A stretch of 64,000 nt of DNA, from positions 1 to 64,000 of the forward strand of contig CACCLB010000010.1 in assembly GCA_902546725.1 (NCBI GenBank), written 5' to 3'. Of the stretch, positions 1-64,000 are shown piece by piece. Origin of the DNA: an uncultured Bacteroidota bacterium. Lineage in GTDB: Bacteria; Bacteroidota; Bacteroidia; Flavobacteriales; Flavobacteriaceae. Made by a program: the position numbers and the translations under genes. The notes under the pieces were generated by a model. It saw only the letters and a program-made list of their open reading frames with translations, was not told where the DNA came from and searched no databases. Each line of letters opens with the position of its first letter. The first letter of the stretch is position 1.

Positions 1-1
1 A

Positions 2-1921
2 AATGATCTAATTTTAGTTCCTGGCTTTATTGCTACTGACGAAAACGGAGAAATCACAACCCTTGGCAGAGGGGGTTCCGATTATACGGCTTCATTATTA
101 GCGAACTACATCAAGGCTTCTGCATTGGAAATCTGGACTGACGTCAGTGGTATGTTTACAGCTCACCCCAATCTGGTTGCACAAGCAATGCCAATTCCGA
201 GACTCTCCTATGAAGAGGCGATGGAATTATCGCATTTTGGTGCTAAAGTGATTTATCCTCCAACACTTCAGCCTCTAATAGAAAACGAAATTCCAATACT
301 GATTAAAAACACCTTTGACGCTGCAGCTGCTGGAACACAAATTGATAAATCAGGTACCTCCGAGGGCGGAAATGGAACGGTAGTAAAAGGTGTAAGTCAT
401 ATCGAAAAGGTTGCCTTGATCAATCTTGAAGGAAGCGGTATGATAGGAATTCCAGGTTTTTCAAAACGTTTGTTCGAATGCTTATCACTCAAACAAATTA
501 ATATTATCATGATTACTCAGGCTTCCTCAGAACATTCAATCTGTATTGGGGTTCGTATGGAAGATGCTGACGAGGCTAAAAAAGCAATAGATACGCAATT
601 TGAATTTGAAATTAGTCTTTCCAGAGTTGAGCCTGCAAAAGTTGAAACTCATATGACCAATATTGCTGTAGTGGGTGATCATATGAAAAAACACCAAGGA
701 ATCAGCGGTAAGCTTTTTAGTAGTCTTGGAGCTAACAATATCAATATTAAAGCCATTGCCCAAGGAGCTTCTGAGCGGAATATATCCATTATCATCGATG
801 AGCGAAATACTCAAAAGGCTTTGAATACCATACACGAAAGTTTTTTCGAAACCCAGACCAAAGAGTTGAATCTATTCATCACAGGAGTAGGAAATGTAGG
901 AGGTAAATTGTTAGAGCAAATCAATCAGCAAGCAGCATACCTACTCGAAAATCTCAGACTAAAAATTCGAGTAATTGCACTGTCAAACTCTAGGAAAATG
1001 GTTTTGAGTGATGCTCCTCTTGACTTAAATGACTGGGAATCTAAACTTGAAGAAAGTACAGTAAAAGCGGATCGAATTGCTTTCTTTGAACACATCAAAA
1101 AACTTAATTTAAGGAATAGTATTTTTGTGGATAACACTGCAAATGAGGAAATTGCTAAAGAATACAATAATTTCCTAAAGCATAATATTGGGGTAGTGAC
1201 TTGTAACAAGATAGCCTGTGCAAGTACACTAAACAACTACAAAGAGCTGAAAAAAACAGCCCGTAGATACGGAACTCCTTTTTTATTCGAAACTAATGTC
1301 GGCGCAGGACTACCAGTAATTGATACCCTCAATAACTTAATCGCCTCAGGAGATGAAATTCAAAAAATACAAGCAATATTATCAGGAAGTTTGAATTTTG
1401 TTTTCAATAATTTTAATACGCAAACCAGTTTTGAAAGTGTTGTCAAAAGCGCTCAAGATGAGGGCTACACAGAGCCTGATCCAAAAATTGATTTAAGCGG
1501 AGTTGATGTGGCTCGAAAAATTTTAATCCTTGCTCGCGAAAGCGGTTTTGAATTGGATTTAGAAGACATAGAAAATCAGTCCTTTCTCCCAGAGGATGTA
1601 CTAAATACAGACAACAATGATGATTTTTTTGCGGCGCTAAAAAATCACGAAACTCATTTTCAATCCATACTTAAAAAAGCAGAGGATAAAAACTGCCGCC
1701 TTAAATACGTTGCTCAATTAGAAGCTGGTAAAGCCAGTGTAGGTTTGCAAGAAATAAACCCCTCTCACGATTTTTATAATTTGGAGGGTAGTGATAACAT
1801 TATATTATTTTACACCAATCGATACAAAAATCAACCTCTTATCGTCAAAGGTGCAGGAGCTGGAGCGGATGTAACAGCTGGTGGAATTTTTGGAGACATT
1901 ATCAGAATTGGAAAAGGCTAA
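2..1921 (+). CDS. thrA: Bifunctional aspartokinase / homoserine dehydrogenase (5' end outside window)
   Basis: This catalyses the first and third steps of threonine/homoserine synthesis: phosphorylation of aspartate and NAD(P)H reduction of aspartate semialdehyde. The frame is open from base 2, so the N-terminal kinase lobe lies outside the window. What remains begins with the kinase C-lobe (GRGGSDYTASLLA, WTDVSGMFTAHP), then paired ACT-type regulatory segments (around bases 410-860), then a homoserine dehydrogenase with the Rossmann motif GVGNVGGKLL near base 890 and the ETNVGAGLPVI segment. The ACT segments suggest feedback inhibition by threonine, as in known ThrA enzymes. thrB follows after 3 bases. 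An internal TTG at 125 is not the real start, because kinase sequence continues upstream. Confidence 0.96.
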   Translation, partial: NDLILVPGFIATDENGEITTLGRGGSDYTASLLANYIKASALEIWTDVSGMFTAHPNLVAQAMPIPRLSYEEAMELSHFGAKVIYPPTLQPLIENEIPILIKNTFDAAAAGTQIDKSGTSEGGNGTVVKGVSHIEKVALINLEGSGMIGIPGFSKRLFECLSLKQINIIMITQASSEHSICIGVRMEDADEAKKAIDTQFEFEISLSRVEPAKVETHMTNIAVVGDHMKKHQGISGKLFSSLGANNINIKAIAQGASERNISIIIDERNTQKALNTIHESFFETQTKELNLFITGVGNVGGKLLEQINQQAAYLLENLRLKIRVIALSNSRKMVLSDAPLDLNDWESKLEESTVKADRIAFFEHIKKLNLRNSIFVDNTANEEIAKEYNNFLKHNIGVVTCNKIACASTLNNYKELKKTARRYGTPFLFETNVGAGLPVIDTLNNLIASGDEIQKIQAILSGSLNFVFNNFNTQTSFESVVKSAQDEGYTEPDPKIDLSGVDVARKILILARESGFELDLEDIENQSFLPEDVLNTDNNDDFFAALKNHETHFQSILKKAEDKNCRLKYVAQLEAGKASVGLQEINPSHDFYNLEGSDNIILFYTNRYKNQPLIVKGAGAGADVTAGGIFGDIIRIGKG

Positions 1922-1924
1922 ATT

Positions 1925-2854
1925 ATGAATCAAATTGAAATTTTTGCCCCTGGAAGTGTCGCCAATATTTCTTGTGGATTTGATGTGCTTGGCTTTTGTT
2001 TAGATCCAATTGGTGATATCATGCGGATATCAAAAACCAAAACTCCTGGTGTAAGTATAGGAAAAGTTACAGGACAAGACCTTCCAACTGATCCTGAAAA
2101 AAATGTAGCCAGTGTAGCTGCAATGGCTTTACTCAAGGAAACACCAACTGAGTTTGGTTTCCAAATTGATATTGAAAAAAAAATAAAACCTGGTAGTGGA
2201 ATTGGTAGTAGTGCTGCCAGTGCTGCTGGAGCCGTATTTGGAATTAATCAGTTGCTTGGGGCACCCTACACCAACAACGAATTAATACGATTTGCTTTGG
2301 CTGGTGAAGCCATTGCAAGTGGTGCTGCACATGCAGACAATCTGGCTCCTGTACTTTTAGGTGGGTTTACACTTGTTCGAAGCAATAAAACTCTTGACGT
2401 AATCAAACTTCCCAATCCCTCTGAACTCGTAGCGACCGTTATTCATCCTAATATTGAATTAAAAACAATTCACTCAAGAGCCATATTAAAACCCACCATA
2501 CCCCTGAATAAAGCCATTGAGCAATGGGGTAATCTGGGAGCATTTGTAAGTGCCCTTTATACCGATGATTATGATTTACTTTCTAGAAGTATGAAGGATA
2601 AAGTAATTGAACCTTACAGAGCCATGTTGATTCCAAAATTTGAGCAGACACGTCAAGCCGCACTAAAGTCTGGCGCCTTGGGAAGTGGAATTTCAGGATC
2701 TGGCCCTTCAATATTTGCATTATCAAGAGGGATGCAGACCGCAAAAAAAGTCGGTGAAGCAATGGCAGATGTTTACAAAAAGTTGGATTTAAAACACCAG
2801 TTATACTTCTCTAAAATCAATACACAAGGTATCAAAATCTTAAGCCAATTATGA
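1925..2854 (+). CDS. thrB: Homoserine kinase
   Basis: This GHMP-family kinase phosphorylates homoserine to O-phosphohomoserine, the substrate of the next gene product. It opens with APGSVANISCGFDVLGF, the family's N-terminal motif. The glycine-rich ATP loop PGSGIGSSAASAAG lies near residues 90-105, and the C-terminal GSGISGSGPSIFAL motif near residue 255 completes the active site. At 309 residues it has the usual length. It sits 3 bases after thrA, and its stop overlaps the thrC start in an ATGA, suggesting coupled translation of the thrABC operon. Confidence 0.97.
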   Translation: MNQIEIFAPGSVANISCGFDVLGFCLDPIGDIMRISKTKTPGVSIGKVTGQDLPTDPEKNVASVAAMALLKETPTEFGFQIDIEKKIKPGSGIGSSAASAAGAVFGINQLLGAPYTNNELIRFALAGEAIASGAAHADNLAPVLLGGFTLVRSNKTLDVIKLPNPSELVATVIHPNIELKTIHSRAILKPTIPLNKAIEQWGNLGAFVSALYTDDYDLLSRSMKDKVIEPYRAMLIPKFEQTRQAALKSGALGSGISGSGPSIFALSRGMQTAKKVGEAMADVYKKLDLKHQLYFSKINTQGIKILSQL

Positions 2855-4155
2855 ATTACTACAGTTTAAATTACAACTCCTCTACTGTAGGTTTTTTAGA
2901 AGCCGTCCGCAAGGGACTTGCCCCTGATAGAGGATTGTATTTCCCCGAAACCATTCCCCCACTTTCACAAGATTTTATTGAAAGTATCCCTAAACTGACT
3001 AATCACGAATTGGCTTTTACTGCAATAGCACCTTTTGTAGGCGAGGATATTCCAAAAGATCGATTAAAAAGGATCGTTGAGGAGACCCTCAGCTTTGATT
3101 TCCCAATAGTCCCCATTACTCAATCTATTTCAAGTTTAGAGTTATTTCAAGGTCCAACACTTGCCTTTAAAGATGTTGGAGCCCGTTTTATGGCTCGATG
3201 TTTAGCTTATGCTCATGAAGTTAAAGAACAAAAAAAACTGACCATACTCGTTGCGACATCTGGTGATACAGGAGGTGCTGTAGCTGACGGTTTCTATAAA
3301 GTCAATGGCATTGATGTGGTTATTCTTTACCCCAAAGGCAAAGTGAGCGAGGTTCAGGAAAAACAATTGACCACTTTGGGCGAAAATATTACCGCATTGG
3401 AAGTGGATGGTACTTTTGATGATTGCCAAAACATGGTGAAATCTGCTTTTATTGATCCAGAACTTACCAATCAAGTGGCTTTGACCTCTGCAAATTCGAT
3501 AAATATTGCTCGCTGGCTTGCGCAAATGTTTTACTATTTTGTTGCCTATAAAAACAGACCAAATCCTGAAAAAGATTTGGTAGTATCTGTCCCTAGTGGA
3601 AATTTTGGAAACTTGTGTGCAGGGCTCATGGCTCAACAAATGGGGTTGCCCATTAAACATTTTGTTGCCAGTACGAATGTAAATGATACGGTCCCAAGTT
3701 ATTTAAGCTCTGGAAATTACGAACCTAAAAAATCCATTTCAACCATATCTAACGCCATGGATGTTGGAGATCCAAGTAATTTCATTCGAATACAGAAATT
3801 ATTTAACAACGATTTTTATAAACTTAAGAAAGTTGTAAGTGGCTTTGCTTACACGGATTCTCAAACTAAAAAAGCACTTAAAGAAATTTATAAGTCAAGT
3901 AACTATATCGCTGATCCTCACGGTGCAGTGAGTTATCTTGGTCTTAAGGACTATTTAAATTCACAAGAGCAGGATACACTTCAGGGTATCTTTTTTGAAA
4001 CCGCACATCCTATAAAATTTGCGCCTACTGTAGAGACTATTTTAAAACTCAAAATCGACCCTCCTAAACAAGTTGAAAGCCTTTTAAATAAGCCCAAACT
4101 AAGTTTGCCAGTAAACGACTACAAAGCGCTAAAAGATTTCTTTTTTGAGCGTTAA
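2851..4155 (+). CDS. thrC: Threonine synthase
   Basis: This PLP enzyme converts O-phosphohomoserine to threonine, the last step of the operon's pathway. The PLP lysine is in GPTLAFKDVGARF (near residue 110), and the phosphate-binding stretch ATSGDTGGAVADGF follows near residue 135. The SVPSGNFGNLCAGL motif near residue 250 is typical of the fold-type II enzyme. Its length of 434 residues and the N-terminal YYSLNYNSSTVGFLEAV segment match the E. coli/yeast class of threonine synthase. It overlaps thrB by 4 bases. It also overlaps the 3' end of the oppositely oriented aminopeptidase gene by 4 bases, leaving no room for a terminator between them. Confidence 0.97.
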   Translation: MNYYSLNYNSSTVGFLEAVRKGLAPDRGLYFPETIPPLSQDFIESIPKLTNHELAFTAIAPFVGEDIPKDRLKRIVEETLSFDFPIVPITQSISSLELFQGPTLAFKDVGARFMARCLAYAHEVKEQKKLTILVATSGDTGGAVADGFYKVNGIDVVILYPKGKVSEVQEKQLTTLGENITALEVDGTFDDCQNMVKSAFIDPELTNQVALTSANSINIARWLAQMFYYFVAYKNRPNPEKDLVVSVPSGNFGNLCAGLMAQQMGLPIKHFVASTNVNDTVPSYLSSGNYEPKKSISTISNAMDVGDPSNFIRIQKLFNNDFYKLKKVVSGFAYTDSQTKKALKEIYKSSNYIADPHGAVSYLGLKDYLNSQEQDTLQGIFFETAHPIKFAPTVETILKLKIDPPKQVESLLNKPKLSLPVNDYKALKDFFFER

Positions 4156-5786
4156 TTTATCTCCAAAGCGGGGAGTTTAAAGTCATCTAAAGGACTTTCT
4201 TCAGCCATGAGTTTTTCAATTTCATCCCAAGCTCTTGGTGCTCCAGCTGATAAGTTTACAGGACCGTTTTTAGTGACAAGAATGTCGTCTTCTATACGAA
4301 TTCCAATATCCCACCATTTGGGGTCACAGGGACTCCCCTGAGGAACATAGATTCCAGGCTCTACAGTTATCACCATATTGGTGTCTAGATTTTGATACAA
4401 ACCCGGATCGTGAACATCGAGTCCGATATGGTGAGCCACTCCATGAGGCAAATAGCGTCTGTATTCTTGAGGATCTTTTATTAACCCTAAGTCCATTAGC
4501 CTCTTTTGTACTACTTTACTGCAAGCCTCACCAATTGCTCTAAAACTTGCTCCTTTTTGAGCAGCCTTAATTCCTGCATTTTGTGCATCGTAAACGATTT
4601 GATAAAGTGCTTTTTGTTCAGGACTAAATTTACCTGAAACAGGAATTGTTCTAGTAACATCGGCAGTATAACCATTATACTCTGCACCCAAATCCATTAG
4701 AATTAACTGATTTTTAAGATCTGTTTTATCATTAGTGATATAATGAAGTACACAGGCGTTATCCCCTGCCCCTACTATGGAGGGATATCCTTCATGAGCA
4801 GCGCCGTATTTTTTGTAAACAAGCTGATGAATCCCTTGAACCTCACGCTCGGTCATCTCGGGATTTATTGCTTTCATCACCTCAATTTGCCCTTGAGCAG
4901 AAATTTGAATAGCCTTTTTAAGCAACCGAAGTTCTTCGGGTAATTTTTTCTCTCTTAAACTAGCCATAATTAGAGAAAGTTGATCGATATCAAAATTATA
5001 ATCCCGAGTAAGATATGCTGTTCTAGTTTTTAAATCTACTAAAGAAGTCGCTTCCTGAGCATCTAAAAAATCTTTAATTATTGGATCTTCCAATAGTGTT
5101 TCGTCTTGGGTGGCATAATACGAAATCATGCGTTTGATATTCGGTATTTGCTCAGCTTCAGCGGTTCTGATTCTTTGGTATAAGCGATAACGCTGAGGGT
5201 CGAAGTTTTCTGGATAGTTAATAGCACTTTTAAATTTTTGCTGTAGATCAAACAAATCACTAGAGTCGCTTTTATTGTCACGAACATCATTTTTAAAGTC
5301 AAAAATCAATACGGTATCAAAACGATCAAAAGTATGCGATTCTTTTACAAACACTCTTTTACTTTCTACTCGATCAAATCCCATCTTGGCAGCGCCTTCA
5401 ACTCCTAATTGAAGCCCATTCCACATTTCATTTCGTGCATCTCGTTCACGCACATATAATTTTTCATAATACAAACCTTCTTCGTCTTCTTGGGGTACAT
5501 TATAAACTAATAAAACCGCGTGTGGTTCATTCCATCCAGTCAGATAGAAAAAATTGGGGTCTGGATGATAGACATAATCGGTGTCATTAGATCGATTTCG
5601 AATGGGAGATGAAAAGAATACGGCCACACTGTTGTTTGGTAATTTTTGTCGCAATTCAACACGTCTATTTTTATGAAAATCGGCTGAAAGTTCCGACTTT
5701 TGTCCATTAGCATTTGGGGTATTGACTAAAATAAATACCACTAAAAAAAGTAACCTAAGGGATTTGCTTTTAAATACCGAAAACAT
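4152..5786 (-). CDS. Secreted M24B Xaa-Pro aminopeptidase
   Basis: This is a metallopeptidase expected to remove N-terminal residues preceding proline. The chosen start at 5786 gives a clean signal peptide (MFSVFKSKSLRLLFLVVFIL, cleavage near NANGQ), so the protein is probably exported. An N-terminal aminopeptidase-P domain (VAVFFSSPIRNRSNDTDYVY, residues about 45-200) is followed by a pita-bread catalytic domain. Its metal ligands are visible in DLGAEYNGYTADVTRT, in LPHGVAHHIGLDVHDPG, in TVEPGIYVP, and in RIEDDILVT. An upstream in-frame codon at 5825 would add 13 residues before the signal peptide and lies inside gcvT, so it is less likely. Only 25 bases separate this start from the divergent gcvT. 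Confidence 0.92.
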   Translation of the reverse strand: MFSVFKSKSLRLLFLVVFILVNTPNANGQKSELSADFHKNRRVELRQKLPNNSVAVFFSSPIRNRSNDTDYVYHPDPNFFYLTGWNEPHAVLLVYNVPQEDEEGLYYEKLYVRERDARNEMWNGLQLGVEGAAKMGFDRVESKRVFVKESHTFDRFDTVLIFDFKNDVRDNKSDSSDLFDLQQKFKSAINYPENFDPQRYRLYQRIRTAEAEQIPNIKRMISYYATQDETLLEDPIIKDFLDAQEATSLVDLKTRTAYLTRDYNFDIDQLSLIMASLREKKLPEELRLLKKAIQISAQGQIEVMKAINPEMTEREVQGIHQLVYKKYGAAHEGYPSIVGAGDNACVLHYITNDKTDLKNQLILMDLGAEYNGYTADVTRTIPVSGKFSPEQKALYQIVYDAQNAGIKAAQKGASFRAIGEACSKVVQKRLMDLGLIKDPQEYRRYLPHGVAHHIGLDVHDPGLYQNLDTNMVITVEPGIYVPQGSPCDPKWWDIGIRIEDDILVTKNGPVNLSAGAPRAWDEIEKLMAEESPLDDFKLPALEIN

Positions 5787-5794
5787 AAATAATT

Positions 5795-5802
5795 TATTTT
5801 TG
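5795..5802 (+). promoter_or_regulatory. Candidate -7 element for gcvT
   Basis: TATTTTTG matches the Bacteroidota -7 consensus TAnnTTTG 9 bases before the gcvT ATG, implying a very short leader. No well-spaced -33 TTTG is visible, so the call rests on one element in AT-rich sequence. Confidence 0.3.
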
Positions 5803-5811
5803 AATGAACTT

Positions 5812-6897
5812 ATGAAAAAAACCACACTCTACCATACTCATCAAGCATTGAATGCAAAAATGACATCCTTTGGTGGCTATGAAATGCCAATTCAATATAC
5901 GGGGGTCAAAAAAGAGCACCTTAATGTTCGTAAGAACCTTGGAGTCTTTGATGTTTCTCATATGGGTGAGTTTTTTGTATCAGGACCCCATGCACTTGAA
6001 TTACTTCAAAAAGTTTGTAGTAATGATATTTCAAAGATTACTGTTGGAAAGGCGCAATACAATTACTTACCGAACGATAAAGGAGGTATTGTTGATGATT
6101 CAATCGTTTACCGTCTTGAAGAAACGGTTTATTTACTCGTTGTAAACGCATCGAATATAGCAAAAGACTGGGAGTGGATTCAAAAATACAACAGCGCATT
6201 TGGTGCTGCATTGGAAGACCGCAGTGATCAGACGGCATTATTGGCTATTCAAGGACCCAAAGCATTAGAGGCAATGCAAGGACTTACTCCAATCAATTTA
6301 AATGATTTGCCGTATTATGCGCATGCTAGCGGGGAATTTGCAGGATGTGAAAACACACTTATTGCCACTACGGGTTATACAGGAGCGGGTGGTATTGAAA
6401 TTTATTTCCCCGCTGATAAAGCACCACAAGTTTGGGATGCAGTACTCAAAGCAGGAGCTGATTTTGGAATCACTCCAGTAGGACTTGCTGCTCGAGATAC
6501 ACTGCGAACAGAAATGGGGTATTGCCTTTATGGAAACGAGATCAACGATAACAGTTCTCCAATTGCAGCAGGTTTAAAATGGATTAGCAAACCTGAAAAA
6601 GGATGCGTCAATGCAAATCAAATAGAAAAAGAAATCAAAAATGGTACTCCTCAAAAGTTGGTTGGATTTGTAATGGAAGGAAGGGCAATTCCAAGATCAG
6701 GTCACGAATTAATTGATCAAAACAACCGTGTTATTGGTAAGGTAACCTCAGGAACACAGTCGCCTTCTCTTTCTCAGGGAATTGGTTTGGGCTATGTAGA
6801 AAAGGATTATGGAAAAACGGGAACTGAAATCGGTGTTCGTATTAGAGAGAAATACTGCCCTGCCCAAATTGTCAAGCTGCCTTTTATAAAATCTTAG
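5812..6897 (+). CDS. gcvT: Glycine cleavage system T protein (aminomethyltransferase)
   Basis: This transfers the methylene group from aminomethylated H protein to tetrahydrofolate, releasing ammonia. The start MKKTTLYHTHQALNAKM is typical, and the 361-residue length matches the family. Visible landmarks are FGGYEMPIQYTGVKKEH, the folate-site segment FDVSHMGEFFVSG, GYTGAGGIEIY, and the conserved AARDTLRTEMGYCLYGNEI block near residue 225-245. Upstream in-frame ATG codons from 5722 would run into the divergent aminopeptidase and are not supported by the family. No gcvH or gcvP lies in the window, so the system's genes are dispersed. The next gene starts 3 bases after the stop. Confidence 0.97.
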   Translation: MKKTTLYHTHQALNAKMTSFGGYEMPIQYTGVKKEHLNVRKNLGVFDVSHMGEFFVSGPHALELLQKVCSNDISKITVGKAQYNYLPNDKGGIVDDSIVYRLEETVYLLVVNASNIAKDWEWIQKYNSAFGAALEDRSDQTALLAIQGPKALEAMQGLTPINLNDLPYYAHASGEFAGCENTLIATTGYTGAGGIEIYFPADKAPQVWDAVLKAGADFGITPVGLAARDTLRTEMGYCLYGNEINDNSSPIAAGLKWISKPEKGCVNANQIEKEIKNGTPQKLVGFVMEGRAIPRSGHELIDQNNRVIGKVTSGTQSPSLSQGIGLGYVEKDYGKTGTEIGVRIREKYCPAQIVKLPFIKS

Positions 6898-6900
6898 CCC

Positions 6901-7725
6901 TTGAAATCAATTCTTATCTTAGGTGGAAGTGGATTTATTGGCAACTGCCTCTATAAAGAATTGGCACCCTATTACAATACTTTTGCAACCTATAATACCG
7001 CAAAAGGATATCAAAAGAATCAACATTTTTTTCAATACTCTTTAGAACAAGGTGGTTTGGAGTCTATTTTAAAAGAAGTGAAACCCAAGCTCATTATTTC
7101 AGCTCTAAGAGGAGATTTTAATGCCCAACTTGAAGCCCACGATTTCCTGATAAATCTTATTAAAAAAAGTGACTGTCGTTTCCTCTATCTTTCCTCGGCT
7201 AATGTCTTTGATTCATTTGAACATTATCCCTCCTACGAATACGACAAAACATTGTCCGAAAGCATCTTTGGTCGTTTTAAAATCAAAATAGAAAATCAAC
7301 TGATGCGTTTATCTCCTGGAAAGTATGTCATCGCAAGACTACCAATGGTTTTTGGAATAAATGCGCCTCGAACACTTCAAATTGACCATGCTATACACAA
7401 CAATGAATCCATTGAGGTCTTTCCAAACTCAATCATCAATGTCAATAGTGATATACGATTGAGTCAACAAATTCATTATTTAATCAATCATAAAAAAACA
7501 GGGGTCTACCATCTGGGGAGTACTGATTTGATTTCACATTTTGACTTTATCAAAAATATTGTAGATCGCAGACATCAAAAACCAGGCATATACAAACAAG
7601 TTTTTACTTCCAATACAATACGTTATTTAGCAACCTTACCTAAAGAAAATAGGCTGCCAAATCATATTTTACCCTCCTACCTTGATGTACTGGATGATCT
7701 TACCATCAAGCAAATTGAGAACTAA
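6901..7725 (+). CDS. NAD(P)-dependent extended SDR, RmlD-like reductase
   Basis: This is an atypical or extended short-chain dehydrogenase resembling dTDP-4-dehydrorhamnose reductase. The N-terminal Rossmann motif is GGSGFIGNCLY. A central LYLSSANVFD segment followed by YPSYEYDKTLSES holds the usual strand and the candidate Tyr-x-x-x-Lys pair (Y-E-Y-D-K). MVFGINAP and LGSTDLISHFDF resemble substrate-side segments of RmlD. The start is TTG at 6901; no ATG is suitably placed. It follows gcvT by 3 bases and is probably cotranscribed with it, but no sugar biosynthesis cluster is nearby, so the substrate cannot be given. Confidence 0.75.
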   Translation: MKSILILGGSGFIGNCLYKELAPYYNTFATYNTAKGYQKNQHFFQYSLEQGGLESILKEVKPKLIISALRGDFNAQLEAHDFLINLIKKSDCRFLYLSSANVFDSFEHYPSYEYDKTLSESIFGRFKIKIENQLMRLSPGKYVIARLPMVFGINAPRTLQIDHAIHNNESIEVFPNSIINVNSDIRLSQQIHYLINHKKTGVYHLGSTDLISHFDFIKNIVDRRHQKPGIYKQVFTSNTIRYLATLPKENRLPNHILPSYLDVLDDLTIKQIEN

Positions 7726-7761
7726 TTCAATTTTTTTATTTTAGCATGGCAATTTAAAATT

Positions 7762-8478
7762 ATGGGAAGAGCATTTGAATTTAGAAAAGCACGAAAAATG
7801 AAGCGTTGGTCAGCCATGGCTAAAACCTTTACCCGAATAGGAAAGGACATTGTAATGGCTGTAAAAGAAGGGGGTCCTGATCCAGATAATAACTCCAGAC
7901 TACGTGCTGTTATTCAAAATGCAAAAGCCGCCAACATGCCCAAAGAAAACGTTGAGCGTGCCATAAAAAAAGCATCAGACAAAGACTCTGGAGATTTTAA
8001 AGAAGTACTTTTTGAAGGCTACGCTCCCCATGGAATTGCCGTCTTAGTTGAGACGGCTACGGACAATAACAACAGAACAGTTGCAAATATCAGATCGTAT
8101 TTCAACAAAGCCAATGGAAATTTAGGAACTGCTGGTTCTGTAGAGTTTATGTTTGACCACAGTTGTAATTTTAGAATAAACGCTACAGGTCTTGATCCTG
8201 AGGAGATTGAACTTGAATTTATTGATTTTGGTGTTGAAGAAGTATTTGTAGACGATGACGGCATGCTACTTTATGCCCCTTTTGAAAGTTTTGGTGAAGT
8301 TCAGAAAGAACTTGAAAAAAGAGCATTTGAAATCCTTTCGTCTGGCTTTGAACGTATTCCTCAATCTACTAAATCTCTTGATTTAGAAGCTCAAGAAGAA
8401 GTTCTTCAACTTATAGAACGTATCGAAGAAGACGACGATGTTCAGAACGTTTATCATACTCTGGAGATCAAAGAATAA
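7762..8478 (+). CDS. yebC: YebC/PmpR-type protein (TACO1 family)
   Basis: This family has been described both as a DNA-binding transcriptional regulator and as a factor that relieves ribosome stalling on proline stretches. The diagnostic N-terminus MGRAFEFRKARKMKRWSAMA is followed by KTFTRIGKDIVMAVKEGGPDP, then PKENVERAIKKA and the GYAPHGIAVLVETATDN motif near residues 90-110. The end has an acidic EEDDDVQNVYHTL tail typical of the family. The length of 238 residues is normal. A Met-start with no upstream extension possible in the family fits ATG 7762. Confidence 0.95.
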   Translation: MGRAFEFRKARKMKRWSAMAKTFTRIGKDIVMAVKEGGPDPDNNSRLRAVIQNAKAANMPKENVERAIKKASDKDSGDFKEVLFEGYAPHGIAVLVETATDNNNRTVANIRSYFNKANGNLGTAGSVEFMFDHSCNFRINATGLDPEEIELEFIDFGVEEVFVDDDGMLLYAPFESFGEVQKELEKRAFEILSSGFERIPQSTKSLDLEAQEEVLQLIERIEEDDDVQNVYHTLEIKE

Positions 8479-8481
8479 GCA

Positions 8482-9024
8482 TTAATAACTATTTTCCTTT
8501 GAAAACCCTTCGACCCCTTTAAAAAGCTGGTCTAAAGTTTTTAAGTCTAAGGCTTCGTCCTGAGTAGGGTAAAAGTTGGGATGAACTACCACTTTTTTAT
8601 TCTTGTAATCAAAAGCAACAGGAACGATAGGAATCTGTAATTTTTTAGCAATGTGATAATAACCCGTTTTGAGTTTATTGACTTTTTTTCGTGTCCCTTC
8701 TGGAGCCAAGGCAATTCTGAATTTTTTATGAGCATTAAACACAGCTGAGATGGCCTCTACTGAACCCCGATTACCTAAGCGATCAATGGGAGCTCCTCCT
8801 AACCCCCTAAAAAACCAAGAAGTCAGCGGAGAAAACAATTCTTTTTTACCCAAGAAATTGATCTGCTCTTTTGAAATACTGCGAACCATGAGACCCACAA
8901 AAAAATCCAACCAACTGGTATGAGGAACTACTGCTACGATGTATTTAGGTAAAGTGGGGAAACGCCCTATTAACTTCCAGTTTAAGAGTTTAAAAAAAAT
9001 AAAACGAGAAATTAAATTCCCCAT
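8482..9024 (-). CDS. PlsC-like 1-acyl-glycerol-3-phosphate acyltransferase family protein
   Basis: This is a membrane-associated acyltransferase of lipid metabolism. The catalytic HX4D motif is seen as HTSWLD (near residue 34) and the acceptor-site motif as APEGTRKK (near residue 110). GAPIDRLGNRGSVEAI between them is the third family block. At 180 residues it is shorter than classical PlsC (about 240), resembling the compact versions common in Bacteroidota, so its acceptor could be something other than lysophosphatidate. I prefer ATG 9024; a TTG at 9030 overlaps the upstream helicase stop by 4 bases. It is very probably cotranscribed with that helicase gene. Confidence 0.85.
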   Translation of the reverse strand: MGNLISRFIFFKLLNWKLIGRFPTLPKYIVAVVPHTSWLDFFVGLMVRSISKEQINFLGKKELFSPLTSWFFRGLGGAPIDRLGNRGSVEAISAVFNAHKKFRIALAPEGTRKKVNKLKTGYYHIAKKLQIPIVPVAFDYKNKKVVVHPNFYPTQDEALDLKTLDQLFKGVEGFSKENSY

Positions 9025-9026
9025 AA

Positions 9027-10457
9027 TCAATCAATGCTAATAAAGTCATCATTTGGAAAACCAAGTAAATACAAACGTTTTGTCGCACGGGTCATAGCCG
9101 TATACAACCAACGTAAATAATCTTTATTGGGTCCATCAGCAAGATAGGGCTTTTCAATAAAAACATGTTCCCACTGACCTCCTTGTGATTTGTGACAGGT
9201 GACAGCATAGGAGTATTTTACCTGTAAAGCATTAAAAAAACGATTGTTTTTAACTTTTAGGAACTGTTTGAATTTGGATCGTTCAGATGCGTAATCCTCC
9301 AAAACAGCTTGATAAAGACGATTGCCATCTTCATAAGAAAGTGAGGCTGTTTCAGCTTGCAGTGTATTCAGTAACAATACGGTATCAAAAGGTTTTTCGT
9401 CAGGATAATCTACCAATTTCACACTGACTTCAGCAAAAGAAAATCCATAGAGTGCTTTACGCGAGTGTATGGATAAAATTTTTACTACATCTCCATTGGC
9501 AATAAATCCAGGAGCAGATTCTGGAGCCAACCAAAAATAATTATTCTTTACAACCATCAATTGATCTCCAACTGACAATTCATCCTCTAGACCTAAAATT
9601 CTCCTCCTAATATTCTCATTATAACTATTCGCACGCTTATTCGAACGAACGATAAAAACCGTTTGATCTACCCCCGCCTCTGCAAAAGCAGATTCGATGG
9701 CTTCAAAAACATCCATTCCATTATTGGTATAAAGGATGTCATCAGTACCAACTACATCAAATTTAAATTGGTCGAAAACCCCTTGATTGAGGTCAACTCT
9801 CAATTGAGTTGCGTTTTTTAAAATCCCCGAATCCTTTTTTTGACGCACCACACCTTCCAATTCTACACTGTAGACTTGATCAAAATGAAATTGTCTCAAT
9901 TCTTCTTCATCAAGTGCAGGACTCAAGTCTAAATGAACAGGTGGCAATTGAGCTTGATCTCCGACAAAGAGTAACTTACAGTTCTCTCCCCTACTGACGT
10001 ATTGAACAACATCGTGCAAGAGGGAGCCGTTTTCAAAAAGTTTTACATTTTGCCTATCGTCCCCTATCATTGAGGCTTCATCAATTACGAAAAGTGTTTT
10101 TTTATATTTATTGGGTTTAAGCTGAAAACTCATTTTACCCCCTTTTTCTGCTTTGGGATAATAAATTTGTTTGTGGATAGTTCTGGCAGAAATTTTAGAA
10201 TAAGTAGCCATGACTTTGGCCGCTCGGCCTGTAGGAGCCATCAAAACGATTTTAAAGCCTGCTTTCTGAATATCCTTAACCAAAGCACTAATCAATGTAG
10301 TCTTCCCAGTACCTGCATAACCCTTGAGAAGAAAAGCCGTATTCTGCTTTTTGGAAAAAATAAAATTTGCGATAGCTGGAAACCAGAGTCGCTGAGATTC
10401 AGTAGGTTCAAAGCCAAAACTTGCTTCGAGTTGTAAACGAAATTTTTCTGGAGTCAT
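9027..10457 (-). CDS. RecD-like superfamily 1 DNA helicase
   Basis: This is an SF1B helicase related to exonuclease V alpha subunit (RecD) and RecD2, presumably acting in DNA repair or recombination. The Walker A motif is GYAGTGKTTLISAL (near residue 45), Walker B/motif II is FVIDEASMIGD, motif III is FVGDQAQLPPV, and the C-terminal motif V/VI is SYAVTCHKSQGGQWEHV with RATKRLYLLG. The 476-residue length is compact: there is no N-terminal RecBC-binding domain. ATG 10457 is preferred over the upstream TTG 10469. The gene's stop abuts the PlsC-like gene, making a two-gene transcription unit. Confidence 0.9.
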   Translation of the reverse strand: MTPEKFRLQLEASFGFEPTESQRLWFPAIANFIFSKKQNTAFLLKGYAGTGKTTLISALVKDIQKAGFKIVLMAPTGRAAKVMATYSKISARTIHKQIYYPKAEKGGKMSFQLKPNKYKKTLFVIDEASMIGDDRQNVKLFENGSLLHDVVQYVSRGENCKLLFVGDQAQLPPVHLDLSPALDEEELRQFHFDQVYSVELEGVVRQKKDSGILKNATQLRVDLNQGVFDQFKFDVVGTDDILYTNNGMDVFEAIESAFAEAGVDQTVFIVRSNKRANSYNENIRRRILGLEDELSVGDQLMVVKNNYFWLAPESAPGFIANGDVVKILSIHSRKALYGFSFAEVSVKLVDYPDEKPFDTVLLLNTLQAETASLSYEDGNRLYQAVLEDYASERSKFKQFLKVKNNRFFNALQVKYSYAVTCHKSQGGQWEHVFIEKPYLADGPNKDYLRWLYTAMTRATKRLYLLGFPNDDFISID

Positions 10458-10497
10458 GGATTCTTTCAAGACGCTAAATATAATTCATTTTAAATAC

Positions 10498-10527
10498 TTT
10501 TGTGATTCAAAAAAAATTGTAGATTTG
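10498..10527 (+). promoter_or_regulatory. Bacteroidota-type promoter for the anchored protein at 10552
   Basis: TTTTG (10498-10502), a 17-base gap, and TAGATTTG (10520-10527) match the -33 TTTG / -7 TAnnTTTG pattern of Bacteroidota sigma-A promoters. The ATG lies 24 bases downstream. A second -7-like string, TACTTTTG, covers 10495-10502. Confidence 0.6.
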
Positions 10528-10551
10528 TTTTTATCATTATAAATTAACACA

Positions 10552-11202
10552 ATGAAATTAGGTATTCAAATCGTTTTGTGGATTGCGTCAGTCTTTTTTG
10601 CATACAAGATTTATGACTCTATCAACGGACCTATCAAATTCAACCAAACAAAAAACGAGCGCTATGCCAAAGTCATAGACCGTTTAAAAGACATTCGCAA
10701 GTCCCAAATTGCTCACAAAGATGTGAAAGGCGTCTTTTCTAATAATTTTGACAGTCTAGTCAAATTTGTAGATGAAGGCTACTTTACATTAATTGAAAAA
10801 AGAGACTCCTCTTATATGGAGTATGATAGAACCTATCGTATCGACATGCTTCGTGAGGTCATTGTCATTGACACACTAGGTACAGTTTCGGTAAAAGATT
10901 CTCTATTTAAAAATTCAACTCGCTACCAAGATATGGCCTATATCCCAATTGATGGTGTAAGAGATAGCGTGTTTACTATTAATGCTGAAGTGATTAATAA
11001 AAATGGCTATAAAGTCCCTGTATTTGAAGTTAAGGTTTCAAAAAGTGTCATTCTTTTTGATCAAGACGCTGACCTTGTCCAACAAGAAAACGAAACTGTT
11101 TCTGTGGACGGTGTAAATGGTCCTGCGATTGTTTTAGGCTCATTAAGTAATGTGAGTACAAACGGAAACTGGCCCACTATTTTTGATGCCAAACAAGAAT
11201 AA
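10552..11202 (+). CDS. Conserved membrane-anchored hypothetical protein
   Basis: I do not recognise a characterised function. The first 20 residues (KLGIQIVLWIASVFFAYKIY) form one uncleaved transmembrane anchor; the remaining 195 residues are soluble, charged and probably extracytoplasmic. They contain a YAKVIDRLKDIRKSQIAHK stretch that resembles the stalk of type II pseudopilin-like or coiled-coil proteins, followed by a beta-rich C-terminus. A good promoter lies just upstream. The gene overlaps the following DUF3822 gene by 17 bases, and the order (this protein, DUF3822, rsmD) is one I associate with flavobacteria. Confidence 0.8.
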   Translation: MKLGIQIVLWIASVFFAYKIYDSINGPIKFNQTKNERYAKVIDRLKDIRKSQIAHKDVKGVFSNNFDSLVKFVDEGYFTLIEKRDSSYMEYDRTYRIDMLREVIVIDTLGTVSVKDSLFKNSTRYQDMAYIPIDGVRDSVFTINAEVINKNGYKVPVFEVKVSKSVILFDQDADLVQQENETVSVDGVNGPAIVLGSLSNVSTNGNWPTIFDAKQE

Positions 11203-11962
11203 CAGCATAACACTTACAGATTCATCCATTCACTTATTTGTGAATGGATTTTCTTTTTGTACCCCTTCCAAAATAGAATTTATCCCTACTCCTGACGGAG
11301 ATGAAGATTTCAAATCAGCGCTGACTGAATTGCTTGGGTTTTATCCTAAAGGAACTTTTGAAAAAGCCCAAATCATTTCTTATCATCAGCCCTCAACCTT
11401 TGTTCCAGCCAATTTTTTTGATAAAAAACTACTTCCAAACTATTTGCGTTTTCTCGGAAAAGTTAACTCTGAATCTGTAATTAATTTTGATGAGCTGAAA
11501 GAGGAGAATACCGTAAACATTTATGCTTTACCAAAATCCAAATTGGAAATTATCAATGATGAAATTCGTGAAACAAACTTGTGTCATTACAACACCCTAC
11601 TCTATAATGAGGTAATGACTTTATCAAAGTCTGGTCCAAAAGAGCATCAACTTTTTGTTCATCTCCAACAAGGAGGAATGGACTTGTACCTAAGCGAGAA
11701 TGAATCATTATTATTTCAAAATCATTTTAGTGTAAAAAACGAAGATGAATTTCTCTACTATCTGTTTTTTGTAGTGGAGCAGTACAAACTCAATTCTGAC
11801 ACCTTCCAAATTGTATTTCTGGGACAAATAAAGGCGTTTGAAAGCTATTATAAAGCCCTAACGCAATATCATTCTAGGATCAGTTTTGAAGAGAGTGAGA
11901 CTTGTAACTCCCTCGAAATGGAACAACACCCAGCTCCTTTTTTTGCTCAATCTTATACTTGA
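11186..11962 (+). CDS. DUF3822 family protein
   Basis: This protein matches the Bacteroidota-specific DUF3822 family by overall layout: a short N-terminal SITLTDSSIHLFVNGFSFC, a central FVPANFFDKKLLPNYLRFL block, and a C-terminal FLGQIKAFESYYKALTQYH segment. The fold is reminiscent of the actin/ASKHA superfamily as described for the family, but no ATP-site motif is obvious to me, and the function is unknown. ATG 11186 overlaps the previous gene by 17 bases. The stop TGA at 11960-11962 shares a base with the rsmD start, implying coupled translation. Confidence 0.8.
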   Translation: MPNKNNSITLTDSSIHLFVNGFSFCTPSKIEFIPTPDGDEDFKSALTELLGFYPKGTFEKAQIISYHQPSTFVPANFFDKKLLPNYLRFLGKVNSESVINFDELKEENTVNIYALPKSKLEIINDEIRETNLCHYNTLLYNEVMTLSKSGPKEHQLFVHLQQGGMDLYLSENESLLFQNHFSVKNEDEFLYYLFFVVEQYKLNSDTFQIVFLGQIKAFESYYKALTQYHSRISFEESETCNSLEMEQHPAPFFAQSYT

Positions 11963-12492
11963 TGCGCATTATCTCGGGTATCCATAAAGGAAGAAAAATT
12001 GTCGCACCTAAAAAATTACCTGTTAGGCCTACCACAGACCGATCTAAAGAAGCTTTATTCAATATTCTTCAACATCAAATGGACTTCAGTGAATTGAGTG
12101 TACTCGATTTATTTGCAGGTACAGGAAGCATCAGTTATGAATTTGGCTCAAGGGGTGTCGCACAGCTTACTGCCGTCGATAAAAACAGGCACTGCATCCA
12201 ATTCATTCAAAACACTTCAAACGCGCTTTCTTTGGATATTGCAGTGGTTCTTAAAGATTACTTGACCTTTCTAGAAAACGATAAATCCAAATACAGTCTA
12301 ATCTTTGCTGATCCGCCTTATGCATTTGAATTTGATACGTATAAATCATTAGTTGATCTTGCTCAAAAGAGGCTTGACAAGGAGGGACAACTCATCATTG
12401 AACACTTCAATAAAATAGACCTATCTTCTGTGGAAGGATTTGATTACTCTCGGAATTACGGCAGTGCAACTTTTTCATTTTTTAAAGAATAA
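11962..12492 (+). CDS. rsmD: 16S rRNA (guanine(966)-N(2))-methyltransferase
   Basis: RsmD methylates G966 of 16S rRNA using S-adenosylmethionine. The N-terminal MRIISGIHKGRKIVAPK and PTTDRSKEALFNIL blocks are family signatures. The SAM-binding motif is VLDLFAGTGSISYEFGSRG, and the catalytic DPPY motif occurs as FADPPYAFEFD near residue 120. The length of 176 residues is normal. The start codon shares a base with the preceding stop. The RNase P RNA gene lies a few bases downstream on the opposite strand. Confidence 0.95.
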   Translation: MRIISGIHKGRKIVAPKKLPVRPTTDRSKEALFNILQHQMDFSELSVLDLFAGTGSISYEFGSRGVAQLTAVDKNRHCIQFIQNTSNALSLDIAVVLKDYLTFLENDKSKYSLIFADPPYAFEFDTYKSLVDLAQKRLDKEGQLIIEHFNKIDLSSVEGFDYSRNYGSATFSFFKE

Positions 12493-12498
12493 AAAAAT

Positions 12499-12787
12499 GC
12501 AGGCCGGTAAGCCGGATTCTGTCGAGTCTTATCATTTATCTGGATGTAAGATTACTCTTACATTCTAGCCGCCTACCCGTCTACATTGGGCGAGCAACCC
12601 TTAATTGTAGAACTACTTGGCGTTGCACCGCATAGAGTTTACCTGATTTCACTACAGCCGAACTGTACTTGCTTTCTGTTGCACTGGTCCGCTCCGAAAA
12701 CGGAGGGCGGGTGTTACCCGCTATACTGCTCTGTGGTGTCCGGACTTTCCTCTTTTCTCATTAAAGAAAAGCGATAAGATGGCCTGC
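12499..12787 (-). ncRNA. rnpB: RNase P RNA (bacterial class A)
   Basis: This is the catalytic RNA that matures tRNA 5' ends. On the minus strand the 5' region has GAGGAAAGTCCGGAC (12738-12752), the hallmark CR-I region. The 3' region has CTCGACAGAATCCGGCTTA (12509-12527), the equally conserved CR-V end. The terminal P1 helix is formed by GCAGGCC (12781-12787) pairing with GGCCTGC (12499-12505). A run of T follows the 3' side into the rsmD stop region, a possible termination signal. The length of about 290 bases is compact for class A. Ends are set from P1 and may be off by a few bases. Open frames over this interval are not genes. Confidence 0.95.
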
Positions 12788-12863
12788 GGAACAAAGTTAG
12801 CCTTTTGTTGATAATTAACAGGGAATATCTTCCAAGTTACGAATGAATACAAAAACTGATTTT

Positions 12864-12871
12864 TATATTTG
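12864..12871 (+). promoter_or_regulatory. Candidate -7 element for dnaX
   Basis: TATATTTG matches TAnnTTTG and ends 5 bases before the dnaX ATG. If used, transcription would start at or next to the start codon, giving a leaderless or nearly leaderless mRNA. A -33 TTTG at the right spacing is not visible. Confidence 0.4.
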
Positions 12872-12876
12872 TCTAT

Positions 12877-13974
12877 ATGGAAGCTTTTGTTGTTTCTGCA
12901 CTAAAATACCGTCCTACAACTTTCGAAGAAGTCGTAGGGCAACAAAGTATTACCCAAACCTTAAAAAACAGCTTAGAACAAGACCAATTAGCTCAAGCAC
13001 TGCTTTTTTGTGGACCAAGAGGTGTAGGGAAAACGTCCTGTGCGCGAATACTTGCCAAACAAATCAATAAATCTTCCCAAACCGAGCCTACAGAGGACGA
13101 TTACGCATTCAATATCTTTGAACTTGACGCTGCCTCAAACAATTCAGTAGAAGATATTCGCAAGATCAATGAACAAGTTCGTATTCCTCCACAAGTAGGT
13201 TCACATAAGATTTACATTATTGACGAGGCACATATGCTTTCTAATCAAGCTTTTAATGCTTTTCTAAAAACTCTTGAGGAGCCGCCTAAGCACGTCATCT
13301 TTATTCTTGCAACAACTGAAAAAAACAAAATTATTCCAACCGTTCTGTCCAGATGTCAAGTCTATGATTTTAAGAGAATATCGGTAAGTGATATGCAAAA
13401 CTATCTAGTTAAAATAGCACAGGATAGGAAATTGGAGTTTGAGGAAAGTGCCTTGTATTTAATCGCGCAAAAAGCCGAAGGCGCCCTCCGCGATGCACTT
13501 TCTATTTTTGATCGCATGGTGAGTTTTACTCAAGGAAATTTATCTGCTAAAGCTGTAGCGGATAATCTCAATCTTTTGGATCATCAAACCTATGCTGATT
13601 TAGGGAAAATTATTTTTAAAAATGATATACCAGGGATTTTAAAGGCCTATGATGACCTACTCCAAAGAGGAATTGATCCTTTGCAGTTCATTAAAGGCTT
13701 GGGAGACTTCTTTAGGCATTTGATGCTGGCAAAAGACCCCAATACCTTAGCACTGATGGAACTAGGAGAAGATGTGAAAAAAAACTATCAAGAGGAAACC
13801 GAGCCTTTGTCTATCGACTACCTTCTCGATGCCATTGCTCTTATCAATACCTCTGAGGTAAATTACAAAAGCGTCAACAACAAAAGAGTTCACGTAGAAC
13901 TCGCTCTTATGCAGCTAGCCTCACTCCATTTTAATGGAGAAAAAAAAAAGGCTACATCATCCCAGCCCAACTAG
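12877..13974 (+). CDS. dnaX: DnaX short, gamma-like product (zero frame)
   Basis: Read without a shift, dnaX gives 365 residues: the complete AAA+ domains I-III followed by GEKKKATSSQPN and a TAG stop at 13972-13974. This is comparable to E. coli gamma, which also ends just after the shift site. It would keep clamp-loading ATPase activity but lack the helicase- and polymerase-binding C-terminus. Whether both forms are made depends on the A-run being as written. Confidence 0.65.
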   Translation: MEAFVVSALKYRPTTFEEVVGQQSITQTLKNSLEQDQLAQALLFCGPRGVGKTSCARILAKQINKSSQTEPTEDDYAFNIFELDAASNNSVEDIRKINEQVRIPPQVGSHKIYIIDEAHMLSNQAFNAFLKTLEEPPKHVIFILATTEKNKIIPTVLSRCQVYDFKRISVSDMQNYLVKIAQDRKLEFEESALYLIAQKAEGALRDALSIFDRMVSFTQGNLSAKAVADNLNLLDHQTYADLGKIIFKNDIPGILKAYDDLLQRGIDPLQFIKGLGDFFRHLMLAKDPNTLALMELGEDVKKNYQEETEPLSIDYLLDAIALINTSEVNYKSVNNKRVHVELALMQLASLHFNGEKKKATSSQPN

Positions 13975-14660
13975 CGAATAAAATAGATTCTTCTGGTATA
14001 AAATTGGAAGTAAAGGAAGAACCAATCCCAAAAAAGTACTCTACAAAAGAGAAAAAAGTGGATCTCAAAGAGGCCTTAGGAGTTCAAACTGAGCCCAAGC
14101 CCTATAGCGATTCTGAGGAAACACTCCCGCTAGTTAAAGAGGAAAGACCCCAGAAGTCGTCATCAAAAAAAGTCCCTACTTTGAGTCAAGACAACTTAAA
14201 AAGAGAGGTTTCAGGATTTTCATTGTCTAGTATTGCTTTAAAAAAGGCCGCAAAAAAAGTTAGCAGTCCTGAAGTAGAAGAAGAAAACCTCCCTGAGGAC
14301 TCCTTCAAAAAAGAAACCTTACTAAAGCTATGGAATGAGTATACGGAAAATTTAAAAAAAGAAGGCAAGCAGAATGTCGCCTCCATTATGCAAATGCATA
14401 AGCCCGATTTAATCGAGCAATCTACTGTACAATTTGCTGTAGCAAACGATATGAATAAGGTTGAAATGACCCGTGAAATGGAGCAACTGCTTCCGTTTTT
14501 AAGAGAAAAATTAAACCATTACGGTATCAAAATCAATCTCAACATAACTGAGAACATTAAAGAAGAATCTGTGTTTTCCTCACAAGAAAAATACCAACAT
14601 CTAGTAAAAATCAATCCTGCTTTGGAAACTTTACGTAAAAATTTTGACCTTGAATTTTAA
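12877..14660 (+). CDS. dnaX: DNA polymerase III tau subunit, full-length product needing a -1 frameshift
   Basis: DnaX is the ATPase of the clamp loader that couples polymerases at the fork. Frame 1 encodes the AAA+ part: FVVSALKYRPTTFEEVVGQ, Walker A GPRGVGKTS (residues 46-54), DELDAAS-type sensor region, DEAH (116-119) and SRC (158-160). It stops at 13974. The conserved C-terminal part lies in the -1 frame from 13950 (GYIIPAQLANKI) to 14660, ending in NPALETLRKNFDLEF, a typical flavobacterial tau end. The two join at an A10 run containing A-AAA-AAG in frame, giving a product of about 594 residues. The zinc-binding cysteines seen in E. coli DnaX between residues 60 and 80 are absent. A sequencing error in the A run is the alternative. 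Confidence 0.8.
13940..13950 (+). promoter_or_regulatory. Putative dnaX frameshift/slippage site (A10-G)
   Basis: Ten A residues (13940-13949) then G place the heptamer A-AAA-AAG at 13944-13950, with AAA and AAG as zero-frame codons. This is the same heptamer and phase as the E. coli dnaX shift site, and the run is as long as the Thermus dnaX slippage run. GGAG at 13936-13939 could act as an upstream Shine-Dalgarno-like stimulator, though it is closer than in E. coli. Downstream only a 4-pair stem (GCTA 13951-13954 with TAGC 13972-13975) is visible. Confidence 0.55.
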
Positions 14661-14662
14661 TT

Positions 14663-15247
14663 ATGTTAGGCCTTAAACTCCCTACCGATCCTCTATGGGC
14701 AAATATTGCCAAGAAGAATATTGAAGAAATACTAACCGACCATGCTTATTGCGAGCAAAAAGCAGCCAGTACCGCAATTTCCATGATTATTGGGTTTCCT
14801 CAATTTCCAGAGCTTGTTTCTGCCATGACAGATTTGGCTCAAGAAGAAATGAGTCATTTTAAAATGGTACACGACTTGATTCTTGAAAGAGGACTTGTTC
14901 TGGGACGAGAGCGAAAAGATCCCTATGTCATTCAATTGCGTTCCTTTTTCCCCAAGGGAGGGTCTAAGACAGATCATTTAGTCCACAAGCTACTTTGTGC
15001 AGCATTAATAGAGGCAAGAAGCTGTGAAAGGTTTAGAATTTTATCTGAAGAGTTGGAGGATCCTAAATTGAGAAAATTTTACCGTAAATTGATGATAAGT
15101 GAAGCCAATCACTATACTTTATTTTTAAAGTTTGCAAGAGAATTTGGGAAATCGAGAGAAATAGTAGATCAAAAATGGGAGGCACTACTCGATTACGAAG
15201 CTTCAATTATTAAGACTTTGGGAGACCAGGAGACCATCCACGGCTAA
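14663..15247 (+). CDS. miaE: tRNA-(ms2io6A) hydroxylase-like protein
   Basis: MiaE is a ferritin-like diiron enzyme that hydroxylates the isopentenyl-type modification at A37 of certain tRNAs. LKLPTDPLWANIAKKN and ILTDHAYCEQKAAS open the protein. Diiron ligands are visible in DHAYCEQKAA, in AQEEMSHFKMVHD (an E-x-x-H), in ALIEARSCERF, and in ISEANHYTLF (second E-x-x-H). The length of 194 residues fits. Its last 45 bases overlap the 3' end of the oppositely oriented ppx gene. It follows dnaX by two bases and is probably cotranscribed. Confidence 0.9.
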   Translation: MLGLKLPTDPLWANIAKKNIEEILTDHAYCEQKAASTAISMIIGFPQFPELVSAMTDLAQEEMSHFKMVHDLILERGLVLGRERKDPYVIQLRSFFPKGGSKTDHLVHKLLCAALIEARSCERFRILSEELEDPKLRKFYRKLMISEANHYTLFLKFAREFGKSREIVDQKWEALLDYEASIIKTLGDQETIHG

Positions 15248-16141
15248 CGAATTTGTTTTTTTTTTAGTCTTACACAACTCGCGTATCATTCCATCGGATA
15301 GTCCAACTTTAGGCACATAGACAACTTTTGCCCCCGTCCATTTTAGAGTGCGTAAAAACAGCATGGCTGCAGGTAAAATAACATCTGACCGGTCAGGGTT
15401 TAAACCGTATTGTATAATTCGCTCTTCATAAGTCAATTTACTGAGCTTTGCATAGAGCGCACTCAGGGTTAAATAGGTGATGGGACGACTGTCTTTTATA
15501 CCAGCCATTTTGTGCAATTTGTTGATGTTTCCACCTGTACCGAGTAAATAGACTTTTGAATAGTCTTGAGTATGGGATCTAACCCAGGCTTCAGCTCGCT
15601 TCCAAAGCGCTTCTGTTACCCCATCGTTCAGGAGTCTTACTGTACCAATTTTAAAGGATTTAGAATGAGTTCTTTTTCCGTTTTTAAGAATACTAAACTC
15701 AGTACTTCCACCACCCACATCGACATAGAGAAAGGTTTTGTCCAGCCCTACAGAATCGAATACATTGGTGTTAGAAATAATCTTAGCCTCTTTTTTACCG
15801 TCAATGATATCTATTTTAATTCCAGACTTACTCCAAACCTGTTTAACAACTTTTTTTCCATTTTCTGCCTCTCTCAATGCAGAAGTTGCAAAGGCTAGAT
15901 AATCTTTGACCCCGTGAACTTTCATCAGCATTTTAAAAGCCTTCATTGATTTGATTATACGCTTTTGATTTTTTTTGGAGATGGAGCCGCTGGTGAAGGA
16001 ATCTTCCCCAAGTCGAATAGGAACCCTAACCAAAGCATTTTTCAATATAATTCGCTCCTTTTCGTGATCCACGACATTCGATACCAACATTCTGATGGCA
16101 TTAGAACCAATATCGATTGCTGCGTACTTTCTTATCTTCAT
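15203..16141 (-). CDS. ppx: Ppx/GppA family exopolyphosphatase-like protein
   Basis: This ASKHA-fold phosphatase would release phosphate from polyphosphate or cleave pppGpp. The phosphate-1 motif AAIDIGSNAIRMLVSNV starts at residue 8 and the phosphate-2 motif YVDVGGGSTEFSIL lies near residue 140. LLGTGGNINKL and NPDRSDVILPAAM follow. At 312 residues it is the short form lacking the C-terminal HD-like domain of E. coli Ppx. Its start overlaps the ppk1 stop by 4 bases (ATGA), so synthesis and breakdown of polyphosphate appear to be co-expressed. The 3' end overlaps miaE by 45 bases. Confidence 0.9.
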   Translation of the reverse strand: MKIRKYAAIDIGSNAIRMLVSNVVDHEKERIILKNALVRVPIRLGEDSFTSGSISKKNQKRIIKSMKAFKMLMKVHGVKDYLAFATSALREAENGKKVVKQVWSKSGIKIDIIDGKKEAKIISNTNVFDSVGLDKTFLYVDVGGGSTEFSILKNGKRTHSKSFKIGTVRLLNDGVTEALWKRAEAWVRSHTQDYSKVYLLGTGGNINKLHKMAGIKDSRPITYLTLSALYAKLSKLTYEERIIQYGLNPDRSDVILPAAMLFLRTLKWTGAKVVYVPKVGLSDGMIRELCKTKKKTNSLAVDGLLVSQSLNN

Positions 16142-18201
16142 TCACCTCTTTTTTTAGAGTAATAGTCGTGTATCTTCCACTGCGATCGGATTTCCTCCTC
16201 ACCGTTTTTCACAAATACATTTTGCTCTTGTCCATTGATTTTACGAGCCTTGACATTGTCGTTCCAAGCAATTTCAAAAACATCTTGAATGTCCTGTTTT
16301 AAAATACTGTCGTATATAGGAACTGCAACCTCTACTCTATTTTCAATATTTCTTGTCATAAAATCTGCAGAAGAAAGGTAAACCTTTGAATCTCCTGCAT
16401 TTTCAAACATATAAATTCTTGGATGCTCTAGATACTTATCTACAATACTGATGACTTCAATATTTTCACTCATTCCTTTTACTCCAGGAATCAGACAGCA
16501 AATCCCTCGTACAATCATTTGTATAGGAACACCCTGACAACTTGCGTCATAGAGTTTTTCAATCATTTTAAAATTGGTAATTGCATTGAGCTTTAATCGA
16601 ATCCCACTTGGTAGGCCAGCCTTGTGATTTTCAATTTCTTGATTGATCATGCGCACTACAGTATTGTGAGTGTAATGCGGAGAGACTATCAGATGCTTGT
16701 ACTTTTTAAGTTTGTAATGAACTTGTAAAAAGTTAAAAACTTTATTTACCTCTTTAAGAATCTTTTGATTGGAGGTTAGCAAAGTGTAATCGGTATAAAT
16801 TTTTGCAGTGTCCTCATTAAAATTACCCGTACTGATAAAACCGTAACGCTTTTTCTTACCATTTACATTTTTTTCAATCACTCCTATCTTAGAATGCACT
16901 TTTAAACCCGGTATTCCGAAAATTAGATGGACGCCAGCAGCTTCCATTTGTTCAGCATAGGTAATGTTGTTTGTTTCATCAAAACGAGCTTGCAGTTCAA
17001 TTTGAACCAAAACCTTTTTACCATTTTTCACTGCATTAATCAGTGCGCTTGCTACGTTTGATAATTTAGAAAGACGATAAATTGTGATTTTAATAGTTGT
17101 GACTTCTGGATCCAATGCCGCCTCTCTAAGAAACTTGATCAGATATGAAAAACTGTGGTAGGGAGTGTACAATAAAAAATCCCGTTTGTCTACAGCTTTA
17201 ATAATACTTTTCTCAAGAGACAAACCAGGGATAGGTACCGGATCGACCTTGCTGTATTGCAAATTGGAGTTTTTAAACTGAGGGAAATTCATATAATCCC
17301 TGCGATGATGGTAGCGGCCTCCAGGAATCAAACTATCATTGCTATCCATACCTAAAATTTGCTTGACAACTTCTAGGGTATCTTCGGCAATTTCTTTGTC
17401 AAACACCATACGAACCGGTTCAGCTAAAATTCGCTCTCTTACACTTTCCACAATTTTATTGATATAACTCTTGGAAACATCCCCTTCCATATCCAATTCT
17501 GCATCACGAGTTACCTTAATCATATGTGCAGAAATTGAAGTAAAATCAAAGAAATTAAAAATTAAATCAAAATGATAGCGAATCAAGTCGTCCAAAAATA
17601 TCACATATTGCTTTTCACCCAATTGGGGTAAAACAATAAAGCGATCCAAATCTTTTGGGATTTCAATCAGTGCAAACTTGGTTTTTGAAGTTTCACCATT
17701 TTCGAACGATAATTTAACCGCTAAAAAGGCTTGATTGTCAGAAAAATCCTGGCTTTCTTTATCGGAAATCATGATAGTCATAAGGGCAGGACTCACTTTT
17801 TGTATAAAATATTCTTTTAAAAAAGCTTTGTGCTCCTCTAATACCTGATTTTCATTGACAAGATAGATCTGCTCTTTTTCTAATTCCTTTTCAATTCCAC
17901 TGAGGATTTGAACACTTTCTTTTTGCTGTTCGATTACTTTTTGAGTAATCATTTTCAACAATTCAGTAGCATTTTCACCTCCAAAAATCTTTTTCCCTGT
18001 TTTTTCAGATTGTGCAATTCGCTGAACAGTAGCATAACGAACCTGAAAAAATTCATCCAAGTTATTCGAAAAAATCCCGATAAAACGCAATCGATCTAAC
18101 AATGGTACATTTTGATGCGCTGCCTCTTGGAGAACTCGGGCATTAAAATCTAACCAACTCATTTCTCTATTTATAAATCGCGGCTGCTTTGCTTTACTCA
18201 T
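16138..18201 (-). CDS. ppk1: Polyphosphate kinase 1
   Basis: PPK1 reversibly transfers the ATP gamma-phosphate onto polyphosphate. The N domain has REMSWLDFNARVLQEA, and the head domain ERILAEPVRMVFD. Two phospholipase-D-like catalytic domains follow: the autophosphorylated histidine is in GIPGLKVHSKIGVIE (near residue 435, the same position as in E. coli), and GFISTGNFNEDTAKIYTD and YLEHPRIYMFENAGDSKVY mark later active-site segments. The length of 687 residues is standard. It overlaps ppx by 4 bases downstream and sixA by 4 bases upstream. Confidence 0.97.
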   Translation of the reverse strand: MSKAKQPRFINREMSWLDFNARVLQEAAHQNVPLLDRLRFIGIFSNNLDEFFQVRYATVQRIAQSEKTGKKIFGGENATELLKMITQKVIEQQKESVQILSGIEKELEKEQIYLVNENQVLEEHKAFLKEYFIQKVSPALMTIMISDKESQDFSDNQAFLAVKLSFENGETSKTKFALIEIPKDLDRFIVLPQLGEKQYVIFLDDLIRYHFDLIFNFFDFTSISAHMIKVTRDAELDMEGDVSKSYINKIVESVRERILAEPVRMVFDKEIAEDTLEVVKQILGMDSNDSLIPGGRYHHRRDYMNFPQFKNSNLQYSKVDPVPIPGLSLEKSIIKAVDKRDFLLYTPYHSFSYLIKFLREAALDPEVTTIKITIYRLSKLSNVASALINAVKNGKKVLVQIELQARFDETNNITYAEQMEAAGVHLIFGIPGLKVHSKIGVIEKNVNGKKKRYGFISTGNFNEDTAKIYTDYTLLTSNQKILKEVNKVFNFLQVHYKLKKYKHLIVSPHYTHNTVVRMINQEIENHKAGLPSGIRLKLNAITNFKMIEKLYDASCQGVPIQMIVRGICCLIPGVKGMSENIEVISIVDKYLEHPRIYMFENAGDSKVYLSSADFMTRNIENRVEVAVPIYDSILKQDIQDVFEIAWNDNVKARKINGQEQNVFVKNGEEEIRSQWKIHDYYSKKRGE

Positions 18202-18683
18202 TTCAAAATATCTTTAGGAAGTCCGATTCGTGCCTGACCCTTATCAATAAGATTCCACTGGTTTTGTTCAAACTGAATTTGAGCCCAAGCGGCAGTAGGT
18301 AGGTGATCCAAGTTGGTTGTCGACAAAGTACTTACTGCATAGGTAAATGCAGGGTTGTGTCCAACACAAATAACTTTGGAATAGTGATCGGGTAAAGATT
18401 TTATGAAATTAATTAATTGTGAAACTTCAAAAGTATAAAGCTGTTCTCTCAAATTGAGAAACTCAAAAGGCATTTGGACTTCGTGCATTATAATACAAGC
18501 TGTATGCATCGCCCTATTAGCTGGACTTGAAAACACTACTTCAAAGCTTTTAAAAAGCTCAGAAGAGGCTGTTGCCATTCTTTTTATTCTATTGACTCCT
18601 CCTTCAGTAAGGCTTCTATTTCGATCCTCGACTAAAGATTCCCAAGATGATTTTGCATGTCGTAAAAGGAGTAATTCTTTCAT
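18198..18683 (-). CDS. sixA: SixA-type phosphohistidine phosphatase
   Basis: This is a small histidine-phosphatase-superfamily protein. The catalytic LLLRHAKSSWE motif is at residue 5-15 and the second catalytic histidine lies in VICVGHNPAFTY near residue 105. At 161 residues it is the SixA-like size; E. coli SixA acts on phosphohistidine of phosphorelay or PTS proteins. Here it is embedded by a 4-base overlap directly upstream of ppk1, whose catalytic intermediate is also a phosphohistidine. A role in polyphosphate control is therefore possible but is inference from position only. Confidence 0.85.
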   Translation of the reverse strand: MKELLLLRHAKSSWESLVEDRNRSLTEGGVNRIKRMATASSELFKSFEVVFSSPANRAMHTACIIMHEVQMPFEFLNLREQLYTFEVSQLINFIKSLPDHYSKVICVGHNPAFTYAVSTLSTTNLDHLPTAAWAQIQFEQNQWNLIDKGQARIGLPKDILK

Positions 18684-18685
18684 TC

Positions 18686-19333
18686 TTAGGGTGCTAAACG
18701 TTCAATACTCCAAAAGCTACCCTGCCATTGGCAGCGGATACGGTCGTGTAAACGATTAGGCCGTCCCTGCCAAAATTCAATACATTTTGGTATTATAACA
18801 TAACCTCCCCAGTGTGATGGACGATCGACAGCTTTATCTTGATATTCTATCTCTAAAGCCACTAATTTGGCTTCTAAAATAGAGCGGTCTGTAATGACCT
18901 TGCTCTGCTCTGAAACTATAGCACCCAACTGACTTCCTTTTGGACGACTTTTAAAATAATCATCCGAGGTTGAGGCTTCCAACCGTTCAGCCACACCCTT
19001 GACAATGACTTGACGTTCCAAGGCAGGCCAGAAAAAGCTGAGTCCTACTTTGCCGTGATGAGCTATGGAAAGACCTTTTTCACTTTGGTAGTTGGTGTAA
19101 AACACAAAACCTTGTTCCGTCAACGCCTTGAGTAAAACGACTCGCGCCTTGGGAAAGTCATCCAAACCAAGAGTGGCAAGCATCATCGCATTTGCTTCCT
19201 CAATTTCTGGATGGTGGTCTGCTTCATCAAACCAAGTCCTAAAAAACTGCAAGGGATCATTGGTAATGTCCTCTGCTGTCAACTCATTCTTGGTATAACT
19301 TTTTCGGAGATGTCCTAGGTCTTTTTCTTTCAT
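18686..19333 (-). CDS. pdxH: Pyridoxine/pyridoxamine 5'-phosphate oxidase
   Basis: PdxH is an FMN enzyme that oxidises PNP or PMP to pyridoxal 5'-phosphate. The N-terminal LGHLRKSYTKNELTAED is typical. FMN-contact segments ARVVLLKALTEQGFVFYTNYQSEKG and LSFFWPALERQVIVKG lie in the middle, and the C-terminal EFWQGRPNRLHDRIRC motif binds substrate phosphate. The length of 215 residues is normal. It sits two bases upstream of sixA in the same direction; 28 bases separate it from rnz. Confidence 0.97.
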   Translation of the reverse strand: MKEKDLGHLRKSYTKNELTAEDITNDPLQFFRTWFDEADHHPEIEEANAMMLATLGLDDFPKARVVLLKALTEQGFVFYTNYQSEKGLSIAHHGKVGLSFFWPALERQVIVKGVAERLEASTSDDYFKSRPKGSQLGAIVSEQSKVITDRSILEAKLVALEIEYQDKAVDRPSHWGGYVIIPKCIEFWQGRPNRLHDRIRCQWQGSFWSIERLAP

Positions 19334-19361
19334 TGGAAGTGCAATTTACAACCCATTTAAC

Positions 19362-20270
19362 TTATATGGAATAGCTTTTTAAATCTTCAGATAAAATTAC
19401 GTTTTCAAAAATTGGAGAAGCTTCCTCAATAAATTCATTTTTATCGCTGTAGCGATTCGAATAATGCCCTAAAATTAATTGTTTTACTCCCGCTTTATTC
19501 GCTATTATCGCTGCTTCTTTTGCAGTACTGTGCTTTGTCTTTGCTGCTAATTCTTTATGCTGTTCTAAAAAGGTTGACTCATGATACAACACATCGACTC
19601 CCTTAATTCGCTGAACCAGCGCTTCATTATAGGCCGTATCACTACAAAAGGCATATCTTTTGGGCACTTCAGGAGGAAGTGTTAATTGACTATTTGTAAA
19701 TGTCTTCCCATCCTCCAAACTTATGTCCTTACCTTCTTGTAATTGGGCAAAATGAAAGGGCTTTAACTCCAAGCCATTAATTGCTTCCGAATCGATTTTT
19801 CTCGTACTGGACTTGGTAGTAAAAAGAAATCCATTTGCATATACTCTATGGTCAAGGGGTAGTGTACTTACACTAATATTTTCGTCTTCGTAAAGGGATA
19901 CAGCTTCTTTAGCCTCAAGCTCAATAAAGCGGAGCTCGTAATCAGTCCATGACTTTGCCAGTTTCAGTTGGAGGGTAATGATCTCTTTAATCCCTTTTGG
20001 TCCGTAGACTGTTAGGGGAGCAGTTCTTCCTAAAAGACGGAATGTACTAATCAATCCTATGAGTCCATAGAAGTGATCTCCGTGTAAATGGGAAATAAAA
20101 ATATGTTGCACTCGTGAAAACTTAATCTTTGATTTTCTCAATTGCATTTGGGTACCTTCTCCACAGTCAATTAAAAATAAATTACCTTTTACCTCTAGGA
20201 GTTGGGAAGTGGTGTGCTTATTTTCTCTTGGTGTAGCTGAATGACATCCTAAAATAGTGAGTTTCATCAT
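19362..20270 (-). CDS. rnz: Ribonuclease Z
   Basis: RNase Z is a zinc-dependent beta-lactamase-fold endonuclease that trims tRNA 3' ends. The metal motif HLHGDHFYGLIGL lies near residue 60-72; further ligands are in LPLDHRVYANG, in FCSDTAYNEAL and in LILGHYSNRY. The N-terminal LTILGCHSATPRENKHTTSQ is typical, and 302 residues is the standard short form. Two adjacent ATG codons (20270 and 20267) are both possible starts. It lies two bases after the small hypothetical gene and belongs to the pyrR-pyrB series. Confidence 0.96.
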   Translation of the reverse strand: MMKLTILGCHSATPRENKHTTSQLLEVKGNLFLIDCGEGTQMQLRKSKIKFSRVQHIFISHLHGDHFYGLIGLISTFRLLGRTAPLTVYGPKGIKEIITLQLKLAKSWTDYELRFIELEAKEAVSLYEDENISVSTLPLDHRVYANGFLFTTKSSTRKIDSEAINGLELKPFHFAQLQEGKDISLEDGKTFTNSQLTLPPEVPKRYAFCSDTAYNEALVQRIKGVDVLYHESTFLEQHKELAAKTKHSTAKEAAIIANKAGVKQLILGHYSNRYSDKNEFIEEASPIFENVILSEDLKSYSI

Positions 20271-20272
20271 CT

Positions 20273-20587
20273 TTAAAAGCCTAAATCACGTTGCATTCTT
20301 TCAAAAGAAATAAAATCTTGTGCTTCTTCTCGAGTGGGAACTACATTCCAATTCATAGCCAAACTATCTAGGTCTGATTTTGAAACCAACACTACCAAGG
20401 TCCTGCCCTTGGACTCAATCATAGCTTTTATATTCTCCAAATCAGCTAAGTCTAAAAGGCTGTTCGTGCAATCAATTATCAAATCAAACGCTTGGTCTCC
20501 ACTGAGATACTCCATACAAGCATTTTTCTCTTGATCGAGTTGTTCTGCTGTCACATTTCCGATCTCATTATCGTCTACGTGAATCAT
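20273..20587 (-). CDS. Small hypothetical alpha/beta protein in the pyr-rnz operon
   Basis: I do not recognise a characterised family. The 104-residue acidic protein has alternating strands and helices (FDLIIDCTNSLLDLADLEN, then IESKGRTLVVLVSKSDLD), a pattern reminiscent of STAS-like or small Rossmann domains. There is no signal peptide or membrane segment. It overlaps the pyrB stop by 4 bases and precedes rnz by two, so it is translated as part of the operon. A similar small protein commonly precedes rnz in flavobacteria as far as I recall. Confidence 0.8.
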   Translation of the reverse strand: MIHVDDNEIGNVTAEQLDQEKNACMEYLSGDQAFDLIIDCTNSLLDLADLENIKAMIESKGRTLVVLVSKSDLDSLAMNWNVVPTREEAQDFISFERMQRDLGF

Positions 20588-21522
20588 GCTATTGGAATAT
20601 TGAGTTTGGAAGCTAGCAAATAAATTATAGCCATACGAATAGCAACTCCATTTTCCACTTGGTCTAAGATGATGGCGTGGTCTGAATCGGCAACTTCACT
20701 ACTAATCTCAACCCCCCTATTGATAGGTCCTGGATGTAAGATTACTATCTCTTTACGCAGCGGTTTAATACGTTCACTCGTCAATCCAAAGTTTTGGCTA
20801 TATTCTCTGGTTGAAGGAAAATAATTCAAATCCATTCTTTCGTTTTGAACCCTTAACATATTGACAGCATCACACCATTTCAATGTTTGAGAAAAGTCTG
20901 TAGAAACCTTAATTCCTAAAGACTCTATATGTTTCGGAAGCAAGGATTTTGGTGCACATACCTGCACTTCAGCATTCAGCATTTTAAGCGCATAAATATT
21001 TGATAAAGCTACCCTTGAGTGCAAAATATCCCCTACTATAGCGATTCTCTTGCCTGAAAGGTTGCCAAACTTCTCTTGCAGAGAAAAAGCATCTAATAGA
21101 GCTTGTGAGGGATGCTCATGAGTTCCATCCCCAGCATTGATGATACAAGAATCGACACGTTTAGATAAAAAGTGTGCAGCTCCTGGGTGAGGGTGACGTA
21201 TAACGACCATATCCACCTTCATCGCTAGGATATTGTTTACTGTGTCTACTAGGGTTTCCCCTTTTTTGACAGAAGATTGATTGGCTGAAAAATTGAGTAC
21301 ATCAGCACTCAGTCTTTTTTCTGCCAGTTCAAAAGACAGTTTGGTACGGGTACTGTTTTCGAAGAATAAATTAGCAATAGTGATGTCCCTTAAGCTGGGT
21401 ACTTTTTTGATTGGTCTATTGATTACCTCTTTAAAATGCTTGGCTGTTTCAAAAATCAAATGTAAGTCTTCCTCCTGAAGGTATTTTATTCCCAAAAGAT
21501 GTGAAACACTTAATGCTTTCAT
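20584..21522 (-). CDS. pyrB: Aspartate carbamoyltransferase catalytic subunit
   Basis: PyrB joins carbamoyl phosphate and aspartate, the first committed pyrimidine step. The carbamoyl-phosphate motif FFENSTRTKLSFELA lies near residue 52 and the second phosphate site THEHPSQALLDAF near residue 135. The HPGPINRGVEI motif near residue 262 completes the aspartate site. The usual STRTR motif reads STRTK here. At 312 residues the length is normal. No pyrI regulatory subunit gene is present. The start overlaps pyrR by 4 bases and the stop overlaps the next gene by 4. Confidence 0.97.
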   Translation of the reverse strand: MKALSVSHLLGIKYLQEEDLHLIFETAKHFKEVINRPIKKVPSLRDITIANLFFENSTRTKLSFELAEKRLSADVLNFSANQSSVKKGETLVDTVNNILAMKVDMVVIRHPHPGAAHFLSKRVDSCIINAGDGTHEHPSQALLDAFSLQEKFGNLSGKRIAIVGDILHSRVALSNIYALKMLNAEVQVCAPKSLLPKHIESLGIKVSTDFSQTLKWCDAVNMLRVQNERMDLNYFPSTREYSQNFGLTSERIKPLRKEIVILHPGPINRGVEISSEVADSDHAIILDQVENGVAIRMAIIYLLASKLNIPIA

Positions 21523-22061
21523 TCGAGGTGTTTTTCTAGGTAAACGGTATTTTCTGTTTCTTTTTCAGACCATACAACTTTTACTTTATCCCCTTGTAGC
21601 GCGTCAATTTGAGCTCCGAGATAATCCGGTTGTATAGGCAAATGTCTGCTGAATCGCCTATCTACTAGAACCAATAGCTCAATTGATTTTGGTCTGCCAT
21701 AAGTATCAATTGCGGTTAATGCTGATCGTATACTCCTTCCGGTAAACAGTACGTCATCTATCAAGACCACATCTTTTCCCTCTACAGATTGATTCATCAC
21801 TGTAGCGTTAGCGTTTAATGGGCGCTCACTACGTCTAAAATCATCTCGGAAAAAGGTAGTGTCTAATTTACCTATTTTAGGCTGGTCTATACCTGACTTG
21901 ATTAACAATTCAACTAAGCGGTCGAGTAATAAAGTTCCTCTGGGTTGCAATCCTACGAGTACAGCATTTGAAAAATCACCGTGTCGTTCTATCAGTTGAT
22001 AACAAAGCCGGTTTAGAATGATGTTAATCTTTTTATCGCTAAGTAGCACTTTTGGCTTCAT
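21519..22061 (-). CDS. pyrR: PyrR, uracil phosphoribosyltransferase / pyr operon regulator
   Basis: PyrR-family proteins bind PRPP and have uracil phosphoribosyltransferase activity; in Firmicutes they also control pyr operon attenuation by binding mRNA. The PRPP loop is VVLIDDVLFTGRSIRSAL near residue 95-112. VGLQPRGTLLLDRL and FFRDDFRRSE are further family blocks, and the length of 180 is standard. It heads the minus-strand operon with pyrB. Its likely promoter lies so close that no leader exists in which classical PyrR attenuation could work. Confidence 0.93.
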   Translation of the reverse strand: MKPKVLLSDKKINIILNRLCYQLIERHGDFSNAVLVGLQPRGTLLLDRLVELLIKSGIDQPKIGKLDTTFFRDDFRRSERPLNANATVMNQSVEGKDVVLIDDVLFTGRSIRSALTAIDTYGRPKSIELLVLVDRRFSRHLPIQPDYLGAQIDALQGDKVKVVWSEKETENTVYLEKHLE

Positions 22062-22077
22062 CTTCTGAATAATGGTA

Positions 22078-22085
22078 CAAAAATA
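22078..22085 (-). promoter_or_regulatory. Candidate -7 element for pyrR operon
   Basis: On the minus strand TATTTTTG fits TAnnTTTG, 16 bases before the pyrR ATG and downstream of the rpsA terminator. No clear -33 TTTG is present. A start here would give a leader of roughly a dozen bases. Confidence 0.4.
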
Positions 22086-22101
22086 GGTGTTTCTGCACGA
22101 T

Positions 22102-22130
22102 AAAAAAAACCCTCCAAAAGGAGGGTTTTA
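22102..22130 (-). terminator. Intrinsic terminator after rpsA
   Basis: Minus-strand reading gives AAAACCCTCC, loop TTTT, GGAGGGTTTT and then further T residues: a strong stem with a T tract 28 bases after the rpsA stop. It also separates rpsA from the pyrR operon. Confidence 0.9.
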
Positions 22131-22157
22131 ATTCAATAAGCCGGAAAAAGAATATAA

Positions 22158-24233
22158 TTATTCGTTATCCATTTGCTCTTTTAAATTCGCTAAGGCGTCT
22201 AAATCTCCAAGAGTTGCTTTGTCTGCATTAGAAGCAGCTACTTTTTTAGTAGCACGCTTTACATTTTTCATCTCTTGTTCTCTAAAGGTTACAGTATGAG
22301 AAGCAACAACTCTTTTGAATTCTTTTGAAAATTCAATGATTTTAAATTCTGCTTCTTCCCCCTTCTTGAGTTTATTCCCGTCTTCTTTTTCAAGATGACG
22401 TGATGGAACAAATGCAACTATATCATCATTAAAGTGAATGGTAGCACCTTTATCAACGATTTCAGTGATTGCAACTGTATGAGTTGAATCGACTGCAAAC
22501 TCCTTTTCGTATTTATCCCAAGGATTATCCATGGTTTGTTTGTGACCTAAACTCAGTTTACGACCTTCCACATCCAATTCAAGAACAATTACATCGATTT
22601 TATCTCCTAGGGTTAAAACCTCAGAAGGGTGTTTTACTTTCTTAGTCCAAGATAGGTCAGAAATATAAACCAAACCATCAATACCTTCTTCCAGTTCTAT
22701 AAAGACTCCAAAGTTGGTAAAATTTCTTACCAGTCCAGAATGCTTAGACCCGATTGGGTATTTTGATGTAATATCTGTCCATGGGTCTGGTGTAATCTGC
22801 TTGATCCCGAGTGACATTTTTCTAGACTCACGATCCAAGGTTAAAATTATAGCTTCAACCTCATCACCTACATTGACAAAATCTTGAGCAGATCTTAAGT
22901 GTGTTGACCAAGACATTTCAGATACGTGTATCAATCCTTCAACACCCTCTTCAATTTCAACAAAAGCACCGTAATCAGCGATTACAACAACTTTTCCTTT
23001 AACCTTGTCTCCTTCTTTAAGAGTCTCTGATAGTTGATCCCATGGGTGAGCACTCAATTGCTTGAGACCCAGTTGAATCCTTGATTTATTGTCGTCAAAG
23101 TCGAGTATTACAACATTTAACTTCTGATCCAATTCTAGAATTTCACTTGGGTGATTGATACGGCTCCAAGAGAGGTCGGTAATGTGGATTAATCCATCTA
23201 CCCCTCCAAGGTCAATAAATACGCCGTAAGAAGTGATGTTTTTAACAGTTCCTTCGAGTACTTGTCCTTTTTCAAGCTGACCAATAATTTCTTTTTTCTG
23301 TTCTTCAATATCAGCTTCAATCAATGCTTTGTGAGAAACTACAACGTTTTTAAATTCGTGGTTGATTTTAACCACTTTGAATTCCATTGTTTTGTTAACG
23401 TATTGATCGTAATCACGAATTGGTTTAACATCAATTTGAGAACCTGGTAAGAAGGCTTCGATACCGAAAACATCGACTATCATTCCTCCTTTAGTTCTAC
23501 ATTTTACAAATCCACTTACGATTTCTCCATTGTCGTGGGCATTATTTACTCGATCCCAAGCTTTAATGACACGTGCTTTTCTGTGAGATAAAACCAGTTG
23601 GCCGGTTCTGTCCTCTCGCATGTCAACAATAACCTCAACCTTATCCCCTACTTTTAAATCAGGGTTGTAACGGAATTCGTTAAGTGAGATTACCCCTTCT
23701 GACTTGGCGTTAATGTCAATGATCGCCTCGCGGTCGGTCATGTAAACAACCTCTCCTTCGATGACGTCATCATCTGCGGTATCTACAAAGTTATCTTTTA
23801 CTAATTTTTCAAATTCATCCAATTGCTTGTCTTCAATAACATCAATTCCTTCTTGATAATTGTACCAGTTAAAGTTGGATAAAAATTCAGCTTGTGCTGC
23901 TGCTGTATCTTGAGCAGAAGGCTTGTTGTCGTCTTTTACTGCAATATCTTCAGTTGTATCTGCTACTTGAACTTCAGCTACAGCCTCGGTTGCTTCAAAA
24001 CTTACTTCTTCTTTTGGAGCTTCTACTTTTTCCTTTTTAGGAGATGCTTTTTTGGTAGCTGTCTTTTTCGCAGCTTCTTTTTTAGGAGCAGCTTTTGTAG
24101 CTTTAGCAGTAGTCTCTTTTTTTGCAGTAGTCTTTTTGGGAGCAGCTTTTTTTGCAGTTGCTTTTTTTGCTGCGGGTTTCTTGGTTTCAGCGCTTTCTTC
24201 GGCAGCTGATTTTTCGGTTGGTTTTTTGGCCAT
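22158..24233 (-). CDS. rpsA: 30S ribosomal protein S1 with a histone H1-like N-terminal extension
   Basis: S1 is the mRNA-binding ribosomal protein used in initiation. Six S1 RNA-binding repeats are readable, beginning at GDVIEGEVVYMTDREAI (near residue 158), GEIVSGFVKCRTKGG, GQVLEGTVKNITSYG, GDKVKGKVVVIADYG, GSKHSGLVRNFTNFG and DSTHTVAITEIVDKG. Ahead of them, residues 1-70 are a Lys/Ala/Pro-rich tail (repeats such as AAPKKTTAKKE, KKAAPKK) like histone H1 or bacterial H1 mimics, followed by an acidic stretch to about residue 110. This makes 691 residues against about 557 in E. coli. A good promoter leaves a leader of about 105 bases, room for the autogenous control known for rpsA in other bacteria. 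Confidence 0.96.
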   Translation of the reverse strand: MAKKPTEKSAAEESAETKKPAAKKATAKKAAPKKTTAKKETTAKATKAAPKKEAAKKTATKKASPKKEKVEAPKEEVSFEATEAVAEVQVADTTEDIAVKDDNKPSAQDTAAAQAEFLSNFNWYNYQEGIDVIEDKQLDEFEKLVKDNFVDTADDDVIEGEVVYMTDREAIIDINAKSEGVISLNEFRYNPDLKVGDKVEVIVDMREDRTGQLVLSHRKARVIKAWDRVNNAHDNGEIVSGFVKCRTKGGMIVDVFGIEAFLPGSQIDVKPIRDYDQYVNKTMEFKVVKINHEFKNVVVSHKALIEADIEEQKKEIIGQLEKGQVLEGTVKNITSYGVFIDLGGVDGLIHITDLSWSRINHPSEILELDQKLNVVILDFDDNKSRIQLGLKQLSAHPWDQLSETLKEGDKVKGKVVVIADYGAFVEIEEGVEGLIHVSEMSWSTHLRSAQDFVNVGDEVEAIILTLDRESRKMSLGIKQITPDPWTDITSKYPIGSKHSGLVRNFTNFGVFIELEEGIDGLVYISDLSWTKKVKHPSEVLTLGDKIDVIVLELDVEGRKLSLGHKQTMDNPWDKYEKEFAVDSTHTVAITEIVDKGATIHFNDDIVAFVPSRHLEKEDGNKLKKGEEAEFKIIEFSKEFKRVVASHTVTFREQEMKNVKRATKKVAASNADKATLGDLDALANLKEQMDNE

Positions 24234-24342
24234 TTCCGAGGGTTTTGTATTCTGTAAAAGGGAAAACCTTAGTTGCGATTACAGAAGCTGTTATCGTGAT
24301 TTATCTATTGCTTTTCGGTTTTTCCTACCAACAAAAAGCTTG

Positions 24343-24373
24343 CAAATATACCTCTAATGGCTTGATAAACAAA
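24343..24373 (-). promoter_or_regulatory. Promoter for rpsA
   Basis: On the minus strand TTTG (24370-24373), a 19-base spacer and TATATTTG (24343-24350) match the Bacteroidota promoter pattern. The likely start near 24338 leaves about 105 bases of untranslated leader before the rpsA ATG. Confidence 0.6.
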
Positions 24374-24398
24374 TATTTTATCTGTTTTTTATCAATGC

Positions 24399-25073
24399 TC
24401 AATTGATCCGTTTTTGTACCTGTGCGTACAATAGTTCAAACACCTCATTTATAGTGAGGTCGCTTACGTCAATCTCAACAGCATCCTCAGCCTTTATCAA
24501 AGGAGCAAATGCCCTGTTAGTATCCTGATTATCACGATCTTTAACACTTGAAAGCACCTCGTCGTAGGATTCTTGAAGACCGGCTTGCAATTGTTCTTGG
24601 TGTCTTCGTTTAGCACGGACTTCTGGAGTTGCTGTCAAAAAAAACTTACATTCTGCTAGTGGAAAAACTACAGTTCCAATATCTCGGCCGTCCATGACGA
24701 TGCCTTTATCGGCACCGAGTGCTTTCTGCTGTTTGCTTAAAAAAGATCGTACAGCTTCTTGAGCGGCAACCTTACTTACGTATTCATTAATTTTTGGATC
24801 ACGAATGGCCTGACTTACATTAACTCCATTTAAAAAAGTCTGTTGTTTGCCCGCACTACCTTCAAAATGAATTTTGATCTGATCCAGTGACCGACACAAT
24901 AATTTTAGATCTACACTTCCTTTGGGTTCCTGCTCTAGTGCAAAGAAAGTGACAGCTCGATACATCGCACCTGTATCCACATAGGTGTAATCTAAGGCTT
25001 TTGCAAGACGTTTTGCCTGAGTGCTTTTGCCTGTTGCAGCAAAACCGTCTATCGCAATGATCAGTTTATTCAT
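24399..25073 (-). CDS. cmk: Cytidylate kinase
   Basis: Cmk phosphorylates CMP and dCMP. The P-loop is AIDGFAATGKSTQAKRLA at the N-terminus. DTGAMYRAVTFFAL (near residue 34) is the CMP-binding region, and DGRDIGTVVFPLAECKFF is the core family motif. KRRHQEQLQ and SVKDRDNQDTNRAFAPLIKA form the lid and second substrate segment. The length of 224 is normal. The cmk-rpsA neighbourhood is conserved in many bacteria. lon lies 23 bases upstream in the same direction. Confidence 0.96.
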   Translation of the reverse strand: MNKLIIAIDGFAATGKSTQAKRLAKALDYTYVDTGAMYRAVTFFALEQEPKGSVDLKLLCRSLDQIKIHFEGSAGKQQTFLNGVNVSQAIRDPKINEYVSKVAAQEAVRSFLSKQQKALGADKGIVMDGRDIGTVVFPLAECKFFLTATPEVRAKRRHQEQLQAGLQESYDEVLSSVKDRDNQDTNRAFAPLIKAEDAVEIDVSDLTINEVFELLYAQVQKRIN

Positions 25074-25096
25074 AGCTTAAAAATAGCATTTAATTT

Positions 25097-27556
25097 CTAG
25101 GATGAGATTAAACGCTTGGCGTTGACTACCTTTTGGGTGGTTACAGCTATGGATATGACCTCATGCATTTCAGATACATAATAAAATTTCAACCCTTTGA
25201 GATATCTGGCATTGATCTCTTCAATGTCTTTTTTATTTTCCTTACACAAGATGATTTCTTTGATTTTAGAACGTTTAGCAACAAGTATTTTTTCTTTAAT
25301 TCCTCCCACAGGGAGCACTTTGCCTCTTAAGGTAATTTCACCTGTCATTGCTAAATTTTTCTTTACCCTTTTTTGTGTAAAGAGAGAAACTAAAGAAGTC
25401 AACATGGTTATTCCTGCACTAGGTCCATCTTTAGGGGTAGCTCCTTCAGGTACGTGTATATGAATATTATATTCGTCAAATTTGAATTCTGAAAGACCCA
25501 TAAGATCAGCATTTGCCTTAATGTATTCCATGGCAATGGTTGCCGATTCTTTCATGATTTTACCCAAATTACCAGTTATACTTAAGCTTCCCTTTCCTTT
25601 GGAGATTGCCGACTCGATAAAAAGGATATCACCCCCAACGGATGTCCATGCCAAACCAGTGACCACACCAGCTACATGGTTGTTTTCATAGAGATCTCTA
25701 TGAATCTTTACTGGACCAAGTATCTCGGTCAAATCCTCAATAGCTGGGGAACTGTTGTAATCCTCCTCCATCGCTAGAGATTTGGCTGCAAAACGCACTG
25801 CTTTTGCCACTTGTTTTTCTAAACCTCTGACCCCAGATTCTCGGGTATATCCCTCAACTATTTTTTCTAAAACAGCTTTCTTTAAATTTAATTGAGTTTT
25901 TTTCATCCCGTGCTCCTTTAACTGTTTTGGTAATAAAAACTTTTGGCCAATAGCAGACTTCTCTTCTATGGTATAACCGCTAACGGAAATCATTTCCATG
26001 CGATCTCTCAATGCTCTATGTACAGGAGCTAAGCTATTAGCTGTTGCAATAAACATAACTTTTGATAGGTCATAGCCCATTTCAAGGAAATTATCATAAA
26101 AGCTAGTGTTTTGTTCAGGGTCTAAGACTTCCAATAAGGCCGCAGCAGGATCACCTTGAGCTCCAGTAGCCAACTTATCGATTTCATCTAGTACAAATAC
26201 AGGATTTGAAGTTCCCGCTTTTTTCAAACTTTGAATAATACGTCCTGGTAACGCACCGATATAAGTTTTACGATGCCCTCTAATCTCCGCTTCATCACGC
26301 ATACCTCCTAAAGAGATACGAACATACTCACGCCCCAGGGCTTCGGCTATTGACTTTCCTAATGAAGTTTTCCCCACTCCTGGAGGACCGTGTAAGCACA
26401 AAATCGGGGATTTCATGTCGTTTCGCAACTTTAAAACAGCAAGGTATTCTATCACTCGCTTTTTTACTTCTTCCAATCCAAAATGATCGCGATCTAAAAT
26501 TCTTTGGGCGCGTTTTAAATCAAAATTATCCTTGGAATAGGTTTCCCAAGGAAGGTCAAGTACCAAATCCAAATAATTGCGCTGAACAGAATACTCCGCT
26601 ACTTGAGGATTCATGCGTTGCAATTTCATCAACTCTTTATCAAAATGCTGTGCAACCTCCTCAGTCCATTGCTTTTCTTTGGCTCGTGCACGCATTTCTT
26701 CAACCTCTTCTTCATATGAAACACCTCCCAACTCCTCTTGTATGGTCTTCATTTGTTGATGGAGATAGTATTCGCGCTGTTGAGTATCCATTTCAGAGCG
26801 GACACGAGATTGAATATCATTTTTTAAAGCCAACTTCTGATATTCTTCATTCATGTGCTTCAAACAAGTTAAAGCACGTTGATGCAAGCTTACTTCAGTT
26901 AATATTTTTTGCTTTTCATTGACCGAAACATTCATATTAGAAGCCACAAAATTGATCAAAAAAGAAGGTGTTTGTATGTTCTTAATTGCAAAAGCTGCTT
27001 CAGTCGGAATGTTTGGATTTTCTTGTATAATTTGCAAAGCCAAATCTTTGATCGAATCAATGATAGTCAAGAATTCTTTATCATTTTTGAGGGGAAGCTC
27101 ATCTTGAACAGGATCAATTTCAGCCTTGAGGTAAGGTTGCTCTTCGATTATTGATTGGATCTTAAAGCGCTTTTTCCCCTGAATAATAATGGTTGTATTC
27201 CCGTCTGGCATTTTTAAAACCCGTAAAATTTGCGCTACTGTTCCCATCTGATGGATGTCTTGTGCGCCTGGGTTTTCTACATCTTCATTACGTTGAGCCA
27301 CTACCCCGATTATCTTATCGGCTTTATTTGCGTCTTTGATCAACTTAATCGATTTGTCACGCCCTGCCGTAATTGGGATTACTACTCCTGGAAAAAGTAC
27401 TGTGTTTCTAAGAGGAAGTATAGGTACTGCATTGGGAAGGGCTTCATTTTCTAAAGCCTCTTCATCTTCTGTGGTCATTAAGGGAATTAAATCCGCATCA
27501 GATTCTATATCTTGCAGTGACAAGTTGTCAATTGTGTTGAAAAGAGATCGCGCCAT
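25097..27556 (-). CDS. lon: ATP-dependent Lon protease
   Basis: Lon degrades misfolded and regulatory proteins. The N-terminal substrate domain starts at [19 protein letters not shown] near residue 42. The AAA+ domain has Walker [14 protein letters not shown] (near residue 390) and [11 protein letters not shown]. The protease domain has the catalytic serine in [15 protein letters not shown] (near 711) and the lysine in [17 protein letters not shown] (near 753), the LonA Ser-Lys dyad. The length of 819 residues is typical. It heads the lon-cmk-rpsA series and faces the ECF sigma gene across a 183-base intergenic region that contains a perfect palindrome. Confidence 0.98.
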
Positions 27557-27622
27557 ATTGCTTTTTTAGGTCATCTTGTCATTTTTTAAACAATAAAAGC
27601 TGGCGTATAAAGCTCGAACAAC

Positions 27623-27640
27623 TTTTAAAACGTTTTAAAA
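27623..27640. promoter_or_regulatory. Perfect 18-base palindrome between lon and the sigma gene
   Basis: TTTTAAAACGTTTTAAAA is identical to its reverse complement and lies 67 bases upstream of lon and 100 bases upstream of the sigma factor start. Its symmetry fits a dimeric repressor or activator operator. In such AT-rich DNA, chance is not excluded. Confidence 0.35.
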
Positions 27641-27739
27641 TAACTTCACTTTAATAGGGACAATAGTTATGCCACAAAAAAGTAAATTAAGTGTAACAAT
27701 TTAAAAGTTTCAGCCTCATATAAATGAAGACGTCCTCAA

Positions 27740-28795
27740 TTGAAATATAAAGAATTACATATTGATGCCTTAATTAAGGCTTGCAAAAAGAACGATCAAA
27801 ACGCTCAAATGGAATTGTACCAACGTTATCATCAACCCCTTTATCAAGCGGCTTATAGTATCTTAAAAAATCGCGATGATGCTCAAGACGCCATGCAAGA
27901 AGGAATGATCAAAGCTTTTGAAAAGTTAGATCAATTTCAAGGCGAGGGAAATTTTGGAGGATGGCTTCGGAAAATTGTTGTCAGAAAAAGCATTGCCTAC
28001 TACCACTACAATAAGCGTATGCTAGGCGATATTTATCTTGAAAATAAAGAGGAATTGAGTGTAGACCCAGAGGAAGACAACAGCAGTTTTCCTTCTTTTA
28101 AACCGGAACAATTGGATCATGCACTTGCACAATTAAACGAAAGATACAGTCTAATTTTAAAATTGTACTATCTGGAAGGATATACCCATGAAGAACTCAG
28201 TGAACTCCTTGATTGGAGTTATAACAATTGTAGAACGACGCTTTCAAGAGCAAAAACACAACTAAAAAAATACTCAATGAAGGAGCAAGAGCTTAAAAAA
28301 CAGTTTCAGCTGTGGGAGCAAAAGCAACAAGCCCCTCCCCTTAAATCAGATCATGCTACTGAATTTTTATTGCGATTAAACAAGCAAAAACAAAAGACAG
28401 GCCGAAAAAGAATAATACAATGGGCTGCAATCGCCTTGGTTTGTATCGGTCTTGGTGGGGCCTTTCAATTTGCTCAGCAAGATGTGCCTAACGAAGTGGT
28501 ACAATTTCAAAAGGCAGAGTTTTATTTAATGCAAATGATTGACGAGCAAATGAACGCCTTTGAAAACCTCAACTCTCCTGAAACTCAAGAGGCTTTAGAA
28601 CGCAGTAAAAATCAACTCCAACTCATTCAAGCCGATTACTATCGATTGTATCAAGAGTGGGAGGCTCATCCTAGTCAACCTCAACTTATACAAGCTTTAA
28701 TAGCAAACCTCAATACGCAAATCAACCTGCTTACAGAAATCAATACTACCCTCAAAACAATAAACGAAACAAATTATGAAAACCTTAAAATTTAA
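27740..28795 (+). CDS. ECF sigma factor fused to a membrane-anchored anti-sigma-like tail
   Basis: Residues 1-179 are a complete ECF sigma factor: region 2 (LYQRYHQPLYQAAYSILKN, DDAQDAMQEGMIKAFEKL, about 27-94) and region 4 (LNERYSLILKLYYLEGYTHEEL, split here as LNERYSLILKLYYLEGY and THEELSELL, about 125-178). From Met180 the sequence changes to a charged linker, one transmembrane segment (IQWAAIALVCIGLGGAF, about 226-243) and a helical C-terminus (to 351). That second part resembles the separate anchored anti-sigma-like protein usually encoded next in flavobacterial operons of this type. The start is TTG. The last 20 bases overlap the next exported-protein gene, so sigma, tail and envelope proteins form one operon. 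Confidence 0.8.
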   Translation: MKYKELHIDALIKACKKNDQNAQMELYQRYHQPLYQAAYSILKNRDDAQDAMQEGMIKAFEKLDQFQGEGNFGGWLRKIVVRKSIAYYHYNKRMLGDIYLENKEELSVDPEEDNSSFPSFKPEQLDHALAQLNERYSLILKLYYLEGYTHEELSELLDWSYNNCRTTLSRAKTQLKKYSMKEQELKKQFQLWEQKQQAPPLKSDHATEFLLRLNKQKQKTGRKRIIQWAAIALVCIGLGGAFQFAQQDVPNEVVQFQKAEFYLMQMIDEQMNAFENLNSPETQEALERSKNQLQLIQADYYRLYQEWEAHPSQPQLIQALIANLNTQINLLTEINTTLKTINETNYENLKI

Positions 28796-29843
28796 ATTCC
28801 TCGGACTCCTTTTCCTCGGGACTAGCCTTTTATCCTTTGCTGCTCAAAGTAACAGCAAGGAAATTCACAGAGAAATTATAGTGAATCCAGATGTTTTAGT
28901 TGAAATCAAAAACCAATTTGGAGACCTCAATATTAGTAGTTGGGATGAGAACAAAGTGGTTATAGATGTTGTCATCACAGTCAAAGGCTCTAATCAAAAA
29001 CGCGTGGATGAAAAACTCGATGAAATCGATGTAGTTTTTAATTTATCCTCTGATTTGGTCAGTGCTCGAACTCAGATTGATGAAGGTTGGGGTTATTTTT
29101 GGTTTAACAGTTCTAAACTTCGTTATGAAATTGATTATACAGTCAAGCTTCCGAGAAGCAGTGCCGTTGACTTAGAAAATGATTACGGTAGCATCCTTTT
29201 GAATGAATTGGACGGAAGCGCTAAAATCAATTGTGACTATGGCAAACTTTTAATCGGTGACCTTCATCACGAAAACAACTCCCTTTCCTTTGACTATACC
29301 ACAAATTCAACTATTGATTTTATCAAAGGCGGTGAAATCCGGGCAGATTATTCTGGATTTGAAGTGATGGAAGCAGGAACCATTTCGCTTCAAGCAGATT
29401 ATACCAACTCAAAATTCAATACGATTGAACGCCTTGAGTTTAAAAACGATTACGGTAAACTAAATATTGATCGTATTAACCATCTCAATGGAAGAGGTGA
29501 TTTTTTGACTTTACAATTGAGCACGCTTTATAAAAAGTTGGATCTCAACCAAGAATTTGGTTCCATTCGTGTCGATCACATCAATCCTTCGGCTGAAATG
29601 ATTATGGTCGATTCTGAATACACAGGCGTCACTCTTGGAATTGACTCTGAGTGGGATTTTACTTATAAAATCAATCTTGAATTTGCAAGTCTTAAAAGTT
29701 CTCTCCCTCTTCAACATTTAATCCAACGCGAAGAGAGTACAGAAAAAACCTACAAAGGCTATTCGAAAAATGAGAATAGTAGCAACAGTATCCTTATCAA
29801 ATCCGAGTTCGGTACTGTTAAACTTAAAAATGCAAACTTTTAA
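28776..29843 (+). CDS. Exported beta-repeat protein (DUF4097-like)
   Basis: A signal peptide (KFKFLGLLFLGTSLLSFAAQ) is followed by about 330 residues of short repeated beta strands: VEIKNQFGDLNISSWDENKV, VDLENDYGSILLNEL, INCDYGKLLIGDL, IRADYSGFEVMEA, LEFKNDYGKLNIDRI, LNQEFGSIRVDHI, IKSEFGTVKLKNA. The recurrent D/E-[YF]-G-x-[LIV] pattern is that of DUF4097-like beta-solenoid proteins. It is probably periplasmic or surface-exposed; the molecular role is unknown. It overlaps the sigma/anti-sigma-like gene by 20 bases and precedes the GIN-domain gene, an arrangement I associate with envelope-stress operons in Bacteroidota. Confidence 0.8.
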   Translation: MKTLKFKFLGLLFLGTSLLSFAAQSNSKEIHREIIVNPDVLVEIKNQFGDLNISSWDENKVVIDVVITVKGSNQKRVDEKLDEIDVVFNLSSDLVSARTQIDEGWGYFWFNSSKLRYEIDYTVKLPRSSAVDLENDYGSILLNELDGSAKINCDYGKLLIGDLHHENNSLSFDYTTNSTIDFIKGGEIRADYSGFEVMEAGTISLQADYTNSKFNTIERLEFKNDYGKLNIDRINHLNGRGDFLTLQLSTLYKKLDLNQEFGSIRVDHINPSAEMIMVDSEYTGVTLGIDSEWDFTYKINLEFASLKSSLPLQHLIQREESTEKTYKGYSKNENSSNSILIKSEFGTVKLKNANF

Positions 29844-29865
29844 TCAACCCTTTAATACTTATCTT

Positions 29866-30553
29866 ATGAAAACTACAACCCTTTTTAGTGCACTCCTTTT
29901 TGCCTCAACCATTCTTTTTGCACAAACTCAGACACGCAATATAGACGCATTTGACGGTGTAAATGTTGCTGGACATTACGATGTTACTTTAGTACAAGGA
30001 TCGGAAGGATCCATTACGCTCAGTGGATTCCGAAGATTTGGATAGAATTGAGACCTATGTAAAAAAAGGAGAACTCATCATCAAACAAAAAAAATCATCT
30101 TGGTTTGACAGTTGGAACTCTGGAAAAGTAAAAATTAGTATTCCAGTAGAAGATATTGATCAAGTTGTATTGAGCGGTTCGGGAAGCATTCGTGCGAACC
30201 ACAAATTAAGCGCTGATGAATTTGATATCGTCCTTTCGGGTTCAGGTGAAATCGTACTGAATATTGAAACTAAGAATCTAGGCGGAGTCCTCACAGGATC
30301 AGGAGATATTGAGCTCAGAGGAAAAACTACTGCAGCATCTTTCCGATTGACAGGTTCAGGCGACATTAAAGCCTCAACATTTGAGTCAGTTGAAGCGCAA
30401 GCTAATATTACAGGATCGGGAGATATTGAAATGCACAGTAGCAGTAAAGTCAGTGCGAATATAACTGGCTCTGGGGATATCGTCTGTTACGGAAATCCTC
30501 AAATACAACAGATTAAAACTACCGGTTCTGGAGATGTTAGGGTGGCCAACTAA
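29866..30553 (+). pseudogene. GIN-domain (DUF2807) exported protein, frameshifted
   Basis: A signal peptide (MKTTTLFSALLFASTILFAQ) and the family opening RNIDAFDGVNVAGHYDVTL are in one frame, which stops at 30045. The rest (SEDLDRIETYVKKGELIIKQ and seven GSG-D/E-I-type solenoid repeats such as LTGSGDIEL, ITGSGDIEM) is in the +1 frame to 30553. Removing one T from GGATTCC at about 30024-30030 would restore SITLSGSEDLDRIE. An intact product would have about 228 residues. The shift may be real inactivation or a base-call error; a GTG at 30023 could start a truncated, signal-less product, which is unlikely to be useful. Its end overlaps the convergent transporter by 4 bases. Confidence 0.8.
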
Positions 30554-31872
30554 GAACGCTTAAAAGGGATGCGCAATAGCATAATTCCTCCCAAAATAAA
30601 AAATACAATAAAGAATAATATGCTGTTTCGCATACTCCCTGAGATATGGTCAATCAGTCCAAAACAGACCATTCCGATGACAATACCGATTTTTTCAGTT
30701 ACATCGTAAAAACTAAAAAATGAAGTTGTGTCTCGGGTCTCGGGCAAGAGCTTAGAATAGGTCGATCGAGAAAGGGATTGCATTCCTCCCATAACCATTC
30801 CTACAAAACCAGCAACTATATAAAATTGCATTGGGGTTCTAGTGTAATAAGCTACGACGCAAAGTACCGCCCAGATTCCATTAATCGCAATCAAAACAGG
30901 GATATTCCCGAAACGTTCTGAAGCTCTTGCAGTAAGTATGGCTCCAAAAATCGCTACAATTTGAATTAGCAATATACTGACAATCAGTCCAATTGTCTTT
31001 TCACTTGAACTTGCCCATGCAATTTCTTCCTCACCGTAATAGGCTGCAACCAATAAAACCGTCTGCAATGCCATACTGTAAAGAAAAAATGCGGGTAAAA
31101 ATCGTTTTAATCCAAGATGGTGATCCAACTGCTTCCAAACGAGTTTGAGTTCTTTAAACCCATTCCAAAAAATATCCTTTGTGACTTTAACTTCGTGATT
31201 TCCCTTGGGTAAATAGTAAAAAGAATACTGGCTAAACAAAGACCACCAAATACCCACAGAAACAAAAGAATACCTCATGGCCTTCATGGAGGCTTCTTCA
31301 GGAGCCCCTGAAATACCGAACCAATCGGGCTGCATTACCATAGCCAAATTGACCAACAATAAGAGTACGCTTCCGATATATCCCATAGAAAACCCTCGAG
31401 CACTAGCGCGATCTTGTTGCTCAGGATAAGCGATATCTGGAAGATAGGAGTTGTAGAAAACCAAACTAGCCCATATACCAATCATTGCTAGAAAATAAAA
31501 GAAGAGACCGATGTAGATCGTATCCAATTCAAAAAAATACAAGCCTATACAGGAAATGGAACCCATATAAACAAAGATTTTCATAAATCGCTTTTTGTTG
31601 CCAATATAATCTGCTATACCTGAAAGTAAGGGTGAAATAAAAGCCACAATAACAAAAGCAAAGGCTGTTACAAAACTTATTACGGCGGTATTTTTAATGT
31701 CGTAACCAAAAAAAGAGATGGTATTGACCTCAACAAATAAAGCCCCAAAGTAAATGGGAAAGATGGCCGAAGAAATCACCAATGCATACACCGAGTTTGC
31801 CCAATCGTAAAATGCCCAAGCGTTAATTAATTTTTTACTACCCTTTTCAAGAGGAACTTTAGGTGATAACAT
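30550..31872 (-). CDS. MFS transporter, UMF1/Atg22-like family
   Basis: This is a 440-residue polytopic membrane protein with about 12 hydrophobic segments. The N-terminal NAWAFYDWANSVYALVISSA block is the signature of the UMF1 (unknown major facilitator 1) group related to yeast Atg22 effluxers. GIADYIGNKKRFMKIF is the MFS loop 2-3 motif and GGMQSLSRSTYSKLLPETRD is a second conserved loop. The substrate is not known; eukaryotic relatives export amino acids from vacuoles. It is transcribed alone, toward the GIN-domain gene, which it overlaps by 4 bases. Confidence 0.88.
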   Translation of the reverse strand: MLSPKVPLEKGSKKLINAWAFYDWANSVYALVISSAIFPIYFGALFVEVNTISFFGYDIKNTAVISFVTAFAFVIVAFISPLLSGIADYIGNKKRFMKIFVYMGSISCIGLYFFELDTIYIGLFFYFLAMIGIWASLVFYNSYLPDIAYPEQQDRASARGFSMGYIGSVLLLLVNLAMVMQPDWFGISGAPEEASMKAMRYSFVSVGIWWSLFSQYSFYYLPKGNHEVKVTKDIFWNGFKELKLVWKQLDHHLGLKRFLPAFFLYSMALQTVLLVAAYYGEEEIAWASSSEKTIGLIVSILLIQIVAIFGAILTARASERFGNIPVLIAINGIWAVLCVVAYYTRTPMQFYIVAGFVGMVMGGMQSLSRSTYSKLLPETRDTTSFFSFYDVTEKIGIVIGMVCFGLIDHISGSMRNSILFFIVFFILGGIMLLRIPFKRS

Positions 31873-31921
31873 TCATTCAATTTAGTCCTTCAATGTAGCA
31901 AAATCAAAACGATAATTTGAT

Positions 31922-32725
31922 TCATTTCCCATTGATTTCTTGTGCTCGTTCTTTAGCCAGGGGTATCCATTTGGTTAAATCATTGATTCTTCGTTTGTTG
32001 GAAGGATGAGTACTTAAAATTTCAGGTGGGGCTTTTCCGCCTGAAGCTGCTTTCATTCGTTCCCATAGTTTGGGAGCTTCTTCAGGATTAAAACCTGCAA
32101 TTGCCATCAACTCCAAGCCTATTTGATCGGCTTCTTTTTCAAGCTTTCTACTAAATGGTAAAACGGCTCCAACTGTACTTCCTAATCCGTAAGCAGTCAA
32201 AATTGCCTTGCGTTTTTTCTCTGACTGATTTTCTGTGGATTTTATAGCAATAATATTTAAACCCTGTTGGGCTAAACTAATCGTCATCCTTTGACACCCG
32301 TGATCCAAAAGAGCATGAGCCACTTCATGACCCATAATGGTAGCCAAGCCATCTTCATTTGCTGCTACGGGAAGTATGCCTGTATAAAATACGATCTTTC
32401 CTCCTGGCATACACCAAGCATTTCTTTGAGGATCTTGAACCAAGTTATACTCCCAAACGTAATCCTTTAAATAGTCTGGAGCTCCTTTAAACTCATAGTA
32501 CTTTTGTGCTGCCCTTGCTATTCGCTCACCGATCGAAACAATTTGCCTGCTTTCTTTGGTATTCTCAACTACTTTATGTTCATCTAAAAACTGTTCGTAT
32601 TGACTTAAAGCCATGGGGAATAACTGCTTGTTTGAAAAAGCATTAAATGTTTTTTTACCTGTAAGCTGATTGACTTTACAACTGCTGAGGAATAAGATTA
32701 AGAGAAGAATGTTAAGATTTTTCAT
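31922..32725 (-). CDS. M48 family metallopeptidase, lipoprotein
   Basis: The zincin motif MGHEVAHALLDHG (near residue 130) and the downstream EKEADQIGLELMAIAGFNPE glutamate ligand identify an M48 peptidase of the LoiP/BepA-like periplasmic type. The start at 32725 gives a lipoprotein signal (MKNLNILLLILFLSSCKVNQ, lipobox LSSC), so it is presumably membrane-attached in the periplasm with a role in envelope protein quality control. An earlier in-frame start at 32896 would place 57 unlikely residues ahead of the signal and overlap the divergent msrB. The mature length is about 250 residues. Confidence 0.9.
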   Translation of the reverse strand: MKNLNILLLILFLSSCKVNQLTGKKTFNAFSNKQLFPMALSQYEQFLDEHKVVENTKESRQIVSIGERIARAAQKYYEFKGAPDYLKDYVWEYNLVQDPQRNAWCMPGGKIVFYTGILPVAANEDGLATIMGHEVAHALLDHGCQRMTISLAQQGLNIIAIKSTENQSEKKRKAILTAYGLGSTVGAVLPFSRKLEKEADQIGLELMAIAGFNPEEAPKLWERMKAASGGKAPPEILSTHPSNKRRINDLTKWIPLAKERAQEINGK

Positions 32726-32823
32726 AAGAATGGGGTTGCTGGTAAAAATACAAAATCGTTCTATAAAAAATGTTAAATAATGCAGCTGCAAGTTTGAAAT
32801 TTTAACTGCTGCAAAACTTTGGT

Positions 32824-32831
32824 TAGCTTTG
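32824..32831 (+). promoter_or_regulatory. Candidate -7 element for msrB pair
   Basis: TAGCTTTG fits TAnnTTTG 15 bases before ATG 32847. It overlaps the alternative TTG start at 32829, and so favours the ATG as the real start of the lipoprotein MsrB. Confidence 0.4.
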
Positions 32832-32846
32832 AATAAAAATTTGGAA

Positions 32847-33338
32847 ATGAAAATATACACCCCTTTGATCCTATTGCTACTCTTGATTGGCTGCAAGGGA
32901 AATTCGCAAGAGACAAAACAAAAAGAAAATAAAACTTATCCAGTCCAAAAAACAGATGCACAATGGAAGGCTGAGTTACCAGAAATGGCCTATTATGTTT
33001 TACGCAAGGCAGGAACTGAGCGCGCCTTTAGCGGTCCTCTCAACAATAACAAAGAAGCCGGAACCTATGTCTGTGCAGGCTGCCAAACTCCTCTGTATCA
33101 ATCCAAGTACAAATACGATTCCAAAAGCGGATGGCCTTCTTTTGATCGAGGGATCGATTCCAATTTGGAGTATGATGTCGATTATAAAATTGGCTATCCA
33201 CGTACCGAGCTGAAGTGTAGCAAATGTGGAGGTCACCTTGGTCATGCTTTTAACGATGGCCCAAGAGAAACAACGGGTATGCGACATTGTATTAATTCGG
33301 CAGCTTTAAACTTTATACCCGCAGATGAAAACCCCTAA
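32847..33338 (+). CDS. msrB: Peptide-methionine (R)-S-oxide reductase, exported lipoprotein
   Basis: MsrB reduces methionine-R-sulfoxide in damaged proteins. A lipoprotein signal [20 protein letters not shown] (lipobox LIGC) precedes a complete MsrB domain: zinc cysteines in [11 protein letters not shown] and [14 protein letters not shown], the GWPSF motif, and the catalytic cysteine in [11 protein letters not shown]. The product of 163 residues probably repairs envelope proteins. It overlaps the next, cytoplasmic msrB by 14 bases, so the two compartments are served by one transcript. The divergent M48 protease fits an envelope-maintenance theme. Confidence 0.94.
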
Positions 33339-33735
33339 GACCTATCCCATAGAAAAAACAGAAGAGGAGTGGAAAGCAAGTCTGGATGCTGAATCTTATC
33401 GTATTTTAAGAGAAAAGGGAACCGAATACCCATTTACTGGTGAATACAACAATCATTTTGATGAAGGAACCTACGTGTGTAAAGGATGTGGAGCACCTTT
33501 GTACGATTCCTCCAGTAAATTTGACAGCAGTTGCGGTTGGCCTAGCTATGATGCTGCTTTAGGAGGTGCACTTGAATTTATTAAGGATACCACCCACGGT
33601 ATGGTACGAACGGAGATTGTTTGTGCGAATTGTGGTGGACACCAAGGGCATGTATTTCAAGATGGACCAACACCAACTGGTGAACGCTACTGTGTAAATT
33701 CAGCCAGTGTACATTTTCAGCCCAAGGAAAAATAA
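33325..33735 (+). CDS. msrB: Peptide-methionine (R)-S-oxide reductase, cytoplasmic
   Basis: This second MsrB of 136 residues lacks a signal sequence and is therefore cytoplasmic. Zinc cysteines are in [11 protein letters not shown] and [13 protein letters not shown]; the substrate pocket reads CGWPSYD; the catalytic cysteine is in [11 protein letters not shown]. Its [11 protein letters not shown]-type start resembles that of its upstream neighbour ([14 protein letters not shown]), consistent with a tandem duplication of one ancestor or pairing of two related genes. It overlaps the lipoprotein msrB by 14 bases. Confidence 0.95.
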
Positions 33736-33792
33736 AATATTAAAAAATTGCCCTCAGTTTTGTAACTTTACACAGAATTTAAACAGCTTTTC

Positions 33793-35181
33793 ATGACTGC
33801 ATATGACATCATAGTTTTAGGAAGTGGACCAGGAGGATACGTCACTGCGATTCGTGCTTCACAATTGGGTTTTAAAACCGCCATCGTTGAAAAAGAAAGC
33901 CTTGGGGGCGTCTGCCTCAATTGGGGCTGTATCCCGACAAAAGCGCTTATAAAATCAGCACAAGTTTTTGAATACTTAAAGCATGCTGAAGATTACGGTC
34001 TTACAGTAAAAGAATACGATAAGGACTTTGATGCAGTGGTCAACAGAAGTAGAAATGTCGCTGCTGGCATGAGCAAAGGCGTTCAATTTTTGATGAAAAA
34101 GAACAAGATTGATGTAATCGAAGGGCACGGTAAAATACTCGCTGGTAAAAAGGTCGCTGTAACTCAAGGAAAGAAAACCGAAGAGTATCAAGCTCAGCAT
34201 ATCATTATTGCCACTGGAGCTCGTTCCCGTGAACTCCCCAGCCTACCTCAAGATGGAAAAAAAGTTATTGGATACAGAAAAGCAATGACGCTTCCAAAGC
34301 AACCAAAAAAATTAATTGTAGTCGGCTCTGGTGCCATTGGTATCGAGTTTGCATATTTCTACAACGCCATGGGTACAGAAGTAACCGTAGTGGAGTATTT
34401 AGACCGTATTGTCCCCGTAGAAGATGAAGAAATTTCAAAACAACTGGAACGCTCTTTTAAAAAGAGTGGTATCAACATCATGACAGGGGCTGAAGTAACT
34501 TCAGTAGATACCAAAGGGAAAGGGGTAAAAGCCACAGTCAAGACTTCCAAAGGAGAAGAAGTGCTTTCCGCTGATATTGTACTTTCTGCAGTTGGTATTA
34601 AAACCAACATTGAAAACATTGGGTTGGAAGATGTTGGTATCGCTGTTGATCGAGATAAAATTTTAGTAAATGATTTTTACCAAACTAACCTCCCGGGTTA
34701 CTATGCTATTGGAGACGTAACTCAAGGACAAGCTTTAGCCCATGTCGCTTCAGCAGAGGGTATTCTCTGTGTAGAAAAAATTGCAGGTCAGCATGTTGAG
34801 CCTCTAGACTATGGAAACGTACCAGGCTGTACTTACTGTTCGCCTGAAATCGCTTCTGTGGGGCTAACCGAAGCCCAAGCAAAAGAAAAAGGCTTTGATA
34901 TCAAGGTTGGGAAATTCCCTTTTTCAGCCTCAGGTAAAGCCCAAGCAGGCGGAACCTCAGAAGGATTTGTAAAAGTTATTTTCGATGCCAAATACGGCGA
35001 ATGGTTAGGCTGCCACATGATAGGCGCCGGAGTAACCGATATGATAGCCGAAGCAGTTTTAGGTCGAAAACTAGAAACTACTGGACATGAAGTCTTAAAA
35101 GCTGTTCACCCTCACCCCACCATGAGTGAGGCGGTGATGGAAGCCGTAGCAGACGCCTATGACGAGGTTATTCACCTGTAA
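33793..35181 (+). CDS. lpdA: Dihydrolipoyl dehydrogenase
   Basis: This flavoprotein reoxidises the lipoyl group of 2-oxoacid dehydrogenases and of the glycine cleavage system. FAD binding is by VLGSGPGGYVTAIRA, and the redox-active disulfide lies in GGVCLNWGCIPTKALIKS. NAD binding is by VVGSGAIGIEFAYFY, and the catalytic His-Glu pair in AVHPHPTMSEAVMEA near the C-terminus. The length of 462 is standard. The gene is followed by a strong terminator, so it is probably transcribed alone; gcvT earlier in the window uses the same enzyme for its cycle. Confidence 0.97.
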   Translation: MTAYDIIVLGSGPGGYVTAIRASQLGFKTAIVEKESLGGVCLNWGCIPTKALIKSAQVFEYLKHAEDYGLTVKEYDKDFDAVVNRSRNVAAGMSKGVQFLMKKNKIDVIEGHGKILAGKKVAVTQGKKTEEYQAQHIIIATGARSRELPSLPQDGKKVIGYRKAMTLPKQPKKLIVVGSGAIGIEFAYFYNAMGTEVTVVEYLDRIVPVEDEEISKQLERSFKKSGINIMTGAEVTSVDTKGKGVKATVKTSKGEEVLSADIVLSAVGIKTNIENIGLEDVGIAVDRDKILVNDFYQTNLPGYYAIGDVTQGQALAHVASAEGILCVEKIAGQHVEPLDYGNVPGCTYCSPEIASVGLTEAQAKEKGFDIKVGKFPFSASGKAQAGGTSEGFVKVIFDAKYGEWLGCHMIGAGVTDMIAEAVLGRKLETTGHEVLKAVHPHPTMSEAVMEAVADAYDEVIHL

Positions 35182-35205
35182 AGGACATCTTTAAATACAC
35201 CTATT

Positions 35206-35237
35206 AAACCGTATAACTAGTTGTACGGTTTTTTTTA
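35206..35237 (+). terminator. Intrinsic terminator after lpdA
   Basis: AAACCGTA (35206-35213) pairs with TACGGTTT (35224-35231) across a 10-base loop and is followed by a T tract to 35236, 25 bases after the lpdA stop. Confidence 0.92.
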
Positions 35238-35362
35238 TATTTATAAGATACATCTAATGATTTTAAATAATGCATCATTCAATTTTAGATCAGTAATATT
35301 CTTTAAATCAATCCCAGATTGATTTTTATAAAAAGAATGCCTTTATCAAACTTAAAGAGGTA

Positions 35363-36079
35363 TTGGATGGCGATACCATTGCGTATTACAATCGAGTAAT
35401 TTCAACCAAGGTCGATGAATTGAATCAACAGTCTATCCCATTAGAAAAAAGAGACACCTACGGAAAAGCATTTTTACAGTTATTCAATCTCTGGCGAGAA
35501 GATCCCCAAATTCAAACTTTAATTTTCAGTAAGCGTTTGGCGCAATTGGTTGCAGATTTGATGGAAGTTGAAGGTGTCCGTTTATATCACGACCAAGCCT
35601 TGTTTAAAGAAGCTGGGGGTGGTATAACTCCATGGCATGCTGATCAATACTATTGGCCTTTAGCAACCTCTAAAACCATAACCGCCTGGATACCCCTTCA
35701 AGCTACACCCCTAGAAATGGGTCCTTTAGAATTTAGTGCGGGCAGTCAGCAGGTATTGACAGGAAGAGAACTCTCCATTAGTGATACTAGTGAAAACGTC
35801 ATTGAAAAAAACTTGAGGGTCAATGACTTCCCTCACATCATCGAGGCCTTCGATTTGGGTGAAGTGAGCTTTCATTCAGGTTGGATATTCCACCGAGCAG
35901 GTGCGAATACAACTCAAGAAATGCGGAAAGTAATGACCGTAATCTATATGGATAAGGACATTACACTCAAAGCCCCAGAAAATGAAGGCCAACAAAACGA
36001 TTGGGAAACTTGGTGCCCGGGTGTGCCTATGGGGAGTGTGGTAAACTCACCGATCAATCCTGTTTTGTATGAACACTAG
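35363..36079 (+). CDS. Phytanoyl-CoA dioxygenase (PhyH) family protein, start uncertain
   Basis: This is a Fe(II)/2-oxoglutarate oxygenase. The iron motif H-x-D is in TPWHADQYYWPL, and the distal histidine and 2-oxoglutarate arginine are likely in SFHSGWIFHRAGANTT. MGPLEFSAGSQQ is another family block. The 238 residues from TTG 35363 miss the usual N-terminus. Upstream, the same frame reads YSLNQSQIDFYKKNAFIKLK from 35297, which looks like the family's beginning, but it contains no ATG/GTG/TTG. ATG 35270 is in frame but cut off by TAA 35294-35296. The gene may use a rare start, be damaged by a nonsense change, or start at TTG as a shortened protein. The substrate is unknown. Confidence 0.75.
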   Translation: MDGDTIAYYNRVISTKVDELNQQSIPLEKRDTYGKAFLQLFNLWREDPQIQTLIFSKRLAQLVADLMEVEGVRLYHDQALFKEAGGGITPWHADQYYWPLATSKTITAWIPLQATPLEMGPLEFSAGSQQVLTGRELSISDTSENVIEKNLRVNDFPHIIEAFDLGEVSFHSGWIFHRAGANTTQEMRKVMTVIYMDKDITLKAPENEGQQNDWETWCPGVPMGSVVNSPINPVLYEH

Positions 36080-36104
36080 CTCTTAATATCAATACCATAT
36101 TCTT

Positions 36105-36662
36105 ATGATAACAGATTATTTAACAACTGCTAAAAGGGACTTTCAATACTACAAGACTTTGGGTGAAAAAACATTTTCTCAATTGGAAGAAAAAGATTGC
36201 TTTTGGCAATTTGATAGTGAATCGAACTCCATAGCGATTATAGTCAATCACCTTTACGGTAATATGAAATCTATATGGACTGATTTTTTAAGCTCAGATG
36301 GAGAAAAACAATGGCGAAAACGAGATTTAGAATTTAAAAATCAACTAAAAACTAAGGCGGAAGTTCTGAATCGATGGGAGCAAGGTTGGGATTGTGTTTT
36401 TAAGTCATTAGATTCGATCAATGAAGATAATTTTAATACCAAAATATATATAAGGAGCCAAGAACACTCAGTCATCCAAGCAATCAATCGACAGCTTACT
36501 CATTATGCGTATCATGTTGGACAAGTAGTGTATATTGGACGATTGATTAAACGAAGTAAATGGAAATACCTAAGCATACCTAAAGGCAAGTCAGACGACT
36601 TTAATCAAGAAAAGTTTTCGAGAGGTAAACACCAAGGTCAATTTACAGATGATTTACAGTAA
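36105..36662 (+). CDS. DUF1572 (DinB-like) family protein
   Basis: This 185-residue protein has the four-helix DinB/YfiT-like arrangement. Candidate metal-binding histidines are in IIVNHLYGNMKSIWTDF (near residue 48) and the HYAYHVGQVVYIGRL pair (near residue 135), the usual triad of the DinB superfamily. DUF1572 is my best family assignment. Some superfamily members are thiol transferases acting with mycothiol or bacillithiol, but no activity can be given here. It lies 25 bases after the dioxygenase gene. Confidence 0.82.
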   Translation: MITDYLTTAKRDFQYYKTLGEKTFSQLEEKDCFWQFDSESNSIAIIVNHLYGNMKSIWTDFLSSDGEKQWRKRDLEFKNQLKTKAEVLNRWEQGWDCVFKSLDSINEDNFNTKIYIRSQEHSVIQAINRQLTHYAYHVGQVVYIGRLIKRSKWKYLSIPKGKSDDFNQEKFSRGKHQGQFTDDLQ

Positions 36663-36716
36663 AATCAAAAATTAGTAATATAACGTATTCTTGTTTAAAA
36701 ACACAATCCCGTTCCC

Positions 36717-37433
36717 ATGTCAAATAAAAAAGAAGACTTAGACACCTATTTGGACAACCACTACATTCACCGCAGTAATTGGTTACGAGCAGCCGTACTT
36801 GGTGCCAATGACCGTATCTTGTCCACTGCCAGTATTGCTATTGGGGTTGCTGCAGCCAGTGATACCCGTGAACCCTTGATCTTGGCAACCTTAGCTGGTT
36901 TGGTAGCTGGAGCCCTTTCTATGGCCGCTGGGGAGTTCGTTTCCGTAAGCTCCCAGACGGATATAGAACAGGCAGATATCGAACGTGAAAAACAAGAATT
37001 GAAGGAAATGCCTGAACTGGAACTGGAACGTCTGGCAGCGATTTATGAAAATCGAGGATTAAAAAAAGAAACTGCTCTAACCGTTGCTAAGGAACTGACA
37101 GAACACGATGTTTTAGGTGCCCATATTCGTGATGAATTGGGGATTAACGAAATCAGCCAGGCCAACCCACTTCAGGCTGTCTTGGCGTCGGGTGCAGCCT
37201 TTACTGTCGGTGGCGCACTCCCTTTTTTAGTAACGATCTTTTTCCCTTTGGACACTGTGGAGTATTATGTCTATGGAATTACCACAATTTCGCTCATCTT
37301 ATTAGGTGCTATCTCTGCCAAAACTGGAGTTTCAAGTATAACAAAGGCTGTCATACGTATTACTTTTTGGGGTACTGCAGCGATGGGACTCACTGCTCTA
37401 GTGGGTTATTTATTCAATGTCAGTATCGGTTGA
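36717..37433 (+). CDS. VIT/CCC1-family iron or manganese transporter
   Basis: This is a membrane transporter of 238 residues related to plant VIT1 and yeast CCC1, which move Fe2+/Mn2+ out of the cytosol. The N-terminal NWLRAAVLGANDRILSTASI and SMAAGEFVSVSSQTDIEQAD blocks are characteristic. An acidic helical metal-binding region (EREKQELKEMPELELERLAA, about 85-120) lies between transmembrane segments 2 and 3, followed by three C-terminal hydrophobic segments. In this organism it would export or sequester excess metal. The gene stands alone with a possible hairpin after it. Confidence 0.92.
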   Translation: MSNKKEDLDTYLDNHYIHRSNWLRAAVLGANDRILSTASIAIGVAAASDTREPLILATLAGLVAGALSMAAGEFVSVSSQTDIEQADIEREKQELKEMPELELERLAAIYENRGLKKETALTVAKELTEHDVLGAHIRDELGINEISQANPLQAVLASGAAFTVGGALPFLVTIFFPLDTVEYYVYGITTISLILLGAISAKTGVSSITKAVIRITFWGTAAMGLTALVGYLFNVSIG

Positions 37434-37439
37434 TCCAGC

Positions 37440-37459
37440 AATGAGTCCATTGACTCATT
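37440..37459 (+). terminator. Weak hairpin after the VIT-family gene
   Basis: AATGAGTC and GACTCATT form an 8-pair stem with loop CATT just after the stop. The following sequence (TATTGTATTTT) is T-rich but not a clean T tract, so termination is only possible. Confidence 0.4.
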
Positions 37460-37486
37460 TATTGTATTTTAGAGGAAACTAAACTT

Positions 37487-37798
37487 ATGAATCTAGCAAC
37501 GCTTGAAAGTAAAGAACTCATGCCAGGTTATCACGGTAAAATGGTTCATGGAAAACAACTGACTTGGGCCTTTTGGACTGTAGAAGAAGGAGCAGAAGTG
37601 CCTGAACACCACCATCCACACGAACAAATGATGCACGTAGTAGAAGGTCAGTTTGAATTTACACTCAACGGTCAAACACAAGTATATACAGATGGGGCAA
37701 TAGTACCTATCCCCTCCAATATTCCCCATTCCGGAAAAGCATTGACTGCTTGTAAATTAATGGATGTGTTTAGTCCTGTACGTGAAGAATACCGATAA
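37487..37798 (+). CDS. Single-domain cupin protein
   Basis: This 103-residue beta-barrel protein has cupin motif 1 as VPEHHHPHEQMMHVVEGQFEF (histidines HHHPH and glutamate E) and motif 2 as PSNIPHSGKALTACK. It has three to four metal ligands and no other domain, so it may be a small isomerase, dioxygenase or sensor. It lies 3 bases before the SDR gene and is presumably cotranscribed with it, suggesting action in one small-molecule pathway, for example a keto-sugar or keto-acid. This is inference from neighbourhood only. Confidence 0.88.
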   Translation: MNLATLESKELMPGYHGKMVHGKQLTWAFWTVEEGAEVPEHHHPHEQMMHVVEGQFEFTLNGQTQVYTDGAIVPIPSNIPHSGKALTACKLMDVFSPVREEYR

Positions 37799-37801
37799 AT
37801 T

Positions 37802-38587
37802 ATGGAAATCAGTTTAAAAGGAAAAAATGCCTTAGTAGGAGGAAGTAGCAAGGGAATTGGACGTGCCATAGCTGAGCGTTTGGCCGCTTCGGGTGCCAAC
37901 CTAACCCTGATGGCTCGAAGTGAAGAAGTATTGAAAGAGATCGTCGAAAAATTAGACCGCAGTCTCGGTCAACAACATCATTATTTAGTAGTTGACTTTT
38001 CCGATTTTCCAGCTTTTGCCGCACAAATGGAAAGTTATTTTAAAGAGCATAGCGTAGATATTTTAATCAACAACACCCAAGGACCTGCTGCTGGAGGAGC
38101 CCTAGACAAAACAATAGGAGATTATCAAACAGCCTTTGATTTACTTTTTAAATGTGCAGTTCATACAACCGGTCTTGCCCTACCCCATATGCAAAAACAA
38201 CAATGGGGGCGGATTGTAAATGTAGCCTCTATCTCAGTTAAAGTGCCTTTAAATTATTTAGCTTTATCCAATAGCCTAAGGGCTGCATTAGTAAGCTGGG
38301 CCAAAAGTCTGGCTATAGATATTGCCAAAGACAATATCACGATCAACAATACGCTAACTGGATACTTTGATACAGAACGTATCGCCCAACTCAACGCTCA
38401 AAAAGCACAAAAAATGGGGATACCAGTATCAGAAGTCCGTGCTGCTATGGAAGCTGCTGTTCCCATAAATCGCATCGGAAAACCAGAAGAATACGCCAAT
38501 GCCGTTTGCTTTCTCGTATCTGAGCAAGCCAGCTATATCACTGGAACCAATATCCCCATAGATGGTGGTTTACTCAAATCCTTATAG
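37802..38587 (+). CDS. Short-chain dehydrogenase-like protein lacking the canonical YxxxK
   Basis: The Rossmann motif VGGSSKGIGRAIAERLA and LINNTQGPAAGG identify a classical SDR. GTNIPIDGGLLKSL is the usual C-terminal block. The active-site region reads NVASISVKVPLNYLALSNSLRAAL: the serine is present, but where the catalytic Tyr-x-x-x-Lys should be, the sequence is Y-L-A-L-S, so the lysine is missing. A known subgroup of FabG-like SDRs has this P-x-x-x-L-x-L-S-N pattern. The protein may use another mechanism, or bind without classical hydride transfer. At 261 residues its length is normal; cupin and DUF1801 genes flank it. Confidence 0.88.
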   Translation: MEISLKGKNALVGGSSKGIGRAIAERLAASGANLTLMARSEEVLKEIVEKLDRSLGQQHHYLVVDFSDFPAFAAQMESYFKEHSVDILINNTQGPAAGGALDKTIGDYQTAFDLLFKCAVHTTGLALPHMQKQQWGRIVNVASISVKVPLNYLALSNSLRAALVSWAKSLAIDIAKDNITINNTLTGYFDTERIAQLNAQKAQKMGIPVSEVRAAMEAAVPINRIGKPEEYANAVCFLVSEQASYITGTNIPIDGGLLKSL

Positions 38588-38605
38588 CAATCGCAAAAAC
38601 CTACA

Positions 38606-39061
38606 ATGACTCCCAAAATCACTAGCCTAGCCTCCTATATCAATCAGCTCCCTACTGAACGTAAAAAGGTGATCTCTAAATTGCGTAAAACTATTTTAGA
38701 GCACTTGCCCAATGGTTTTGAAGAAACACTAAGCTATGGAATGATTGGCTATGTAGTTCCGCATAAAATTTATCCAGAAGGCTACCATTGCAATCCCGAA
38801 CTACCCTTGCCCTTTATCAATTTGGCGTCTCAAAAAAATTATATTTCACTCTACCATATGGGATTATACGCAGATCAAAAACTCTTAAATTGGTTTATAG
38901 CTGAATATGAAATGTCAGGTGCTGGTAAACTGGATATGGGGAAGAGTTGTATCCGCTTTAAGGATACTGTTGACATACCCTATCCCTTAATTGGTAAACT
39001 TTGCAGTAAAATGTCAGCTGAAAATTGGATCAAACTTTACGAAAAGTCTAGAAAACGTTAA
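38606..39061 (+). CDS. DUF1801 (YdhG-like) family protein
   Basis: A 151-residue soluble protein of the DUF1801 fold. INQLPTERKKVISKLRKTIL at the N-terminus and GFEETLSYGMIGYVVPHKIY are the family's recognisable blocks. LPFINLASQKNYISLYHMGL and GKSCIRFKDTVDIPY follow. Families of this fold are uncharacterised, with relatives including the frataxin-like YdhG proteins; no catalytic residues are apparent. It lies 18 bases after the SDR gene in the same direction. Confidence 0.85.
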   Translation: MTPKITSLASYINQLPTERKKVISKLRKTILEHLPNGFEETLSYGMIGYVVPHKIYPEGYHCNPELPLPFINLASQKNYISLYHMGLYADQKLLNWFIAEYEMSGAGKLDMGKSCIRFKDTVDIPYPLIGKLCSKMSAENWIKLYEKSRKR

Positions 39062-39094
39062 TTAGAAAAACTATATTGTAAAAAAAATAACGGT

Positions 39095-41419
39095 ATGCTA
39101 AAAACAGTTTCTTTAAGTCTTTTGGTCCTCTTTTGCGCCTTTTCAACAGTAGTTTTCAGTCAAGACAAAAAGCCCTTGGATTCAATTATTTCCAAGTATG
39201 AAGTAGATAAAGGGCTTTTAACCACGTACCTCAAGGGTGACAAATTATACCTGGAGCTTCAAGACAGCTTATTGGGTAAAGATTTGCTTATGGTTACTCG
39301 ATATGTCCAATTGCCAGCTAATTTTAATGCCTATACCAATGCAGGATCCAAATCCAGTCAGTTAATGGTTCGCTTTTCTAAGCGAGGAGATAGAATTTTA
39401 CTGACCCAACATTCTTATGTCAATAGGGCTGAATCAGCTGATCCAATTAGTCTGAGTGTAGAGCAGAATAACTTTCCTCCCATACTAGGAGCCTTTGATA
39501 TTGAAAATGAAGAGACCGATCGTTATCTGATACAAGTGAGTGACTATTTTAACTCTGATGGTCCTGGATTCAACATTATACGAAAGAGTCTTAAAAAGGA
39601 ATACGGTCTGGGGGGTGCTGATCGCAAGCGCAGTTTTATCGATACAGTAAATAGCTTTCCTGAAAACACTGAAATTAGACATACTTTGACCTACAGTGCA
39701 TCCAGTCCACCAAGAGGTAATCGTGCAGGTACGCTTAGTTTTCAAATCAATCATTCTATTATTGCACTGCCCTCAGAACCTATGCAGGTTCGCTATGAGG
39801 ATCCTCGTGTAGGATGGTTTACCCTAAGACAATACAATTACAGCTCAGAAGCCTTAAAGTCAGATGAATTTCATTTAATTCGTCGATGGCGTTTGGTTCC
39901 TTCCGATATGGAGGCTTATAAAAATGGGGAATTGGTGGAGCCAATAAAACCTATTGTATACTACCTTGACCCAGCTACACCATTAAAGTGGAGGCCCTAT
40001 TTTAAAAAAGGTATTGAAGATTGGAATACTGCTTTTGAAAAAGCGGGGTTTAAAAATGCAATTATTGCTAAAGACCCTCCAACTAAAGAGGAAGATCCAG
40101 ACTTTAGCCCGGAAGACAGCCGCTACTCTACTGTACGTTATGTGGCTTCAACTACGCGCAATGCAACTGGTCCCAGCGTATCGGATCCGCGGACAGGTGA
40201 AATTATTGAAAGTGATATCATCTGGTACCACAACCACCTACGATCATATAGAAACCGTTATTTACTTGAAACTGGTGCTGCCAACCCCAAAGCGAGAACC
40301 CTTAATACAGCTGAGTCTGAAATAGGCGAAATGATGCGACGTGTCATTTCCCATGAAATAGGACATGCATTGGGTTTACCTCACAATATGAAAGCCAGCT
40401 CAGCTTACCCGGTCGATTCGCTTCGCTCAGGAACTTTTACTCAAAAAATGGGAATTGCTACCACCATAATGGATTATGCGCGCTATAATTATATCGCCCA
40501 ACCTGGAGATAAAAACATCCGCTTTGTACGCCAATTGGGACCGTACGACGATTATGCAATCGAATGGGGCTATCGATATTTTCCAGGGGAAACTTCGGAA
40601 ACTGAAAAAGTTTCCTTAAGGCAAATGGTAGATGATAAAAGTATGAATCCCATTTATATGTTTGGCTATAACCGTTACGATCCAAACACTCAAACAGAAA
40701 ATATTGGGGACGACCCTGTCAAAGCGAGCAACTACGGTTTAAAGAATCTAAAAGTCGTAGCCCAAAATCTTGAGTCATGGACTACAGCCGAGGGGCAGTC
40801 TTATGAAGATTTGCAGGAGCTCTACAAAGAGCTGATCAGCGTGTATCGCAGGTATGTATATCACGTCATCAAAATAGTTGGAGGGGTTAATGAAACCCTT
40901 ATGAACAAAGGACAAGATAATATCCCTTACCAAAATGTTTCTGCTGACGCACAATACAGGGCATTGGCATTTTTAGACCGCAACTTATGGGCTACACAAA
41001 ACTGGATCCTCGAAAAGGATTTACTTTCCAAAATTGAGGATTACAATGCTTTTAAAATTGCTCAAGGGCTTCAACGGGCTGCATTAAATAGAATATTGAG
41101 TAGTACACAACTCAATCGCATGCTTTCCAATCAAACGGTCTTGGTTGGAAAGGGACTTAGTCCTGATGAACTGCTTTCTTATTTATATGAGAGTTTATTT
41201 AAACGCCAAAAGTTGTTAGACGACTCCCTTATGGCCCTCCAGGCACACTTTACCTCTCACCTACTCGAGCTTTCAGAAGACGATAAATTAAATCCAAGGG
41301 TAAAGGCCACAGTACTTGCAAGTTTGGAGAAGGTCCAAAAAAGTGCAAAAAAGGGTCGCAACAACAAAAACAGTATTTATCGAAATCATTTTAAAGCCCT
41401 CTTTAAACAACTGGAATAA
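39095..41419 (+). CDS. Exported zinc-dependent metalloprotease (DUF5117/DUF5118 type)
   Basis: A signal peptide (LSLLVLFCAFSTVVFSQ) starts a 774-residue secreted protein. The N-terminal region (residues about 30-200) and the LSFQINHSIIALPSEPMQVR-type central beta domain match the DUF5118/DUF5117 layout of large Bacteroidota zincins. The metzincin motif HEIGHALGLPHN lies near residue 420, with the downstream methionine turn probably in TIMDYARYNYIAQ. The C-terminal third is helical (DUF4953-like). It probably digests extracellular or periplasmic protein. It has no type IX secretion C-terminal domain that I can see. Confidence 0.92.
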   Translation: MLKTVSLSLLVLFCAFSTVVFSQDKKPLDSIISKYEVDKGLLTTYLKGDKLYLELQDSLLGKDLLMVTRYVQLPANFNAYTNAGSKSSQLMVRFSKRGDRILLTQHSYVNRAESADPISLSVEQNNFPPILGAFDIENEETDRYLIQVSDYFNSDGPGFNIIRKSLKKEYGLGGADRKRSFIDTVNSFPENTEIRHTLTYSASSPPRGNRAGTLSFQINHSIIALPSEPMQVRYEDPRVGWFTLRQYNYSSEALKSDEFHLIRRWRLVPSDMEAYKNGELVEPIKPIVYYLDPATPLKWRPYFKKGIEDWNTAFEKAGFKNAIIAKDPPTKEEDPDFSPEDSRYSTVRYVASTTRNATGPSVSDPRTGEIIESDIIWYHNHLRSYRNRYLLETGAANPKARTLNTAESEIGEMMRRVISHEIGHALGLPHNMKASSAYPVDSLRSGTFTQKMGIATTIMDYARYNYIAQPGDKNIRFVRQLGPYDDYAIEWGYRYFPGETSETEKVSLRQMVDDKSMNPIYMFGYNRYDPNTQTENIGDDPVKASNYGLKNLKVVAQNLESWTTAEGQSYEDLQELYKELISVYRRYVYHVIKIVGGVNETLMNKGQDNIPYQNVSADAQYRALAFLDRNLWATQNWILEKDLLSKIEDYNAFKIAQGLQRAALNRILSSTQLNRMLSNQTVLVGKGLSPDELLSYLYESLFKRQKLLDDSLMALQAHFTSHLLELSEDDKLNPRVKATVLASLEKVQKSAKKGRNNKNSIYRNHFKALFKQLE

Positions 41420-41471
41420 AACCATAATTTTTTTAAAAAATAGCCCCTCACTGCAACCTTTTCTCAAAAGG

Positions 41472-41684
41472 ATGCGCCTTACCATTAGAACCTACAACTA
41501 TTGTGAAGATTCGAGCTTTATACCCCCAGAAGCGGAACTCATCAAAAAGGTAAAGGCAGGATTAAATGTTTTTAACGAACAACGGTTTAAAGGTCCCTTT
41601 GAGAGTGGTGAAATTGTTCAAGAAGTCAACTTTAACGACTTCAACTATGGAATCAGATTTCGTCATTGCATAATGTGTCTTTAG
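41472..41684 (+). CDS. Small hypothetical ORF, possibly a remnant
   Basis: The 290-base gap between the zincin and arginase genes contains one plausible frame from ATG 41472, encoding 70 residues (MRLTIRTYNYCEDSSFIPPE to FRHCIMCL). It is charged, without signal or membrane segments. I recognise no family. The composition looks protein-like (NFNDFNYGIRF), yet the abrupt end suggests a fragment of a longer, lost gene. It could equally be chance. Confidence 0.35.
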   Translation: MRLTIRTYNYCEDSSFIPPEAELIKKVKAGLNVFNEQRFKGPFESGEIVQEVNFNDFNYGIRFRHCIMCL

Positions 41685-41710
41685 GAATTCGATTTGGGAT
41701 CAATTAAAAA

Positions 41711-42646
41711 TTAAAAAACGGCCTGAATTACCTCAAACGCTGCTTCCGCCATCCGGTTACCTTTTTCATCAAGTAATGGATTGATTTCACAAACCTCTAA
41801 TGCCAAGAGCTTACCACTGGCTTGAATACCTTGTACAAGCTGAATTACTTCAAGAGGATCAAATCCTTTGGAAACAGGTGTTCCCGTACCGCGAGAAATC
41901 AAATCACAATCTAGCGCATCCACATCGAAAGTAACGTAAATTAGATCCACCTCAGCCAAACGCTCCAAGGTTTCAGCCATACAAGTTTTAAAACTGCGCT
42001 GGCGAAGCTCATGGACTGGATAGTTTCTGATTTGCAATTTTTCCATGATGGCTGCTTCTTCATTTTCATAATCACGTAGTCCGAAATACGTCAGGTGTTC
42101 AGGCTTTATTATAGGTGTTATTCCTCCCATATTCTTGAGTGTTTCCCAGTCGTCAAGTGCTTGCTGTTCGACCTTATTTCGCTTGAACTCCATATTGTCA
42201 TTTCCCAATGCCGCTGCCAAAGGCATTCCGTGGACATTACCAGAAGGTGTACTGTAAGGGGAATGTAAATCTGCATGGGCATCAATCCAAATTGCAGCTA
42301 GTGTCTTTTCAGGATGGGCTCTTTTGATCCCTGCTAATGAACCCAAAGCAGAAGAATGATCTCCTGAGAGTATCAATGGAAAAAAACCCTGCTCTAATGT
42401 TTCAGCAGTTGCTTCTGTCAATCGCAAGCACTGTTGAGCCACAAAACTTATCCGTTTGGCTGTACTGTTCTGGACTTTGTTATATACCGTTTCATTATGG
42501 GTCTTTATATCGCTGTACGGATAACGGTTAAAAAAATCACTAGCTGCATTTATAGCTGCAATTTCCAACGCATCTATACCCATATCTGAACCTCTAGTAC
42601 CGGCACCAATATCAGATCGATTTTTTAAAACTTTTACGGGTTTCAT
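41711..42646 (-). CDS. Arginase
   Basis: This is a ureohydrolase, most like arginase: arginine to ornithine and urea. The di-manganese ligands are in LSGDHSSALGSL, WIDAHADLHSPYSTPSG and TFDVDALDCDLISRGTGTPV (D-x-D-x-x-D). The TGTP and VHGMPLAA segments are typical of arginases and not of agmatinase. ATG 42646 gives MKPVKVLKNRSDIGAGTRGS, the expected family beginning at 311 residues; an upstream ATG at 42703 would add 19 residues and overlap the likely promoter at 42676-42683. A shared regulatory region separates it from the divergent TerB gene. Confidence 0.9.
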   Translation of the reverse strand: MKPVKVLKNRSDIGAGTRGSDMGIDALEIAAINAASDFFNRYPYSDIKTHNETVYNKVQNSTAKRISFVAQQCLRLTEATAETLEQGFFPLILSGDHSSALGSLAGIKRAHPEKTLAAIWIDAHADLHSPYSTPSGNVHGMPLAAALGNDNMEFKRNKVEQQALDDWETLKNMGGITPIIKPEHLTYFGLRDYENEEAAIMEKLQIRNYPVHELRQRSFKTCMAETLERLAEVDLIYVTFDVDALDCDLISRGTGTPVSKGFDPLEVIQLVQGIQASGKLLALEVCEINPLLDEKGNRMAEAAFEVIQAVF

Positions 42647-42675
42647 TGAAGATGAATTTTTGTTAAAATTACAAT

Positions 42676-42683
42676 CAAAAATA
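42676..42683 (-). promoter_or_regulatory. Candidate -7 element for arginase
   Basis: Minus-strand TATTTTTG fits TAnnTTTG and lies 30 bases before ATG 42646. It supports that start over ATG 42703. No -33 TTTG is seen at the right distance. Confidence 0.4.
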
Positions 42684-42707
42684 AAACTCTTTGACGTTTC
42701 CATTTTT

Positions 42708-42715
42708 TATATTTG
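42708..42715 (+). promoter_or_regulatory. Candidate -7 element for the TerB gene
   Basis: TATATTTG fits TAnnTTTG and lies 17 bases before ATG 42732. A TTTG at 42690-42693 is only 14 bases upstream, short for a -33 element. Confidence 0.45.
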
Positions 42716-42731
42716 GTGAAATTTATATTCT

Positions 42732-43151
42732 ATGTCCTTTTCAAATTTGTATTCATCTGGATTTAAACAACGAAACAGAGATCACTTTGCTTCTATTGTA
42801 AGAATAGCCCTTTCAGATGGTGTTATATCCAAAGAAGAAGAAGCCTTTATCAACAGAACGGCCATTAATTTAGAAATTGAAGAACAGGAAGTTGAGACCA
42901 TAAAAGCCAATTTAGACAACTACCCCATCAACCCTCCATCAACTGAACAAAGACGTTTAGAGAGACTTTACGATCTTGCCCGAATGGTTTTTGCTGATCA
43001 AATAGCTGATGAAGCAGAGAAAAAAATTATGAATCGTTTGATCATTGGACTCGGTTTTCCACATGAAGAGGTGGAAGACATCATCAATCAATCTTTTGAA
43101 CAAATTCAAAAAGGAAGTGATGAAGACGAGTTTGTCGCTTCATTTAAATAA
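42732..43151 (+). CDS. TerB-family (tellurite resistance B-like) protein
   Basis: This all-helical 139-residue protein shows the TerB pattern: HFASIVRIALSDGVISKEEE (helix-acidic turn), EEQEVETIKANLDNYPINPP, and a second RLERLYDLARMVFADQIADE repeat with the acidic D-x-x-x-x-x-E ligands. TerB domains bind metal and occur in stress-response or membrane complexes; here it is isolated, with no ter operon. The long acidic C-terminal QKGSDEDEFVASFK tail is unremarkable. Function is unknown. Confidence 0.85.
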   Translation: MSFSNLYSSGFKQRNRDHFASIVRIALSDGVISKEEEAFINRTAINLEIEEQEVETIKANLDNYPINPPSTEQRRLERLYDLARMVFADQIADEAEKKIMNRLIIGLGFPHEEVEDIINQSFEQIQKGSDEDEFVASFK

Positions 43152-43162
43152 AGTAGTTTGAT

Positions 43163-43390
43163 TTAAGATTCGAGCTTCACCTTCATCACAATTGCCTCTC
43201 CAATAAGACCAATGCCTGCATTAAAAGTGGCAAGTGCTCCTGTTCCCCAATAAAACCAATTAAAATCATTTTGAGACTTAAAAATAATTGCCTCTCCCAA
43301 AAGAGACAAGCCTAAGCCTAAAAGCAACATTCCTCCAATTGAAAACAGTAACCAGTTTACTTTGGTTTTTTTTCTTTTTGCTAAATCCAT
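43163..43390 (-). CDS. Small two-helix membrane protein, hypothetical
   Basis: From ATG 43390 the protein has 75 residues: a basic N-terminus (MDLAKRKKTKVNWL), a first membrane helix (LLFSIGGMLLLGLGLSLLGE) and a second around WFYWGTGALATFNAGIGLIG. The two halves share L-G-x-x-x-L/I-G-E-A-I motifs (LLGEAIIFK and LIGEAIVMK), suggesting an internal repeat. I recognise no family. It lies 11 bases before the lipoprotein gene on the same strand and could be cotranscribed with it. Confidence 0.7.
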   Translation of the reverse strand: MDLAKRKKTKVNWLLFSIGGMLLLGLGLSLLGEAIIFKSQNDFNWFYWGTGALATFNAGIGLIGEAIVMKVKLES

Positions 43391-43400
43391 ATTTGTAAAA

Positions 43401-43835
43401 TTAATAAGGGACAAAATCCGTTAGTGTATATCCAATTTCTTCATCAGCAATCCTTTCGCTAATGTCAAAATAAATGTACGAAGGAAATCCGTATTCATCG
43501 TCATACTGAATCTCCTCAACCACTGGATTCAACTTTCGCTGCTCCTCTATATAAAGGAAAAAACCGTCTATTGTACGAAAAGAACTGTCATTTAGTTCTT
43601 CAAACGGTACACCTGCAACACTAATTACTTTGTTGTCTCGAACCTGAATACGTTTAGGTTGAGTATAGTCAACTATACAAAAACAACTGATTTGAAGGGT
43701 GAAATCGTAATTACTAAAGCCATAGGAAGCCCATTTTTCAGCTTCTGCTCCTAGATTTGAAGATTCATCATCCTTCTCACAGGAAAAGCTTAAACACAAA
43801 AAGAAAACTATTGGAAAAATACGGAAGCATTTCAT
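43401..43835 (-). CDS. DUF6174-like lipoprotein
   Basis: ATG 43835 begins a lipoprotein signal (KCFRIFPIVFFLCLSFSCEK, lipobox SFSC). The body of about 125 residues has the WASYGFSNYDFTLQISCFC motif and VRDNKVISVAGVPFEELN, then IEEQRKLNPVVEEIQYDDEY and YGFPSYIYFDISERIADEEI. This resembles the DUF6174 family of small exported proteins, whose function is unknown. The CFC pair could form a disulfide. It follows, on the minus strand, the cytochrome c gene region after about 50 bases. Confidence 0.78.
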   Translation of the reverse strand: MKCFRIFPIVFFLCLSFSCEKDDESSNLGAEAEKWASYGFSNYDFTLQISCFCIVDYTQPKRIQVRDNKVISVAGVPFEELNDSSFRTIDGFFLYIEEQRKLNPVVEEIQYDDEYGFPSYIYFDISERIADEEIGYTLTDFVPY

Positions 43836-43887
43836 CTTGATAATTTTAATAGATAAGGGCAATTATTATGCCATTTAAAAGAGAATG

Positions 43888-46800
43888 CTAGGCCTCTAAC
43901 CTCTTTGACCTAAAGTAAGATACCACTGCCAATACAGCCACAACGACTATAGAATAATACACAAAGTTGGGTGTAATGATTTTATCTCCACTGGCATAAG
44001 AATGGAGACCAACCAAATAAAAATTGACACCAAAGTAGGTCATTAAAATACTGGCAAAGGCAACCACGCTCATCAAATTAAAAATCCAAGGACCACGGAG
44101 GCCTGGAATCAAACGCATATGTATCACAAAGGCGTAAACCATAATGCTGATTAATGCCCAGGTTTCTTTAGGATCCCATCCCCAATAACGGCCCCAACTT
44201 TCATTTGCCCACATACCGCCTAAAAAGTTTCCTATAGTAAGCATGATCAGTCCAACTGTCAGAGCCAGCTCGTTAATGATGGTCAGTTCTTTGATCTGAA
44301 GTTTGATTTTCTTTTTATTCTTGGATGAGGCAATAATCATTAATAGCAAGGAAACCCCGCCAATGATCATACCCAACGCAAAAGGACCATAACTTCCCAC
44401 GATTACAGCTACGTGTATCATCAGCCAATAGCTGTCCAAGACAGGTTGCAAGTTCGCAATGGCTGGATCCATCCAGTTCCAATGTGCTATCATCAGTATC
44501 ATCCCTGCCACAAAGGCTGTTGAGGCCATAGTAAGTGTTGACTTTCTTCCAAAGACCAACCCGAAGAACTGTGTTGCCCAAGCTACATAAATCATGGATT
44601 CGTATGCGTCACTCCAGGGTGCATGGCCCGATATAAACCAACGAGCTGCCAATCCTCCAGTATGGAGAATAAACAACAGAAGTAGGATGATTTTAAATGT
44701 TTGTACCAGCCATGAAATTAGTCTGTTTGATTGAAAGATTTGTACAATGAGGATAACAAAAAAGAGGGTGCCAGCATAAATATACCAGCTGTAGAGTTTC
44801 TTAAAAATATCGTATTTATTGTAAAGTATTTCTGCCTTTACTTTGTCTTCAGAGGGCAGTACTTCACTCCCAAATTTCTTTTGGAAACCATAAACACTCT
44901 CTAATAAATTATCTGCCTGGCTGTAGTCTCCATCTTGTTGTGCCAGTCGCAATGACTGAAAATAGAGCGGTAAGATGTTTTTAACATAAAGTGAATCCTT
45001 AGCTTTAAAATTAGCTTCATTCAACTCAGGATAGGAAACCCATTTATTGTTGGGATCATTTGGAACAGGAAAAATACGCATGATTTTTCCTTCTAATGCA
45101 GAGTACAATAAATTGACACGTTTATCGACTTCAATAAAATCCTTTTGGAACTGATTGGGTACAGCAGCCCGATAGGCCTCCTCTAATTGAGTCGCTATTT
45201 TGTAGTTCCCCTCTGTATCAAAAAATGAAAGCAAAGGAGCATACTTTTCTTTTTTTCCCATGGATGTGAGGCTTCTCAAGCTGTCATTTCCCCTTTTTAA
45301 ATAAATCATGGGTACATTATACCAAACTGCAGGAGTATTCATGATGGACAATAAAACCTGATCCGAATTAAGCCCTTTATAAGTATCTGACTTACTCACT
45401 TTACGCAACAGTTCAGAGGAAAAAGTATTGGCAGGCTTCATCCTTCCTCCTGAATCCTGAATAATAAGTGAACCAAATTTTTCAGCATGTTCTAGTGAAA
45501 AGGCATCTGCAAGTATAATGGAATCAAAGTCTATCGCTGCTTGTTGCGTATGGGTTTGTTCTTGAGCTATAGCAGCATTACTTGAAAAAACAAAAGCTAG
45601 AAGCACAATAGCAAATAATTTTTTCTTTAGGTTAATTTTATCCAAACTACGAGAAAGGTCTTTAAATCGAGTTTTACCGATAAAGAAAATCCCAATCATA
45701 CTGAGGTACAACAGCATATAGCCGGCATAGGTCAAAAAAGTTCCCCACCAATCGTGATTAACAGAGAGTATGGTACCTTTTTCATCAGGATTAAAAGAAG
45801 CTTGAAAAAATCGATAGCCCTTGTAGTCCAAAACATGGTTCATATAAATATCGTAGTCAAATACCTCCTCATCCTCAACGGTAATCTTACTCATAAATGA
45901 CGCATAGCTATTTTCGGTACCTGGATATTTTTCTGCGACAAAGTCGTTTAAACGAATGGCAAAAGGCAACTCAACTGGGAGTGAGCCAAATTGCAGGTAG
46001 AAATCCAAGCCTCCAACACTTAATTGTTTGGGGTCGTTGGTCACTCCTTTACCACCTAACAAAGTAATTAATGCAGTATCTTCCGCTGTAGTCACCTCCA
46101 GTCTCAAAGCGTTTTGAACAGCTTCACCTTGAGTATCCGCCTTTACAATATCAAATTTACCTCTAAGAGCAGGCTCTGGAATTACAAATTGAAAGTTGGG
46201 CAAAGTGTAAAGCGATCGGAGTTGTAATGGAGTTTCTTGATTGGCCTCTAGTGTTCCTTGAAACTGATCCGCCATCCTCATAAACTGACCTGCAAAAGGA
46301 GAATCAATTGTATAAAGTCCATTTTCAAGTTTGATGTTAATTGCACCGTCTTGTCGTTTGTTTAGGGTAAAAAGAATATTGTGAATATTCACAATCTCAC
46401 CTTCTTTGATATAGTGGTCATGTCGATTGCCATCACCAGCTTCAACAATTTTTAAATAGCGCTCACCGGTCTCATCTAAGACTAAACCCTCAGTGGCATT
46501 TTCCATAAAGTCAACATAGCGAATGCTGAACTGCTGACCGTTAAAATCGTTTTCCCAACTGAAATTATTGTTGACGTGTTCTGAAAGTAAAAGGTCACCT
46601 TCCAGCTTTTTCCTTCTCGGCTGACCGTTGATCTCACCATCTACAAAAACAGTAAGGTAGGTCTTCTCTGACAGAAACTGATTTTCAGTTACCCCTTCGC
46701 GTATGGGCATGACCCCTTCGTAACCAAAATATCGAGTAACAAAGGCTCCTAGTAAAATCAATAAAAAAGAGAGATGCAATGCAAGCACTGCCCATTTTTC

Positions 46801-47034
46801 CTTTCTCAACAGGCGGTATTTAAAAATATTACCGACAAAATTAACAGCCATTAAAACCATCAACAACTCAAACCACCAAGCATTATAGATCCAAATTTTT
46901 GCAGTATCAGTACTGTACCAACTTTCAATAAATGTCCCAAAAGCCATAGCGGTGGGATACAACAAAAACAATAAGGCAGTTAAGCGTGTTGAGAATAGTA
47001 AGTTTACTAAGCGATCTTTCATCAAAAACGGCAT
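43888..47034 (-). CDS. Cytochrome c biogenesis ResB-CcsA fusion protein
   Basis: This 1048-residue membrane protein delivers and ligates heme to apocytochromes c in the system II pathway. The N-terminal third is ResB/CcsB-like (FSTRLTALLFLLYPTAMAFG, then a large periplasmic region). The C-terminal third is CcsA: the heme-handling WWD motif reads WANESWGRYWGWDPKETW (near residue 945), with histidines in LFILHTGGLAARWF, LMIHVAVIVGSYGPF and VIHMRLIPGLRG. The fused architecture is common in Bacteroidota and epsilonproteobacteria. TTG 47037, ATG 47034 and ATG 47022 are possible starts. A small membrane gene precedes it by 50 bases. Confidence 0.94.
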   Translation of the reverse strand: MPFLMKDRLVNLLFSTRLTALLFLLYPTAMAFGTFIESWYSTDTAKIWIYNAWWFELLMVLMAVNFVGNIFKYRLLRKEKWAVLALHLSFLLILLGAFVTRYFGYEGVMPIREGVTENQFLSEKTYLTVFVDGEINGQPRRKKLEGDLLLSEHVNNNFSWENDFNGQQFSIRYVDFMENATEGLVLDETGERYLKIVEAGDGNRHDHYIKEGEIVNIHNILFTLNKRQDGAINIKLENGLYTIDSPFAGQFMRMADQFQGTLEANQETPLQLRSLYTLPNFQFVIPEPALRGKFDIVKADTQGEAVQNALRLEVTTAEDTALITLLGGKGVTNDPKQLSVGGLDFYLQFGSLPVELPFAIRLNDFVAEKYPGTENSYASFMSKITVEDEEVFDYDIYMNHVLDYKGYRFFQASFNPDEKGTILSVNHDWWGTFLTYAGYMLLYLSMIGIFFIGKTRFKDLSRSLDKINLKKKLFAIVLLAFVFSSNAAIAQEQTHTQQAAIDFDSIILADAFSLEHAEKFGSLIIQDSGGRMKPANTFSSELLRKVSKSDTYKGLNSDQVLLSIMNTPAVWYNVPMIYLKRGNDSLRSLTSMGKKEKYAPLLSFFDTEGNYKIATQLEEAYRAAVPNQFQKDFIEVDKRVNLLYSALEGKIMRIFPVPNDPNNKWVSYPELNEANFKAKDSLYVKNILPLYFQSLRLAQQDGDYSQADNLLESVYGFQKKFGSEVLPSEDKVKAEILYNKYDIFKKLYSWYIYAGTLFFVILIVQIFQSNRLISWLVQTFKIILLLLFILHTGGLAARWFISGHAPWSDAYESMIYVAWATQFFGLVFGRKSTLTMASTAFVAGMILMIAHWNWMDPAIANLQPVLDSYWLMIHVAVIVGSYGPFALGMIIGGVSLLLMIIASSKNKKKIKLQIKELTIINELALTVGLIMLTIGNFLGGMWANESWGRYWGWDPKETWALISIMVYAFVIHMRLIPGLRGPWIFNLMSVVAFASILMTYFGVNFYLVGLHSYASGDKIITPNFVYYSIVVVAVLAVVSYFRSKRLEA

Positions 47035-47088
47035 CAATCAGGCTGCAAATATACAGTATGTCAGCCAAATAAAAGAACTGAATACTGA

Positions 47089-47373
47089 TTAAAAAAGTAA
47101 ATTAAACGCCAGTAAAAGAAGCTCAAGAAGCAAGCCATAAAATAAAAAAACAAAGCTTGTTTTTCTTGGCATTTGGCCCAAAATACTGGTTAGATAAAAC
47201 ATCGCCCCTGCCACACATAGGAGCATTTGGGTAAAATTGAATAGACTCATCCCCTTAAGCGTAATGTAATAAACCGCAAATCTTCCAACACAAGACAATA
47301 GAATGATGGCAAGAGGTATGACTAAATAAAAGTGACTGAGATAAAAGTCTTCAACAGATTTGTAGAGTTTCAT
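47089..47373 (-). CDS. Small three-helix membrane protein, hypothetical
   Basis: A 94-residue hydrophobic protein with three probable membrane helices (LVIPLAIILLSCVGRFAVYY; FTQMLLCVAGAMFYLTSIL; FVFLFYGLLLELLLLAFNLL). I recognise no characterised family. It lies upstream of the ResB-CcsA gene in the same direction at 50 bases, so a role in cytochrome or membrane biogenesis is possible but only by position. Confidence 0.75.
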   Translation of the reverse strand: MKLYKSVEDFYLSHFYLVIPLAIILLSCVGRFAVYYITLKGMSLFNFTQMLLCVAGAMFYLTSILGQMPRKTSFVFLFYGLLLELLLLAFNLLF

Positions 47374-47540
47374 GAGGTAAGTTTTGGTCTCATAAAATTA
47401 ATGAATTTATCTCAAAAAAAAAAATGAAATTTTGGATATTCCAGCTTAAAAGAGCTGTCTGAATAACTTACAGTATTAGAATATAAATCGATTTAAAGTT
47501 TGGACTGCTCCCTTTGGTTTTATTATTTTTACAACAATCT

Positions 47541-48299
47541 ATGAGACTATCTTTAATTGGTTCAGGGAAGCTAGGACAACAACTCTATCGAGTATTTTCA
47601 GAATGTGCTGAAATTGAATTGGTTCAATGGATGGATCGTTCTGCTACTGAGACCTCAACTGCTGAAGGCATATCAATTGTAAAACAAGTTGAAGAGTTGC
47701 TCGAAGTTGATTGTTTCCTACTCACAGTCAATGACGAAGTTATAGGAATGCTTGCCGCTAAGCTTCCAACAAATTCTCTAGTAATTCACACTTCAGGAGC
47801 TACTGAAATAAGTGTGTTTTCAGATCACAATCGGAGGGGTGTTTTTTATCCTATCCAAAGCTTTAGTTACGAGCGTAGTGTAGCCTTTTCAGAGCTCCCT
47901 ATAGGGATAGAAGCTTCCAACAGCAAGGATTTAAAATTTTTAGAAAAACTAGCCTTAGCGATTCAAGCCAAGCCTGTTCATCTGGATTCAGCTCAACGAA
48001 AAGCCTTAAACCTTTCGGCTGTTTTGGTCAACAATTTTAGCAATCATCTCTTTACAGAAGCAGCACAAATCTGTGAAGAAAATAAAATTCCTTTTGAGCT
48101 GCTAAAACCCCTCATCAAGGAAACCGTTGATAAATTGGATGATTTGAGTCCCAAAAGGGCACAAACTGGACCAGCATTAAGGGAAGATCGTAAAACCATA
48201 AGTGCTCACCTCAGTATGATTGAAAACTCAGAATTAAAGAAACTTTACACGCTTTTTACAAACAGCATCACTAATCACTATAAAAATGAAAAACTATAA
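47541..48299 (+). CDS. Rossmann-like DUF2520 oxidoreductase
   Basis: A 252-residue NAD(P)-type protein. The dinucleotide motif LSLIGSGKLGQQLYRVF opens the sequence; LVIHTSGATEISVF and FYPIQSFS are in the Rossmann domain, and NFSNHLFTEAAQICEENKIP lies in the helical DUF2520 domain. The fold is that of pyrroline-5-carboxylate reductase/F420-dependent reductase relatives, but the substrate is unknown. ATG 47541 is preferred to an upstream TTG/ATG at 47514, which would add 9 hydrophobic residues ahead of the Rossmann strand. It overlaps the next gene by 14 bases and heads the eight-gene series. Confidence 0.86.
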   Translation: MRLSLIGSGKLGQQLYRVFSECAEIELVQWMDRSATETSTAEGISIVKQVEELLEVDCFLLTVNDEVIGMLAAKLPTNSLVIHTSGATEISVFSDHNRRGVFYPIQSFSYERSVAFSELPIGIEASNSKDLKFLEKLALAIQAKPVHLDSAQRKALNLSAVLVNNFSNHLFTEAAQICEENKIPFELLKPLIKETVDKLDDLSPKRAQTGPALREDRKTISAHLSMIENSELKKLYTLFTNSITNHYKNEKL

Positions 48300-48810
48300 A
48301 CATCTGTTACCAAAAATCAAGACCTTTATTTTTGATGTAGATGGTGTACTTACCGATGGAAAAATTTTAATCAATTCGGACGGTGAATTAATTCGCTCTT
48401 TTGACACCAAAGACGGTTATGCGATGAAATGTGCACTTGTTAAAGGATTTAAAATAGTAATTATCACAGGTGGGCGAAATGAAGCCGTACGTGAACGTTT
48501 TAAAGAATTAGGGGTTATTGATATTTATCTCGGTGCCCACCACAAACTAGACGCTTATCAAGACCTCATGGATAATTACGATCTCAATCCAGAAGAAATT
48601 CTATATATCGGTGACGATATACCTGACATCCCTGTGATGGAAAAAGTAGGCCTCGGTTGCTGCCCAGCTGATGCTGCCTCTGATGTAAAAGCAATGGCAG
48701 ACTATGTGTCCCACAAAAAAGGAGGAGAGGGCTGTGTTCGAGAACTGATTGAACAGGTGTTAAGAGTACAAGGAAAATGGAGTTTAGACATAGGAGCGGG
48801 TAAAGACTAA
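48286..48810 (+). CDS. KdsC-like HAD phosphatase (KDO-8-phosphate phosphatase family)
   Basis: A C0-type HAD hydrolase of 174 residues. Motif I is IFDVDGVLTDGKILINSDGE with both aspartates; motif II is IITGGRNEAV; motif III lysine is in LGAHHKLDAY; motif IV is YIGDDIPDIPVMEKVG. These are the KdsC signatures, which dephosphorylate KDO-8-phosphate in lipopolysaccharide core synthesis; some relatives act on neuraminate-9-phosphate. It is 14 bases overlapped with the DUF2520 gene. No kdsA or kdsB is in the window. Confidence 0.93.
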   Translation: MKNYKHLLPKIKTFIFDVDGVLTDGKILINSDGELIRSFDTKDGYAMKCALVKGFKIVIITGGRNEAVRERFKELGVIDIYLGAHHKLDAYQDLMDNYDLNPEEILYIGDDIPDIPVMEKVGLGCCPADAASDVKAMADYVSHKKGGEGCVRELIEQVLRVQGKWSLDIGAGKD

Positions 48811-48815
48811 ACAGC

Positions 48816-49397
48816 ATGAATACAAAGTCTTACGAAATTATTCTAGCTTCAGGCTCCCCAAGAAGAAGAGCCTTTTTTGAGGATATGGGAATTCCTTTCA
48901 CTCGAAAAGTCATTCCAGTTGAGGAAGTTTTTCCCAAATCGCTTTCAGGTAAAGCCATAGTGGAACATCTTGTCAAATTGAAAGCAGCACCTTTTAAGTC
49001 AATCATTAAAGAAAAGCAGCTTGTAATTACCGCAGATACTATTGTTTGGCATCAAAACCAATGTCTAGGCAAACCCAAAAATAAAAGAGAAGCTGAACAA
49101 ATGCTCAGTACACTTTCGGGAAGTACCCATCAAGTCATGACAGCGGTTGGATTTTTACAAAAAGACAAATGGGACAGTATTTGCTGTAGTTCAGAAGTAC
49201 GTTTTACCAAACTCAGCCCCAAAGCAATTGATGAGTATATCGCTACCGGTTCCCCCATGGATAAAGCAGGAGCTTACGGAATCCAAGACTCGTTTGGAAT
49301 GCTTTACATTGATTCAATTCAAGGAAGCTATACGAATATCATCGGCTTACCAGTGGCCCAAGTGCAAAAAAAATTAGAAGAAATTTTAAAGAAATGA
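48816..49397 (+). CDS. maf: Maf family nucleotide pyrophosphatase
   Basis: Maf proteins hydrolyse non-canonical or dTTP/UTP-type nucleotides and were once called septum formation inhibitors. ILASGSPRRRAFFEDMG at the N-terminus and VITADTIVWHQNQCLGKPKN mid-sequence are the conserved triphosphate site. SGSTHQVMTAVGF and DKAGAYGIQDSFGMLYI end the active region. The length of 193 is standard. It lies 5 bases after the phosphatase gene and before an exported lipoprotein, the same order as in many flavobacteria. Confidence 0.95.
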   Translation: MNTKSYEIILASGSPRRRAFFEDMGIPFTRKVIPVEEVFPKSLSGKAIVEHLVKLKAAPFKSIIKEKQLVITADTIVWHQNQCLGKPKNKREAEQMLSTLSGSTHQVMTAVGFLQKDKWDSICCSSEVRFTKLSPKAIDEYIATGSPMDKAGAYGIQDSFGMLYIDSIQGSYTNIIGLPVAQVQKKLEEILKK

Positions 49398-49431
49398 GAA
49401 TCATTTTAAAAAATCCAATACCTTCATACAC

Positions 49432-50307
49432 ATGAAACATCTAATCATTTGTTTATTGGCATTGATTTTAGGATGCCAATCCCCAACAAACAGTTCAACT
49501 TCAGATCAAAACTTTCGGCTTACTACATACTTTAAAAACTATTGGTTTGACGGAACCGCTGAAATCAGCAGTTTTAAACTTGTTCAATCGCATTACGGTG
49601 AAGCCCGTGAGGGAGAAGCTGTTCTAATCTTTGTTACAGAAGATTTCCTTACCAAAGAGCAGGTTAAAGCAAATCAAAAATCTGAAAAATCGAAAACTGT
49701 TTTAAAACTGAATCGGACAAAAAACTTTGTAACGGGTATTTACCCCTACTCCATCATGAACAGCTCGTTTACTTATCTAGGAGAAAAAGATCCTTTAGCT
49801 AAAATCACGACTTCAATTCAGGAATGGTGTGGTCAGGCATATCTTCAACTCAACAAAAAAAACAGACTTCAAATAGAGAGTCATTCCTACTTTGAAGGAG
49901 AAGCAGATCAAAACATCAATCTAAAAAATGGACTTACTGAAGACGAGTTATGGCATTGGATTAGAACAAATCCTGAACTTCTTCCTCAAGGAGAATTGGA
50001 GGTACTTCCAGCCTTTGAGTATTTAAGACTCCTCCATATACCTATAAAATTTTATGCAGCAACAGCAGTAGTTGAAGTCAATGAAAAGCATTACAGCTAT
50101 CACCTTAGCTATAAAGAATTAAATCGCAAACTGAAAATTGATTTTGAAAAAACAGCTCCATATGCACTCATCGGTTGGCAAGAGATTGATTTAAATGACC
50201 AAAACAAAACAACTACAGCTACTAAAATCAATACAGTAAAATTACCTTATTGGCAACTCAATCATTTGGGAGATGAACGTTTTAGAGACTCATTAGGGTT
50301 AAACTGA
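49432..50307 (+). CDS. Conserved lipoprotein downstream of maf
   Basis: A 291-residue exported lipoprotein (MKHLIICLLALILGCQS, lipobox ILGC). The mature part has YWFDGTAEISSFKLVQSHYG, FLTKEQVKANQKSEKSKTVL and QEWCGQAYLQLNKK blocks, together suggesting a beta-rich ligand-binding domain. Databases often mislabel such proteins as septum formation inhibitor Maf because of the neighbour; it shows no Maf motif. The function is unknown. It sits 5 bases before the PIG-L gene, so it may serve the same envelope pathway. Confidence 0.8.
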   Translation: MKHLIICLLALILGCQSPTNSSTSDQNFRLTTYFKNYWFDGTAEISSFKLVQSHYGEAREGEAVLIFVTEDFLTKEQVKANQKSEKSKTVLKLNRTKNFVTGIYPYSIMNSSFTYLGEKDPLAKITTSIQEWCGQAYLQLNKKNRLQIESHSYFEGEADQNINLKNGLTEDELWHWIRTNPELLPQGELEVLPAFEYLRLLHIPIKFYAATAVVEVNEKHYSYHLSYKELNRKLKIDFEKTAPYALIGWQEIDLNDQNKTTTATKINTVKLPYWQLNHLGDERFRDSLGLN

Positions 50308-50312
50308 GAACT

Positions 50313-52769
50313 ATGCGAAATATATTTATTACTCTGTTCTTTTTTAGTGTCCAATTTATCTTTCCACAGAGCAGTGGTGAGATTTACAAGCGTTTAAAAA
50401 AATTCAACACCTTAAGCTCGGTACTCTATGTAGCTGCTCATCCCGATGATGAAAACACCCGATTGATTTCTTTGTTTTCCAATCACTACAATACCCGAAC
50501 AGCATATTTATCTATGACCAGAGGAGATGGAGGACAAAACCTGATTGGAACTGAACTCAGAGAAAGTTTAGGACTCATCCGAACTCAAGAACTTTTGGGG
50601 GCTCGAAAAATAGATGGTGGTCAGCAGTTTTTCACTACAGCCAATGACTTTGGGTATTCCAAAAATCCAACAGAGACCCTGAGTATTTGGGATAAAAACG
50701 AAGTGCTTTCTCAAATTGTTTTTAGAATTCGACAATTTAAACCCGATATCATTATTCATCGTTTTGATCACAGAACTCCGGGGAGTACTCACGGACACCA
50801 TACCAGCTCAGCCATGTTAAGCGAAGAAGCTTTCCATCTAGCAAATGATCCCAACGCCTTTCCCGAACAATTGGACAAAGTTACTTTATGGCAATCCAAA
50901 AGACAGTTTTACAACACTTCTTGGTGGGCATACGGAAGTAGGGCGCGTTTTGAAGCTGCAGATAAGTCAAATATGGTTGCATTAGAAAGCAACCCCACCG
51001 ATTTTGTATTAGGCCGAACCAATGCTGAAGTTGCAGCAAAAAGTAGAAGTCAGCACAAATCTCAAGGGTTTGGAAGTTCACCCCAATTGGGAAGTCAATT
51101 GGAATATTTGGAGTGGATAAATGGTGAAAAGCCTACTGCAGACAATCCCCTCTCCGGAATCGATACCAGTTGGAAGCGAATAAATGGTGGAGAGCAAATT
51201 CATGAACTAACTAAGCGTCTCTTAGAAAATTTTGATTTTCAAACACCCCACAATAATGTGGCGGACTTACTCAAAATATACAATGAGGTTTCTTCTATCG
51301 AAGATACTCATTGGCGGTTGATCAAAAAGGAAGAACTTATCCAAATCATAAAGGAGTGTCTCGGTCTGCGATTACAGTTTAACAGTCGAGTTCCAACGGG
51401 AGTTGCTGGAAACAAACTCAGCACTTCACTAAGGGCTATCAACACCAGTCCTCTTAAGGTTACTTTAGAGCAAATCGAGGGTGCGTTAAAACTAAAAGTC
51501 AATACTCCTCTAGAGACAAACCTTAGCTGGGAAGAAAACCTTTCATTTACGTTACCGGATAAAATAACCACCCCTTACTGGCTTACAGAAAAAGGAAGCT
51601 TGGGTAATTACAAAGTCTCAAATCCAGACCTAAAAGGACTGGCTGAAACCCCCAATCCGATTCGAGCTGTTTTCAATTTGAATATAGAAGGAATACCTAT
51701 ACCTATTGACATCCCATTGACTTACCGCACTACAGATCGTGTAGAGGGTGAGGTCGTCGCTGATTTTCAATTATTGCCAGGACTTACTACACAATTGAGC
51801 AACGAGATTTATTTTTTTGAAAGTGAAGCCTCAAAGATACTCCGCCTTAAGGTGCAAGCCCATACTGAGATTAATAATGGAATTGTTAAACTTCATGTCC
51901 CTAAAGGGTGGAGCGTAAACCCAAAAGATCAAAAATTGATCTCCTTGGCTGCTGGTGCTACAACTGATTTTAAATTTCAAGTCTCCCCACCCAAAGGAAA
52001 TGCTACTGGACAATTTTTTGCAAGTGTATCGAGTAATAGCAGGACTTATCAGATGAAGCTTACCGAAATAGACTACCCGCATATCCCTAAACAATACCTC
52101 TTAGAACCCAACACATCTAAAGGGGTTAAAATCAATTTTAAAACCAAAGTAAAGGAAGTTGCTTACCTCAAAGGAGCAGGTGATAAGGTCGCTGAAAGTC
52201 TTCGGAATATTGGAATAAAGGTTACCGAATTCGGTATGGATGAGTTGCGATTAGAAAACATCACTCCCTTCCCCACTCTTATTGTAGGGATACGCGCATT
52301 TAATGTCCACAAGGATTTAGCCTTTAAAAATAAAATTCTTTGGGAGTACGCGAATCAGGGAGGGACGGTCATTGTCCAATACAATACCAGTAGAGGGCTT
52401 GATTCGTCAATTGTGGCTCCCTATCCCATCAGTTTGTCCCGTGATCGGGTCACTGACGAAAATTCTGAGGTTACTTTTTTAAATAAACAGCACCCCATCT
52501 TCAAAAGTCCGAATCCAATTTCAACGAATGATTTTGAAGGTTGGGTTCAAGAACGCGGCTTGTATTTTGCATCGACTTGGAGTAGTGAATTGACTCCACT
52601 GCTTTCGATGAATGATAGTGGAGAAACTCCAAAAAAAGGAAGCTTACTGGTTGCCGATTACGGCAAGGGTAAGTTTATTTTTACTGGGCTTAGTTTTTTT
52701 AGAGAGCTTCCTGCTGGAGTTCCTGGAGCGTTCCGTCTTTTTGCCAATCTTATTTCTTACGGAAAATGA
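50313..52769 (+). CDS. Large exported PIG-L-type deacetylase
   Basis: A signal peptide (FITLFFFSVQFIFPQ) begins an 818-residue protein. The N-terminal LmbE/PIG-L domain has the zinc motif AAHPDDENTRL (near residue 47), MTRGDGGQNL, and HRTPGSTHGHHTSSAM with the third ligand. A long beta-rich middle (residues 330-600) and a C-terminal ThuA/GATase-like alpha-beta domain (VGIRAFNVH, YANQGGTVIVQYN, GKGKFIFTGLSFF) follow. PIG-L enzymes remove N-acetyl groups from sugars. The size and exported location suggest polysaccharide deacetylation in the envelope or of dietary glycans. Its stop overlaps a 28-codon mini-gene. Confidence 0.88.
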   Translation: MRNIFITLFFFSVQFIFPQSSGEIYKRLKKFNTLSSVLYVAAHPDDENTRLISLFSNHYNTRTAYLSMTRGDGGQNLIGTELRESLGLIRTQELLGARKIDGGQQFFTTANDFGYSKNPTETLSIWDKNEVLSQIVFRIRQFKPDIIIHRFDHRTPGSTHGHHTSSAMLSEEAFHLANDPNAFPEQLDKVTLWQSKRQFYNTSWWAYGSRARFEAADKSNMVALESNPTDFVLGRTNAEVAAKSRSQHKSQGFGSSPQLGSQLEYLEWINGEKPTADNPLSGIDTSWKRINGGEQIHELTKRLLENFDFQTPHNNVADLLKIYNEVSSIEDTHWRLIKKEELIQIIKECLGLRLQFNSRVPTGVAGNKLSTSLRAINTSPLKVTLEQIEGALKLKVNTPLETNLSWEENLSFTLPDKITTPYWLTEKGSLGNYKVSNPDLKGLAETPNPIRAVFNLNIEGIPIPIDIPLTYRTTDRVEGEVVADFQLLPGLTTQLSNEIYFFESEASKILRLKVQAHTEINNGIVKLHVPKGWSVNPKDQKLISLAAGATTDFKFQVSPPKGNATGQFFASVSSNSRTYQMKLTEIDYPHIPKQYLLEPNTSKGVKINFKTKVKEVAYLKGAGDKVAESLRNIGIKVTEFGMDELRLENITPFPTLIVGIRAFNVHKDLAFKNKILWEYANQGGTVIVQYNTSRGLDSSIVAPYPISLSRDRVTDENSEVTFLNKQHPIFKSPNPISTNDFEGWVQERGLYFASTWSSELTPLLSMNDSGETPKKGSLLVADYGKGKFIFTGLSFFRELPAGVPGAFRLFANLISYGK

Positions 52770-52852
52770 AACAAAGTACCTACATCATCTTAATTGGCTC
52801 TAATGTCCTTTATTGGATACTGTTTTATTTATTTATGCAAAATTACAGTTAA
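52766..52852 (+). CDS. Putative 28-residue membrane mini-protein between PIG-L and symporter
   Basis: ATG 52766 overlaps the PIG-L stop as ATGA, and the TAA stop at 52850-52852 shares its last base with the symporter ATG (TAATG). The 28 residues start MKQSTYIILIG and end LFMQNYS, with one hydrophobic stretch (YIILIGSNVLYWILFYLF) long enough to span a membrane. The perfect fit into the overlap chain is the main evidence: both junctions are of the kind used for translational coupling. It is too short to be found by ordinary gene calling. It may be a regulatory subunit of the symporter or just a coupling leader. Confidence 0.5.
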   Translation: MKQSTYIILIGSNVLYWILFYLFMQNYS

Positions 52853-54513
52853 TGCAGCTACTCGATTGGATCATTTTGATTGCAACCCTAGCCTTCATTG
52901 TACTTTACGGTGTTTGGAAAAACAACAGCCATAAAAACATTAACGATTACCTCAAAGGAGGCAACCAAGCCCGTTGGTGGACAGTAGGACTTTCTGTCAT
53001 GGCAACCCAAGCCAGTGCAATTACTTTTCTTTCCACCCCAGGGCAAGCTTATCATGATGGTATGGGCTTTGTTCAATTTTATTTTGGACTGCCTTTTGCT
53101 ATGTTGCTCATCTGTTTGTTTTTTATTCCAGTATATTACAGATTAAAAGTTTATACTGCCTACGAATTTTTAGAGAATCGATTTGATCTTAGTGTTCGAA
53201 CACTTACTGCTATTTTATTTTTGGTACAAAGAGGACTGGCGGCGGGAATTACCATTTACGCACCCTCAATCATCTTAAGTGTGGTCTTGGGTTGGGATTT
53301 AAAGATATTGGTTGTACTGGTTGGTGTACTGGTAATTTCCTATACGATGATCGGGGGGACCAAAGCAGTAAATGTCACTCAAAAGCAGCAAATGTTTATC
53401 ATTTTTTTAGGGATGTTTCTCGCTTTTGGATTTATTTTAAATCGTTTTCCCGAAGGAATTGGCTTTTCAGAAGCCCTCTCCATTGCAGGAAATGCAGGAA
53501 AGCTCAATGTCATCGACTTTAGTATTGACCTCAATAACCGCTATACTTTTTGGAGCGGCTTGACCGGAGGTTTATTTTTAGCTCTTTCCTATTTTGGCAC
53601 CGATCAATCCCAAGTACAACGCTATCTGTCGGGTAAGTCTGTAAAAGAGAGTCAGGTGGGACTCATTATGAATGGAGTACTTAAGGTGCCTATGCAGTTT
53701 TTTATCCTTTTGGTTGGGGTCATGGTCTTTGTTTTTTATCAGTTTGAACCGGCACCACTTCATTTTAATCCCAAGGCTGTAGCTGCTGTAAAATCATCTA
53801 CTAAAGCAACAGAATTCAATCAGTTAGAAAAAGAAAATCTAGAAGTTCAACGTCAAATAAAAACTGCTTTACTCCAGAAAGATGAAAAGCTTGTTGTACT
53901 GAGCAAACAAAATTTAAAGCAGCGAGAAGACGCAAAGGAAATCATCGCCCTGGCTGCACCTGATCAAGAAGTTAATGACAAGGATTATGTCTTTATTAGT
54001 TTTATCTTAAAATACCTCCCAACAGGGCTGATCGGTCTTTTGTTGGCAGTGATCTTTTCAGCTGCAATGAGTTCCACTGCTTCTGAACTCAATGCTCTAG
54101 CCGCAACAACCACAGTTGACCTCTACCAAAGAAACAGGGGTGGTCAATCTCCAGCACACTATGTTAATGCCTCCAAAGGGTTTACACTACTTTGGGGTGT
54201 TATTGCAATTTTATTTGCTAGTGTGGGAAGTCTTTTTGAAAACCTAATCCAGTTGGTGAACATCATAGGCTCTATATTTTACGGAACCATTTTAGGGGTA
54301 TTTTTAATTGCAATTTTCATTAAAAGTATCAAGGGGAAAGCGGTCTTTTGGGCGGCTATACTCTCTGAAGGTATCATCATTACCCTCTTTCTCTTTGATG
54401 TTGTTAGCTTTTTATGGCTTAATGTAATTGGAGCAATACTTACCGTTATATTCGGATTAATACTCCAAAGTTTATTTAAAGAGCATTCAAAAGCATCTTC
54501 TCCTGATGCTTAA
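52852..54513 (+). CDS. Sodium:solute symporter (SSS family)
   Basis: A 553-residue secondary transporter with about 13 hydrophobic segments. The SSS signatures DWIILIATLAFIVLYG, SVMATQASAITFLSTPGQAY, GTKAVNVTQKQQMFI and GLLLAVIFSAAMSSTASELN are visible. A hydrophilic, Lys/Gln/Glu-rich insertion of about 75 residues (298-375, LEKENLEVQRQIKTALLQKD) with coiled-coil character lies in one loop, as I recall for flavobacterial members. The substrate may be a sugar or amino sugar, given the deacetylase upstream. ATG 52852 shares its base with the mini-gene stop; an upstream frame start (52813) adds unsupported residues. It overlaps the next gene by 8 bases. Confidence 0.93.
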   Translation: MQLLDWIILIATLAFIVLYGVWKNNSHKNINDYLKGGNQARWWTVGLSVMATQASAITFLSTPGQAYHDGMGFVQFYFGLPFAMLLICLFFIPVYYRLKVYTAYEFLENRFDLSVRTLTAILFLVQRGLAAGITIYAPSIILSVVLGWDLKILVVLVGVLVISYTMIGGTKAVNVTQKQQMFIIFLGMFLAFGFILNRFPEGIGFSEALSIAGNAGKLNVIDFSIDLNNRYTFWSGLTGGLFLALSYFGTDQSQVQRYLSGKSVKESQVGLIMNGVLKVPMQFFILLVGVMVFVFYQFEPAPLHFNPKAVAAVKSSTKATEFNQLEKENLEVQRQIKTALLQKDEKLVVLSKQNLKQREDAKEIIALAAPDQEVNDKDYVFISFILKYLPTGLIGLLLAVIFSAAMSSTASELNALAATTTVDLYQRNRGGQSPAHYVNASKGFTLLWGVIAILFASVGSLFENLIQLVNIIGSIFYGTILGVFLIAIFIKSIKGKAVFWAAILSEGIIITLFLFDVVSFLWLNVIGAILTVIFGLILQSLFKEHSKASSPDA

Positions 54514-55751
54514 AGCCACTCAAAATCAAAAGGATAAGCAAATCGCGGTGATTGGAGGTGGTGCTGCAGGATTTTTTGCAGCAATCTCAGCAAAAATCCA
54601 CCATCCAAAGGCATCAGTAAGCCTTTTTGAAAAAACTTCAAAGGTGTTGGCAAAGGTGAAAGTTTCTGGAGGCGGTCGATGCAATGTTACCAATGGGAAT
54701 CACGACGTCAATAGTTTGGTAGACGCATATCCTCGTGGTGGAAAACAATTAAAAAATATCTTTTACAATTTCAGTACCCAAGATACCTTCAATTGGTTTG
54801 AAAGTCGTGGTGTAGCACTTATAACTGAAGCTGACAGCAGAGTATTCCCGATTTCTAATAGCTCCCAAACCATTATTGATTGCTTGCTGTCCGAAACAGA
54901 AAAACTGGGAATCTCTATTCACTACAATAAGGGTGTAAATAAACTTTATAAAAAAGGAGAGGGTTGGGAAATTAGCCTTAACAATACCCAACCCACCATT
55001 AGTTTTGACTCAGTAATTATTGCCACAGGAGGAAATCCTAAAGAAAAAGGCTTTGAATGGTTAAAGAATTTAGATCATGAAATTCAAAGCCCAGTACCTT
55101 CGCTTTTTTACATTCAATATTCCCAAAGAACCAATTACCCAACTGATGGGCCTAGCCGTCGAGTCAGTTCAATTAAAAATCAAAGGGGAAGGAATCCTCA
55201 CAAAAGGACCCTTGCTCATAACACATTGGGGATTTAGCGGTCCGGCTGTGCTTGTAGCTTCCTCCAGGGGAGCACGAAATTTGGCAGCACTGAACTATCA
55301 ATTTGAAATCGAGGTCAACTGGCTTCAAGAACAAAATACAGCGCTTTTATTCGATGAACTTCAAGAGGTTATCAAACTATATCCTCAAAAAACTATATAC
55401 AAACAAAAAGGGTTTAAGCTCCCTCAAAGACTTTGGCAATTTCTTATCGAAAAGGCTGGTATTCCAAAAGACAAACGCTGGAATGAACTTGGAAAGAAAA
55501 AAACACGACAGCTGGTTGAACTGCTTACTCATGACAGTTATAGCATATCAGGTAAAACAACATTTAAAGAAGAATTTGTAACCTGTGGAGGTGTGGATTT
55601 AAAAAGTATCAATTTAAAAACACTCCAAAGTAAAACAGCTAAAGGTCTTTATTTTGCAGGTGAAGTCTTGGATATAGATGCGGTTACTGGTGGTTATAAT
55701 TTTCAAGCAGCTTGGAGTACGGGATTTATTGCTGGTAAATTAGGTGCTTAA
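54506..55751 (+). pseudogene. HI0933/BaiN-like flavoprotein, frameshifted by one base
   Basis: An FAD-binding oxidoreductase-like protein of about 414 residues. The dinucleotide motif AVIGGGAAGFFAAISA, KVSGGGRCNVTNGN and VIIATGGNPKEKG are in the first frame; the second (from about 55104) holds FTFNIPKEPITQLMG, LITHWGFSGPAVL and FAGEVLDIDAVTGGYNFQAA. They meet at a T6 run (55104-55109) where T5 would give an uninterrupted LFTFNIPKEP. This is either a one-T insertion that breaks the gene or a base-call error; the segments on both sides look conserved, so the break is recent or artificial. The start overlaps the symporter by 8 bases. Confidence 0.85.
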
Positions 55752-55869
55752 ATGAAAAAAAGGATAGACCGATATTAAACTTGTTAGAATTTATTTTCTT
55801 AATACGACTCCCAATTTGGTAAGAGACAAGTAAGTTTTAAATAAATTTATAAGTCCAAAAGCAATAAAA

Positions 55870-56361
55870 TTGAAAAAAACAATACTTTATTCATTATGCT
55901 TATTAGTATTATCGAGTTGTCATACTGATATTAAAGAAAGAAAAAATGTTTCTGATTTAGAAGCCATCCAACTAAAAACTCTATTTGTTGATTTAGATAA
56001 CAAGCTAGTAGATTTAACCCAATATAAAGGAAAGAGAATAGTGCTCAATTACTGGGCCACGTGGTGTGGACCATGTATAAAGGAAATGCCTGGGTTAAAA
56101 AAAGCAGAGGAAATATTAGAAAACCATAACTATACTTTTTTGTTAGTTTCCGATGAAACAATTGATAAAATCTCTGAATTTAAAACTAATAGGAGTTTTG
56201 ACTTTAACTTTCTGAAATCTGCTAAATCAATTGAAGCGCTTGGAATATATAGCTTACCAACCTCATATATTTTTGATGAAAATGGAAAAAAAATTGAAAC
56301 CATTGTCGGAACTATTGCTTGGGATTCAGAACAAATAATTGAAAAATTAAAAAAAATATAA
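55870..56361 (+). CDS. TlpA-like thioredoxin lipoprotein
   Basis: A 163-residue exported protein with start TTG 55870, a lipoprotein signal (LYSLCLLVLSSCHTD, lipobox LSSC) and a thioredoxin fold. The active site reads NYWATWCGPCIKEMPGLKKA, the TlpA/ResA-type reductant motif, with a cis-proline in YSLPTSYIF. It probably reduces disulfides or metal-binding cysteines in the periplasm. The following gene, a Cys-rich lipoprotein, starts one base after its stop, strongly suggesting that it is the partner. A 118-base gap separates it from the flavoprotein gene. Confidence 0.92.
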   Translation: MKKTILYSLCLLVLSSCHTDIKERKNVSDLEAIQLKTLFVDLDNKLVDLTQYKGKRIVLNYWATWCGPCIKEMPGLKKAEEILENHNYTFLLVSDETIDKISEFKTNRSFDFNFLKSAKSIEALGIYSLPTSYIFDENGKKIETIVGTIAWDSEQIIEKLKKI

Positions 56362-56362
56362 T

Positions 56363-57562
56363 ATGAAAAAAGGAGTTCTTTGCTTATTGTTTTTAACAAT
56401 TTCGTCTTGTACATCTAGGGAAATTATAATAGAAAAAATACCTTTTTTGCATGAAAATAATAATGCACAGCCTAGTTTAGTTTCCAGGGATGGTTCTTTG
56501 TCATTATCATGGATTTCCTCTGACGAAAAGAAGAAAGCAGCCTTAAATTTTAGTCAATTCGAAGATGGAAAATGGAATAGTCCTCAAACAGTATCAACGG
56601 GTTCTGATTGGTTTGTTAATTGGGCAGATTTTCCAACTCATGCAATTAATGGTGATTTAATTTTAACCAGCTACCTAAAGAAATCTGCTTCTGGTACTTA
56701 TACCTATGATATTCTATTGAGTCTGCAAAAATTAAATGGAGAAAAAATAAAAGAAGATTTTGTTTTACACACTGATGGCACTCAATCAGAGCACGGTTTT
56801 GTAAGTATAACTTCTAACAAAAACAATGGGTTTTATGTTTCCTGGTTGGACGGAAGAAATACAATTGAAAAAGGACCTGAAGGACAACATAAGCCAATGA
56901 CCATTCGCTTTGCAGAAGTCACTGCTAATGGAGCTATTGTAAATGAAAAAGAACTTGATTCAGCGACTTGCGATTGTTGCCAGACATCAATAACAGCAAC
57001 GAGTAAAGGTCCTGTGGTTGTTTATCGAGACAGAAGTGAGAAGGAGGTTCGAGACATCTACATTACCCGGAAAATAAATGGTGTTTGGGATGCTCCATTC
57101 CCTGTTCATAATGATGGATGGATAATTAATGGATGCCCAGTAAATGGACCTAAAGTTGCTTCTAATTTAAATAATCTGGCTGTCGGTTGGTTTACGGTTT
57201 CTGATGGCAGGCCAATAGTAAATCTTTCTTTTTCAAAATCAAATGGAGAGTCTTTCGACTCCCCTATAAAAATTAACACCCTTGATGCTATAGGTAGAGT
57301 AGATGTTGAGTTTTTAAATGAAAAAGAGGTGCTGATTAGTTATATAGAAGGTGATGATAATGGAACGTTTTTAAGGATAAAAAAAGTTTCAATAGATGGA
57401 AAAGCATCTGCTCCAATTACAATTTCTGAAATTGATGGAGGAAGAAATACAGGAGTTCCTCAATTAGAAAAATTCAATGATGATATTTTTATTGTTTGGA
57501 CCGTTTTTGAAAATGATAGGAATCAACTAAAATCTGCCAAATTGAGTTTAGAAAATATATAG
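56363..57562 (+). CDS. Cys-rich beta-propeller (sialidase-like) lipoprotein with CDCC and NGCPVNGP motifs
   Basis: A 399-residue exported protein (MKKGVLCLLFLTISSCTSRE, lipobox ISSC) built of repeated beta-strand blocks (SLSWISSDEKKKAALNF, FYVSWLDGRNTIEKG, DIYITRKINGVWDAPF, LAVGWFTVSDGRPIVNLSF), consistent with a sialidase-like propeller. The catalytic arginine and tyrosine of true sialidases are not evident. Two unusual motifs stand out: DSATCDCCQTS near residue 210 and INGCPVNGPKVAS near residue 250, giving four to five clustered cysteines. Similar CDCC/CPVNGP proteins occur widely, often as exo-alpha-sialidase, without known function. Being next to TlpA suggests thiol or metal chemistry. 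Confidence 0.8.
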   Translation: MKKGVLCLLFLTISSCTSREIIIEKIPFLHENNNAQPSLVSRDGSLSLSWISSDEKKKAALNFSQFEDGKWNSPQTVSTGSDWFVNWADFPTHAINGDLILTSYLKKSASGTYTYDILLSLQKLNGEKIKEDFVLHTDGTQSEHGFVSITSNKNNGFYVSWLDGRNTIEKGPEGQHKPMTIRFAEVTANGAIVNEKELDSATCDCCQTSITATSKGPVVVYRDRSEKEVRDIYITRKINGVWDAPFPVHNDGWIINGCPVNGPKVASNLNNLAVGWFTVSDGRPIVNLSFSKSNGESFDSPIKINTLDAIGRVDVEFLNEKEVLISYIEGDDNGTFLRIKKVSIDGKASAPITISEIDGGRNTGVPQLEKFNDDIFIVWTVFENDRNQLKSAKLSLENI

Positions 57563-57785
57563 AATACTACTGAAGAAGTATTGTTATAGATAATTCTTTT
57601 GGAAAATCGAACATGAGTCTTACTCCAAGGGATTTAATCGACACTCATCACATAATAACTCTTATTATGAAAAGTTGAACTAATGATTTTGATTTCTCCT
57701 CTCCCTATTATTCAAAGTTGCAGCTTCCATGATTACAACTTAAACTTTTTTTGATATTTAGGGTCTAAAATATTAAACAACTAAA

Positions 57786-58652
57786 ATGAAAACTGTTTTG
57801 AGATTATCCATCATAATTCTCTTGTTTTCGTGTAACAAAAAAGAAGACCCTCAAGAAGAGGTTACTAATGATTGCAAAGGAGAATATGCTAGAGAAGAAA
57901 TACAAGATACTCTTGTGTCGGCTTTTTTTGGACTTGATAATGCACTACCAAGCCTATTATTGTGTAATCAACAAGAAGGCTTGATAGATGGTATGCCTGT
58001 TAATTTTAAATTTCCATTAGATGCATCTAGTTTATCGGAAACCGATTTTGAAGTTTTTGATAGCCTTGGGAATATACATATTCCTACTTGTGTTTCTTTA
58101 GCCCCAGCTAATGAAAACGGAGAAAATCGAACTGTGCTTTTGTTAGGTGAGTTTGGTACCGCTGTTACTAATCCACCACCTGTTGAAGTCAGAATTGTAG
58201 TGGATTTATTTACAACTGATACTTTTTCAGGAGAGTCCGCTTGTTCAGAAATCATAAATCTAAACGGAGTCACTACCACAAACGTTATTCCACTTGCTGA
58301 TGGACCAAGTTTATTCTTTGCCCAAAGAATTGATGGCAATCTGAATGAATGTAATTCAGGGACACAAACGATTCAAGTTGCTTGGAATGGTGGCGTTACA
58401 CCTTACAGAAGTGGTGATAGCGAATCTGACTTATTTCAGTACTATGTTGGCTATTCTTACTGTTCTGGAGATCTAATACCGCTTGTGCCCATTTCCATAG
58501 TAGATATAAATGACAACGACAACTTTCATCAACTTTGTTTCTCTACAAGTGACGAAATTGTTAAAATTTCAATGATGGCTAACACGGTCGTAGATCCAAA
58601 CCAAGACCCAAATTTATACAGCCAAATTGATGTAAGTTCCTGCTCTCAGTAA
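57786..58652 (+). CDS. Hypothetical lipoprotein
   Basis: A 288-residue exported lipoprotein (KTVLRLSIIILLFSCNKKED, lipobox LFSC). The mature part has few basic residues and many Asp/Asn/Ser/Thr, eight or so cysteines spread through it, and beta-rich segments such as VEVRIVVDLFTTDTFSGE and CNSGTQTIQVAWNGG. It resembles surface or calcium-binding-type proteins, but I recognise no family. A 223-base gap separates it from the propeller gene; that gap holds only AT-rich sequence and a 6-pair hairpin near 57563. Confidence 0.75.
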   Translation: MKTVLRLSIIILLFSCNKKEDPQEEVTNDCKGEYAREEIQDTLVSAFFGLDNALPSLLLCNQQEGLIDGMPVNFKFPLDASSLSETDFEVFDSLGNIHIPTCVSLAPANENGENRTVLLLGEFGTAVTNPPPVEVRIVVDLFTTDTFSGESACSEIINLNGVTTTNVIPLADGPSLFFAQRIDGNLNECNSGTQTIQVAWNGGVTPYRSGDSESDLFQYYVGYSYCSGDLIPLVPISIVDINDNDNFHQLCFSTSDEIVKISMMANTVVDPNQDPNLYSQIDVSSCSQ

Positions 58653-58700
58653 AATATGAGTATCTGCAGAATATTTGACCAAATTATCGCTTCGGAAATA

Positions 58701-58740
58701 AAAAAAACGGTTAACTGTATAATAGTATAACCGTTTAATT
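58701..58740 (-). terminator. Intrinsic terminator for the tRNA transcript
   Basis: On the minus strand AAACGGTTA (58736-58728) pairs with TAACCGTTT (58713-58705) and the second arm runs into eight T residues. It lies after the tRNA gene and its two decayed copies. Confidence 0.8.
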
Positions 58741-58744
58741 GTTT

Positions 58745-58955
58745 TAGTAGCGACAGGGAGTCTGTGCGCCTCGGGCGTAACTTGACTACCGAATTAAAAA
58801 ACTCTTCGTTCATAATTGCTCGTGAAGAAGAGTAGTTGTAGCAAGCTGGAGCCTGTGCGCCTCGGGCGTAACTTGAACTCCCGTCCGCCTCTGGCGGATA
58901 TGAATCAGGCATAAATAACTCTTCATTCATGATTGCCCGTGAAGAAGAGTAGTTG
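58745..58955 (-). repeat. Two decaying tandem copies of the tRNA 3' half and trailer
   Basis: Downstream of the tRNA on the minus strand, its T-arm/3' end recurs twice in degraded form: about 58907-58838 and 58790-58748. Both carry the same extra hairpin-forming segment (TACGCCCGAGGCGCACAG) at the same place in the T-arm, so the insertion preceded the duplication. The first copy also has a second palindrome, TCCGCCAGAGGCGGA, near its variable loop and still contains the TTCATA anticodon loop. A trailer hairpin (ACTCTTC to GAAGAGT) occurs twice, at 58801-58834 and 58918-58951, with a period of 117 bases. Confidence 0.75.
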
Positions 58956-59029
58956 TAGCGAGAGGGAGACTTGAACTCCCGACCTCCGGGTTATGAATCC
59001 GACGCTCTAACCGGCTGAGCTACCTCGCC
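58956..59029 (-). tRNA. tRNA with CAU anticodon (Met or lysidine-type Ile)
   Basis: A complete cloverleaf can be drawn: acceptor GGCGAGG with TCTCGCT (G-U wobbles at both ends), D-arm AGCTCAGCCGGTTAGAGC, anticodon loop TTCATAA, variable AGGTC and T-arm GGGAGTTCAAGTCTCCC. The anticodon is CAU. One A-C mismatch closes the anticodon loop (position 31-39). CCA is not encoded. Elongator tRNA-Met is more likely than tRNA-Ile2 on overall sequence. It is followed by decayed copies of itself and a terminator. Confidence 0.93.
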
Positions 59030-59040
59030 ATTTCGGTGGG

Positions 59041-59071
59041 CAAATATAAAAACATAATCCGCTACGAACAA
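59041..59071 (-). promoter_or_regulatory. Promoter for the tRNA gene
   Basis: Minus-strand TTG (59071-59069), a 20-base spacer and TATATTTG (59048-59041) fit the Bacteroidota promoter pattern and end 12 bases before the tRNA 5' end. Confidence 0.55.
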
Positions 59072-59144
59072 CCTTTTGAAAATATTTTAAAATAAATATG
59101 GTCCTTAATGTTTTTTCAATATATTGGATGCAGATTATCTACCT

Positions 59145-59537
59145 ATGAGTATCAAAAAAAGTTTTTCAATAGAATACGATTTCCACGCTTCACCTCAATT
59201 ATTATTTCAATATCTTTCTACCCCCTCTGGACTTTCAGAATGGTTTGCAGATAATGTAAATTCAAGAGGTGAGCGATTTACCTTTATCTGGGATGATTCT
59301 GAGGAAACCGCTTTGCTGTTGCAAAAGAAAAACAACGATAAAGTCAAGTTTCAATGGCAAAACGATGAAGAAGATGACGGGGAATATTATTTTGAATTTA
59401 AGATTCAAGTAGATGAAATCACTAAAGACGTCTCTTTAATAGTTACTGATTTTGCAGAGGAAGACGAACTCGAAGAATCTAAAATGCTTTGGGACAATTT
59501 GGTTTCAGATTTAAAACAAGTTTTAGGCGCTAGCTAA
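59145..59537 (+). CDS. START-like domain protein of Bacteroidota
   Basis: A 130-residue cytoplasmic protein with the SRPBCC/START-like helix-grip pattern: DFHASPQLLFQYLSTPSGLSEWFADNV at the N-terminus (shown in parts), RFTFIWDDSEETALL and VKFQWQNDEEDDGEYYFEFK in the middle, and SKMLWDNLVSDLKQVL as the long C-terminal helix. AHSA1-type relatives activate Hsp90, but this short family is uncharacterised. ATG 59145 fits the family; the upstream TTG 59124 adds 7 residues. It lies 8 bases before the aminotransferase. Confidence 0.85.
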   Translation: MSIKKSFSIEYDFHASPQLLFQYLSTPSGLSEWFADNVNSRGERFTFIWDDSEETALLLQKKNNDKVKFQWQNDEEDDGEYYFEFKIQVDEITKDVSLIVTDFAEEDELEESKMLWDNLVSDLKQVLGAS

Positions 59538-59545
59538 ATTGCAGC

Positions 59546-60364
59546 ATGATCAACTCAAACGGTACACTGATTTCGAGTTTTAGCGAGATCCCTACTGACC
59601 TTATTCAAAAACTTCATTCCGAATTTTCAATCACTGAAAAGTTGAGGTACCAAAATGGTGGAATTCTCTTTTGGGAGCAACATTATTTCAGGATGATCGC
59701 CAGTCTGAGAAGACATCGGTTTGAGATACCCATCGCTTATACCATGGAGTATCTTCAAGCTGAAATTGATAAATTGATAAAAGCACAAAACTCAATACCC
59801 AAAAGTGCCTTAATTCATTTGCAATTCCTACCCTATAAAGACACTATTGCCTTTTTGATGAGTGCAACTCAAGTAGCTGCATTGGATCAAACTGAGCCTT
59901 CTCATGACTACAGTCTTGATTTATTTAAAGAGGCTGGAATACAAGCGAGTAATCTATCAAATCTATCTACCACAAATAAAACCGTCTTTACCATTGGTAA
60001 ACGATATGCAGAAGAAAACGGTCTTGATGACTGTGTTTTATTAAACGACCAAAAAAATCTTGTAGAGACGCTACAAGGCAGTTTATACCTTTTTCAAGAA
60101 AATAAAATACTCACACCAGATTTAGAATCGGGCTGTCAGGATTTCACTTTTCGTACTGCATTTAATGAATGGTTGCTTAAGGGGACAGCAGGATTGGAAT
60201 TGGCAGAACAGCCAATCAATCCATTTGAATTACAAAAATCACAAGAGCTTCTCGTACTTTCAATAGAATACGGGGGTCAAAGCATCACTCAATACCGTAA
60301 AACATCTTATAATTCGGCACAATCCCAAAAAGTATATCGGGCATTTGTCGATCAGTTGGGTTAA
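59546..60364 (+). CDS. Class IV aminotransferase-like protein
   Basis: This fold-type IV PLP protein is related to branched-chain aminotransferases and aminodeoxychorismate lyase. The likely PLP lysine is in LSTTNKTVFTIGKRYAEENG, followed by the usual LDDCVLLNDQKNLVETLQG segment. The conserved Glu-Thr/Ser-x-x-Asn block reads ETLQGSLYLF, with the asparagine replaced, so activity is not certain. The length of 272 residues is normal. Adjacent genes (START-like upstream, YqgE convergent at the 3' end with a 4-base overlap) match the flavobacterial gene order. Confidence 0.85.
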   Translation: MINSNGTLISSFSEIPTDLIQKLHSEFSITEKLRYQNGGILFWEQHYFRMIASLRRHRFEIPIAYTMEYLQAEIDKLIKAQNSIPKSALIHLQFLPYKDTIAFLMSATQVAALDQTEPSHDYSLDLFKEAGIQASNLSNLSTTNKTVFTIGKRYAEENGLDDCVLLNDQKNLVETLQGSLYLFQENKILTPDLESGCQDFTFRTAFNEWLLKGTAGLELAEQPINPFELQKSQELLVLSIEYGGQSITQYRKTSYNSAQSQKVYRAFVDQLG

Positions 60365-60906
60365 TTGGAAAGTGGATTTTCAGGTGCATTAGACCAGATT
60401 AGAAAACGACCTCCCATGGCCCTCATTTGATTTTTCCAAAAATCTTCACTGGAATTGTCCATCCAATCTATGACTTCCTCTGCCTCAATTACTGCCCAAG
60501 AATCTTCTTTGATTTCAGATTCAAGTTGCCCTTCGGACCATCCACTATACCCTAAAAAAAAGCGAATTTGAGTTGGATTTACTTTCTTTGACTCAATTAG
60601 TTTTAATACGGACTCAAAATCTCCACTCCAATATAAATCTCTTTCAATATGAATACTATTAGGGATCTGATCGCCCAGCTTATGGATAAAAAACAGATTG
60701 TCTTCTTCTACTGGACCGCCGTAATACATCGGAAATGGTGAACTTACATTCTCCATCAAATCATCGAGGGTATATTCCAATTTTTTATTGATTATAAAAC
60801 CTACTGTTCCAGTGGTTTTACAATCGACCATCAAAATCCCTGAGCGCTGAAAGTTATAATCGCCAATAATGGTTGGAGTTGCAATAAGAAAATCACCTGC
60901 TTTCAT
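60361..60906 (-). CDS. yqgE: YqgE/AlgH family protein
   Basis: A 181-residue protein of the YqgE/AlgH (DUF179) family. MKAGDFLIATPTIIGDYNFQ begins it, with PMYYGGPVEEDNLFFIHKLG and FFLGYSGWSEGQLESEI as the family's best-conserved blocks. Function is unknown; Pseudomonas AlgH has been linked to alginate regulation. ATG 60906 gives the expected start; an earlier one at 60939 would overlap the HU terminator. It has 4 bases of convergent overlap with the aminotransferase gene. Confidence 0.94.
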   Translation of the reverse strand: MKAGDFLIATPTIIGDYNFQRSGILMVDCKTTGTVGFIINKKLEYTLDDLMENVSSPFPMYYGGPVEEDNLFFIHKLGDQIPNSIHIERDLYWSGDFESVLKLIESKKVNPTQIRFFLGYSGWSEGQLESEIKEDSWAVIEAEEVIDWMDNSSEDFWKNQMRAMGGRFLIWSNAPENPLSN

Positions 60907-60921
60907 CTTAAAACTAAGGTA

Positions 60922-60950
60922 TAAAAAAAAGCTCCACAAGGGAGCTTTAA
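60922..60950 (-). terminator. Intrinsic terminator after the HU gene
   Basis: Minus strand AAAGCTCC (60948-60941), loop CTTGT, GGAGCTTT (60935-60928) and then five further T (eight in total with the stem end), 20 bases after the HU stop. Confidence 0.9.
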
Positions 60951-60970
60951 TTAAATATTGTCGGTTGTAA

Positions 60971-61243
60971 TTAGTTTATTGAACTAGATAATTCAGCACC
61001 CGCTTTAAACTTCACAACATTTTTTGCAGCAATTTTGATTGTTGCACCTGTTTGTGGGTTTCTTCCATCACGAGCAGCTCTTTTAGAAACTGACCAAGAT
61101 CCAAATCCTACTAGAGATACACGTCCGCCTTTTTTCAAAGTTCCACCTACGTTACCTAGGAATGATTCTAATGCTTTTTTTGCGGCTGCTTTAGAGATGC
61201 CAGCATCTGCTGCCATTGCATCTATTAATTCTGTTTTGTTCAT
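60971..61243 (-). CDS. HU-family nucleoid protein
   Basis: A 90-residue histone-like protein that bends and compacts DNA. MNKTELIDAMAADAGISKAA is the HU start, VSLVGFGSWSVSKRAARDGR and NPQTGATIKIAAKNVVKFKA form the beta arm and its conserved end. The arm proline is in RNPQTG as in HU. It is transcribed alone from a strong Bacteroidota-type promoter, has its own terminator, and lies between fmt and yqgE. Confidence 0.96.
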   Translation of the reverse strand: MNKTELIDAMAADAGISKAAAKKALESFLGNVGGTLKKGGRVSLVGFGSWSVSKRAARDGRNPQTGATIKIAAKNVVKFKAGAELSSSIN

Positions 61244-61269
61244 ATTTATTAATTTATAAGGTTACAGGA

Positions 61270-61299
61270 CAAATTTATATGGATTTTCAAAAGACCAAA
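61270..61299 (-). promoter_or_regulatory. Promoter for the HU gene
   Basis: On the minus strand TTTG (61299-61296), an 18-base spacer and TAAATTTG (61277-61270) match the Bacteroidota promoter consensus closely. The leader would be about 20 bases. Confidence 0.65.
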
Positions 61300-61368
61300 G
61301 AAAAAACTCGCTAAATCCCCGATTTTGTTGATAAGTAGGGCATTTTGTTGATAATGCTGGACGTTTTT

Positions 61369-62325
61369 TCAATAAACTATGGCTCCAACCTCAATGGTAT
61401 AGCCGTTCAATAAGGCCTTAGCATTCATTCTCTTTTTGTTTGGTAGCTGAATTTCTTTACAAATAAGGTAGCCCTCAGCACTTGCAATCATCAACTTGGA
61501 ATCTTTGACTACTAGAGTCCCATTTTCCTCCTTAGGCGATTCATAAAATGCCTCCGCATCCAAAATTTTCACTCTTAATTCTTGTCCGCTATTTTTTAAA
61601 TACGTCCAAGCACCTGGATAAGGATTAAGCCCTCGAATATGATTGACTAGTTGTTTTAAAGTTGAAGTCCATTGAATTCGGGTATTTTCAGCATTGAGTT
61701 TAGGAGCTGCATTTGTATGCTCTAAGACTTGCTGTTTTTTAGCTGTAATGGTTTTATTTGAGAGTTGGATAAGGGTTGCTGCCAACAGGGGAGCCCCTAT
61801 TTCAAGCAATCTGTTATGGAGAGTTTCAAAATTATCCTCTGGAACTATAGAAGTGGTCTCTTTCATTAAAACGGCACCAGAATCGATTGCCTCATCGATT
61901 AAAAATGTGGTTACTCCTGTTTCAGTTTCTCCATTGATTAAAACCCAATTGATCGGTGCAGCACCCTTGTAATCTGGTAAAAGTGAGGCGTGTAAATTTA
62001 TGGTCCCTAAGCGGGGAAGGCTCCAAACTTCCTTGGGTAACATACGAAAGGCTACTACGGCATAAACCTCAGCTCCTAAAGCCTGAAGTTGGCCAATAAA
62101 CTCTGGACTTTTTAGGTTGGTGGGTTGTAGGACTTCGAGTTTTTTGGCAATTGCATACTCTTTTACCGCTGAATGGGTTACTTTGTTACCCCTACCGGCC
62201 TTTCGATCTGGAGCTGTAACAACTCCTTTTATATTAAATCCTGTTTCTACAAGATGTGCCAAGCAATAACGAGCAAATTCAGGTGTACCAAAAAAAACTA
62301 GAGTGGGTAGCGTGTGTTTATTCAT
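61369..62325 (-). CDS. fmt: Methionyl-tRNA formyltransferase
   Basis: Fmt formylates initiator Met-tRNA using 10-formyltetrahydrofolate. The N-terminal VFFGTPEFARYCLAHLVETG and the catalytic NLHASLLPDYKGAAPINWVL motif near residue 110 are diagnostic, with INGETETGVTTFLIDEAIDSG in the active centre. The usual R of SLLPxxRG reads K here. The C-terminal OB-like domain has GLNPYPGAWTYLKN. ATG 62325 (318 residues) is preferred to the TTG at 62328. It overlaps the recQ stop by 8 bases. Confidence 0.96.
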   Translation of the reverse strand: MNKHTLPTLVFFGTPEFARYCLAHLVETGFNIKGVVTAPDRKAGRGNKVTHSAVKEYAIAKKLEVLQPTNLKSPEFIGQLQALGAEVYAVVAFRMLPKEVWSLPRLGTINLHASLLPDYKGAAPINWVLINGETETGVTTFLIDEAIDSGAVLMKETTSIVPEDNFETLHNRLLEIGAPLLAATLIQLSNKTITAKKQQVLEHTNAAPKLNAENTRIQWTSTLKQLVNHIRGLNPYPGAWTYLKNSGQELRVKILDAEAFYESPKEENGTLVVKDSKLMIASAEGYLICKEIQLPNKKRMNAKALLNGYTIEVGAIVY

Positions 62326-64000
62326 CAATCCAATAAAATTTGTGCTGGGGATTTTTTATTATTTGCTGCCTTTCCATCAATACTGCAAAAAGTGCTTCTA
62401 AAGCTTTGGGCTCAAAATACAACTTTTGCTTGAGCTCCTGAATTGAATGCGGTTGCTTTTTAAGTAATTCAATCACTTTTGATTCAAAATCTGCACAGGC
62501 ATCCCAATCCGTTTTGCATGAAGCTGAGGAGCACTGCTGGCAGTTAGACCCCATGGTTTCACCAAAATAATCGAGTATCATATTCCGTCTGCATTTTTTT
62601 TCCTCTTTGACAAATGAGATGATGGCATTCAGTTTTACTACTTTTTGCTTTTTTAGCTTTTTAAGTAAGTCTTTTGCGGGACGGAGTGTATATTGATCTT
62701 CTCGAGGAACTTGAAAAGCGATATATAGATTGGTAGCAGTATCGGTATATTCTATGAGGTTTTCTTGCTGTAATTGATAGAGTGCTGAATCAAGGCGGTC
62801 TTTCGAAAGACGAAGTGCAGCACAAATGGCTTGCTGCTTTACTCGAACTGCTTCAATAAAAAAGTGAGGATACTGACGCATCAAATACTCCATTACCTTT
62901 GCGGAGGTCGTACCTGACTCAGTAAAACTCTGTGCTCTTTCTGGTGAACTTTTCGATTTTACACTAAGTTCCTTTGTTTTCGAAGCATACCAATTCAAAA
63001 CTCCTGTTTTCTCAAGTTGAATTAGGCACTGATGCAGTTTTTTTTCAGTATGTTGATAGCGCTTACAAAATTCACCTACATCCAAAGAGTGGGTTTGGTC
63101 CTGACCTTCACCATAGGCGATTTGAAAAAAATTACATAAATCTTTATAGACTTGTTTGAGTTCTTCCTCTAGGGGAATTTGACCTAAAATTTTATTTTCC
63201 AATTCGAGTAGGTCTCCCTTATGGTAAAGTAAAAAGCTATTGGCTGCTTTGCCGTCTCGCCCTGCCCTCCCACTCTCTTGGTAGTAATTTTCAATACTGT
63301 CCGCTATGCTGGTGTGGATTACAGTTCTGACATCCGCTTTATCAATGCCCATTCCAAATGCGGTAGTAGCAACCATGTGGGTTATTACTCCTTCCTGCCA
63401 AGCTTTTAATCGTGCTTTCTTTTGTGAGGACAGCAAACCTGCATGAAAATAAGAAGCCTTGTGCTGGTTTTGATTTAAAAATTCAGCTAATAGCTCTGTT
63501 TGCTTTCTTATATAACAATAGATGATACTGCTTCCTTTGTGATACTTCACTAATTGAAGTACGGAAGTAAACTTATCCTCCGTATTCCAAACTTTATAGG
63601 CAAGATTGACTCGTTCAAAAGAAGCTGTAAAACTTGAAGGCGATTTTAATTTTAAAAGAACTTCTATATCCTTTTTCACTTCAACTGTTGCAGAGGCAGT
63701 CAATGCCAACAGGGGTACTTGCGGAAAAATCTCTCTCAATACGTTGATTTTTCTGTAAGACGGACGAAAATCATGCCCCCATTCTGAAATACAATGCGCT
63801 TCATCGATAGCGATTAATGAAATGGGAGCGCTTTTTATTTGCCGCAAAAAAGAAGGGTTACCCAAACGCTCTGGCGAAACAAAAACTACTTTATAATTAC
63901 CGTAAAGCGCATTGTCTAATTGTTTTGAAAGGCTCAGCCCTTTGGGGTCTGATTCAAAATACATGGCTTTTACTCCGAGCTCTTTTAACGCACTTACCTG
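62318..64000 (-). CDS. recQ: RecQ-family DNA helicase (5' end outside window)
   Basis: A DEAH-box 3'-5' DNA helicase acting in recombination and repair. The frame is open to the window edge, so the Walker A region lies beyond it. Visible motifs are VVFVSPERLGNP, AIDEAHCISEWGHDFRPSY, ALTASATVEVKKDI, SIIYCYIRKQTE and YYQESGRAGRDGKA. A zinc-binding CRRNMILDYFGETMGSNCQQC block (CRRNMIL and SNCQQCSSASC) and a winged-helix-like end follow, but there is no HRDC domain. It looks like the short RecQ form common in Bacteroidota. fmt overlaps it by 8 bases. Confidence 0.93.
   Translation of the reverse strand, partial: QVSALKELGVKAMYFESDPKGLSLSKQLDNALYGNYKVVFVSPERLGNPSFLRQIKSAPISLIAIDEAHCISEWGHDFRPSYRKINVLREIFPQVPLLALTASATVEVKKDIEVLLKLKSPSSFTASFERVNLAYKVWNTEDKFTSVLQLVKYHKGSSIIYCYIRKQTELLAEFLNQNQHKASYFHAGLLSSQKKARLKAWQEGVITHMVATTAFGMGIDKADVRTVIHTSIADSIENYYQESGRAGRDGKAANSFLLYHKGDLLELENKILGQIPLEEELKQVYKDLCNFFQIAYGEGQDQTHSLDVGEFCKRYQHTEKKLHQCLIQLEKTGVLNWYASKTKELSVKSKSSPERAQSFTESGTTSAKVMEYLMRQYPHFFIEAVRVKQQAICAALRLSKDRLDSALYQLQQENLIEYTDTATNLYIAFQVPREDQYTLRPAKDLLKKLKKQKVVKLNAIISFVKEEKKCRRNMILDYFGETMGSNCQQCSSASCKTDWDACADFESKVIELLKKQPHSIQELKQKLYFEPKALEALFAVLMERQQIIKNPQHKFYWIDE

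Follow-up and report, generated by a model that had tools for sequence, protein, structure and literature searches.

The dnaX gene of several bacteria gives rise to two clamp-loader subunits, a shorter gamma and a longer tau, and the closest described systems reach these two products by different routes. In Escherichia coli, ribosomal −1 frameshifting takes place at the heptamer A_AAA_AAG, and an SD-like stimulator is located ~10 nt from the slippery site. Whether cells need gamma besides tau has long been debated, chiefly from observations in E. coli. In Thermus thermophilus, the two products depend on transcriptional slippage in a run of nine A residues (A9); passages of PMC5009743 and PMC1088944 describe tau there as a single zero-frame open reading frame (ORF), with slippage leading to the shorter gamma. 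Parts of PMC5009743 also touch on the need for gamma besides tau, and indicate that one change can swap the roles of the products if the efficiency of slippage is near 50%.

A third arrangement was published in 2013. The relevant parts of this study (Antonov et al. 2013, PMC3711429) describe dnaX genes that are split into two ORFs around A10, in which recoding is needed for the longer tau. Its cluster contains 17 split dnaX genes from 12 genera, all requiring a −1 shift, with a poly-A tract in 12 of them (nine A10, and one each of A9, A8, and A7) and none in the other five. Transcriptional realignment is favoured there for the A10 genes, and the dnaX of Chloroherpeton thalassium, with nine A's, is mentioned by name. 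A passage of PMC4066793 repeats the 17 cases with a longer product. The split dnaX with A10 is therefore an established type, of which the gene analysed here is a further member: they share overlapping ORFs, a tau part in the −1 frame, and A10 at the overlap, and relatives of the present organism may be among the published A10 genes. The two sets differ in that all of the 2013 genes are −1, whereas the genes collected here include unsplit ones that also carry the run and fall into three registers. Within the part of the open-licence literature that was covered, by titles and abstracts, no account was found of a class-wide run, of three registers, or of the genus g21 genes described below.

Layout of dnaX in the window

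The window is the whole stretch of DNA analysed here, 64,000 nucleotides in length, and the features of its dnaX gene are collected in Table 1. Near the run, the zero frame reads GGA GAA AAA AAA AAG GCT and the resulting product ends, past domain III, in the tail EKKKATSSQPN. Pfam identifies PF13177, PF22608, and PF12169 in this product, corresponding to the AAA+ ATPase, the lid, and domain III; since all three are present and the domain III match ends at residue 350, it has the appearance of a complete gamma-like subunit. From A10 onward, no stop interrupts the −1 frame before a TAA at 14658–14660, and the ORF of this tail has TTG 14004 as its opening codon. No Pfam family was matched by the −1 piece at E values up to 1. 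By contrast, the NCBIfam model PRK14971.1 (gamma/tau, 614 positions) matches both parts, the zero-frame piece over model positions 1–372 with 528 bits and the −1 piece over positions 401–612 with 80 bits (E = 2.1e-22). Both score below the whole-protein cut-off of 685 bits, as expected for parts of a protein, and the zero-frame piece exceeds the cut-off of TIGR02397 (dnaX_nterm). Judged by its sequence, the −1 piece is the C-terminus of tau, and the predicted peptide across the gamma/tau junction is GEKKKGYIIPAQ.

Table 1. Coordinates of features in and around the A10 run of dnaX, given as positions in the window.
Feature	Position	Strand	Details
dnaX zero-frame ORF, gamma-like	12877–13974	+	365 aa; ATG 12877; Pfam, NCBIfam, translation
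A10 slippery run	13940–13949	+	starts on the second base of a codon: GAA AAA AAA AAG
A_AAA_AAG heptamer, possible ribosomal −1 site	13944–13950	+	zero-frame phase, counted from ATG 12877
Zero-frame stop TAG, gamma end	13972–13974	+	~7 codons past A10
+1-frame stop TAA, also a gamma-like end	13979–13981	+	~10 codons past A10
Tau C-terminal part, −1 frame	13950–14660	+	PRK14971.1 positions 401–612, E 2.1e-22
I-I-P motif, tau frame	13956–13964	+	5′ of every ATG/GTG/TTG in the tail; first TTG 14004

The zero frame, the run, and the −1 tau part up to 14660 had been placed at these same coordinates in the initial annotation, and the PRK14971.1 matches agree with them. Its proposal that one dnaX yields a short gamma-like form and a long tau, with a frame change between them, is likewise supported by the sequence. 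In the window it is the tau frame that needs the frame change, and the shifted product would be tau and not a shorter gamma. This had been likened to Thermus, with which the gene shares a long A run, near off-frame stops, and two products; the likeness does not extend to the identity of the shifted product, as Thermus has its tau in the zero frame and obtains gamma by slippage, whereas here the zero frame stops at 13972 and the roles are reversed. The comparison with E. coli is also a partial one. A_AAA_AAG is present in zero-frame phase and the same two products are predicted, but the window differs in its longer run, in its swapped products, apparently in the distance of its SD-like bases, and in having no clear stem-loop.

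Conservation of the run within the genus

The frame break could be suspected to be a sequencing or assembly error, or to reflect a phase-variable DNA tract, as homopolymers are prone to error and most of the related genomes are draft assemblies. Close relatives, whose run and frame the initial annotation had proposed to align, bear directly on this. The 38 genomes of the genus that were searched contain a full-length dnaX in 32 cases and no full-length match in 6. Every one of these 32 junctions was read; the run is A10 in 31 and A11 in one, so that no full-length relative without a run was found in the genus. The gene is split in 23 of the 32 and forms a single ORF in nine, and the zero and −1 registers of tau are both present inside the genus. 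The retention of A10 or A11 in every full-length gene, together with a split in 23 of them, argues that the break is not a sequencing slip. Split dnaX genes are also found in eight genomes recorded as a single contig (G292, G062, G484, G591, G625, G698, G629, and G521), and the zero frame of all 80 split run-bearing genes in the wider collection stops no more than 7.3 codons from the run. An artefact or a phase-variable tract is thus an exceedingly improbable explanation.

The run across the class Bacteroidia

The wider collection consists of 187 dnaX genes of the class, drawn from the genus, from 397 genomes of the family, and from 296 genomes drawn evenly from the phylum; it is not a random sample, as the best-listed family matches were taken and split genes were favoured. 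The class was taken to be Bacteroidia on the basis of named relatives (Lutibacter, Aquimarina, and a Prevotellaceae MAG). A further 16 genes of genus g21, and loci of named relatives, were kept apart from the 187. A run of 9–14 A residues is found near the junction in 180 of the 187, with lengths of A9 in 8 genes, A10 in 148, A11 in 19, A12 in 2, A13 in 1, and A14 in 2. The seven genes without a run are L114 and L116 (both of genus g21), L125, L201, L202, L258, and L259. The even draw alone gives a similar picture, with a run in 69 of 73 genes, the 73 being every same-class match in that draw. Outside the class, the run is present in 3 of 31 matches (L275, L282, and L290), the matches having been picked in list order rather than randomly; L290 has A9 and a split dnaX. 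Some runs are located farther down the gene (at residue 396 in L210, 398 in L290, and 416 in L345), beyond the initial search range of 165 nt.

In 207 dnaX genes, no run of nine or more A's lies within the first 335 codons (207,162 nt), which speaks against chance as the source of the run at the junction. The tau tails are less clear as a control, as they contain 17 such runs in 113,666 nt (167 tails), occasional runs that can be attributed to the Lys-rich character of the tails. Codon choice at the junction is uniform. For runs of at least ten in phase 1 (127 genes), the codons are GAA AAA AAA, compared with upstream frequencies of 76% AAA among Lys codons and 72% GAA among Glu codons; the chance of such uniformity from each gene's own codon usage is ~10^-52, a value that ignores ancestry and is too extreme. 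In other families, runs persist in differing codon phases and amino-acid contexts.

Registers of tau and stops behind the run

The chromosomal frame of tau, relative to that of the N-terminal part, was assigned by reading the junction of each locus instead of relying on open-frame length alone. Among the 180 run-bearing class genes, tau is in the zero register in 100, in the −1 register in 73, and in the +1 register in 7. The +1 genes belong to six genera, mostly with one assembly each, and for this reason some of them may be errors. A run of at least nine A's is kept in every register.

These registers were placed on a FastTree phylogeny of 192 N-terminal parts, 169 of them run-bearing, which leaves out 11 further loci. 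At least 21 changes of register are needed on the full tree, 18 when branches with support below 90 are collapsed, and 13 when those below 95 are collapsed; the corresponding means over 100 shuffles of the labels are 61, 47, and 36. As the changes are fewer than in the shuffles and yet number around 18–21, the register appears to be inherited but often changed.

Stop codons behind the run are kept alongside it. Of 170 run-bearing genes (168 from the class and two from outside), 161 have both of the frames other than that of tau closed within 10 codons, and 109 have them closed within five, compared with 31% and 12%, respectively, of 50,400 control positions. In the remaining 9 of the 170, the off-tau stops are not near; L210, which is outside that count, has them 13 and 18 codons away and does not fit the pattern. 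Of 88 zero-register genes, 19 have a −1 stop immediately behind the run and 80 have one no more than two codons away. In 39 of them, the +1 frame is closed by the TAA of an ATAAT sequence, mostly formed by codons for I-I-P.

Proposed routes from the run to two products

Taken with the anatomy of the gene, these patterns make recoding of some kind at A10 very likely. We consider that both clamp-loader forms are probably produced from the one dnaX by slippage at A10 that is mainly transcriptional. RNA polymerase would add or drop A's on A10 in a fraction of transcripts. A transcript carrying 10 A's, or three more or fewer, would be translated as far as the stop at 13972 and yield gamma, one carrying 11 (or 8) would continue in the −1 frame to give a tau of ~595 aa, and transcripts in the third frame would end at the stop at 13979 with a second gamma-like end. 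The sequence shows the anatomy, the retained run and stops, and the changes of register; slippage in the cell, its mainly transcriptional nature, and the ratio of the products are inferred. If slippage feeds transcripts into all frames, it would be of little importance which chromosomal frame tau occupies, and this frame would drift, with the run and the off-frame stops being retained. Parts of PMC3711429 set out a distinction that is relevant here: orthologues that keep one direction point to ribosomal frameshifting, and those with a varying direction to transcriptional realignment.

A ribosomal −1 slip on A_AAA_AAG may contribute some of the tau, and it could be proposed that such frameshifting is the main mechanism, as in E. 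coli except that the two products exchange roles, with the long run merely helping. The heptamer, which the initial annotation had described as E. coli-type, is indeed present in the correct phase. Among phase-1 A10 genes, the base after the run is G in 51 of the 53 with tau in −1 but in 18 of the 60 with tau in frame zero, which favours a ribosomal share since this G completes A_AAA_AAG; over independent pairs the association is not significant (four pairs, median p 0.25) and may reflect shared ancestry. The tRNA complement permits slippage on AAG, as the 30 tRNA matches listed, from a genome that is 75% complete, include no Lys type other than tRNA-Lys(UUU), which has two genes. Starting six bases past the run, where the mean z of the genes is −0.44, strong folds (z below −2) are found in 18 of 167 genes compared with 9 of 168 controls, and this modest excess suggests that some dnaX genes may have a stem-loop. 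Furthermore, the genes of genus g21 still require a −1 shift in 18 of 18 cases although they have no run.

Other observations do not conform to a mainly ribosomal mechanism. Folding directly 3′ of the run is near that of the control (mean z −0.34, n = 167, against −0.19, n = 168). In the window, no clear stem-loop is found in the 80 nt downstream (z 0.07), with 50-nt values of −1.47 directly after the run and −0.40 six bases on. The only SD-like bases seen by eye, GGAG at 13936–13939, touch the run, compared with a spacing of ~10 nt in E. coli. Sections of PMC8710568 indicate that ribosomes of F. johnsoniae rarely use SD sequences, while prfB in that organism retains an SD-dependent frameshift. 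A_AAA_AAG is absent in 22 of the 73 −1-register genes, the seven +1-register genes are beyond the reach of a −1 shift, and a run of at least nine is kept in every register though seven bases would suffice for the heptamer. The E. coli label therefore holds for the heptamer itself and less well for the mechanism, given the absence of a clear stem-loop, runs of 9–14, and three registers. A predominantly ribosomal route is an unlikely one in our assessment. Slippage by RNA polymerase is favoured because the direction varies, the run is at least nine in all registers, downstream structure is near the control, and a −1 slip cannot serve the +1 genes.

The gene might alternatively be truly split, with gamma made alone and the tail translated separately from an internal start. 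TTG 14004 could serve as such a start in the window, and in 20 of the 80 split genes no motif was recognised ahead of the first possible start. A short hydrophobic motif such as F-I-I-P does, however, precede any start codon in the other 60, as I-I-P does in the window, which suggests that reading of the tau frame starts at the junction. In 56 of the 80 split genes, the first ATG of the tail is at least 100 codons in, or there is none in the first 150. Sister genes are moreover single ORFs, and separate translation of the tail is very unlikely.

A putative short signal at a stop codon in genus g21

The related genus g21 provides an exception to the presence of the run. Its 22 genomes that were searched have 18 dnaX genes at the cut-off (L114, L116, and L291–L306), and at the junction all 18 lack an A run of length nine or above. 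A TAA (17 genes) or TAG (one) directly after a Lys codon closes the zero frame at 354 residues (353 in L300), and tau continues in the −1 frame in all 18. The bases before the stop are A_AAG or A_AAA in 15 of the 18 and GAG AAA in the other three (L293, L304, and L306), where re-pairing by the Lys tRNA would be poor. In every one of the 18, tau begins with the motif [FY][IL][IL][PS] ahead of any start codon. Downstream folding is mixed, with a mean z of −0.99 compared with −0.47 in the control and values below −2 in 4 of 18 genes.

Termination followed by restart is the less favoured reading of these genes. In all 18, the stop is overlapped in the −1 frame by ATA or GTA and never by ATG or GTG, and frameshifting is favoured on this basis. 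The g21 arrangement looks like a replaced signal, with a putative short −1 recoding site at a stop codon; a published case exists in which a stop directly follows the shift site.

Other features in the window

Upstream of dnaX and on the opposite strand, an RNase P RNA is located at 12492–12790 (RF00010, 202 bits). Downstream, a gene for a MiaE-like tRNA hydroxylase (14663–15247) starts two bases past the tau stop, and because of this spacing its translation may be coupled to that of tau and not of gamma. Two further homopolymers were observed within genes. A T10 on the plus strand at 15256–15265 corresponds to A10 in a minus-strand Ppx/GppA gene (15203–16141), ~17 codons before its stop, and is a possible second slippage site. 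An A9 lies at 2175–2183 inside a GHMP-kinase gene (1925–2854).

Implications for dnaX in Bacteroidia

A more general proposal, towards which we lean with some reserve, is that nearly all dnaX genes of the Bacteroidia are ‘frame-free’. Selection would act on A9–A14 and on stops in two frames, and the chromosomal frame of tau would be nearly neutral, having moved between 0, −1, and +1 about 20 times in the sample as RNA polymerase feeds all frames; in g21, the signal itself would have been swapped. If this is true, the swap in g21 means that selection keeps the output of two products and not one particular signal. For annotators, a split dnaX in these bacteria is not necessarily a pseudogene or a sequencing error. 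The retention of the run and its stops in nearly every dnaX examined, the swapped default product, and the apparently swapped signal of g21 provide comparative evidence for cells needing both forms of the clamp-loader subunit.
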